Shown: positions 1 through 36,026 of the stretch, one piece after another | Layout: every line of letters begins with the position of its first letter | Position numbering within the stretch: the stretch's first letter is position 1 | Assembly (NCBI GenBank): GCA_017650905.1 | Contig: JAGCDZ010000054.1 | Coordinates: 1-36,026, forward strand | Direction: 5' to 3' | From: Prevotella sp. | GTDB lineage: Bacteria; Bacteroidota; Bacteroidia; Bacteroidales; Bacteroidaceae | Length of the DNA: 36,026 nt | Translations under genes and position numbers: made by a program | Notes under the pieces: generated by a model | Seen by the model: the letters and a program-made list of their open reading frames with translations, nothing else | Told to the model about the DNA's origin: nothing | The model's database searches: none

Positions 1-1
1 A

Positions 2-487
2 CATCTGGACGCCAAGCGCAATCACATCCATCGTTTCCGTGCGGAGCATCCTGATTTTGAATATCGTCCTTTAACGCCGGAATACTTTGACGAATGTCGC
101 CGACTTACGGAAATATGGTTGGGGGATAAAAATGCCAGCGATACCATAGATGTTGAAAAACAGGTGATGGAGACCATCTTTTCGAATTGGGACGCTCTCG
201 GCATGATAGGCGGAAGCATCTTCGTGGACGGTCGTATGGTGGCTTTCACATACGGCTCCGCTGTCACAACCGACACCTTTGACGTCTGTGTGGAGAAAGC
301 CGATCGCCATGTGGAGGGTGCTTTTACCATCATCAACCAGCAGTTCGCCGAGCATCTGCCTGAGCAATATGTCTATCTTAACCGCGAAGAAGATATGGGA
401 ATCCCAGGTCTTCGCCAAGCGAAATTGTCGTATCACCCAGAAATACTATTGACCTACAATGTCGTACATATTACAAAGAATGACTGA
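2..487 (+). CDS. DUF2156 protein, 3' part (5' end outside window)
   Basis: The reading frame is open from the left edge, so the gene begins upstream; the visible part encodes about 161 residues. The visible start HLDAKRNHIHRF, followed by EYRPLTPEYF, resembles the DUF2156 family, which is related to the C-terminal GNAT-like domain of phosphatidylglycerol lysyltransferases. Further family-like segments are GGSIFVDGRMVAFTYGS, YVYLNREEDMGIPGLRQAK and the C-terminal SYHPEILLTY. In Bacteroidota the substrate of these cytosolic proteins is generally unknown, so no reaction is assigned. The next gene starts inside this one, which suggests translational coupling. An internal TTG at 119 could be taken for a start, but the family-like sequence continues upstream of it. 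Confidence 0.85.
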   Translation, partial: HLDAKRNHIHRFRAEHPDFEYRPLTPEYFDECRRLTEIWLGDKNASDTIDVEKQVMETIFSNWDALGMIGGSIFVDGRMVAFTYGSAVTTDTFDVCVEKADRHVEGAFTIINQQFAEHLPEQYVYLNREEDMGIPGLRQAKLSYHPEILLTYNVVHITKND

Positions 488-941
488 AGATGACGCGCCG
501 TTGACCGTTGACTGGATGGTGCAACAATACGATTTTGACCGCGCTGAGGTGGAGTCATGGGTGCAGGACCTGCATTTCAACTGGCCGTTGAGTGTCAAGG
601 CCTTAGATGAAAACGGCCATGTCATTGGGCTGCTCAATATGAGTGATTATCGGATTGAGGAGGAAACGCCGCAGATCCTGAAAGACAAGCCGGAGCTGAT
701 TAAAAGCCTGAACGCTCAGCGGTATATCGCTGTCTTTTCGTTCATCGTGGCTGAAAAATATCGTGGTACCCGATTGAACTACGACATGCTGATGTCAATC
801 ATGTCTGAGTTGAAAACCAAATTCGATTTCATCTTTATTCCCGTGCTGTATCGCCTCAAGACTCATCAATACTGGCAACGCTGGGGTGCAAAAGAGTTTT
901 ACCACGATGAGGATTGCGTGTGTTACAAATTGGATATGTAA
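459..941 (+). CDS. GNAT-like acetyltransferase
   Basis: A 160-residue cytosolic protein resembling the GNAT N-acetyltransferase fold. A central strand (RYIAVFSFIVAEKYRGTR) sits where GNAT motif A, the acetyl-CoA pyrophosphate loop, would be. The usual R/Q-x-x-G-x-G/A is only partly kept (YRGTRLNY), so cofactor binding may be altered. The end (HQYWQRWGAKEFY, then CVCYKLDM) is the usual GNAT C-terminus. With the ATG at 459 it overlaps the DUF2156 gene by 29 bases; an in-frame ATG at 480 would shorten the overlap to 8 bases and is equally plausible. The substrate is unknown. Co-translation with a DUF2156 protein, itself GNAT-like, suggests the two act together. Confidence 0.75.
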   Translation: MSYILQRMTEDDAPLTVDWMVQQYDFDRAEVESWVQDLHFNWPLSVKALDENGHVIGLLNMSDYRIEEETPQILKDKPELIKSLNAQRYIAVFSFIVAEKYRGTRLNYDMLMSIMSELKTKFDFIFIPVLYRLKTHQYWQRWGAKEFYHDEDCVCYKLDM

Positions 942-1001
942 TATCTTCACTTCATAAAATAAAGTGACGATGCAGGTTTCATACAGACGGAAATCCATCG
1001 G

Positions 1002-1028
1002 AAGAATCCATCGTATGCTACGATTCTT
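1002..1028 (-). terminator. Candidate hairpin after the riboswitch operon
   Basis: A 7-bp perfect inverted repeat (AAGAATC/GATTCTT) lies just past the stop of the microprotein gene at 1056. There is no T-tract on either strand, so it could be a processing or RNA-stabilising hairpin instead of an intrinsic terminator. Confidence 0.3.
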
Positions 1029-1055
1029 GGTGTAAAACTATAACGAAGAGATAAA

Positions 1056-1145
1056 CTATGCCTTGTGGTTGTAGTACTTGATGAACATGCCCACACCGAC
1101 GAAGGCCAGCAGGAACTCAAGGGCTACGATGAAAATGTATATCAT
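1056..1145 (-). CDS. 29-residue single-pass membrane microprotein
   Basis: A short frame with ATG (1143-1145) and TAG stop, encoding 29 residues. It starts 20 bases after the stop of the flavodoxin-like gene on the same strand and so lies in the same cobalamin-riboswitch transcript. Residues 2-22 form one hydrophobic helix (MIYIFIVALEF, then LLAFVGVGMFI) containing a single buried acidic residue, Glu10. The tail KYYNHKA is basic, which predicts a cytoplasmic C-terminus by the positive-inside rule. No known family is recognised. It could be a subunit or anchor for the flavodoxin-like partner or part of a small membrane complex, but the sequence does not show its function. Spacing, a clean start and stop and the membrane pattern support a real gene; chance cannot be ruled out at this length. 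Confidence 0.65.
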   Translation of the reverse strand: MIYIFIVALEFLLAFVGVGMFIKYYNHKA

Positions 1146-1165
1146 AATGGTTAAGTTTTGACGGG

Positions 1166-1567
1166 TTAAAGGTTCGGTGATACTGCGCACACCCAATTGT
1201 CGAGGTTCCACCCGGACGTGTCGGCATAGAGCTGGTCACCAACGATGTGCGCTCCGTTTTGTCTGAGCTCGCTATTGAACGCTTCGGCATAGATGCCATT
1301 GTCCTGACTATTGCCCAAGGCCACCATGACAGCGACATTCTTGCCACTCAGGCTGGCACCACGGAACATCTGGCAGGCGTACTGCCAATGGGGTGACAAC
1401 GGGCCATCGGCCTGAAACTCAACGGCAAGGACAAGACTCTGAGAGTTCTCAATCTGCCTGATGTTCATACTCTGGACGCTGACGGTCTCAGCCCCCAACT
1501 TGTCGGCTATCTCTTCAGCAATAGCCTGACAGCTGTCGTACACGACGACGATTGATTCATGTTTCAT
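1166..1567 (-). CDS. Flavodoxin-like protein lacking the usual FMN phosphate loop
   Basis: A 133-residue cytosolic protein with the order of secondary structure expected of a short-chain flavodoxin: strand 1 (ESIVVVYDS), helix 1 (AIAEEIADKLGA), then SGKNVAVMVALGNSQ and FNSELRQNGAHIVGD, matching the conserved GKxVAxFGLGD and LxxxGAxxVG parts of flavodoxins. The T/S-x-T-G-x-T phosphate loop that should follow strand 1 is missing: YDSCQAIA runs straight into the helix. The FMN-stacking Trp loop (PTWG) is replaced by VEFQADGPLS. FMN binding is therefore doubtful. Flavodoxins can reduce cobalamin for methionine synthase or for adenosylation, which would fit control by the upstream cobalamin riboswitch, but the degenerate loop means a redox role must not be assumed. 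A fold-sharing corrinoid-binding role is an alternative. Confidence 0.82.
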   Translation of the reverse strand: MKHESIVVVYDSCQAIAEEIADKLGAETVSVQSMNIRQIENSQSLVLAVEFQADGPLSPHWQYACQMFRGASLSGKNVAVMVALGNSQDNGIYAEAFNSELRQNGAHIVGDQLYADTSGWNLDNWVCAVSPNL

Positions 1568-1593
1568 ATCTCAATATCATTGAATAGTCGATG

Positions 1594-1628
1594 AAAAGGG
1601 GAAACGTTGTCTCACGACAGGCTGCCCC
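1594..1628 (-). promoter_or_regulatory. GC-rich hairpin before the flavodoxin-like gene, possible expression platform
   Basis: On the minus strand, GGGG and CCCC close a structured segment with an inner GTC/GAC helix and are followed by TTTT, about 26 bases before the ATG. It resembles an intrinsic terminator and could be the switch read by the cobalamin riboswitch. The inner helix is imperfect, so this is tentative. Confidence 0.35.
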
Positions 1629-1771
1629 GTAAAACTTATATAATAATACACGTATGCGCACAGTTGCGCTGATAAAAAGAGAGACTACAATGCATGACAG
1701 TCCTTCCTGGACATTATTCCATAAAAATATGCTTGCGCCTCACACCCTTACATCGAGGGTCGTTTGGCATG

Positions 1772-2018
1772 TTACCGACAAAGGCTGGTCTTCAGACTTT
1801 CCTCCACTCCCAAGCGCCTTCTCGAGCAAATACTCAATGGCGTGTTTTAGCGAGGGCAAAGCCGAATACATTCGAGCTTTGCAGAGCGTGAACGTCATCG
1901 AACGAAATTCAATGGCGTTTATGCTTAGGAGCCATAATGGAGTTCACTGCTGCGGGACAGTCGGGGATTCACACCCCAGTTCCCAATTAAGCACAGCTAA
2001 GTGCACCTTTACGGGTGA
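1772..2018 (-). promoter_or_regulatory. Cobalamin (B12) riboswitch
   Basis: Read on the minus strand, the segment shows the conserved cobalamin-aptamer blocks in order: GGTGC with a following GCTTAAT and GGGAAC (about 1979-2008); GGGGTGTGAATCCCC (about 1963-1977); CTGTCCCGCAGCAGTGA (about 1945-1961); a long variable P6 arm; and the B12 box AAGTCTGAAGACCAGCC (about 1783-1799), a close match to AGCCAGGAGACCTGCC. P1 can form between CCGTAAAGG (about 2006-2014) and CCTTTGTCGG (about 1775-1784). A hairpin just downstream (ACCCT/AGGGT, 1743-1759) may be the P13 arm. The flavodoxin-like gene starts about 200 bases downstream on the same strand. Known riboswitches of this class lower expression when cobalamin is abundant. 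The exact ends are approximate. Confidence 0.95.
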
Positions 2019-2038
2019 CTCTTTTCAGAATCACGATG

Positions 2039-2070
2039 CAAAGATAGTACAAATCGAGTGAAAAACCAAA
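2039..2070 (-). promoter_or_regulatory. Promoter of the cobalamin-riboswitch transcript
   Basis: On the minus strand the -7 box TATCTTTG (2039-2046) is preceded by TTTG (2067-2070) with exactly 20 bases between them, a full match to the Bacteroidota sigma-ABfr promoter. It lies about 20 bases upstream of the aptamer. Confidence 0.85.
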
Positions 2071-2126
2071 TTTTATTTGAGTTTTTCCGAGATGCAGCCT
2101 ATCTTCGACCTCAAATAAGGTCAAAG
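2039..2126. repeat. Diverged single copy of the promoter-bearing repeat
   Basis: This stretch can be aligned along its length with the 73-bp tandem units at 17603-17832. Shared blocks are CAAAGATA, ACCAAATTT, TATTTGAGT, a TTTTCCGA/TTTTCGA block, TATCT with GAC, and the closing GTCAAAG. In both places the -7 and -33 boxes are at the same distance and face the minus strand. A short palindrome (GACCT/AGGTC) near 2119-2122 is specific to this copy. Confidence 0.6.
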
Positions 2127-2213
2127 TTACTACTTTTTCATGAAAGTTCGCGCGTTTTTCTAATCTTTTTTGAATTATGCAGGCAATGATAGCGATAATT
2201 CAGTAATTATCAC

Positions 2214-2221
2214 TATCTTTG
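2214..2221 (+). promoter_or_regulatory. -7 box of the pheC-like operon
   Basis: TATCTTTG ends 13 bases before the ATG at 2235, giving a very short leader. No TTTG is present at the expected upstream distance, so the -33 element is weak. Confidence 0.65.
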
Positions 2222-2234
2222 CAAATAAAAATAA

Positions 2235-3071
2235 ATGAAAAAGAAGAAAACATGGATTTGGGTGCTTGCTGCCATCTTTTGCATTTGCACCACTTGTATA
2301 ACGACTTGCTGCATCAGCAGTGACGATAATCCTGTTGTTGAGACACAGCAGCCCACCATACAACGCATCATTGAGCGAGGCAAACTGCTGGCAGGAACCA
2401 CTGGAGACTATCGACCTCTCTCGTACCGCGAGGCCAACGGTAACTACTGGGGCTTCGGCATTGAAATGGCAGAGAAGATAGCCGAGCGTATCGGTGTAGG
2501 CATTGAATTCGTACAAACCTCATGGCCAACGTTGACTGCCGATGTGCTGACAGAACCACAGACTTTTGACCTCGCCATCGGTGGCATCACCATTACCGAC
2601 ACACGAAAGGAGTCGATGCTGATGAGTGAAGGTTATCTGGCCAATGGCAAGACCATCATTTGCCGTTCATCAGAAGCTGACCGCTACAAATCTCTGGCAG
2701 ATTTAGACAAGCCAGAAGTGCGCGTGATGGTGAACCCGGGAGGACTTAACGAGAAGTTTGCCAATGAGAATCTCACTCATGCCACCATCATCGTCTATCA
2801 GAAGAACGAGGAAATCCCCAATCAGGTGGCCGAGGGCAATGCCGACGTGATGATTACCGAAATAACTGAGGCTCCGTGGTATGTGCAGAATGACCCACGC
2901 CTCGCTGCACCGCTCATAAACACTCCTTTCACCCATGGAGAGATTGGTGTGCTGATGCGCAAAGGTCAGGATGATTTGCTACAAATTGTCAATAACACCA
3001 TCCGCCAAATGAAATCGGATGGCACGCTCCGTCGTTTACATGAGAAGTACGGATTAGTATACGCATATTAG
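2235..3071 (+). CDS. pheC: Periplasmic cyclohexadienyl dehydratase, PheC-like (SBP3 fold)
   Basis: A 278-residue exported protein of the family 3 solute-binding fold. It closely resembles Pseudomonas PheC, which converts prephenate to phenylpyruvate and arogenate to phenylalanine. Shared segments include TTGDYRPLSYRE, SWPTL, AIGGITITDTRKE, a NPGGLNEKFANENL loop and ADVMITEITEAPW. Arg124 is the carboxylate-binding Arg of this fold. Glu212 aligns with the Glu reported as the general acid in Pseudomonas PheC, which favours enzyme over transporter component, as does the absence of ABC transporter genes nearby. The N-terminus is a hydrophobic export signal crowded with Cys (16, 18, 21, 25, 26), so it may be a lipoprotein with uncertain modification site. 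It is followed 11 bases later by a thioesterase gene. An amino-acid-binding protein is the alternative. Confidence 0.82.
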   Translation: MKKKKTWIWVLAAIFCICTTCITTCCISSDDNPVVETQQPTIQRIIERGKLLAGTTGDYRPLSYREANGNYWGFGIEMAEKIAERIGVGIEFVQTSWPTLTADVLTEPQTFDLAIGGITITDTRKESMLMSEGYLANGKTIICRSSEADRYKSLADLDKPEVRVMVNPGGLNEKFANENLTHATIIVYQKNEEIPNQVAEGNADVMITEITEAPWYVQNDPRLAAPLINTPFTHGEIGVLMRKGQDDLLQIVNNTIRQMKSDGTLRRLHEKYGLVYAY

Positions 3072-3082
3072 CAAGAACTGAT

Positions 3083-3571
3083 ATGAAGAAGATAATAAAC
3101 CCTTGGCGCAACCATCCTGAGTACAACTGCTTCGGCTGTTGTCCAGACAATCCCATCGGACTTCATTTGGAGTTCTATGAGGATGGAGATTATATCGTAA
3201 GTAAATGGAATCCACAGCATAATTATCAGGGATGGGTGAACACCATACACGGTGGAATCCTAAGTACACTGATTGATGAAGTGTGTGGGTGGGTGGTCAC
3301 ACGTAAGCTACAGACTAGCGGCTATACCGTACAACTGAATGTGAAGTTCCGCAAGGCAGTTTCTACAACAGAGCCAGAGTTGACCATTCGGGCGAAGGTC
3401 ACAAAACAGGTTCGGAATTTGGTGTATATCAATGCGGAGATAACCAACTCGAAGGGAGAACTCTGCAACGAGGGCGAAGTTGTCTACTTCCTAATGAACC
3501 AAGAAAAAGCTAAGGAAATGGGGTTTATTCGTTGTGAAGTAAAAGAGTTATATGAAGAAGAAAGATCATAA
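3083..3571 (+). CDS. PaaI-like hotdog-fold thioesterase
   Basis: A 162-residue cytosolic protein of the 4HBT/PaaI hotdog superfamily, which hydrolyses acyl-CoA thioesters. The motif HGGILSTLIDEVCGW (His56-Gly-Gly, Asp65, Glu66) is the usual active-site turn and helix; the next strands (TVQLNVKFRKAV, ELTIRAKV) complete the hotdog sheet. The N-terminal CFGCCPDNPIGL block is common in this subfamily. The start 11 bases after the PheC-like stop implies co-transcription. Phenylacetyl-CoA-type substrates would fit a phenylalanine/phenylpyruvate neighbour, but that is guesswork. It converges on the GH115 gene with only six bases between the stops and no terminator hairpin seen. Confidence 0.85.
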   Translation: MKKIINPWRNHPEYNCFGCCPDNPIGLHLEFYEDGDYIVSKWNPQHNYQGWVNTIHGGILSTLIDEVCGWVVTRKLQTSGYTVQLNVKFRKAVSTTEPELTIRAKVTKQVRNLVYINAEITNSKGELCNEGEVVYFLMNQEKAKEMGFIRCEVKELYEEERS

Positions 3572-3577
3572 CGAAGC

Positions 3578-5974
3578 TTATTGATAGGTAATCTTCTGGA
3601 TAATCTGACCTGAATCAACAATCGAGAGGGTGATGACATGATTGTGACGAGCTTTGTCGAGAGGCTGTGTCACGACGAACTCCTTGCGGTTTTCGAGCAC
3701 TTGTATCTTCCACTCATCCCCCCACTCCTTGAAAATGTTCTCACAAACCTCTGCTTTACCATGATCTACGCTGACCGAGAAGCGGTTGCTGCGGTCGGTA
3801 GCCACAGGCCACATCGGAACCACGGAGATACAAAGTGAAATGGAATCAGCATTCTTGGGAAGTGTATTGACAGGGATGGCGATGTCGATACTTCCTGTGG
3901 TTTGCAAGTCAAGTGGCTGACCTAATTGGAGTGCTATCCAGTCGGTGCCGATACCTTCGAGCAAACGGAACGGCTCAGATACTTTGAGCGATGCAAGATC
4001 AATCTGATGGTGGTACTCAGGATGATGTTGACTATCGGGCAGACGATAGGCATCTGTTGGTTTGTCAGAATATTCCGGCATCTGGTGATAGAGTGCCGTA
4101 TAGCCAGGCGGCACTTCCGAAATCATCTGATTCCACTTGCCGTCGAGTTGCGTATTGTAGCGTTCCAGAAGTCTTTCTATTTCACGGCAGGCATCCTTCG
4201 ACTGCTCAGCATACAGACTATTGCCCGTTTCATGATTGGCCTGGGCATAGAGGAATTTACGGTTCATCTGGTAGGCGGAATGCACCGCATAGCCCAGCAT
4301 TTCGAAAAGAGCAGGTCGAAGTTCGGGCGACAGTTCACACTCTATGGCATCATAGGCAAAACAGATATCCTGATAGTCAGTCAACCGCTTCTGTGCAGTA
4401 CCCGTCTGGAAGGAGAAATCGGTATCGTGCAAACGACTGTTCTCCTCGCTATCCCACTCTATCTCATAGCCCATAAACTCAGGCTTACGATTCCAGGCCA
4501 AGCGATAGTAATTATCGAGGATAAACTGGAATGTCGGCAGGTGCTTCATACCAAACTCCTTGGCCAGCCATTTGGCCTGATAGTGGTTCACATTGTTATA
4601 GTTGAACGCTTTGAAGTCGTAGGCCATATCGAAAAAATGCTGCATTTCAATTTCCATCGGCTTGATGTCACCCACGTTGAGCAGCCAGTATCGGTCGGCA
4701 CCCGCATCGTAGGCTTTCTTCAGTTCCTCGTACATCAGCATAGGGGCAGTGGTCGGAATCCACAGATTATCGTGGGGCGTGCCGAGATAGGAGATATGAT
4801 AATACACACCGCTGTGTCCGTTGCGCCGTTGCTCTGCCGCGTTGCTCACCCGCTTCATATAGCCGTAATTGTCGTCTGGCCATACGAGGGTGATATCCTC
4901 CGGCACACGAAGACCTGTGTCATAGATGTCGAGTGTCTCCTTGTAGGGCACAAAGATCTGTGGCAGCTTATCGGCCTTCTTATGTTTGTATTTCACAAGA
5001 ATCTCGCGTTGTTTAGCAAAGACTTTTTCCAATGTACGGGCACGGTCTTTGGGGTCAGTACTTCCCTTCATTGCCTCGTCGTGCAGACCACGCATGCCCA
5101 TCGTATAGATATTGTCGTACTGGGCGGTCTCACGGATGCGGTCGTCGAGTTTCTTCAGGATGGTCGCACTATTGGTCTCATAGTTCCACTCGCCGTCACG
5201 TGCCTTGTCCCATTCCGAAGGTGCAGCATTGTTGAAGAGCAACGGTTCACAGTGGCTAGTAGTGATCATGATGCCCCACTTGTCGGCCATCTTCTGACTC
5301 TCAGGATGCGAATAAAAGGCACCTGTGCAGGTATGCATGGCCGGAGCGAGCATATTGCCCTTCAGGCGAAGGATCAGTTCGCAGACGCGGTCGTAAGTCT
5401 TGGGTCCAATATCGCCCAACTCTTTTTCAAAGGTCTTTGCCGACCAAGTCTTCAGGCCCCAGTCCTCATCGTTGATGAAGATGCCTCGATATTTCACGCT
5501 GGGCGACTGACTGACATAGTTCTCCACAAAGTCATAGACACGCTTGTTTGTCTTATCGATGGGTATATCGGCAAACCAGTACCACGGACTGACACCGATG
5601 GCCGCGCTCACATGTAGCACACCGTAAGCCAGACCACGCGCATCAGAGCCGGTAATGTATATATTACCATCCTTGGTGTCGATGGCATAGCGCTCCCAAG
5701 CACCCCGCAGTTCGCGGTGACGGCCAGTCTTCGCCAACGTACCAATATTAATGGCAACTCCACTGACCTTCCGGGTACTTATCCCTGGTCTCATGCCCGA
5801 AACGCGCTCGATGTCATCGGCCAATACCTGCGCCATCTGCTTCACCAGCGGCATGTCGCTATCATGATATACGATGGTTGCCTTGGTGAGATCCACAGAT
5901 GCCATCTTCTGTTGACCGTTCGCAAATCCTATTATCAGGAAGCACGCGATACAAGTAGTCAATATTCGCTTCAT
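3578..5974 (-). CDS. GH115 alpha-glucuronidase (first copy)
   Basis: A 798-residue exported glycoside hydrolase of family GH115, whose members remove glucuronic or 4-O-methylglucuronic acid side chains from xylan, including internal positions. A signal peptide (MKRILTTCIACFLIIGFANG) predicts export to the periplasm. Family-characteristic segments in order are YAIDTKDGNIYITGSDARG, GVSPWYWFADIPI, KYRGIFINDEDWGL, APAMHTCTG, TTSHCEPLLF, MGMRGLHDEAM, FVPYKE, VWPDDNYGYMKR and GVYYHISYLGTPHDN. The C-terminal region beyond about residue 640 matches the beta-rich domain of the family. Length is near the lower end of GH115 enzymes. It lies 48 bases downstream of the isomerase-like gene and shares its promoter. 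A second GH115 at 15305-17575 has the same motifs but differs widely outside them, so this is no recent duplication. Confidence 0.93.
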   Translation of the reverse strand: MKRILTTCIACFLIIGFANGQQKMASVDLTKATIVYHDSDMPLVKQMAQVLADDIERVSGMRPGISTRKVSGVAINIGTLAKTGRHRELRGAWERYAIDTKDGNIYITGSDARGLAYGVLHVSAAIGVSPWYWFADIPIDKTNKRVYDFVENYVSQSPSVKYRGIFINDEDWGLKTWSAKTFEKELGDIGPKTYDRVCELILRLKGNMLAPAMHTCTGAFYSHPESQKMADKWGIMITTSHCEPLLFNNAAPSEWDKARDGEWNYETNSATILKKLDDRIRETAQYDNIYTMGMRGLHDEAMKGSTDPKDRARTLEKVFAKQREILVKYKHKKADKLPQIFVPYKETLDIYDTGLRVPEDITLVWPDDNYGYMKRVSNAAEQRRNGHSGVYYHISYLGTPHDNLWIPTTAPMLMYEELKKAYDAGADRYWLLNVGDIKPMEIEMQHFFDMAYDFKAFNYNNVNHYQAKWLAKEFGMKHLPTFQFILDNYYRLAWNRKPEFMGYEIEWDSEENSRLHDTDFSFQTGTAQKRLTDYQDICFAYDAIECELSPELRPALFEMLGYAVHSAYQMNRKFLYAQANHETGNSLYAEQSKDACREIERLLERYNTQLDGKWNQMISEVPPGYTALYHQMPEYSDKPTDAYRLPDSQHHPEYHHQIDLASLKVSEPFRLLEGIGTDWIALQLGQPLDLQTTGSIDIAIPVNTLPKNADSISLCISVVPMWPVATDRSNRFSVSVDHGKAEVCENIFKEWGDEWKIQVLENRKEFVVTQPLDKARHNHVITLSIVDSGQIIQKITYQ

Positions 5975-6022
5975 ATTCTTTTGACTCGTGATTTAAATTG
6001 CCTCTCAATAGAAACATTGCAT

Positions 6023-6847
6023 TTAAGAATCATAACGGATTTCCCGCACATACCGTACACTGGAGATGTACTCCTCATCGGTGGTGAGATGCTCGATAAT
6101 CATGGGCATGCGGGGATTCTCAGCAGTGGCCAAACGGAGATAGCGTTGTAAATCCAAGGTGCCCTGGCCGCAGGCGCACTCCTCAAGTTGGAAGGTGTAT
6201 TCGGATTTGAGGCGTATGTCTTTCAGATGGCAGCTGACGATGGTGCCACGTAGTTTCTGGAAGCACTCCTCGAGAAACTCATCATTGAAGAAATAACGAC
6301 GCGGCGTGGTAATCATGTTCACCACATCGAGATGGGTACCGAACTCTGGTCGATCTACAGCCTCTATCAGGCGCAAGTACTCGTCAGGACTACTGGGTAT
6401 CATCCAGGGCATCGACTCGATGCAGAACTTGCTATGACGGGGCCGAGCGGTGTCGATAATCTGACGGATCATCGAGACGGCCATGTCCCAAAGCTCGGAG
6501 CTGAAGTTTTCGCGATAGCCACCATCCCAGCGTGGACCATAGGGAGTGCCTACCACATTCACGCAACAGGCTGCACCGATGGCATCGGCCATGCGGAGCT
6601 GACAGATGGCGTAGTCAATCCAATGTTGACGCTCGTCAGGGTCGGCAGCCAGTGTATTACGCCACACGCCTACCTCGGCGATGGTGAGCCCTACCTCATC
6701 AGCAGCCTGCTTATAAGCCATAAAAGTATCCTCGCCGTCATCACAACTCACGGGGAAATTCACGGTCTGGAGGCCCAAGGCCTTGTGCTTTGCAGCCCAC
6801 TCTTGCGGTGAGCCATGTACTAATGATGATGAAATGCCTAAATACAT
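6023..6847 (-). CDS. Sugar isomerase/epimerase-like TIM barrel (AP_endonuc_2 family)
   Basis: A 274-residue cytosolic protein of the xylose isomerase-like TIM-barrel superfamily. The expected metal-binding residues are present on successive strands: Glu144 (FCIESMPWM), Asp174 (THLDVVNM), His207 (SCHLKD) and Glu252 (IIEHL). The family includes sugar and sugar-acid isomerases and epimerases and cannot be subdivided by eye. It is the first gene of a two-gene transcript with GH115, so a role in processing (methyl)glucuronate or a derived sugar acid is reasonable but inferred. The ATG at 6845-6847 lies about 20 bases downstream of a perfect promoter, which supports the start. Confidence 0.85.
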   Translation of the reverse strand: MYLGISSSLVHGSPQEWAAKHKALGLQTVNFPVSCDDGEDTFMAYKQAADEVGLTIAEVGVWRNTLAADPDERQHWIDYAICQLRMADAIGAACCVNVVGTPYGPRWDGGYRENFSSELWDMAVSMIRQIIDTARPRHSKFCIESMPWMIPSSPDEYLRLIEAVDRPEFGTHLDVVNMITTPRRYFFNDEFLEECFQKLRGTIVSCHLKDIRLKSEYTFQLEECACGQGTLDLQRYLRLATAENPRMPMIIEHLTTDEEYISSVRYVREIRYDS

Positions 6848-6867
6848 AATCTATCCTAAATTCGTTG

Positions 6868-6899
6868 CAAATATAGCAATAATTCCGTAAATTTCCAAA
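6868..6899 (-). promoter_or_regulatory. Promoter of the isomerase-GH115 operon
   Basis: On the minus strand TATATTTG (6868-6875) has TTTG (6896-6899) exactly 20 bases upstream. It is back to back with the plus-strand promoter of the dCache gene, only a few bases apart. Confidence 0.8.
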
Positions 6900-6904
6900 A
6901 TCCG

Positions 6905-6935
6905 TTGCTTTTTACAAGTTTTTTTTGTATCTTTG
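6905..6935 (+). promoter_or_regulatory. Promoter of the dCache-SpoIIE operon
   Basis: TTG (6905-6907) and TATCTTTG (6928-6935) are separated by 20 bases. Because the -7 box overlaps a TTG codon at 6933, that codon cannot be the start of the downstream protein; the ATG at 6969 is. Confidence 0.8.
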
Positions 6936-6968
6936 CAGCCGAGAAAAGTCAAACACAGCATTGATTCT

Positions 6969-7853
6969 ATGAATATAAAAAACAATCAAAAAAAATGGCT
7001 GTGGCCGGTTGTTATCGGTGTGCTGACGGTGGCAGTACTGTTGGCGATGGCACTGAACTATGCGGTTCGGGCAGAGCGCAACACGCGCTACGTGGGCATG
7101 ATGAACGTGGTGGCGGAGAAACTGTCGAAGACCGTCAGGGGCGTGGAGATGAACGCAGAGAACGTGTTCGACGAGGTAGCGAAGCACATGGAGTCGCCAC
7201 AAGCTGTCGTCGAGGCCCTCAGCAGCAAGACCAGCCTGAACCCCGACGTCATCGGCTACTTCGCGGCTTTCGTGCCCAACTACTTCCCTCAGGAGGGCCA
7301 GTGGTTCCAACCCTACGTGCACCAGGGTGACTCGACGGAGTTCGTGCTGACGTTCGTGGGCTCGGCGCGCCACGACTATACCACATCGACGTGGTACGTG
7401 CAAGGCGTAAAGGAGAAGGAGAGTTTCTGGTCGGAGCCGTATTATTACGAGGATGACCTGAACGTGACCAGTGGCTACTACATGACGTTTGCCACGCCCA
7501 TTTTCGACGCGCAGGGCCGTTTAGCATGCATCTGCGGAGCCGACATGACACAGGAATGGATGATAGATCAGTTGCGTCAGATAGAGGACGAGGTAAAGAA
7601 CGACGAATTGCTGAACAACTATCGGTTATCTGGGAGCGACGATTTCTTCATCGTCATCCTGAACGACGATGGCACCAGTTTCGCCCACCCCAACGGAGAC
7701 ATCGTCACCATGAACGACGAGACATTCGTCGCCAGTCTTAAAGAGCATCATCGCGGCGTGGCCGAACTGGAGGTGAACGGCGTGCCGTCGCGTGTCTACT
7801 ACACCCCGCTGAAGCGCACTCACTGGTCGGTGGCCATTGTCGTAGAGAAATGA
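6969..7853 (+). CDS. Membrane-anchored dCache-type sensor without output domain
   Basis: A 294-residue protein with a basic N-terminus, one transmembrane helix (about residues 9-31) and then an extracytoplasmic domain of about 260 residues with the look of a double-Cache sensor: helical stalk (VVAEKLSKTVRGVEMNAENV), the WFQPYV and TSTWYVQGV blocks, SEPYYYED, YYMTFATPIFDAQGRLACIC with GADM, and a membrane-distal half ending in VYYTPLKRTHWSVAIVVE. In known receptors such a domain is followed by a second helix and a kinase, cyclase or methyl-accepting domain. Here the protein simply ends. The SpoIIE-type phosphatase gene starts 33 bases downstream, making it the probable signalling partner. The ligand is unknown; dCache domains often bind amino acids or other small metabolites. 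Confidence 0.8.
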   Translation: MNIKNNQKKWLWPVVIGVLTVAVLLAMALNYAVRAERNTRYVGMMNVVAEKLSKTVRGVEMNAENVFDEVAKHMESPQAVVEALSSKTSLNPDVIGYFAAFVPNYFPQEGQWFQPYVHQGDSTEFVLTFVGSARHDYTTSTWYVQGVKEKESFWSEPYYYEDDLNVTSGYYMTFATPIFDAQGRLACICGADMTQEWMIDQLRQIEDEVKNDELLNNYRLSGSDDFFIVILNDDGTSFAHPNGDIVTMNDETFVASLKEHHRGVAELEVNGVPSRVYYTPLKRTHWSVAIVVEK

Positions 7854-7886
7854 ACCGGTTTCACACTATAATAAATAAAGTAGAGC

Positions 7887-9779
7887 ATGCTGAGGAAATT
7901 ATATATGGCCGCATTGATGGCCGTCATGGCGACGCTTGCTGCGGCGGCGCAGACATCGGATACCGATGACGACCGCATCGCACAACTGGAGAAGGAGATG
8001 TACCGCTACTACAGCTCGAACGCAACCGACAGCTTCATGCTCGTCACCGACCAGTTGATAGAGGTGTGTCGCGAGGCTGGACCCAGCCAGGAGCGGCTGT
8101 TCTACAAGGCATGGTCGAACCAGGCCATCTACAGCTTCACCAAGGTGAACCGCACGCGCGGCCTGGAGCTGGCCCATCAAATTCACGACTACGCCTACCA
8201 GCACGACAGCAAGTTCGGACTCTACACGTCCACTTACGCGCTGGCCACCATGTCGTCGAGCCTGCACCATTTTGCCCAAGCCGAGCGCGAGTTCAACGAG
8301 GCTATCAACTACCAGCACCGCTTCTTCCCCGACGAGAGCGCCGCCGCCCCCTACCTCGGACTGGCGAAAATCTACGTCAATCAGAAGAAGTCTGAGAAAG
8401 TACTCGACTGTGCACGTAAGGCATTGGCCGAGCCCGATGTCATCATGCAGCACAAACTGTCAGCGTGGACCTATATCTGCATCGCGTACCACGACGACCA
8501 GTACAGCCGCGATGACTTTAACAGCGCCTATGCCGAGCGCGAGAATGTGAAGCGCGAAATCGGGCACGACGACAATTTTGGCCAAACCGTCGACTACTTT
8601 TACGCCATGAAGAACGGCCGCTACGCCGAGGCCCTAAACAATGCCAGCAGCATCAAAAGCGCCAGCGACCGCCTTTTATACATGTCAAAAGCTTACGCCA
8701 GTCTCGGTGACTACCGGAACGCCTATGACTACCAGGTGCTCTACAAGGATTACCGCGACTCGACCAACACCGCCGAGGTGCAACAGATGTCCTACGAATA
8801 CGCCGCGCAGCTTGACGTGACACGGGCAGAAAACGAGGCCAAAGACCTGCGCCTCTCCAATCAGGAACTGCAGATACAGGCCGCCTTGGTCATCATCCTT
8901 ATCACCCTCGCCTTCTTCATCTTCTACTACTTCCGACGCCGCAAGCAGATGCAGGAACTGCGCCAAGCCTACAACCAACTGGCCGACACGACCACCGCCA
9001 AAGAGCGCATCGAAAGCGAACTGCGCATCGCACGCGACATTCAGATGTCGATGGTGCCTCGCACCTTCCCCGCATTCCCTGACCGCCGCGACATCGACCT
9101 TCACGCCGCCATCGTGCCCGCCAAGGAGGTGGGCGGCGACCTCTACGACTTCTTCCTACAAGACGACCGCCTCTACTTCTGTGTGGGCGACGTCAGCGGC
9201 AAGGGCATCCCAGCATCGCTCACCATGGCCGTTGCCATCAACCTGTTCCGCACCATCGCTAAGGAAGGCTTCTCCCCCGAGGTCATCGCCACCAAGCTGA
9301 ACGACACGATGTCCGCCAACAATGAGAGCGCCGTCTTCGTCACCATGTTCATCGGCATCATCGATCTCAAGACCGGCAACCTTGACTACTGCAACTGCGG
9401 CCACAACTCGCCCGTCTATGGCGAGCGACGCATACACACCTCGCAGACCGTTTTCCGCTTCCTCGATGTCGAGTCTAACGTCCCCATCGGACTCTGGCCC
9501 GACTATACCTTTGTCGGAGGCCACCTCGGCGACATCCGCGGCAGCTTGCTCTTCGTCTACACCGACGGTGTCAATGAGGCCGAGAACCGCATGCAGGAGC
9601 AGTTTGGCGAGAAGCGTATGCTCCGTGTACTCCGTGAGTCCACACAGCCTTTCGGCGAGCGCACCCCCAAGACCCGCTCCCATTTCCTCATAGACGAAAT
9701 GAAATGCGCCCTCGACGCTTTCGTCGACGGCGCCGAGCAGAGCGACGACCTCACCATGCTCTGCGTCAGCATAAAATAA
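7887..9779 (+). CDS. TPR sensor with cytosolic SpoIIE/RsbU-type PP2C phosphatase
   Basis: A 630-residue protein with four parts: signal peptide (residues 1-22), periplasmic TPR-like helical repeats (about 30-300), one transmembrane helix (about 332-349), and a short coiled linker (ELRIARDIQMSMVPRTFP) leading to a PP2C-like SpoIIE domain (about 385-630). Metal-binding motifs are intact: AKEVGGDLYDFF (Asp418), GDVSGKGIPASL (Asp435), a TDGVNEAEN motif and the terminal SDDLTML. Known relatives dephosphorylate anti-anti-sigma (STAS) proteins in partner-switching systems. No STAS protein or HATPase anti-sigma factor is encoded here, so the substrate is elsewhere. The dCache gene just upstream is the likely input. 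The gene looks GC-richer than its neighbours, with many C-ending codons. The stop is 16 bases from the convergent kinase gene. Confidence 0.9.
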   Translation: MLRKLYMAALMAVMATLAAAAQTSDTDDDRIAQLEKEMYRYYSSNATDSFMLVTDQLIEVCREAGPSQERLFYKAWSNQAIYSFTKVNRTRGLELAHQIHDYAYQHDSKFGLYTSTYALATMSSSLHHFAQAEREFNEAINYQHRFFPDESAAAPYLGLAKIYVNQKKSEKVLDCARKALAEPDVIMQHKLSAWTYICIAYHDDQYSRDDFNSAYAERENVKREIGHDDNFGQTVDYFYAMKNGRYAEALNNASSIKSASDRLLYMSKAYASLGDYRNAYDYQVLYKDYRDSTNTAEVQQMSYEYAAQLDVTRAENEAKDLRLSNQELQIQAALVIILITLAFFIFYYFRRRKQMQELRQAYNQLADTTTAKERIESELRIARDIQMSMVPRTFPAFPDRRDIDLHAAIVPAKEVGGDLYDFFLQDDRLYFCVGDVSGKGIPASLTMAVAINLFRTIAKEGFSPEVIATKLNDTMSANNESAVFVTMFIGIIDLKTGNLDYCNCGHNSPVYGERRIHTSQTVFRFLDVESNVPIGLWPDYTFVGGHLGDIRGSLLFVYTDGVNEAENRMQEQFGEKRMLRVLRESTQPFGERTPKTRSHFLIDEMKCALDAFVDGAEQSDDLTMLCVSIK

Positions 9780-9795
9780 AGGTGAAAGCTAAAAA

Positions 9796-12306
9796 TCAGG
9801 CATGGTTCTCGCAGGGAATCCAGAGCCAGAAGGTGGAGCCGCGGTCTTCACCAGCGCTGATGACACCAATATCGCCTCCACAACTTTCGGCAATCGACTT
9901 ACAAATGGCCAGTCCCATGCCAGTGCCCTGCACGAACTCGTTGAGCTTGACGAAGCGGTCGAAGACTATCTTTTGTTTGTCCTTAGGGATGCCGATACCG
10001 GTGTCCTCGCAGTAAAGGTACATGCCGTGCTTCTCGTAGCGGTAGCCCAGTCGGACATGGCCCTGTTCGGTAAACTTCACGGCGTTGGTGACGAAGTTGG
10101 TTAGCACCTGCTGGATGCGCTCGAAGTCGATTGTGGTGACGAAGGTATCGTAGGGATTCTCCTTGATGAATTTCAGATCTTTACTCTGCACGCGCTGCTG
10201 GAGGGTCAGGCAGATATCGTCGAAGGCGGTGGCGAAGTCGATGGTCTCTGGTTTGACGGTGAGTGTACCGCCACTGATAGACGAGGCCTCGATAATGTCG
10301 TTGATAAGTCGCTGCAGCATGTCGCTAGAGTTGCGAATGATGCGGATGTACTCGCCGCGCTCAGGATTGTCGCCCAGCGTGTCGAGGACGCCAGTGAATC
10401 CGACGATGGCGTTCAGCGGCGTGCGCAACTCGTGAGTCATCGACGCCATGAAACCACTCTTCAGCCTGACACTATCATCGGCCAGCGTAGTGACGGCCTG
10501 CAACTGTTGGCGGGCCTCCTCGAGCTTGGCGTTATCGACGACGATGCGCATCCTGCCGTCGTCGTCCTGCTCTAAGTGGCGGTCGCTATGTTCCAAGAGG
10601 AAGGCCAGAGTCTGCTTCTTGCGCTCAATGTCAGTCTCGATAGCATGCACCTCCTTGTCGTGCAGATGGCGGTCATGATCGCGGTTGCGGTCATCGGTGA
10701 CATCGAGCGTGGTGATGAAGTAGTTGCAGATCTCACCATCGCTGTTGAACAGCGGCAGAATGTAGAACTCAATGTAGCGGTCGATACCCATCTCGGGATA
10801 GTCCATGTGCTGGCAGATGAGCATGTCGTTGCGACTATCGGGTGAATAGATGTTGCGGAACAGCGGGACATCGAACATGCAGACGGTCTCCCAGAATCGC
10901 TTGTTATCGGGGCGCTCGTCGGTCATGCCACAGAGCTCCCGCATGTTGTCGTTGAGGTCGATAAGAAAGCCGTTTTTGTCGTAGAACGACATGGCGATGA
11001 ACGGGATGTTCGACAGTTGCTCGTACTTCTTGACGAGTTCGCGCTCGGCTTTGTTCTCCTCTACGTCGTGAGTGACATCGTGGATGGCATTGACGACATA
11101 GGCGGGATGTCCCTCGTTATCGAGCTCCAGGATGGCATGGCCGTGGAAATTGAGCCAATGGGGTTCGTCGTCGGTAGCGTTGTTGAACAACTTGTTCAGC
11201 ACGAACTGACGTTCACGACCATCGGTCAGGCGCTTCATCTTCTGGGTGAACTCTTGTTGCTGGTTTGGGTGGATATGGTTTGTGAATTCCTCTAATGTCA
11301 GGCCTTCCTTGGGCAGTATCTGGCCGTATCTGTTGGTCATCCGATCGTTCTTGATGTCATACACCATGATGATAAAGTTGCCCATGTGCAAGGCCTTGTA
11401 CATCATGCTGTTCAACTCAGTCGACTTGCGAGCGGCACTCTGCACGTGAGCCTTCGCCAGACGCGCGAGGAAGTAGCAGAGGGCTGTCAGCAGCAACACG
11501 GCGATGATGATATAATAGACGATAGGCGACGAGTGGTCGTGAACGCGCTCAGGATGGAACCAGCGATCCTGAATGGCAGCAATCTCGCCGCTCTGTTTCA
11601 AACGCGAGTACTGGTCGTCTATCTGCTCGATCAATTGCCGGTCGCGGCCGATAATATGGATTTCGGAGATGGGGATGCCCACATCGTTGAGCACGATGCC
11701 CTCGAGGTTGAGTTCCTTGATTTTCCACTTCAGCGGCTCCTCGCCCCACACATAGTATTTGTAGTCGCCGTTGAGCACACCCAGCAGCGCCACCTTGGGC
11801 GTCTGGAACTCCATGCGGCTGTTGCGCATCGTGTCGCCGTCCATGAAGTAGAAGGCGGAGTAATCGCCAGGCTTGAAGACAGCACCATCGCGTTCCAACT
11901 GATTGAGCGACACCATTCCGACGGAATCGGAGTGCATAGCCACGCGAATGCGATTGTAGTTGACGATATTATCCGAGAGGACGTAGGGCTCGCGACGGTA
12001 GCGGCGGGCATTGGCCAGGATGATGTCAGCATCGCCGCGCTCAAAGGTCTTCAGGGCGATGCTCCAGTCTTTCATCACGAATCGGCAGGGCAGGTTCAGC
12101 TCTTTCATCACGGCCTGCATCACATCGATGTTGCTGCCCGAGGGTTGCCCCTTGTCGTTCAGGAACTCGTAGGGCGCCTTGTCCCAGTCGCAGACAATGA
12201 TGACGGGTCGCTGCTTAGTGTACGTATCGGAGAGCTGCTGTGCCATTGACCTGATGGCAGTGGCACTGAGCAACAACACAATAATATATGTATATAGGCG
12301 TTTCAT
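9796..12306 (-). CDS. Membrane histidine kinase with periplasmic SBP3 sensor (His present)
   Basis: An 836-residue kinase with signal peptide (1-22), a periplasmic family 3 solute-binding domain (about 33-252), a transmembrane helix (about 262-282), two PAS-like regions (about 300-420 and 435-560), a coiled coil, HisKA and HATPase_c. The phospho-acceptor is His625 in MTHELRTPLNAIVGF. The ATPase boxes are complete: NFVTNAVKFT, DTGIGIP, FDRFVKL and GTGMGLAI. In the sensor domain Arg104 stands at the ligand-carboxylate position of amino-acid-binding SBP3 proteins. There is no receiver domain and no response-regulator gene in the window. The start codon lies three bases after the stop of the His-less paralogue, so the two are almost certainly co-translated. 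Signal and target are unknown; neighbouring xylan enzymes suggest nutrient sensing. Confidence 0.93.
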   Translation of the reverse strand: MKRLYTYIIVLLLSATAIRSMAQQLSDTYTKQRPVIIVCDWDKAPYEFLNDKGQPSGSNIDVMQAVMKELNLPCRFVMKDWSIALKTFERGDADIILANARRYRREPYVLSDNIVNYNRIRVAMHSDSVGMVSLNQLERDGAVFKPGDYSAFYFMDGDTMRNSRMEFQTPKVALLGVLNGDYKYYVWGEEPLKWKIKELNLEGIVLNDVGIPISEIHIIGRDRQLIEQIDDQYSRLKQSGEIAAIQDRWFHPERVHDHSSPIVYYIIIAVLLLTALCYFLARLAKAHVQSAARKSTELNSMMYKALHMGNFIIMVYDIKNDRMTNRYGQILPKEGLTLEEFTNHIHPNQQQEFTQKMKRLTDGRERQFVLNKLFNNATDDEPHWLNFHGHAILELDNEGHPAYVVNAIHDVTHDVEENKAERELVKKYEQLSNIPFIAMSFYDKNGFLIDLNDNMRELCGMTDERPDNKRFWETVCMFDVPLFRNIYSPDSRNDMLICQHMDYPEMGIDRYIEFYILPLFNSDGEICNYFITTLDVTDDRNRDHDRHLHDKEVHAIETDIERKKQTLAFLLEHSDRHLEQDDDGRMRIVVDNAKLEEARQQLQAVTTLADDSVRLKSGFMASMTHELRTPLNAIVGFTGVLDTLGDNPERGEYIRIIRNSSDMLQRLINDIIEASSISGGTLTVKPETIDFATAFDDICLTLQQRVQSKDLKFIKENPYDTFVTTIDFERIQQVLTNFVTNAVKFTEQGHVRLGYRYEKHGMYLYCEDTGIGIPKDKQKIVFDRFVKLNEFVQGTGMGLAICKSIAESCGGDIGVISAGEDRGSTFWLWIPCENHA

Positions 12307-12309
12307 GAG

Positions 12310-15108
12310 CTAAGCGGTTTTCTTGCGTTTAATGACTGAGGCGTGACACGGAATCATAATGTAGATAGTGGTGCCCGACCCCTCTTCCGAACTAATCTCA
12401 AAGGTGCCTCCCATCTGGCTGACCAGCTCCTTGGTAATGGCCAAGCCCAAACCCTTGGTGTTGTGGACACCGCCCAGTTCCTCCTCCTGAATACGGAGAA
12501 GTTCGGCCTCGGGGATGCCCTCACCCGTATCGTCGACCGAGATAATCAGTCGGCGGCCGATGTAGTCATAGCGGGCCCTGACGGTGCCACGCTTCGTATA
12601 CTGCGCAGCGTTGCGCGTCACCTGTTCGATAGCGTGGCCGAGGTTCTCGGCATCGATGTCAACGGTCAGCTGCTCGTAAGGATTCTCCACGATGTAGTTG
12701 GTGTCAGCATTCATAAACTTCATCCAGCCCGCAGCGCACTGCGACTCAAACAGCTCGGCGAAGTTCTGCGGCTGCCGGTTGATTTCGACCATCCGTGCCT
12801 CCAAGCGCGACAGGAAGAGAATGGTGTTGATGATATGCAACAAGTAGTCGGCATTCTGCTCAATGACCTTGCACAGCTCCGGCTCGTTGGCTGAAGAACT
12901 GTCGTCGTTGATCTGCGCCACATGTTCGACCACGGCATTCATCGGATTGCGAATCTCCTGCACCATGTTCTTTACGAAACTGTTCTTTGTCTTCTCCACC
13001 TCCTGCACCTTCGCAGTCTGCAGATCCATCTGACGCTCAATCCAGTCCATCTCGCTAATGTCGCGCAGCATACCGCAGTACTCCCTCACCTTGCCATCGT
13101 TGTCGTGGCAGGGCTCTAAGCGGAAATACAGAATCAAGGGTCTTCCGCCCGTCGAGCGGAGGGTGGTCCTGATGTTATACTCTATCACCTTGTCTTCATA
13201 GTCGTCCATATCGCTTAAAAGGCGCAAGGCCTGTCGCTGCGACTGCTCGTCGACCAGTGTCATACAACGTGTCTGCGTCAATGCATGCTGAATGGTGTCG
13301 TTACCCCGGTAAATAGTCAGTGTGTGGGAGTCGGGTGAGTAAGTGACTTGACGGATGTCAGTATCGCTGATGGCGGCGTTGAGGATCTCGGTATATTGTC
13401 GCTGCTCGTCGCGCAACGCGTCAATCTTATTCTGGTCTTCCAGCTCCTGGTCTTTACTGCTGATCGACATGGTGATGTCGCGGCAGAAGGCGAAGACGCC
13501 CAGCATCTCGCCGGCATCGTCGTGGATGGTCATCAGGCGGAACTCGGTTATCATGCCGTGGCCGACGGTCTGAGTGGCCTGATATCCGTTCACGTCTTCC
13601 AAATCCTGCATGTCAATGTTGAACATCGAATGGATGTCTACACTCTTTTCAATGATTTCCTCGGCATTGCATCCGAAAATGTCGCAGGCCTTGGGGTTGA
13701 TGTTGACAAGCCGGCCGTCCTTGTTGAAGAGGATGATGCCCAAAATCGGGGTGTAGAAGATGGACCAGTAGCGCAGTGTGCGCTCTTCGTCAAGCCGCTT
13801 CTGCTGCTGTTCCTCTGTCACGTCCTTCTTGGTGCCAATGATAACAGCAGGGTTGCCCTTTTTGTCGCGGCTCAATACAGACAGTACAATGTGGTAGTCG
13901 CGGTCGTTGGTGTCGCTGCCCATTCCCGAGCTACGCTCGCCTACCTGTAGCCTTTCAACATCCTTGGCACGCAGGTTCAACTCTATCTCTTTCTCTTCCT
14001 CATCGGTCTTCTTGGTTTCAGCGAGTTTGTCCAGGGCCGATTTCAGCCTGACGAAATCCTCGCGGCTGTATCGCTGCGAGAATTCCTCCATCGAGTACGT
14101 GTAGGCCACCTGTCCATTATCGTTATGCCAGGAGAACTGGTTCTTCTTGATGTCGTAGGTCCAGATGTGTACCTGACTGGTCTGCAGAATCAGTGCCAGA
14201 CGATTGTTGCGCTTGACGTTCTCAAGTCTTATCTTCCGGCTTTGGATACGGTAACTGATGCCATAGACGGCCATGAAAACGAGTAACAGCAAGCCGCCGC
14301 CCAGCAGATACCACAGTCCTTCCGACTCTTCCATATCCTGACGCTCGGGATAGAACCACTTGTCCTGCAAGGGTTGTATCTTGTCGTTGGTATAGAGTTT
14401 GGTATAGGCCTCGTCGAGTTTGTCGAGCAGTTGCTGGTTGTTCGACATGAACTTGTATTGTCCGTGCTGCATGTTGACGGGGGTCAGCTCCAGATTGTCG
14501 ATGTGATAGCGCTGCATGAGCCATTTCAGCGAGAGCGTGTTCCACAGGATCTGCCCCTCCTCCTTGGCGCTGACCTCCTGAATGGCTTCGCTCATGTCCC
14601 CGACGGGAATGGCATTCTCGCCCCACCCATATTCCAACATTAAGTGATAGACCAGCGAACTATCGCAGACTATCACCTTGTGGTTGCTCAAGTCACGGAA
14701 GCGCTTGATGACCACCTCGTTATTCTTCGGCGTCACCACGCTCTGGGTGAAGAGTGTAACAGCATTCTTCGAGAATTTGCCAAACTCGTCGTGGAATCCT
14801 ATGGCCAGTCCCAGCATCAGGTCTGATTTTCCTTCCTTCAAGTCTCGGAAGGCTTCCGACGACGGTTTCAGCCTGATAACGTAGGGAATATCCAACTCCT
14901 TCATCAGGAGCCGAATCAGGTCGACGTTGAAGCCGTCGGGGTCGCCGTTGTCGTTCAGAAACGAGTATGGCCACAGGTCCCATACGTCTTCATAAATCAG
15001 CGGACTATCTACTGAGAAGACCCGTGTGGTGTCCGATTGGGCAAATGCTACAGCCAATGAGAGATGTACAGAAAACAGTAGCATCATTGCTCTCTTGTAC
15101 CATGACAT
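12310..15108 (-). CDS. Paralogous SBP3 sensor kinase lacking the phospho-acceptor His
   Basis: About 932 residues: signal peptide (MSWYKRAMMLLFSVHLSLAV), periplasmic SBP3 domain, transmembrane helix (about 265-285), three PAS-like regions (about 305-430, 442-555, 570-690), a dimerisation region and HATPase_c. The H-box reads NMVQEIRNPMNAV: the usual His is Gln717 (codon CAG, 12958-12960). ATPase motifs look usable (NAAQYT, DTGEGIP, GLGLAI). The SBP3 ligand Arg position is His106. Shared segments with the next gene (PYSFLNDNGDPDGFN, LMKELDIP, DKWFYPER) show common descent. The frame opens to 15201, but that ATG is upstream of the -7 box, so it cannot be used; ATGs at 15132 and 15141 remain possible. 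15108 is preferred because it gives a standard signal peptide. It may be a regulatory partner of the downstream kinase. Confidence 0.88.
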   Translation of the reverse strand: MSWYKRAMMLLFSVHLSLAVAFAQSDTTRVFSVDSPLIYEDVWDLWPYSFLNDNGDPDGFNVDLIRLLMKELDIPYVIRLKPSSEAFRDLKEGKSDLMLGLAIGFHDEFGKFSKNAVTLFTQSVVTPKNNEVVIKRFRDLSNHKVIVCDSSLVYHLMLEYGWGENAIPVGDMSEAIQEVSAKEEGQILWNTLSLKWLMQRYHIDNLELTPVNMQHGQYKFMSNNQQLLDKLDEAYTKLYTNDKIQPLQDKWFYPERQDMEESEGLWYLLGGGLLLLVFMAVYGISYRIQSRKIRLENVKRNNRLALILQTSQVHIWTYDIKKNQFSWHNDNGQVAYTYSMEEFSQRYSREDFVRLKSALDKLAETKKTDEEEKEIELNLRAKDVERLQVGERSSGMGSDTNDRDYHIVLSVLSRDKKGNPAVIIGTKKDVTEEQQQKRLDEERTLRYWSIFYTPILGIILFNKDGRLVNINPKACDIFGCNAEEIIEKSVDIHSMFNIDMQDLEDVNGYQATQTVGHGMITEFRLMTIHDDAGEMLGVFAFCRDITMSISSKDQELEDQNKIDALRDEQRQYTEILNAAISDTDIRQVTYSPDSHTLTIYRGNDTIQHALTQTRCMTLVDEQSQRQALRLLSDMDDYEDKVIEYNIRTTLRSTGGRPLILYFRLEPCHDNDGKVREYCGMLRDISEMDWIERQMDLQTAKVQEVEKTKNSFVKNMVQEIRNPMNAVVEHVAQINDDSSSANEPELCKVIEQNADYLLHIINTILFLSRLEARMVEINRQPQNFAELFESQCAAGWMKFMNADTNYIVENPYEQLTVDIDAENLGHAIEQVTRNAAQYTKRGTVRARYDYIGRRLIISVDDTGEGIPEAELLRIQEEELGGVHNTKGLGLAITKELVSQMGGTFEISSEEGSGTTIYIMIPCHASVIKRKKTA

Positions 15109-15168
15109 TTTATCGCATGTGGTTTTATGCATATCGTACATCTGTTTGAAAAAACACCTAAATCGCTG

Positions 15169-15176
15169 CAAAGATA
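15169..15176 (-). promoter_or_regulatory. -7 box of the sensor-kinase pair
   Basis: TATCTTTG on the minus strand, placing transcription start near 15162. No TTTG stands 20 bases upstream, so the promoter is weaker or needs an activator. It rules out the ATG at 15201. Confidence 0.6.
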
Positions 15177-15304
15177 CGAAAAATCCTGCAAACGCCGTCA
15201 TTTACCACATTAAAAATGTGACAAGATCCTGTTTTACCTCATTTTTGCCTTGTAAACTCGCAGGGAAGGGCATTCTATTATAAACCCCTCTTCTTCACCC
15301 TATG

Positions 15305-17575
15305 TCATAAAAGCCGTTCCTCTGGGCTGAGATTCATCATCCACTGATCAGCGATGATATGGTCATCGATGGCTTTAAGCCTCAGTGTATGCCAGCCTTT
15401 CGATAATGATATTGAGGTTGCCTTCAGCGCCTGACCGGTCAACACGTTCTGCTTCCAGGATTCCGAGCGGAATTTCTCCTTCAACGAGATGATGACGGGA
15501 GCAGCATCGTCCATCTGAACAGCGTAGCGCAAGTCACCCTTGTCGTAGGGCTGCGTGGGTATCATAGCCGTGAGAAGCGTGGCATTGCCCTCCTTTTCAA
15601 CATTGAAACGGAATGTCAGTTCACCACCCTTGGGAATGGCTACAGCATTCATCGAATGCCCTAACATCTGGATAGGTTGACAACCCGCCGAAGCCTCTGT
15701 GTAATCGCAGGCATTACAAGCAATCAGGGTATTGAAAGGTTCTCCCTTTAGTTTAGCATAAGCATCATAAAATACTGGTAATCTGCGTGGTGCGGCATCC
15801 ATCAGGCCACGCCACTTACCATCTTTCATATCGTTGTATTGTCTGGTCAGCGATTGTATCTCCTCATAGGCACGATGACTTTCAATAGAGTCGCTGAGTA
15901 TCTTACGGTTCATGGCCGCAGCAGCAAAGACAGGGTATTCGACAGCGGCAAAAAAGGCATCCTTCAACTGTGGACGGATCAGTGGACGGCTGTTGGCTAC
16001 GATAGCCTTGATACGTTCGAAATCAGCGATACGGACAGCAGCCTCTTGAGGCGTCATGGGAACATCTGTTACCGTCGACAAGCCACGGGGATACACCTTC
16101 TTATCAAGTTCCACCTGTGTCCATCCCATAAACTCCGGCTTGCGGATGGCGCAAAGACGATAGAATTCCTGCATAGCAGGAAAAAGCCGTTTGCCTGCCT
16201 CTTCACCAAACTGCCTGCAAAGCCAGCGCTCCAGATGCTGATTAATGGTCGTGGGCGTGATGCTGTTGATGTCCCATGCCATATCCATGAAAAACTCCAG
16301 GTCATAGGCAGCCACTTTCGGGTCGTGTACATTCGCAATCCACAGTTTCCGGCAGTTGTGGTCGTAGGCCGCTTTCATCTCCGTATAGATGAGTCCCGGC
16401 TGTGTCGTGGTGAGCCAAAGATAGTCATGAGGACGGCCCCAATAACTCAGATGGTAATAAATGCCGCCCCCACCCTTGCGTAACTGCTCCTTGGCATCAG
16501 AAAGACGCGTCAGATAGCCATAGTTGTCGTCACACCACATCAGCGTCACATAGTCAGGAATCTGCAAGCCCTTTTCGTACAGTTGCAGCACCTCTTTGTA
16601 AGGCACGAACATCTGCATTTGCCGGGCAGGATCGCCTATATATGTCCGAATCAGTTTCTGTTGATCGTCAATGACCTGCTGTAATCCCTCAAACTTCTCC
16701 TCTTCTGTCTGGTATCCTTCCATCGAACTATCATGGATGCCACGCATGCCGATGGTAAACATATTGTTCTTCGACCCCTTTACGGCCTGAAGCCGCTCTA
16801 TCCAATACCGTTGTACAGCCTCGCGATTGGTGCGGTAGTTAAAGGCACCCCTTTCTTTGACATCCCACTCGCCGACATTATTCCGCAGTAGCGGTTCACA
16901 ATGGGAAGTGCCTATGACGATGCCACAACTGTCGGCCATCGCTTTCGCCCCAGACGTCTGGAAGAAGGCCACCGTTCCCTCATGCATGGCAGGCCAAATG
17001 GCATTGGCACGAAGACGCAGCAGGAGTTCGAATATTCTGCGATAGGTCTTAGGGCCTATCTGGCCTTTCGGTCCTGACTCAAAGGCATGGCCCCACGGAC
17101 GCAGGCTCCAGTCTTCGTCATTCAGGAAAATGCCGCGATACGCCACACTGGGCTGCTGTTCGGTTGTATAGTCGCTATCGACGGTCAGTAGGTCTTTCCT
17201 CTCCGGCACCACATCACCCCACCATATCCATGGCGACACACCGGCCATCCGCGAGAGCTCCAGCAGACCGTAAGCCATCCCTCGTCCGTTGTTACCCTCT
17301 ACGACAATCTGCCCGTCCTTGACGTAAATACGAAAGCCGTCGTCTACACCTCTACCCTGCACCACTCTGACAGCAGGTCTTGCAGAAGCAATGGGCGTCA
17401 GGCCCGTCACCTGCCGCATATCGCCCTTCCACATGTCAAGTGCGATCTGCACCACAGGTTCCACCTGCTTCGGCACGCTATAGGTGATCGGATGCTTGCC
17501 GTCGAACCACACCACCTGCGCCATCGCGCTAAGCGATAGGAGCATCAAAGCTAAAACCAAAGCAGACTTTCTCAT
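15305..17575 (-). CDS. GH115 alpha-glucuronidase (second copy)
   Basis: A 756-residue exported GH115 enzyme expected to remove (methyl)glucuronic acid from xylan. The signal peptide MRKSALVLALMLLSLSAMAQ begins at the ATG at 17575; an upstream in-frame ATG at 17605 lies inside the -7 box and is rejected. Family segments in order: FRIYVKDGQIVVEG, GVSPWIWWGDVVPE, YRGIFLNDEDWSL, WPAMHEGT, GTSHCEPLL, IGMRGIHDSSM, FVPYKEVL, MWCDDNYGYLTR and IYYHLSYWGRPHDYLW. Outside these it differs widely from the copy at 3578-5974, so the two probably prefer different xylan contexts. It is preceded by three stacked promoters in a tandem repeat, which suggests strong or layered transcription. The kinase pair follows on the same strand after about 196 bases with its own -7 box. 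Confidence 0.93.
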   Translation of the reverse strand: MRKSALVLALMLLSLSAMAQVVWFDGKHPITYSVPKQVEPVVQIALDMWKGDMRQVTGLTPIASARPAVRVVQGRGVDDGFRIYVKDGQIVVEGNNGRGMAYGLLELSRMAGVSPWIWWGDVVPERKDLLTVDSDYTTEQQPSVAYRGIFLNDEDWSLRPWGHAFESGPKGQIGPKTYRRIFELLLRLRANAIWPAMHEGTVAFFQTSGAKAMADSCGIVIGTSHCEPLLRNNVGEWDVKERGAFNYRTNREAVQRYWIERLQAVKGSKNNMFTIGMRGIHDSSMEGYQTEEEKFEGLQQVIDDQQKLIRTYIGDPARQMQMFVPYKEVLQLYEKGLQIPDYVTLMWCDDNYGYLTRLSDAKEQLRKGGGGIYYHLSYWGRPHDYLWLTTTQPGLIYTEMKAAYDHNCRKLWIANVHDPKVAAYDLEFFMDMAWDINSITPTTINQHLERWLCRQFGEEAGKRLFPAMQEFYRLCAIRKPEFMGWTQVELDKKVYPRGLSTVTDVPMTPQEAAVRIADFERIKAIVANSRPLIRPQLKDAFFAAVEYPVFAAAAMNRKILSDSIESHRAYEEIQSLTRQYNDMKDGKWRGLMDAAPRRLPVFYDAYAKLKGEPFNTLIACNACDYTEASAGCQPIQMLGHSMNAVAIPKGGELTFRFNVEKEGNATLLTAMIPTQPYDKGDLRYAVQMDDAAPVIISLKEKFRSESWKQNVLTGQALKATSISLSKGWHTLRLKAIDDHIIADQWMMNLSPEERLL

Positions 17576-17602
17576 ATAATTACAGTCGTTTGTTATCTGC
17601 TG

Positions 17603-17634
17603 CAAAGATACGATTAAGTGAGCAAAATACCAAA
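17603..17634 (-). promoter_or_regulatory. Proximal promoter of the second GH115 gene (repeat unit 1)
   Basis: TATCTTTG (17603-17610) with TTTG (17631-17634) exactly 20 bases upstream on the minus strand. The predicted transcript starts about 20 bases before the ATG. Confidence 0.85.
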
Positions 17635-17675
17635 TTTATTTGAGTATTTTCGAACATGAGTATCTAAGACAAAGT

Positions 17676-17707
17676 CAAAGATACGATTAAGTGAGCAAAA
17701 TACCAAA
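17676..17707 (-). promoter_or_regulatory. Second stacked promoter (repeat unit 2)
   Basis: TATCTTTG (17676-17683) and TTTG (17704-17707), 20 bases apart, minus strand; same arrangement as the proximal unit. Confidence 0.75.
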
Positions 17708-17748
17708 TATATTTGAGTATTTTCGAACGTGAGTATCTAAGACAAAGT

Positions 17749-17780
17749 CAAAGATACGATTAAGTGAGCAAAACACCAAA
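17749..17780 (-). promoter_or_regulatory. Third stacked promoter (repeat unit 3)
   Basis: TATCTTTG (17749-17756) and TTTG (17777-17780), 20 bases apart, minus strand; same arrangement as the other two units. Confidence 0.75.
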
Positions 17781-18012
17781 TTTATTTGAGTATTTTCGAA
17801 CGTGAGTATCTAAGACGAAGTCAAAGATACGACATTAGAATTCAAACAGACTCAACTTTTAGACAAAACACCCATAATCTTTGCTATATTGCACAGGAGT
17901 CCAATAGTTCTCCTTTAGATAAAATAGTTAAAAAATCGTTATTTTGGCTTAATTCTTATCTAAAAGTCTTTCAATCTTGTCTTTGCAATCATATCAAAGG
18001 CATTTTTTTTAG

Positions 18013-18020
18013 TATATTTG
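18013..18020 (+). promoter_or_regulatory. -7 box of the GH51 gene
   Basis: TATATTTG fits TAnnTTTG and gives a leader of about 54 bases before the ATG at 18081. No matching -33 box at the usual distance. The remaining sequence back to 17833 is AT-rich and holds no gene that can be supported. Confidence 0.55.
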
Positions 18021-18080
18021 CAAGCAAACATATTATCCGTTACAAAATGAAAACCAACAGATTACAAAAAACAAACAGGA

Positions 18081-20702
18081 ATGAAAAAGATTTTATTGTT
18101 GGCATTTCTGGTGATTGGAACTATTACCAGAGCCCAAGGGACAGAGCAGCGAGAGCATAGTCAAAGTAAGTATGAAATCAATATCGAGAGCAAGCAGCCC
18201 TCAGGCATCATCGACGAGATGCTTTACGGACAGCTTTTTGAGCACATCTATTTCAGTGCCAACAACGGTGTCTGGCAGGAACTCATACAGGAACGCTCCT
18301 TCGAGCCAGAGCAGTATCCGGGCATTCATCCGCGTGACGGTTATTTCGACGGCTGGTTTATGGACGACGACATGGTGCTGCACTCTCCTACCCGATACGA
18401 GCAGCCACTCAAGATTGACAGCATAAACACCTGTGACTTCGACCTGACGATGGACGTGAACTGGCGTGCATACAAACTGGCACGACGCAGTTGGAGCGGG
18501 GGACTGATGGACATCCGTTTCGCTATCCGTAATAAGGCCGACGGCTCACCCTATTTCGTCCGCATACATGACCCGTATTATGAGAGCCGCACCTTTACCC
18601 CAGCACAGACGCAGTCGCAGATTGACGCAGCCAACGAGGCTGCAGCACGCGCTGCACTCCAACAACAGAACGCCACAGCCGATTTCTCCATCTGCCAGAT
18701 GGAAGTCCGCGAATCAGCAGGTTTTGGAGGACGACCAGGACGCCGCATGAATATGCTGACACCATTAGCATCGGCTCCTGCTACGAAAGAGCAGGTGAAT
18801 GAGGAGCAGAAGTGGCACAAACTGCGCGTGGAGAGTCGGGGCAGCAAGGTGACCGTGTTCTGGGACGACAAGGCAGTATTGAGCTACGACGGTCTGGAGC
18901 GTGCCGACCGCAATTTCGTGACCTTCTGGGTGAACTATACAGAGGCCACCTATCGCAATATCCGTCTGACTTCTACAGATGGCAAGGTGCTGTTTGAGGG
19001 TACACCTGGCGATGTCCGGATTCCAGCTGTCGCCCAACAGTGGACGGCCTTCGGCGATGGTGGCAAGTACCGTCTCATTAAGGACGACGCCGTGAACATG
19101 CGCTATTCACAGGAGATCACGGCAGGGAAGACCGAGGCCGGTATCTTCCAAGGTCCGCAGAACATCATCGATGGCGAAAAATATGTCGGCTCGATATATG
19201 CCAAGGGGAAAGGTGAACTGATGGTAGGACTACGTAATGCTGAAGGTAAGTTTGTAGCCCTCGAGTCCTTAGGCAAGGTCAGCAAAGACTGGAAGAAATA
19301 CGAGTTTACGCTTAAGCCGAAGTTCGATGGAGAAGGACCATTCAGGGCCTCTATAGGTGGTGGTCGCAACGCCATCAGCTTCGACGGCGATTTCGCTATA
19401 GTCGTAAAAGGTGGTACCATACAGGTCGATATGGCAACCATGACCACTCAGACGGGCCTTAATCTGGGCGGATTCCGTCCTGATATCCTCCAAGCTGTGA
19501 AGGAGCTACATCCCACCTGTCTGCGATGGCCAGGCGGTGGCTATGTGGCGCAGTACGACTGGAAATGGGGCATCGGCCCGCAGGAGAACCGCGAGCGCTG
19601 GGCACACTGGATGTGGATGGACTACGACCAGAACTGCTTCGGCACTGATGAGTTCATCCGCTTCTGCCGTGAGGTCAATTCCGAGCCCATCATCGTGGTG
19701 AGCGTCAAGTTTGAGCGGCCTGCCGAAGAGTATAACAGCATCCTTCAGGATGCCGTGAACTGGCTGCGCTACTGTAATGCTCCTGCTACCGACGAGTGGG
19801 GAGCGAAGCGTGCTGCTAACGGCCATCCGGAACCCTACAATGTGAAATACTGGGAGATTGACAATGAGATGTGGGAGATGGGTATCGACCGCTATGAGAA
19901 ATGCGTGCGCGACTTCAGCACCGCCATGCGCAAGATCGACCCTTCCATCAAAATCATCGCCTGCGGCGGCTTCCGCGAGGATGAGCAGTTCATCAAGCGC
20001 AGCGGCAACTATTTTGACTACCTGAGTCTGCACCACTATGAACAACAGGGCGGCTATGCCACTGGTCCCGTACGTCTGGGGCAGCAATATGACCGCTATG
20101 CCCAGATGATTGCCGATGGACCTAATCCGAATATCAAACTCTTTATTTCCGAGTGGAACCTGAATAGCATCGACTGGCGCACAGGCCTGTTTGCAGGCGG
20201 ATTCCTCAATATGTGCGAGGCTCGCGATGTGGTGGCAATGGGTGCTGCTGCGCTGTTTATACGCCGTACCGATGCCCCCGACTGGAACAACGCCTTCATC
20301 AACTTCGACTACAAGGACCTCTTCAAGGCACCTAATTGCCAGGTGACCGAACTTTGGTATGACCATTTCTCGAAGTACCGTCTAGCCTTCAGCGGCGAAA
20401 CAGGCAATCTAAGCGTAAGCACCACGATGTCGGAGAATGGTGCCGGCGTGATTGTGAAGGTGGTGAATCCTACCGAAGAGCCTGCCACCTTGCGCATCAA
20501 AGGCGACTGGACAGGTGTGAAGGATGCTGCCTTCGAATATTACGCTCCAGGTTCGCTGACCGTAGCTAACAGTATGGAGAACAAACAAGCCGTCGCTCTC
20601 CAGAAAGCGACCCCAAAGACCGATGGTAACGATGTCGTACTCTCCGTCCCCGCCCTATCCGCCGGTGTACTCACTATTAACAAGATGCAGACTATTGAAT
20701 AA
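18081..20702 (+). CDS. GH51 alpha-L-arabinofuranosidase with large insertion
   Basis: An 873-residue exported enzyme that should release arabinofuranosyl side chains from arabinoxylan or arabinan. After a signal peptide (MKKILLLAFLVIGTITRAQG) come the family N-terminal blocks (MLYGQLFEHIYFSANNGVW, ERSFEP). The catalytic barrel contains LRWPGGGYVAQYDWKWGIG, the acid/base Glu596 in YWEIDNEMWE and the nucleophile Glu691 in LFISEWNLNS. The C-terminal beta domain follows. Typical GH51 proteins have about 500-660 residues. The excess lies between about 145 and 440: a low-complexity Ala/Gln stretch, a LamG/DUF1080-like sandwich (WHKLRVESRGSKVTVFWDDK) and a carbohydrate-binding-like segment (about 320-455). 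It is divergent from the GH115 gene and ends at a strong bidirectional terminator. Confidence 0.94.
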   Translation: MKKILLLAFLVIGTITRAQGTEQREHSQSKYEINIESKQPSGIIDEMLYGQLFEHIYFSANNGVWQELIQERSFEPEQYPGIHPRDGYFDGWFMDDDMVLHSPTRYEQPLKIDSINTCDFDLTMDVNWRAYKLARRSWSGGLMDIRFAIRNKADGSPYFVRIHDPYYESRTFTPAQTQSQIDAANEAAARAALQQQNATADFSICQMEVRESAGFGGRPGRRMNMLTPLASAPATKEQVNEEQKWHKLRVESRGSKVTVFWDDKAVLSYDGLERADRNFVTFWVNYTEATYRNIRLTSTDGKVLFEGTPGDVRIPAVAQQWTAFGDGGKYRLIKDDAVNMRYSQEITAGKTEAGIFQGPQNIIDGEKYVGSIYAKGKGELMVGLRNAEGKFVALESLGKVSKDWKKYEFTLKPKFDGEGPFRASIGGGRNAISFDGDFAIVVKGGTIQVDMATMTTQTGLNLGGFRPDILQAVKELHPTCLRWPGGGYVAQYDWKWGIGPQENRERWAHWMWMDYDQNCFGTDEFIRFCREVNSEPIIVVSVKFERPAEEYNSILQDAVNWLRYCNAPATDEWGAKRAANGHPEPYNVKYWEIDNEMWEMGIDRYEKCVRDFSTAMRKIDPSIKIIACGGFREDEQFIKRSGNYFDYLSLHHYEQQGGYATGPVRLGQQYDRYAQMIADGPNPNIKLFISEWNLNSIDWRTGLFAGGFLNMCEARDVVAMGAAALFIRRTDAPDWNNAFINFDYKDLFKAPNCQVTELWYDHFSKYRLAFSGETGNLSVSTTMSENGAGVIVKVVNPTEEPATLRIKGDWTGVKDAAFEYYAPGSLTVANSMENKQAVALQKATPKTDGNDVVLSVPALSAGVLTINKMQTIE

Positions 20703-20734
20703 TCAGTGGTTATCCTGGACTGAAAATCAATCTA

Positions 20735-20773
20735 AAAAGACAACCCCCGCCGATTTGGCGAGGGTTGTCTTTT
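20735..20773. terminator. Bidirectional intrinsic terminator between GH51 and TPR genes
   Basis: AAAAGACAACCC (20735-20746) pairs perfectly with GGGTTGTCTTTT (20762-20773), with an inner CGCC/GGCG helix and a GATTT loop. A-tract and T-tract flank the stem, so it works for both convergent genes. Confidence 0.92.
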
Positions 20774-20792
20774 ATTATATCAATAATGTAAA

Positions 20793-22031
20793 TTATTCGA
20801 GAGCAGCAGCTTTTTCTGTCTGACCAGTGAGGGTATAGACATTGTGAAGCAGATACTGCCACTTTACGGTCAGCTGATCGGGATCGAGTTCCTTAGCCTT
20901 CTCGAAGTCGCCCTGGGCATCCTTCAGCATGTTCATGAACTTCTCATGATCAGCGGGCTTCAGACGACCGGTACGGAGGTCAGAGTTTGCCTCGTTGAAC
21001 TCAGAAGCCTTGTTGTACTTGCAGACAGCACTATTAAAGATACTGTTCAAGAACACGGGTGACTTGTCTTCCTTCACCTTGGCGAACTCAGCAATAGCAT
21101 CGTCGTACTTCTTATCCTGCATCAACAGGAATGCCTTGTATACATGGGGCAGTGAAGAATCGGGATACTTGGCCATGCGCTCGTCAGCGAGCTTGATCAC
21201 CTCAGCGTTCATACCCTTGGAAATGTAAGCATCAGAAAGCGAGCTGTAGATCTGCTCTGCATCGGGATACTCCTTGTAGAGGTCGAGCATATCGGTGATG
21301 AACTTGGCAGAGTCGGCAGCGGTCTTCTGAGAGTTGCGCAGGGTGTAAAGCAGGAAATCGAACGACAGGTCGTGGATCTGCTTGGCAGTATCAGCTATAC
21401 CAATCTTGAAGTACTCAATTGCCTTGGCATATTTCTCGAGATTGTAAGCTGCACGGCCTCCGTAGAAGGCAGCGACTCCAAGGTTGGGGTCATTCTTCGA
21501 TACACCATCAACACCCTCGAAGAAGGCTGACTTAGCTGTGGTGAGATAAACGTCGAAGTTCTCGAAAGCATCCTTGTTATTGTCGTTGTTGGCCAGTTCG
21601 ATACCTGCCTGGAGCAGGCTCAGACGAATGATCTTCGTGCGATCCTGGTTCTTCTGGCGGAACTTGATGGCCACCTTACCCTTCTCGTTGGGCTGCTGGT
21701 CGTATTTGTCGCACTCCATAGCGGCCTGCAGGGCAATCTTACCGGCAGCATACATGCCTTCAGTGTCCACAGGATCGTTCTTCTGCATCACTGCATTAGT
21801 GGTCTTTGTATCGTCTTCCTTCTTATACTTCTCGTAAGCGAGGTCAACCAATTTGTTGTAAGCCTTAGCTTTTTCTTCATTGTTAGCAAGCTGAGCGAGA
21901 GAGCTGTTGATCAGAGACTGAGCCTCTGCATAGTCCTTTGCCTTGAGGATAGCCTTCAAAGCGTCGCTGTCACCGGCAAAAGCGGTAGCGCTGGCCACCA
22001 GCATCATTGCCATCATCATTAATTTTTTCAT
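20793..22031 (-). CDS. Exported TPR protein downstream of gyrA
   Basis: A 412-residue protein with a signal peptide (MKKLMMMAMMLVASATAFAG) and tetratricopeptide-type helical repeats through most of its length, clearest in AAFYGGRAAYNLEKYAKAIE, IYSSLSDAYISKGMNAEVI and SLPHVYKAFLLMQDKKYDDA. TPR proteins are protein-interaction scaffolds, and no catalytic motif is visible. The frame is open to an upstream ATG at 22073, but the ATG at 22031 places the signal peptide at the very N-terminus and is preferred. It follows gyrA by 95 bases on the same strand; I believe a TPR gene after gyrA is common in Bacteroidales. Periplasmic location is predicted; function is unknown. Confidence 0.87.
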   Translation of the reverse strand: MKKLMMMAMMLVASATAFAGDSDALKAILKAKDYAEAQSLINSSLAQLANNEEKAKAYNKLVDLAYEKYKKEDDTKTTNAVMQKNDPVDTEGMYAAGKIALQAAMECDKYDQQPNEKGKVAIKFRQKNQDRTKIIRLSLLQAGIELANNDNNKDAFENFDVYLTTAKSAFFEGVDGVSKNDPNLGVAAFYGGRAAYNLEKYAKAIEYFKIGIADTAKQIHDLSFDFLLYTLRNSQKTAADSAKFITDMLDLYKEYPDAEQIYSSLSDAYISKGMNAEVIKLADERMAKYPDSSLPHVYKAFLLMQDKKYDDAIAEFAKVKEDKSPVFLNSIFNSAVCKYNKASEFNEANSDLRTGRLKPADHEKFMNMLKDAQGDFEKAKELDPDQLTVKWQYLLHNVYTLTGQTEKAAALE

Positions 22032-22126
22032 AAGCCTTTTAATTTTACAATTATACAATTTATTATTTTTCAATTTATTTCGTCATTTGACGATTTAACC
22101 ATTTGACGTTTGGAATATTTGGGGGT

Positions 22127-24631
22127 TTAATCTTCTTCGTTGATGACCTCTGCCTCCTCGATGTCCTCTTCCTCAGCCTGCGAGTGCATCACCTTGCAGA
22201 CGCTGGCGATGGTATCGTTCTTCTTGGCGAGGTTGATGAGACGCACGCCCTGGGTGGCACGGCCCATGACACGCACATCAGCCACCTTCAGACGAATCAG
22301 GATGCCCGACTTGTTGATGATCATGAGGTCGTTCTCGTCGGTCACCACCTTGATGGCTACCAGACGGCCAGTCTTCTCTGTGATGGCGAGGGTCTTCACA
22401 CCCTTCGCACCGCGGGCAGTCTTACGATAGTCCTCCACCTCAGAGCGCTTGCCGTAGCCGTTCTCAGAAACGACCATGATAGTCTCCTCGTTAGGATCGT
22501 TGACGCAGACCATACCAACCACCTCATCATCGTCGCCATCGAGGCGCATGCCAATCACACCGGTTGCCACACGGCCCATGGTGCGGACATCGTTCTCGTC
22601 GAAACGTACGGCACGACCGTTGCGGTTAGCCATCAGCAGCTCATTGTGGCCATTGGTGAGACGAACGCCTACCACTTCATCGCCCTCGTTGATATTGATG
22701 GCGATGACTCCGGCAGCACGCACGTTCTTATAAGCATCGAGGCGCGTCTTCTTGATGATACCCTGCTTGGTAGCAAATACCACATAATGAGACTGCATGA
22801 ACTCCTCATCGTTGAAGTTCTTGATGCGCAGCACGGCGTTGATGGAATCGTCGGGCTCGATATTCAGCATATTCTGGATGGCACGACCCTTCGAGTTCTT
22901 GTCGCCCTCGGGAATCTCGTAGCACTTCTGCCAGTAGCAGCGACCCTTCTGGGTGAAGAAGAGCAGCGTGTTGTGCATCGTAGCAGGATAGATATACTCG
23001 GTGAAGTCGTTGTCGCGATGACGTGCAGCCTTGGCGCCGACGCCTCCCCTGCCCTGCTCGTGGAACTCGTCAAGCTTGGTACGCTTAATATAGCCCATGT
23101 GGCTGATGGTGATGACCACAGGATCATCGGGATAGAAGTCCTCGGCATTAAACTCGTGGTCGAAGGGGATGATTTCTGTACGACGTTCGTCACCATACTT
23201 CTCCTTCACCTCCTGCAGATCCTGTTTCATGACCTCCTTGCAACGCTCGGGATTGTCGAGAATCTCCTGCAGCTCGGCAATGAGCTTCTGCAGGTCTTCA
23301 AACTCCTGATGGAGCTGATCGACACGCAGGCCAGTCAACTGAGCCAGACGCATATCGACAATGGCCTTCGACTGAAGCTCATCAAGCTCAAAGCGGGCTT
23401 CGAGGTTGCGCTGGGCATCGGTAGGAGTTTTGCTATTACGGATGATGTGTACCACCTCGTCGATATTGTTGACGGCGATGATCAAACCCTCGAGGATATG
23501 GGCACGTTCCTGAGCCTTGCGCAGGTCATACTTGGTGCGACGGATAGTCACATCGTGACGGTGCTCAACGAAGTACTTGACGCATTCCTTCAATGTAAGC
23601 AGGCGGGGACGACCTTTAACCAAAGCAATGTTATTCACTGAAAATGAGCTCTGTAGGGCCGTCATCTTAAAGAGTTTATTGAGCAGTACATTGGCATTGG
23701 CATCGCGTTTGCAATCAACGACGATACGCATACCCTGACGGCCTGACTCATCATTGACATTAGCCACGCCCTCGATCTTATGCTGGTTGGCAAGGTCGGC
23801 GATATAGGCTACAAGGTCAGCCTTATTGACACCGTAAGGAATCTCAGTGACGACAATCTTGTCGTGGGTATCACCAGCCTCAATCTCTGCCTTGGCACGC
23901 ATCACGATACGGCCGCGACCAGTCTCGTAGGCATCACGCACGCCCGACAGACCATAAATATAGGCACCTGTAGGGAAGTCGGGACCTGGGATATACTGCA
24001 TCAGGCCATCGGTGTCGATGTCGGGGTTGTCGATATATGCACAGCAACCGTCAATCACCTCACCCAAGTTGTGGGTAGGCATGTTAGTTGCCATACCGAC
24101 GGCAATACCGTTACCACCATTCACCAGCAGATTAGGAATCTTGGTTGGCATAACGGTTGGCTCCTCGAGCGAGTCATCGAAGTTGGGCGCCATGTCGACC
24201 GTCTCCTTATCAAGGTCGTCCATGATATGCTCTCCCATCTTCGAGAGGCGGCACTCGGTGTAACGCATGGCAGCAGGTGAGTCGCCGTCGACAGAGCCGA
24301 AGTTACCCTGTCCGTCGACAAGTGTGTAGCGCATGTTCCAATCCTGTGCCATACGGACGAGGGCACCGTAGACGGAGCTGTCACCGTGGGGGTGGTACTT
24401 ACCGAGCACCTCACCTACGACGCGTGCACACTTCTTATAAGGCTGGGTTGAAACGTTGTTAATATTCATCATACCGTAGAGAATACGGCGGTGTACGGGT
24501 TTAAAGCCGTCGCGAACATCGGGAAGGGCACGGGCTACAATGACTGACATGGAGTAGTCGATGTAGCTGGACTTCATCTCTTCTTCGATGTTAATTTTGA
24601 TAATTCTGTCGTTGTCGAATGTCTGATCCAT
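22127..24631 (-). CDS. gyrA: DNA gyrase subunit A
   Basis: An 834-residue GyrA, the breakage-rejoining subunit that with GyrB introduces negative supercoils. The start ([18 protein letters not shown]), the catalytic Tyr124 in [10 protein letters not shown] and the [17 protein letters not shown] block are diagnostic. The quinolone-resistance region reads [15 protein letters not shown]: Ser85 matches E. coli Ser83, while E. coli Asp87 is Gly89 here. The C-terminal beta-pinwheel is present, and its GyrA box is degenerate (ARGAKG in place of QRRGGKG). The protein ends in an acidic tail ([16 protein letters not shown]), which in other gyrases tunes supercoiling. ParC is unlikely because of the full-length pinwheel and box position. 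A perfect promoter lies about 100 bases upstream, divergent from clpC. Confidence 0.97.
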
Positions 24632-24734
24632 TGCTTTTTAATTATTTCATTTTTTCATTCTTTCATTCCTTTATTTTTCTCGTCATTTTGCGTTTAAGGG
24701 CATTTTTAAGCCCGCTGACGCGTTTTTAACCGTG

Positions 24735-24766
24735 CAAAGGTAGTCATTTTTTTGCATCCTACCAAA
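24735..24766 (-). promoter_or_regulatory. gyrA promoter
   Basis: Minus strand TACCTTTG (24735-24742) with TTTG (24763-24766) exactly 20 bases upstream. The leader to the gyrA ATG is about 97 bases. Confidence 0.8.
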
Positions 24767-24830
24767 CCTTTTAAGCTTATTTAGCCAAAAGTTTTTTGAG
24801 AATTTGGCACGATGTTTGCAGAATTATTTG

Positions 24831-24838
24831 TAACTTTG
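24831..24838 (+). promoter_or_regulatory. -7 box of clpC
   Basis: TAACTTTG, about 40 bases before the start codon. The nearest suitable TTTG (24803-24806) is 24 bases away, longer than usual, so the -33 element is uncertain. Confidence 0.6.
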
Positions 24839-24878
24839 CACAAAATAGTAAATAGTAATTAGTAAAATCATAAATATA

Positions 24879-27422
24879 GTGACAAGTCAGTTTTCACCCA
24901 AAGTGTCCGAAATCCTCGCCTATTCGCGTGAGGAGGCGGCAAGATTGGCCAGTCGTTCGGTAGGTCCAGAGCACCTGCTTTTAGGTATGCTCAGAATGAA
25001 GGACGGACCAGTGATCGACGTGTTCAACCGTCTGAACCTGAACCTGCCATCAATCAAGACCGAACTCGAGAACCGCGTCAGGGAAGACGAAATCCGACAG
25101 CCCATCTATACCAACGAGCTGGTGCTCAACGAGAAGGCAAGCAATATTCTGAAGCTGGCCGTGCTCGAAGCCCGTATCCAGCGGACTACAAAAGTTGACG
25201 AACAACATCTGTTGCTGGCCATCCTGCACGATGCCGCCAACAACAGTGCCAAACAGATATTAGAATTGAACAATATGAATTACGAAGATGCGATGGCGAT
25301 GCTCTTCGCCCCGCAAAATACAGAAATCAGAAACGGCATCGGCCTCCCCGATGAAGAGGAGGAGGAATACGAGGAGACGAATAGTGCTTCTGGCAAATCC
25401 GGATCATCCGGAAAAACCGGAACGACCGCTACGACGCAGAAGAAGCCAGAGTCGAAGACGCCCGTGCTCGACACATTCGGCGTTGATCTGACGCATGCTG
25501 CCACTGAGGGCAAACTCGACCCCTGCGTAGGCCGTGAGAAAGAAATACAGCGTGTGATCGAAATACTCGGTCGTCGCAAGAAGAATAACCCTATCCTGAT
25601 CGGTGAGCCAGGCGTGGGCAAGAGTGCTATCGTAGAAGGCCTCGCCCAACAGATAGCCGCCCATCATACCAGTCCGATGCTCTTCGGCAAGCGTATCTAT
25701 ACCCTCGACATGACGGGTGTGGTGGCTGGAACGAAGTATCGCGGACAGTTTGAAGAGCGTTTGAAAGCCCTGATGAAGGAAATAGAGGCAAATCCCGAGG
25801 TGATTGTGTTTATCGACGAGATACACACCCTGATCGGTGCCGGTTCGACACCAGGCTCGATGGATGCCGCCAATATCCTGAAACCTGCGCTGGCCAGAGG
25901 CACCATCCAGTGTATCGGTGCCACTACCCTTGACGAGTACCGTAACTCCATCGAAAAGGACGGTGCCTTGGAGCGCCGATTCCAGAAAGTAATCGTGGAG
26001 CCCACCACGCAGGAAGAGACTTTGCAGATTCTGCGGAATATCAAGGACCGCTACGAGCATCATCACCACGTGAGCTATACCGACGAAGCCCTGGTGGCAT
26101 GTGTCAAATTGACAGACCGCTATGTGACAGACCGTTTCATGCCCGACAAGGCGATTGACGCTCTGGACGAGACGGGCTCTCGCGTACATCTTTCTAATGC
26201 ACAGATTCCACCCGAGATTGTCGAGAAGGAACAGGAGATTGCCCGTACGAAGGAGCGCAAGAACCAAGCCGTGAAGAATCAGAACTTCGAACTGGCTGCT
26301 GGCTACCGCGACCGTCAGACCGTCTTGGAGGCTGAACTGAAGGAGATGAACGAACGCTGGAGCAAGGGCGAAGGTGAGGAACGTCAGGTGGTAGATGCTG
26401 AACAGGTAGCCGATGTGGTATCGATCATGACAGGCGTACCCGTGCAGCGTATGGCTGAGCAGGAGGGTATCCGATTGAAGGGCATGTCACAGGAACTGAA
26501 GGGTTCCGTCATCGGACAGGACAAAGCCATCGACAAGATGGTGCGCGCCATCCAAAGAAACCGTGTGGGGTTGAAAGATCCCAATCATCCTATCGGCGTG
26601 TTTATGTTCCTCGGCCCTACAGGTGTGGGTAAGACCTATCTGGCCAAAAAATTAGCAGAATTCATGTTCGGCAGTAGCGATGCCCTCATCCGCATCGACA
26701 TGAGCGAATATACAGAGAGTTTCAACACTTCGAGGCTGATTGGTGCGCCTCCGGGCTATGTGGGCTATGAGGAGGGCGGACAACTGACGGAACGTGTGCG
26801 TCGTCGCCCCTACTCCATCGTGCTGCTCGATGAAATCGAGAAAGCTCATGCCAATGTCTACAACCTGTTGCTGCAGGTGCTCGACGAAGGACGTCTGACA
26901 GATGGTAACGGACGACTGGTGAACTTTCGCAATACAGTGATTATCATGACCTCAAATGCAGGTACACGCCAGCTGAAGGAATTCGGACGTGGCGTCGGTT
27001 TCAGTGCTGCTGGCAGCAACGGACTGATGCTCAACGAAGAGGATAAGGAACATGCACGTAACATCGTACAGAAAGCTCTCTCGAAGCAGTTCTCGCCTGA
27101 GTTCCTGAACCGTCTCGATGAGATTATCACCTTCGACCAGCTCGACCTAGATGCCATCAAGCAGATCATCGATATCGAGTTGAAGGGTCTCTACAAGCGC
27201 ATCGAACAGATCGGTTACAAGATTGACCTCTCTGATGAAGCCAAGGAATTTGTAGCTTCAAAGGGTTATGATGTGCAGTTTGGTGCCCGTCCGCTGAAAC
27301 GGGCCATCCAAAACTATATTGAGGACGGGGTGAGTGACCTGATTGTCAACGGTAACCTCCCCTTAGGTTCCATTATCCACATCACACTCCACGAGAATAA
27401 AAATGAGTTAGCGTTCAGCTAA
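24879..27422 (+). CDS. clpC: ClpC-type AAA+ unfoldase
   Basis: An 847-residue HSP100 ATPase that unfolds proteins for ClpP or disaggregates them in the cytosol. Order: double Clp_N repeat (about 1-145), an acidic/Ser-Gly-Thr-rich linker (about 150-195), AAA-1 with Walker [11 protein letters not shown] (Lys248) and Walker [12 protein letters not shown], a short middle domain with a UVR-like segment ([15 protein letters not shown]), AAA-2 with [10 protein letters not shown] (Lys585), and the C-terminal D2 small domain. The short middle domain favours ClpC over ClpB. The start is GTG at 24879, directly before [18 protein letters not shown], the usual N-terminus of Bacteroidota ClpC; no ATG lies nearby in frame. 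The last codons form half of a terminator hairpin. Confidence 0.96.
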
Positions 27423-27433
27423 CTCATTTTTTC
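27401..27433. terminator. Bidirectional terminator overlapping the clpC stop codon
   Basis: AAAATGAGTTAGC (27401-27413) pairs perfectly with GCTAACTCATTTT (27419-27431) around the loop GTTCA. T-runs follow on both strands. The left arm encodes the ClpC C-terminus and the stop codon TAA is inside the right arm; it also ends the convergent nadE operon. Confidence 0.9.
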
Positions 27434-27444
27434 ACTATACATTT

Positions 27445-29355
27445 CTACAAGTTCTCACATTCTTTGAGCCATAAGGCATACGAGGCATCACTCGGCATGC
27501 GCCAATCGCCACGAGGGGAGAGACTCACGGTACCCACCTTCGGGCCATCTGGCAGACATGAGCGTTTGAACTGCTGAGTGAAGAATCGTCGGCAGAAAAT
27601 GGTGAGCCACTTCTTGATGGTGGCATCGTCGTAACTCTTGGCAAAGGCCTTCTGTGCCAGCACATATATCTTCTGCGGACTGAAACCAAATCGCATGAAG
27701 TAATAGATAAAGAAGTCATGGAGCTCGTAGGGACCCACCAAGTCTTCCGTCTTCTGCTTGATCTTACCATGCTTATCAGCAGGAATTAGCTCGGGCGATA
27801 TCGGAGTATCAACGATATCCAGCAACGTCTCTGTCGCCATCTCACCTGCCACATAAGTCACCAGATAGCGAATAAGCGTCTTGGGAACACCAGCATTCAC
27901 CCCGTACATCGACATGTGGTCGCCATTATACGTAGCCCAGCCTAAAGCCAGCTCGGACAGATCGCCAGTACCCACCACGATACCATTCACCTGATTGGCC
28001 ACATCCATCAGAATCTGCGTACGTTCGCGAGCCTGACTGTTCTCATAGGTGATATCATGCACTTTAGCGTCGTGACCGATATCCTCGAAATGCTGTGTGA
28101 CAGCCTTGGCAATACTGATTTCGCGAATAGTGACACCCAATGTCTTCATCAGTGTCATCGCATTATTATAGGTACGATCGGTCGTACCGAATCCTGGCAT
28201 TGTGATGCCGATGATACCCTTGCGGTCAAGTCCCAACTTGTCGAAAGCCTTCACCGTGACGAGCAGTGCCAACGTGGAGTCGAGTCCCCCACTGATGCCA
28301 ATGACAGCCTTTTCGGCTTTAATATGATAAAGGCGCTTTGCAAGACCTGCCACCTGGATATTCAGAATCTCCTCGCACGTAGTCTGCATATCGGCCTCCT
28401 TCGGAATGAAGGGATGGGGATCGATGTCACGGATCAGTTCGAAGTCGTGAGGCTCCACAGACTTCGCAACAACCATACGTGCCGATGCATGACGCTGGGC
28501 ATTGATAAATGTGGTGTTATGCCTGCGTTCCGAGCGCAGACGCTCCACATCCACCTGGGCAATCTTGATCTGAGGCTGTAAGGAGAAGCGGTCGCCCTCT
28601 ACCAGCTGTCGTCCGTTCTCGAATACCATCGCAGCGCCACCATAGACCACATCCTGCGTCGACTCTCCGAAGCCACAGCTGGCATACACATAGCTGCTGA
28701 TGGTACGGGCACTCTGCTGAGCCAGCAGGGAACGTAAATACTGATGCTTACCAAGGAGATCATCACTGGCAGAAAGGTTCAGGATGATATCAGCGCCGGC
28801 AAGAGCCAGATTGTTGCTGGGCGGAATAGGTGCCCAGACATCCTCGCAGATCTCGATGCCGAACTTCACACCGTCGCCCGTAACGAAGACCACCGGCTCT
28901 GGACTGATGCTGACAGGACTGCCTGCGAGATAGAAATCAGCTGGTGTGAGATCCTGAGCGGAAGCAAACCAGCGTTTTTCATAGAACTCGCCATAGTTGG
29001 GCAGATATGTCTTAGGCACGATGCCAAGTATAGATCCCCGCTGAATAACGGCTGCACAATTGTAGAGTAGACCATTGACCACCACAGGCAGTCCCACGAT
29101 GGAGATGATGTCAAGTTTGCGGGTGAAATCGAGTAGCAGCATCAGCCCCTCTTCAGCCTTGTCGAGCAACAGCTGTTCGTGGAACAAGTCCTGACAGGAA
29201 TAGCCCGTAATGCACAGTTCAGGGAACACAATCATCTCAACCCCCTTGCCCTCGGCCTGGGCAATGAGACTTTCTATCTGCTGGACATTGTATTCCACAT
29301 CAGCCACCTTAACGGCTGGCACACCGGCAGCAACTTTGATAAATCCGTATTTCAT
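27445..29355 (-). CDS. nadE: Glutamine-dependent NAD+ synthetase
   Basis: A 636-residue two-domain enzyme converting nicotinate adenine dinucleotide to NAD+ with ATP and glutamine, in the cytosol. The N-terminal nitrilase-type glutaminase has the full Glu-Lys-Cys triad: Glu46 ([11 protein letters not shown]), Lys115 ([12 protein letters not shown]) and Cys170 ([10 protein letters not shown]). The C-terminal synthetase has the PP-loop [11 protein letters not shown] starting at Ser355, then [16 protein letters not shown] and [19 protein letters not shown]. The length suits the long glutamine-dependent form. Its ATG overlaps the stop of the DUF2027 gene by four bases (ATGA), so translation is coupled; it is the last gene of the Rel-like operon. 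Confidence 0.97.
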
Positions 29356-30059
29356 ATCTTTACTTTTTGAACATCATTTTCTATAATGGTATATATCAGC
29401 GATGGCTCTTCGAAGAAATCATTCTCCTCGAAGGTATGAAGCTTATAGAATTTCACTCCGTCAATGCGCAACGGCACATTCACAGGCGGCTTCAGCAGGA
29501 AGTGCTTGTCGCGCTTATACGCCAGCATCTGGATACAGATGTGCTCCAGTCCCTGCAGGTCCTCACGTCCGAACTCTTCGATGAAGGCCTTCGTATTCGG
29601 CTCCACCTCACCCGTAGCACGCACACAATAGGCCGTACCCTCTGCCGAAAGTAAAGTGTAGCGCAGGTAATAGTTGGAATCGTTCACCAGATACGACTCG
29701 AAGCGTGTCTGCATCAGTTCCTTCACATTCATCGGCACAAAGGCCAGATAGGCGCTGAGCTTGTCGCCACCCTTACGCTCCTCAGGCTTCGCACGGAAGG
29801 TAATCGGTCTGTCGGCTGGCTCCAGCTCTTCTTCCTCCTCCAACTTTGGCGCTGCAGCCTGAGTCTTCTGTTTCTGTTTCACTTCGACGACATGCCTGGT
29901 GTCATAATCCTCTTCACCAATGACCACTACGTCGGTGATGCGCATGGGCACATCGAAGCCATCCTCATCCTCGACGAGCACGATATCCTTTCCCTGAAAG
30001 CCAGACACACGTCCGCCTCCGACTTCACTCAAAAACCTCACTTGATCTCCTATTTTCAT
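29352..30059 (-). CDS. DUF2027 protein without a recognisable Smr domain
   Basis: A 235-residue cytosolic protein. The N-terminal 60 residues (MKIGDQVRFLSEVGGGRVSG) form a small SH3-like barrel, followed by a charged linker rich in Lys, Gln and Glu (about 60-90). The main domain (about 95-230) resembles DUF2027: LSAYLAFVPMNVKELMQTRF, YLVNDSNYYLRYTLLS and HFLLKPPVNVPLRIDG. Longer relatives in Bacteroidota, as I recall, carry a C-terminal Smr (MutS2-type) nuclease domain; no such motif is present and the protein ends after the DUF2027 part. Its start overlaps the stop of the lipoprotein gene by one base (TAATG), and its stop overlaps the nadE start. Function is unknown. Confidence 0.82.
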   Translation of the reverse strand: MKIGDQVRFLSEVGGGRVSGFQGKDIVLVEDEDGFDVPMRITDVVVIGEEDYDTRHVVEVKQKQKTQAAAPKLEEEEELEPADRPITFRAKPEERKGGDKLSAYLAFVPMNVKELMQTRFESYLVNDSNYYLRYTLLSAEGTAYCVRATGEVEPNTKAFIEEFGREDLQGLEHICIQMLAYKRDKHFLLKPPVNVPLRIDGVKFYKLHTFEENDFFEEPSLIYTIIENDVQKVKI

Positions 30060-30337
30060 TAGAATCCCTCCCGCATTACTTTATCAATATCCATCTGATT
30101 GTCATCATTCATCAGATCCGACTCCTGTGGAATGTCAGGCACAGTGATAACCGGCTCGTCCTCCATTTCATCGAGTATGTCACGAAAATCATCTTCCGCC
30201 TTGGGCACATCGTTATGAATGAGCGAGTCTTCTACGAAATCCACAGGACGATAGACGGGTGGTCTGTAAAGATACCGTCGGCAGCCTGTCGTTGTCAGCA
30301 ACACCATAGCTATGCCCAATAAAAAGGTTTTCTTCAT
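30059..30337 (-). CDS. Small acidic lipoprotein
   Basis: A 92-residue protein with a lipoprotein signal peptide: MKKTFLLGIAMVLLTTTGC, so Cys19 would be lipidated. The next residues (RRYLYRPPVYRPVDF) are basic and Pro-rich, so retention or surface export cannot be read directly. The rest is strongly acidic (DDFRDILDEMEDEP, DDNQMDIDKVM) and probably disordered or helical. No family is recognised. It lies 10 bases after the Rel-like gene and overlaps the DUF2027 start by one base, so it is a true member of the operon, but the link to the cytosolic neighbours is not obvious. Confidence 0.8.
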   Translation of the reverse strand: MKKTFLLGIAMVLLTTTGCRRYLYRPPVYRPVDFVEDSLIHNDVPKAEDDFRDILDEMEDEPVITVPDIPQESDLMNDDNQMDIDKVMREGF

Positions 30338-30347
30338 ATTGCTGGTT

Positions 30348-32420
30348 TTATATTCTGTCTACTTGTTTCACACCTTTCACCACACGCAACTTCTTGACAA
30401 GCGCCTCCAGTCGCGAAGTATCATCGATCATCACCTCCAGGTTACCGCTGAATAAACCGTCATGTGAATCGATATTAATAGAGCGCAACACGAGCTTTTC
30501 GTCTTTCGAAATGATACTCGTCAGGTTATTCACAATGCCGATATCGTCGTTGCCTATGATACGCAGGGTGATGGAATACTGCGACGATCCCTTTCCACTC
30601 CATTTCGCCTTGACGATGCGATAGCCATAGCGGCGTTGCAACTCTGGGGCATTCGGACAGTCAGTACGGTGAATTTTGATACCTCCATTAATGGTAACGA
30701 AGCCGAAAACGGAGTCGCCATAGATGGGTGAACAGCAACGAGCCAACTGATAGTCGATGCCCTTCAGGTTTCTGTCGATGATAAGCACATCATCGTTCAC
30801 CGGCATATTCAGCCCAGCCACCTTTGACTCATCGAGCACGAACTCCTCAGCACTGCGGGCCATATTATCGCCTGTGACGACTTTCTCACCCTCCTTCAGT
30901 TCGAGGTATTTCTCAATCACATCGTTGGTATCGAGGATACCATCAGCTATCTGCTTGTAAAAGTCACTCACCTCCTTGAAGCCCATCTTCTTCACCACAT
31001 GGAACATAATGGAGTCCTCCATCTCGATCTTGCGGTTCTTGAACTTTCGCGCCAGCATCTCCTTGGCAAAGAGGCCGTCCTTCACCTGTGTCTCCTTCAG
31101 CGCCAGACGGATCTTCGACTTAGCGCGCGAAGTCTTCACGATGTTCAGCCACTCCTGACGAGGCTTCTGATTAGCCGATGTCAGCACCTCCACCTGATCG
31201 CCGCTTTTCAGCTGATAGCGAATAGGTACCACACGGCCATTGATACGACCGCCCGTACACTGATTACCCACCTTCGAATGGATATGATAGGCAAAGTCGA
31301 GCACTGTCGCTCCCACGGGGAACTTCAGCAGGTCGCCACGGGGCGTGAACACGAAGACCTCGTCCTCATAGAGATCCATCTTAAACTGGTCCATCGCCTC
31401 CAGACCATCGGAATGTTCGAGCATCGAGCGAATATTCGTGAGCCACTCGTCGAGGCCCGATTCTCCCTTCACACCCTTATAACGCCAATGTGCGGCGACA
31501 CCCCGCTCTGCAACCTCATCCATGCGCTCGGTACGGATCTGCACTTCTACCCATTTCTGCTCAGGACCGAGCACGGTGATATGCAGACTCTCATAACCGT
31601 TCGACTTCGGTACGCTGAGCCAGTCGCGCAGTCGCTTGGGATTCGGCTGGTACATATCCGTCACAATCGAATAGGCCTGCCAACACTGCATCTTCTCCTG
31701 CCCCTCAGGACAGTCGATGATGATGCGGATGGCAAACAAATCATACACGCCCTCAAACGGACACTTCTGCTTCTGCATCTTTTGCCATATGGAGTGTATT
31801 GATTTCGTGCGACCTTTAATATGACAATTAATGCCCGCCGCCTTCACCTTCTCCTCGATAGGACCGATAAAGCGCCCTATGTAGGCATCGCGTGAGGCCT
31901 TCGTCTCGTTCAGTTTCTCACGGATATGGTAATAGGCATCGTGTTCCATGTATTTCAGCGACAGGTCCTCAAGCTCGCTCTTCAATTTGTAGAGACCGAG
32001 TTTATGGGCCAGCGGCGCATATAGATAGGCTGCTTCCTGACTCACGGCCATCTTGGCCTCCTGATTCTCCGTGTCGCGGATCTGACGCATCAGGTTCACG
32101 CGGTCGGCAATCATGATCAGAATCACACGCATGTCCTCGGCAAATGAGAGGAGCAGGTTGCGGAAGTTCTCACTCTCCACCACAGGATTCTTCTGATAGA
32201 GCTGATGGATACGGTCGAGACCTTGCAGAATCCGGACAACCGACTCACCATATTGCTCACCCACCTCCTTTATCGTGAGGTGACCAGCATCAATCTCGGG
32301 AATAAGATGAACAGCCTGTATTGCATCGCCTTTCAGACCGATTTCCTCTGTCAGGATCTCAGCCGTCTGCGCTGCCATTTTCTTCTTTTCTTCGTATGTA
32401 AAAGTGAATTCCTCCACCAT
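30348..32420 (-). CDS. RelA/SpoT-family protein with a degenerate hydrolase (HD) domain
   Basis: A 690-residue long Rel/SpoT homologue: degenerate HD region (about 20-140), synthetase (about 180-320), TGS (about 365-425), a helical/zinc-finger region with CCSPIYGDSVFGFVTINGG, and ACT (about 620-690). The synthetase blocks look intact (GRTKSIHSIWQKM, YDLFAIRIII, GYESLHITV, EVQIRTERMDEVAERG, AAHWRYK). The hydrolase motif HDxxED is replaced: the aligned stretch reads IPEIDA, and the N-terminal His region is missing because the protein starts late. It should therefore make (p)ppGpp but not degrade it. The ATG at 32420 is used because the upstream ATG at 32450 lies before the transcription start predicted from the -7 box. 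First gene of an operon with lipoprotein, DUF2027 and nadE. Confidence 0.92.
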   Translation of the reverse strand: MVEEFTFTYEEKKKMAAQTAEILTEEIGLKGDAIQAVHLIPEIDAGHLTIKEVGEQYGESVVRILQGLDRIHQLYQKNPVVESENFRNLLLSFAEDMRVILIMIADRVNLMRQIRDTENQEAKMAVSQEAAYLYAPLAHKLGLYKLKSELEDLSLKYMEHDAYYHIREKLNETKASRDAYIGRFIGPIEEKVKAAGINCHIKGRTKSIHSIWQKMQKQKCPFEGVYDLFAIRIIIDCPEGQEKMQCWQAYSIVTDMYQPNPKRLRDWLSVPKSNGYESLHITVLGPEQKWVEVQIRTERMDEVAERGVAAHWRYKGVKGESGLDEWLTNIRSMLEHSDGLEAMDQFKMDLYEDEVFVFTPRGDLLKFPVGATVLDFAYHIHSKVGNQCTGGRINGRVVPIRYQLKSGDQVEVLTSANQKPRQEWLNIVKTSRAKSKIRLALKETQVKDGLFAKEMLARKFKNRKIEMEDSIMFHVVKKMGFKEVSDFYKQIADGILDTNDVIEKYLELKEGEKVVTGDNMARSAEEFVLDESKVAGLNMPVNDDVLIIDRNLKGIDYQLARCCSPIYGDSVFGFVTINGGIKIHRTDCPNAPELQRRYGYRIVKAKWSGKGSSQYSITLRIIGNDDIGIVNNLTSIISKDEKLVLRSINIDSHDGLFSGNLEVMIDDTSRLEALVKKLRVVKGVKQVDRI

Positions 32421-32439
32421 AATTTCAAAAAAATATGGG

Positions 32440-32447
32440 CAAAGATA
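32440..32447 (-). promoter_or_regulatory. -7 box of the Rel-like/nadE operon
   Basis: TATCTTTG on the minus strand, predicting a leader of only about 12 bases. No clear TTTG upstream at the usual spacing. Confidence 0.6.
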
Positions 32448-32489
32448 CAAATTTCTTTCGATAAATTCGCTTTTTTCCGGAAAAGTTAC

Positions 32490-32497
32490 TAATTTTG
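32490..32497 (+). promoter_or_regulatory. -7 box of the DUF4301 gene
   Basis: TAATTTTG fits TAnnTTTG, about 30 bases before the ATG, divergent from the Rel-like operon. No clear -33 box. Confidence 0.55.
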
Positions 32498-32526
32498 CCC
32501 TATATTTTTAACTAAATACCTATTTT

Positions 32527-34026
32527 ATGTTATCAGAAAAAGATTTAAAGCAGATTGCCCAAAAGGGTATCACCGCTGAACAGATCGAGAATCAGCTGAA
32601 TGAGTTTAAAACCGGATTCCCCTTCCTGAAGTTGGAGGCAGCCGCCAGTATCGGTCGTGGCATCATCGCTCCCGATGCACAGGAGCGTCAGCAATATGAG
32701 GAGGCGTGGAAACAGTACAAGGCCGCAGGCAAACGCGTGGTAAAGTTCGTGCCCGCCTCGGGTGCCGCCAGCCGTATGTTCAAGAATATGTTTGCCTTTG
32801 TCGATGCCGACTATGACGTGCCTACCACCGACTTCGAGAAGAAATACTTCGACCAGATCGAGAATTTCGCTTTCTATGACGCTCTCGATGCCGCATGTCA
32901 GAAAAACGAGGGCAAGGGCATTCAGACACTCATCGCCGAGGGTAATTACAAGGCCGTCGCTGCGAACATGCTGAAGGCCGAAGGTCTGAACTACGGTCAG
33001 CTGCCCAAAGGCCTACTGCTCTTCCACAAATATCCTGAGGGAGCCCGCACCCCGATGGAGGAACATCTCGTAGAGGGTGCGCTCTATGCCGCTTCCAATG
33101 GTGAGGCCCACGTCCACTTTACCGTCTCCCACGAACACATGGAACTCTTCAAGGCCAAGGTAGCTGAGAAAGCCGACCTCTTCGCAGAGAAATATGGTAT
33201 CAAGTATGACATCACCTTCTCAGAGCAGAAGCCCTCAACCGATACGGTCGCTGCCAATACCGACAACACGCCTTTCCGCAATGACGACGGCTCCCTGCTT
33301 TTCCGTCCAGGTGGTCACGGTGCCCTCATCGAGAACCTCAATGAGATTGAGGCCGACGTTATCTTCATCAAGAACATCGACAATGTGGTGCCCGACCGTC
33401 TGAAGCCCGAAACCGTCGAATGGAAGCAGGTCATCGCCGGTGTGCTCGTTACCCTGCAGCAGAAGGCTTTCGACTATTTGAAAGTGCTTGATGCCGGTGC
33501 CTCTGAGGCCCAGTTGGCAGAAATTGCCAAGTTCGTGTCAGAGTGTCTCTGCACTGATGCCAAGAACAACAAGGTAGATGCTGATTATCTGCGCACGAAA
33601 CTGAACCGCCCGATGCGTGTCTGTGGCGTTGTGAAGAATGTTGGCGAGCCTGGTGGCGGTCCGTTCCTCACCTACAACCAAGATGGCACCGTATCGCTTC
33701 AGATCCTTGAGAGTTCACAGATTGACACCAACAACGAGGCCTATATGAAGATGTTCACCCAGGGCACGCACTTCAACCCCGTTGATCTCGTCTGCGCTGT
33801 CAAGGACTACAAGGGCCAGCCTTTCAACCTACCTGACTTCGTCGATAAATCTACAGGTTTCATTTCTTCTAAATCAAAATCCGGTAAAGAACTGAGAGCC
33901 TTAGAGTTACCAGGTCTATGGAATGGTGCTATGAGCAACTGGAGTACGGTATTCGTCGAAGTACCTCTCGGCACCTTCAACCCCGTCAAGACGGTCAACG
34001 ATCTGCTCCGCGAGCAGCATCAGTAA
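32527..34026 (+). CDS. DUF4301 protein
   Basis: A 499-residue cytosolic protein matching DUF4301, a family found largely in Bacteroidota and of unknown function. The N-terminus (LSEKDLKQIAQKGITAEQIE) and the block VVKFVPASGAASRMFKNMF are characteristic. The latter looks like a nucleotide- or phosphate-binding turn (PASGAASRMFK), reminiscent of sugar nucleotidyltransferases. Further conserved parts are KGLLLFHKYPEGARTPMEEH, FRPGGHGALIENLNEI, IFIKNIDNVVP and NVGEPGGGPFLTY. The GGHGALIENLN plus KNIDN pairing resembles UDP-sugar pyrophosphorylase folds, but this is an inference. Monocistronic: own -7 box upstream and a strong terminator six bases after the stop. Confidence 0.9.
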   Translation: MLSEKDLKQIAQKGITAEQIENQLNEFKTGFPFLKLEAAASIGRGIIAPDAQERQQYEEAWKQYKAAGKRVVKFVPASGAASRMFKNMFAFVDADYDVPTTDFEKKYFDQIENFAFYDALDAACQKNEGKGIQTLIAEGNYKAVAANMLKAEGLNYGQLPKGLLLFHKYPEGARTPMEEHLVEGALYAASNGEAHVHFTVSHEHMELFKAKVAEKADLFAEKYGIKYDITFSEQKPSTDTVAANTDNTPFRNDDGSLLFRPGGHGALIENLNEIEADVIFIKNIDNVVPDRLKPETVEWKQVIAGVLVTLQQKAFDYLKVLDAGASEAQLAEIAKFVSECLCTDAKNNKVDADYLRTKLNRPMRVCGVVKNVGEPGGGPFLTYNQDGTVSLQILESSQIDTNNEAYMKMFTQGTHFNPVDLVCAVKDYKGQPFNLPDFVDKSTGFISSKSKSGKELRALELPGLWNGAMSNWSTVFVEVPLGTFNPVKTVNDLLREQHQ

Positions 34027-34031
34027 AACTC

Positions 34032-34063
34032 AAATCCCCGCCCTTTTCGAAAGGCGGGGATTT
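34032..34063. terminator. Bidirectional intrinsic terminator after DUF4301
   Basis: AAATCCCCGCC (34032-34042) pairs with GGCGGGGATTT (34053-34063), with a short CTTTTCGAAA apex. It separates two convergent genes. Confidence 0.9.
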
Positions 34064-34103
34064 TCATTATACAAAGCAAAGATTCGCCCGATTACACTTT
34101 CTA

Positions 34104-36026
34104 TCAGAATCGATTTCTCTCTTCATTTCCAGCACCTGTGCCTTTATACTTCGAACTGCTGGCGTTGAAGTTGTAGCTGAGAGTGATGCCCACACACTGC
34201 TCATAGGCGTAGTAATCCTGAGCTGTCTGGCCGATAGCATAGTAAGTGATGTTCTTTGTCGTTGACGTGCGGAAGATGTCGTTAGCATACAGTGTACACG
34301 ATAGGCGGTCCTTGAAGAAAGACTTTTTCAAACTGGCATTTACCTCAAAGTAGCTGCCACGATACATAAATCCCCAGTGATTGCTACCTGTATAGCTGAC
34401 TTGCAGGAATGTTTTCATGGTGGGATTGATGACAAACCAGTTCTTCAGATCGAAGGAGAATTCGGGTTTGTTCAGTTTCTTCGGTGCGCCGTATGACTCT
34501 GCATCAAACATCTGCTGATAGTAGTGCAGCGTGAGGTTGGGCTGCCAGAAGCCGAATTTTGGCGAGGCGACGAGAGTGGCATAGACGCGATCCTGATGGT
34601 CGAAGTTGACAGGCTGGAAGATCGCAATCTCCTTCTCCTCATCATACACTCTGCCAATATGGGTGAAGAGATCGTTCTCGCGGGTAAAGCCTGTGACAAA
34701 AGTCAGCCACGAACAGGTCAGATTAAGATCGACACTCTGGCGCACCGATGGGCGCAATAACGGATTGCCGCCCTCATAGAACATACGACTGTCGTAGACG
34801 ATCATGGATTCCAGCATGCGGTAGGGCGGACGGGTGATACGCTTGCTATAGTTCAACTGGGCGCTCCACTTATCCTTCTGCCAGGCTACCGACAGGTTAG
34901 GGAACCAATCGTTATAGGTCCGGCTGGGCTCTTGCTGCCATTCGCCAAACGAGTAGTAATCCGCTTTAACATGCTCAAAGCGAAGACCAGCATTCAGGCG
35001 CCACTGGCTTAACTGTAATTCGTATTCCGCAAAACCGGCTATGTTCTTCTCTTTCATCTCGTTGTCAGCCTCTGGTATGATGCCTTCCTGATTGACATTC
35101 CTGCCTTCACTTTGTGTAGAGGTAGCCTCCGATCCGCCACTCAGCATGCCTTTCCAGACGGGATAAGCCAGCACCAGTTTTCCTGCCACCATCCTGCGGT
35201 CATCATTGTTGAGGGTAGTGATGGTACGATCGCTAAGTTCCTTGCTGAACTCCAGCTGGTTGAGATGGCTCTCCGTTTTGCGCTGCAACATCGTAGCGTT
35301 TAGGTCGATGTCCAGTTTCCCCACCTTTCCAACGTAGTATGTGTTCAGTTCCCACACAGGTTTATCGAGCTCGTCGATATCTGTTTTCAGAACGACGTCA
35401 CCATAGAAGGCTCTGTTCTTGAGATAGTTCTGCTTCATCTCTGACTTATAATTGTCATAGAGTATATGCTGCGAAGAGAAGCTCAGACCGATGGAATGAT
35501 CGGTATTGAAGTCATAACTCACCCCTGTCTGATACGCCAACTGCGTCCAGCTACTCCTGCCAGGCAAAGTAGCATGAACATCGAACAGGTCTTTTTTGAT
35601 ATGCAGTTCCTGATCGATCGTCTGGTCATTACTGAAATGCCCGTTGTCAAGCGCTACATTAGCAGAGACCTCCAATCCGCCTGTACGGTATTTTACGGTC
35701 AAGTCGTCGTAGTTGCTCCACTTGTTATTCTTCCACGTCCGACTGGTAGCCATCAAGCTGAACCCATCGCCTTGCGTCTTCAGTGTCTTGATGCGGATGA
35801 CGGCATTCACCTCAGCATTATATTTGGCACCTGGGGCGGTGATGATGTCAACGCTCTTGATGTCGACAGATTTCAATTGCTTCAGCTCAATCGGGTTGCG
35901 CACCTTTTTATTATTGATGTAGATTTCCGGTTCGCCCTTTGCCAGCACCTCGTATTTGCCATTGATATTCTTCACCAGCGGCATCATCGACAGCAGGTCG
36001 TCGGCAGTGCCGATGTCGTGCAGGAT
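34104..36026 (-). CDS. TonB-dependent-receptor-like outer-membrane barrel, 3' part
   Basis: The frame is open to the right edge (641 codons visible), so the N-terminus lies outside. The visible part starts within a plug-like domain (HDIGTADDLLSMMPLVKNIN, then EIYINNKKVRNPIELKQL, DIKSVDIITAPGAKYNAEVN with AVIRIKT) and continues into an aromatic-rich beta-barrel of about 550 residues. The end, LSYNFNASSSKYKGTGAGNE followed by ERNRF, is typical of the OMP_b-brl_3 family, which differs from the SusC type. Such proteins are thought to import or gate unknown substrates; no SusD partner is seen. An internal ATG pair near 35985 is not the real start, since plug sequence continues upstream. Convergent with DUF4301. 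Confidence 0.9.
   Translation of the reverse strand: MLHDIGTADDLLSMMPLVKNINGKYEVLAKGEPEIYINNKKVRNPIELKQLKSVDIKSVDIITAPGAKYNAEVNAVIRIKTLKTQGDGFSLMATSRTWKNNKWSNYDDLTVKYRTGGLEVSANVALDNGHFSNDQTIDQELHIKKDLFDVHATLPGRSSWTQLAYQTGVSYDFNTDHSIGLSFSSQHILYDNYKSEMKQNYLKNRAFYGDVVLKTDIDELDKPVWELNTYYVGKVGKLDIDLNATMLQRKTESHLNQLEFSKELSDRTITTLNNDDRRMVAGKLVLAYPVWKGMLSGGSEATSTQSEGRNVNQEGIIPEADNEMKEKNIAGFAEYELQLSQWRLNAGLRFEHVKADYYSFGEWQQEPSRTYNDWFPNLSVAWQKDKWSAQLNYSKRITRPPYRMLESMIVYDSRMFYEGGNPLLRPSVRQSVDLNLTCSWLTFVTGFTRENDLFTHIGRVYDEEKEIAIFQPVNFDHQDRVYATLVASPKFGFWQPNLTLHYYQQMFDAESYGAPKKLNKPEFSFDLKNWFVINPTMKTFLQVSYTGSNHWGFMYRGSYFEVNASLKKSFFKDRLSCTLYANDIFRTSTTKNITYYAIGQTAQDYYAYEQCVGITLSYNFNASSSKYKGTGAGNEERNRF

Follow-up and report, generated by a model that had tools for sequence, protein, structure and literature searches.

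The question raised by this locus is what a cobalamin (B12) riboswitch controls when only two small genes follow it. The window considered here is the whole stretch of 36,026 nt from a Prevotella sp. assembly (contig JAGCDZ010000054.1), and its positions 1056-2070 are best read as a single B12-riboswitch-led transcription unit, consisting of a riboswitch leader and two small genes. Our best explanation of the whole, to which we assign a probability of roughly 0.5, is that this unit has both an RNA output and a protein output. In the direction of transcription, the features are the following.

2039-2070, minus strand: promoter predicted from sequence, with TATCTTTG at 2039-2046 and TTG 20 nt upstream
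1766-2025, minus strand: cobalamin riboswitch aptamer (RF00174, 72.7 bits, E 3.1e-16)
1949-1962, minus strand: C-rich loop region of the aptamer, GACUGUCCCGCAGC; in relatives, a candidate partner for a pseudoknot
1834-1918, minus strand: insert of about 75 nt in a peripheral aptamer stem, with flanking direct repeat ACGCCATTGA
1737-1768, minus strand: P13-like hairpin with conserved loop CGAUGUA, directly 3′ of the aptamer
1674-1703, minus strand: hairpin followed by a U-run, a possible terminator between aptamer and seed, recognised by eye
1631-1653, minus strand: conserved element ACGUGUAUUAUUAUAUAAGUUUU of about 23 nt, candidate trans-acting antisense seed
1594-1628, minus strand: terminator-like hairpin with GNRA loop and U-run after the seed, with covariation in relatives
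1166-1567, minus strand: flavodoxin-like gene, 133 aa, lacking the FMN phosphate loop
1056-1145, minus strand: gene of a microprotein with a single transmembrane helix, 29 aa

The first-pass annotation of this DNA had claimed a complete B12 aptamer with its own promoter, followed by a flavodoxin-like gene and a membrane ORF of 29 codons, and each of these parts held. The covariance search gave a significant match, complete with respect to the model (positions 1-189) and above the gathering score of 31.5, which was also the sole RF00174 match above cut-off in the window's own genome (71.6% complete). The length of the aptamer, 260 nt, is due to the insert in its peripheral stem, present in four of the first five loci and missing in G018; we rejected this insert as a dispersed repeat, since it is single-copy in its own genome. 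Ahead of the aptamer, the TATCTTTG box and the spacing of TTG correspond to what we take to be the Bacteroidetes-type -7/-33 consensus, and a TAnnTTTG box was also present in all three compared relatives whose sequence extends to the promoter. Both downstream ORFs are under purifying selection, with pS 0.56 and pN 0.15 for the flavodoxin-like gene (20 genes) and pS 0.68 and pN 0.16 for the micro ORF (25 copies), the other two frames of the latter having pS 0.24 and 0.14 and pN 0.28 and 0.32. On the minus strand, only short mechanical ORFs and no convincing third gene were found before the convergent gene at 459-941 (plus strand).

The arrangement is not confined to one genome. Among 398 genomes of the genus, the flavodoxin-like gene occurs in 37, in 39 copies, 31 of which have the riboswitch while a further six are interrupted by contig ends; the microprotein gene stands behind it in 32 of the 39. 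The two genes are thus almost certainly a conserved, B12-regulated pair. The proposed transcript of these two genes only is what we found in the window but not throughout the relatives, where in one locus (L080) the pair heads a larger operon that also encodes a TonB-dependent receptor and two amidotransferases of the CobB/CobQ type. In three other loci (L085, L086, L087) a citrate/dicarboxylate-type transporter gene precedes the flavodoxin-like gene, and the majority of the copies stand alone, adjoining unrelated genes.

The leader between the aptamer and the flavodoxin-like gene is about 200 nt long and contains the conserved element and a terminator-like hairpin. In the hairpin after the element, double changes were found at 9 of 15 predicted pairs (23 sequences). 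Neither leader hairpin was picked up by a generic terminator scan, the folding energy of the whole leader was no better than that of shuffles (z -0.67), and in the predicted fold the element is partly paired, with a mean unpaired probability of 0.47. In 13 of 22 relatives with short leaders, the C-rich loop could form an 8-bp pseudoknot with a site whose end lies 1 nt ahead of the ATG; the window's own pairing has just 4 bp, a value reached by 98% of the shuffles. For an L5-L13 kissing interaction via the CGAUGUA loop, no convincing pairing was recognised by eye, and this candidate was rejected.

The conserved element marks the B12 regulon. We searched its core, allowing at most one mismatch, in 56 genomes and found 39 sites, and none for the same pattern read backwards. 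Precisely, 21 sites lie 38-158 nt behind an aptamer match, 15 lie 1.6-5.4 kb behind an aptamer match on the same strand, and two lie in G013 loci in which the aptamer is interrupted by a contig end, its 3′ half being recognised by eye; the last site is the only one outside B12 loci, and it lies in antisense orientation shortly before the start codon of mutA in G035. Since 37 of the 56 surveyed genomes were chosen for carrying the flavodoxin-like gene, family ranks in this set come from an unfair sample. Seven orphan riboswitches carry the element without any convincing gene, doubtful short ORFs overlapping two of them; the RNA of the window, unlike these, carries two ORFs. The element is missing from 27 of the 41 flavodoxin-like loci with a measurable leader, the leader being short there, and hence it has no part in what the pair itself does. 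A GNRA hairpin of at least three pairs in the sense orientation follows 38 of 45 collected elements and is missing after seven, by a simple rule under which a few of the 38 look mis-assigned (L168, L182-L184). These 45 elements came from loci chosen mostly for riboswitches, so that specificity is measured only by the 56-genome scan; L080, L134, L140 and L241 were left out before the element alignment, and one step of the analysis took 23 of the 45. Two other readings of the element were rejected, namely a genome-wide repeat (one copy in its own genome, at most two mismatches allowed) and protein-coding sequence (its indels, as judged by eye, are not multiples of three).

In G035, the complement of the element stands shortly before the coding sequence of mutA, the gene of methylmalonyl-CoA mutase, and the mutA leader of G646 has the same complement with one bulge, due to a one-base insertion. 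Together with an oadG-type gene of G646, three target sites were read in the two genomes, all antisense and in the interval from -36 to -6 relative to the start codon. We ranked 895 gene start regions, mostly from B12 loci and from 400 kb of G646, against the consensus seed: the G646 oadG-type gene was ranked 1, G035 mutA 2 and G646 mutA 4, ranks 3 (L128) and 5 (L168) being genes behind B12 riboswitches. The 400-kb stretch was chosen by a guess based on how genes are numbered in X. ruminicola 23T, and contained both the mutA and the oadG-type loci; within G646, these two genes are the top 2 of 253 start regions. When the window's own seed was used instead, G646 mutA had rank 3 of the 895. As controls on the mutA sites, three reversed seeds gave ranks of 55-732 and three reverse-complement seeds ranks of 299-622.

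The predicted energies of the seed with the three targets are -19.4, -17.4 and -22.1 kcal/mol, those of the best non-overlapping 24-nt piece of aptamer or leader with the same targets -13.3, -7.7 and -14.4 kcal/mol, and none of 5000 shuffled seeds matched two of the three target energies. G035's own copy of the seed (L171) pairs more weakly (-14.8 kcal/mol, rank 5). Allowing no more than one mismatch, the pattern turned up antisense to mutA in one of the 56 genomes; therefore, if the mutA link is general, pairing elsewhere would have to be shorter or diverged. The G646 oadG-type gene heads an operon of the mmdC-mmdB type, of which only the beta subunit passes its curated cut-off; under the gene names in use for Xylanibacter ruminicola, oadG-mmdC-mmdB stands for methylmalonyl-CoA decarboxylase, and the operon may instead encode a different sodium-pump decarboxylase. 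MutA was also sought in viral contigs as a source of further leaders, and none was found there.

The available text of a 2024 study on Xylanibacter ruminicola (PMC11575231) reports that cobalamin raises mutA and mutB at the RNA and protein level, and mmdB, mmdC and oadG slightly at the RNA level. According to the same text, the mechanism of the cobalamin effect is not known and no riboswitch lies near mutA or mutB; the authors, working on KHP1, a strain with four riboswitches, regard the expression changes as small and prefer to explain propionate production by post-translational control.

We infer the accumulation of the RNA, repression by pairing, the direction of the B12 effect and the functions of the two proteins as follows. 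By the classical off-switch logic of B12 riboswitches, the unit would be on at low B12. Its RNA output would be a leader with the seed of about 23 nt and then the terminator-like hairpin, and the same seed would also be supplied by other B12-riboswitch leaders, by positions further down riboswitch-led gene runs and by gene-less orphan RNAs. Such RNAs would base-pair at the translation starts of mutA and of oadG-mmdC-mmdB-type operons, and this pairing would repress the B12-dependent succinate-to-propionate branch until B12 is back; the protein output would be the flavodoxin paralogue and the one-helix membrane microprotein. Judging from complementarity, that the seed is a trans-acting antisense has slightly better than even odds. 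About evenly balanced is the broader proposal, in which one seed shared across the Prevotella B12 regulon lets a cis-acting B12 sensor switch the propionate pathway in trans, while the same transcripts can encode both proteins. If this is true, the increase of methylmalonyl-CoA mutase by cobalamin in rumen Xylanibacter/Prevotella would be explained by an antisense seed under the control of B12 riboswitches located far from the gene; the vitamin would have a direct route to rumen propionate, and riboswitch-controlled RNAs would gain a trans-acting, base-pairing mode.

A close likeness is to EutX/Rli55 of Firmicutes, an RNA that is gated by a B12 aptamer, acts in trans on other genes and ceases to act in the presence of B12. 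That RNA sequesters a protein, EutV, in the available text of PMC6317780, while the Prevotella case has antisense complementarity to mRNA start regions. The Prevotella element, unlike EutX/Rli55, is spread over leaders, downstream operon sites and orphans. The antisense RNA of the Listeria propanediol system is encoded opposite its target, whereas the putative targets of the Prevotella seed lie elsewhere in the genome. The likeness would be an antisense RNA under a B12 riboswitch, the target genes in Listeria being at their highest with B12 (PMC11575231, available text). One orphan RNA (L125:501-624) gave a weak full-length match (27 bits, E 0.0016) to BTnc231 of Bacteroides thetaiotaomicron (RF04180), far below the gathering score of 80.4, so that the match does not establish membership, and RF04180 was not among the matches listed for the window with E up to 5; BTnc231 has been validated by Northern blot, and a start site and an intrinsic terminator are given for it, in the available text of PMC7366714.

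The element might instead be an expression platform, an intercistronic attenuator or the site of a regulator protein, with the mutA and oadG matches being a reversed shared site or chance and no trans RNA involved. B12 operons would need such a platform, leaders immediately following an aptamer account for 21 of the 39 sites, and the sense-oriented GNRA hairpin that follows 38 of 45 elements shows covariation. We nevertheless consider this rather unlikely, because 15 of the 39 sites are 1.6-5.4 kb from the aptamer, the seven orphan riboswitches carry the element with no convincing gene to control, and the target sites are all antisense within the same short interval before the start codon; in addition, the one-base insertion at the G646 mutA site is more easily read as a bulge in a duplex than as a change within a protein's binding site. 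A quite improbable alternative is titration of an RNA-binding antiterminator by the riboswitch RNA in the style of EutX/Rli55 and EutV, the operon-internal copies being the targets of the protein: the short conserved hairpin plus terminator-like hairpin of orphans and operons resembles the EutX/Rli55 layout given in the available text of PMC6317780, yet the antisense matches at mutA and oadG would be left unexplained.

As for the protein output, the first-pass annotation had suggested a substitute electron carrier or a cob(II)alamin reductase. The ancestry of the flavodoxin-like protein is clearly that of long-chain flavodoxins, precisely the FldA family of Prevotella (a profile comparison with a solved flavodoxin gave E 6.8e-10, and FldA-like proteins of the genus are 27-38% identical), and speaks for such a role. 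An FldA-like protein is also encoded in the window's own genome (L030), and in several relatives its gene is near that of the paralogue. The paralogue differs from FldA in that the phosphate-binding loop [ST]-x-[ST]-G-x-[TSC] is found in 0 of 49 members of one family alignment and 0 of 30 of another, and the loop tryptophan and the long-chain insertion are absent from the alignment rows inspected; its scores are below cut-off for Pfam flavodoxin (21.5 against 25 bits) and for TIGR01752 (37.6 against 146.75). FldA-like proteins bearing the loop motif were found in 37 of 39 loci, a partly circular comparison, since these proteins were picked by the motif itself, while the absence in the paralogues is not affected. 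By its sequence the paralogue can hardly bind FMN. The losses in the loop region and the sub-threshold Pfam score leave the electron carrier and the reductase alike unsupported; we regard both as very improbable.

Corrinoid capture by the pair, also suggested at that stage, is possible. We tentatively propose that the two proteins serve corrinoid acquisition or adaptation to B12 scarcity through protein contacts and not electron transfer. A more specific form, compatible with the RNA role, makes the microprotein a small subunit of a membrane transporter and the flavodoxin-like protein its cytoplasmic partner or a corrinoid binder. The L080 operon, with its receptor and two CobB/CobQ-type enzymes, favours it, as do the microprotein behind a riboswitch without the flavodoxin-like gene (L274), its outlasting the decay of that gene (L269, L270), and the occurrence of CbiK in 27 of 37 genomes with the flavodoxin-like gene against 13 of 43 without, a comparison that ignores relatedness. 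This assignment is nonetheless doubtful, as most copies stand alone beside unrelated genes and the microprotein has no match in the family libraries searched or among solved structures. In the microprotein, Glu10 is invariant and a C-terminal YYNHK motif is present in most copies. Meth_synt_2 (MetE family) was found in 0 of 37 genomes with the flavodoxin-like gene against 3 of 43 without. Bacteroidetes btu loci (BtuB, BtuG, BtuH) are likewise a B12-riboswitch regulon, for corrinoid uptake, and differ in that a flavodoxin-like gene is unmentioned, the word being absent from PMC8941943 and PMC12751083. A flavodoxin lacking the FMN loop and its 29-aa membrane partner are conserved members of the B12 regulon that have yet to be characterised, and both proteins are open to experiment, since the relatives include the cultured strains Xylanibacter ruminicola Ga6B6 and D31d and Prevotella tc2-28 and ne3005.

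The observation of the first-pass annotation, a flavodoxin-like gene and a membrane microprotein under a B12 riboswitch, is real and stronger than its first interpretation; more surprising than the gene pair is a candidate antisense seed in the leader of the same transcript. The aptamer, the promoter box, the flavodoxin-like gene and the short open reading frame (ORF) were all borne out in the window:

5′ of the aptamer, minus strand: TATCTTTG box with TTG further upstream, read from the sequence
1766-2025, minus strand: complete cobalamin aptamer (Rfam RF00174, 72.7 bits, E 3.1e-16)
1631-1653, minus strand: conserved leader stretch of ~23 nt (the seed), then a terminator-like hairpin
1166-1567, minus strand: flavodoxin-like gene, 133 aa, 3′ of the aptamer
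1424-1567: the part of that gene with low four-fold-site divergence (codons 1-48)
1056-1145, minus strand: hydrophobic ORF (the microprotein), 29 aa, after the flavodoxin-like gene

The box and its upstream TTG form what we take to be the Bacteroidetes promoter pattern. The aptamer was the single Rfam match above gathering in the window, and the only one above the cut-off in its own genome (2.9 Mb assembly, 71.6% complete). It is unusually long because of an insert of ~75 nt in a peripheral stem (window 1834-1918; 4106-4290 in L092, a locus of a relative, as are all L-numbers below), which has the direct repeat ACGCCATTGA on its flanks. This insert was present in four of the first five loci, absent in the relative's genome G018, and found in one copy in the window's own genome.

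The distance between aptamer and gene, measured for 41 of 48 loci, was either ~70 nt (27 loci) or ~200-260 nt (14 loci, including the window). In 13 of the 22 short leaders tested, the C-rich aptamer loop can form an 8-bp pairing with a site that stops one nucleotide short of the ATG, a pairing matched by 0-1% of shuffles; four others reach 6 bp, four reach 5 bp, and one shows no pairing at that site. A translational off-switch is plausible for these short leaders. In 10 long-leader loci the loop pairing covered 4-9 bp and was distant from the ATG; that of the window copy (4 bp, as in 98% of shuffles) has decayed to chance level.

Long flavodoxin-like leaders and other B12 loci have in common an element composed of ACGUGUAUUAUUAUAUAAGUUU and, in 38 of 45 cases, a GNRA-loop hairpin after it, often with a U-run (29 of 38). 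The hairpin covaries, with double changes at 9 of 15 predicted pairs among 23 sequences. When the 19-nt core was searched in 56 genomes, allowing at most one mismatch, 39 sites were found in 34 genomes, and none with the backwards pattern. Precisely, 21 sites followed an aptamer match at a distance of 38-158 nt, and 15 followed a same-strand match at 1.6-5.4 kb; two more belonged to loci of genome G013 in which the aptamer is cut by the contig end, and one was elsewhere. At seven loci (L116, L122, L125, L127, L132, L136 and L179) riboswitch, element and terminator-like hairpin stand without a convincing same-strand gene within 1 kb, the doubtful ORFs being one of 80 aa that overlaps the element (L179) and one of 112 aa after it, opposite a longer gene (L125). 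From their sequence, these orphan riboswitches look like B12-gated small RNAs. One of them weakly matches BTnc231 (27 bits versus a gathering threshold of 80.4, E 0.0016), a Bacteroides small RNA confirmed by Northern blot according to PMC7366714.

The single site away from the aptamers belongs to genome G035 and was on the strand opposite mutA, the gene for the small subunit of B12-dependent methylmalonyl-CoA mutase, directly before the mutA start codon (-23 to -6; 18 pairs, each of them Watson-Crick). In the second genome tested, G646, the mutA leader (gene identified by TIGR00642) shows this complementarity again, interrupted by a single bulged base (-30 to -12, 10 + 9 pairs). We computed duplex energies of the seed against the start regions of 895 genes, mostly from B12 loci and 400 kb of G646 (mean -6.2, sd 2.2 kcal/mol). 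The G035 mutA ranked 2 (-19.4 kcal/mol) and the G646 mutA ranked 4 (-15.3 kcal/mol), or 3 (-17.4 kcal/mol) with the window's own seed. Rank 1 (-22.1 kcal/mol) was an oadG-like gene of G646, with an OAD_gamma domain above and a lamin-tail domain below the cut-off; it is the first gene of an operon that also encodes a biotin carrier and the beta subunit of a sodium-pump decarboxylase. In the nomenclature of PMC11575231 these would be methylmalonyl-CoA decarboxylase genes, the beta subunit alone passing a curated cut-off. The oadG-like gene and mutA, ~266 kb apart, were the best two of the 253 G646 start regions in this set.

As controls for both mutA genes, three reversed seeds gave ranks 55-732 and three reverse-complement seeds ranks 299-622. 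Elsewhere in aptamer and leader, outside the seed, the best 24-nt piece reached -13.3 (G035 mutA), -7.7 (G646 mutA) and -14.4 kcal/mol (oadG). Among 5000 dinucleotide-shuffled seeds, the observed energy was reached by one for the G035 mutA, two for the G646 mutA and none for oadG, and by none for two targets at once. We consider the leader, on these pairings, to hold a candidate trans-acting antisense seed through which B12 riboswitches would be connected with B12-dependent propionate formation. Against this antisense reading, the target sites number three, from two genomes; a near-perfect site at mutA occurs in 1 of the 56 genomes; and G035's own copy of the seed is weaker (-14.8 kcal/mol, rank 5). 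The last gene of the BtuB operon of L107 (minus strand), a 161-aa ORF and by eye PduO-type adenosyltransferase-like, had rank 7 of 895 in seed complementarity.

In Xylanibacter ruminicola KHP1, according to PMC11575231, cobalamin raises mutA and mutB in transcript and protein (log2 1.3-1.7), slightly raises the transcripts of mmdB, mmdC and oadG, and raises a PduO-type gene; none of the four riboswitches described there is near mutA, mutB, mmd or oadG, and the mechanism is stated by the authors not to be known. The antisense matches at mutA and oadG fit this response. The same paper calls the changes minor and favours post-translational control. Under the antisense reading, at low B12 the riboswitch transcript would run on through the seed, which would pair with the mutA and oadG start regions and hold down the propionate branch, leaving succinate as end product, while the flavodoxin-like protein and the microprotein would serve corrinoid acquisition or adaptation. 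At high B12 the riboswitch would keep the seed from functioning, whether through termination, masking or decay, and the propionate branch would be released. Among the nearest precedents are EutX/Rli55, also a B12-gated RNA, which instead sequesters a protein (PMC6317780), and a Listeria antisense RNA as summarised in PMC11575231. In the one open-access library searched we found no description of a B12 riboswitch preceding a flavodoxin-like gene, nor of methylmalonyl-CoA mutase as the target of a B12-gated RNA.

The neighbourhood survey proposed in the first-pass annotation showed that the arrangement of riboswitch, flavodoxin-like gene and microprotein recurs, the gene being present in 37 of 398 same-genus genomes (39 copies, E <= 1e-20); no copy of comparable score was found outside the genus in a family-wide sample of 301 genomes. 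RF00174 was above gathering upstream, on the same strand, in 31 of the 39 copies (a transporter gene intervening in 3); six others are cut by contig ends, one has a sub-threshold aptamer (27.1 bits), and one (L066) gave no RF00174 match in the 585 nt upstream of the gene. In 32 copies the gene is followed, on its own strand, by the microprotein ORF (much diverged in L075); in two this ORF is divergent and upstream of the riboswitch (L087, L089), in two the locus is cut or broken (L088, L091), and in three it is missing (L068, L085, L086). Synonymous differences far exceed nonsynonymous ones in 25 microprotein ORFs (pS 0.68, pN 0.16, with the reverse pattern in the other two frames) and in 20 flavodoxin-like genes (pS 0.56, pN 0.15). 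Both are genuine ORFs that accompany the riboswitch. In a named-genome scan, all 58 loci had titles of Prevotella, Xylanibacter, Prevotellaceae, Bacteroidaceae or Bacteroidales, many being ruminant-gut assemblies, with Xylanibacter ruminicola Ga6B6 and D31d and Prevotella tc2-28 and ne3005 as isolates. At four-fold degenerate sites of the 20 flavodoxin-like genes, codons 1-48 differ in 13-26% of pairs and codons 49-132 in 43-61%; candidate readings are a nucleotide-level constraint inside the gene, or a recombined module of riboswitch and N-terminus.

The flavodoxin-like protein matched flavodoxin profiles (flav_long, E 1.5e-9; the solved flavodoxin 8snz, E 6.8e-10), and outside its own family it is closest to FldA-like proteins from this genus, at 27-38% identity. 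In the tree, 28 main members form a single clade on a long stem (support 100/100), and the diverged L145 and L178 are outside it on a long branch of unsure placement. The FMN phosphate-loop motif was found in 0/49 and 0/30 members of two alignments; in the alignment rows inspected the loop is four residues shorter and has lost its tryptophan, and the long-chain insertion is gone as well, L145 and L178 retaining the loop length and not the motif. Judged by these losses, the protein is related to flavodoxin but is not expected to bind FMN, and the substitute electron carrier once suggested is therefore unlikely. A second, FldA-like flavodoxin, adjacent to a DUF2023 gene and often with a methyltransferase, is found at most a few kb from the flavodoxin-like gene in L058, L074, L078, L079, L081 and L095 (Pfam check for L058, clusters for the other loci).

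A single helix (best 19-residue hydropathy 2.5-3.0 in 21/21), an invariant Glu10 and a basic tail characterise the microprotein. It is independent of the flavodoxin-like gene, since it follows the riboswitch alone in L274 and in L272 (aptamer cut by the contig end), and outlasts, with the riboswitch, the decay of that gene by internal deletion in L269 and L270. In L087, L089, L271, L273 and L277 (L271 and L277 being near-copies) it is divergent, and the flavodoxin-like gene has a LysR regulator behind it; L271 and L277 have an additional micro-like ORF.

The neighbourhood of the pair points to B12, and the earlier reading of a role in B12 scarcity stands. In L080 the riboswitch, flavodoxin-like gene and microprotein are followed by a TonB-dependent receptor and two CobB/CobQ-type amidotransferases, adjoining a divergent operon of riboswitch, receptor and CbiK. 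In L085, L086, L087 and L145 a 501-521-aa transporter stands between riboswitch and flavodoxin-like gene, of citrate/sodium-sulphate type by Pfam in L085. Behind 129 riboswitch matches from 56 genomes, 37 of which were picked for carrying the flavodoxin-like gene, the four largest downstream clusters were BtuB or other TonB receptor-like (84), BtuG-like by eye (41), CbiK (33) and flavodoxin-like (31 ORFs, the fourth largest). CbiK occurs in 27/37 genomes with the flavodoxin-like gene versus 13/43 without it, and Meth_synt_2 (MetE family) in 0/37 versus 3/43. A fifth transporter of the kind found in L085, L086, L087 and L145, of citrate/dicarboxylate type, lies in L113 (783-2833) behind a riboswitch and an ORF that by eye resembles a corrinoid adenosyltransferase; a succinate exporter for when B12 is gone would make sense, its substrate assignment being speculative. 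The window also carries a GH115-family gene at 3578-5974 and a second at 15305-17575, whose N-terminus resembles a GH115-cluster neighbour in L092; this region looks like xylan degradation, unrelated to B12.
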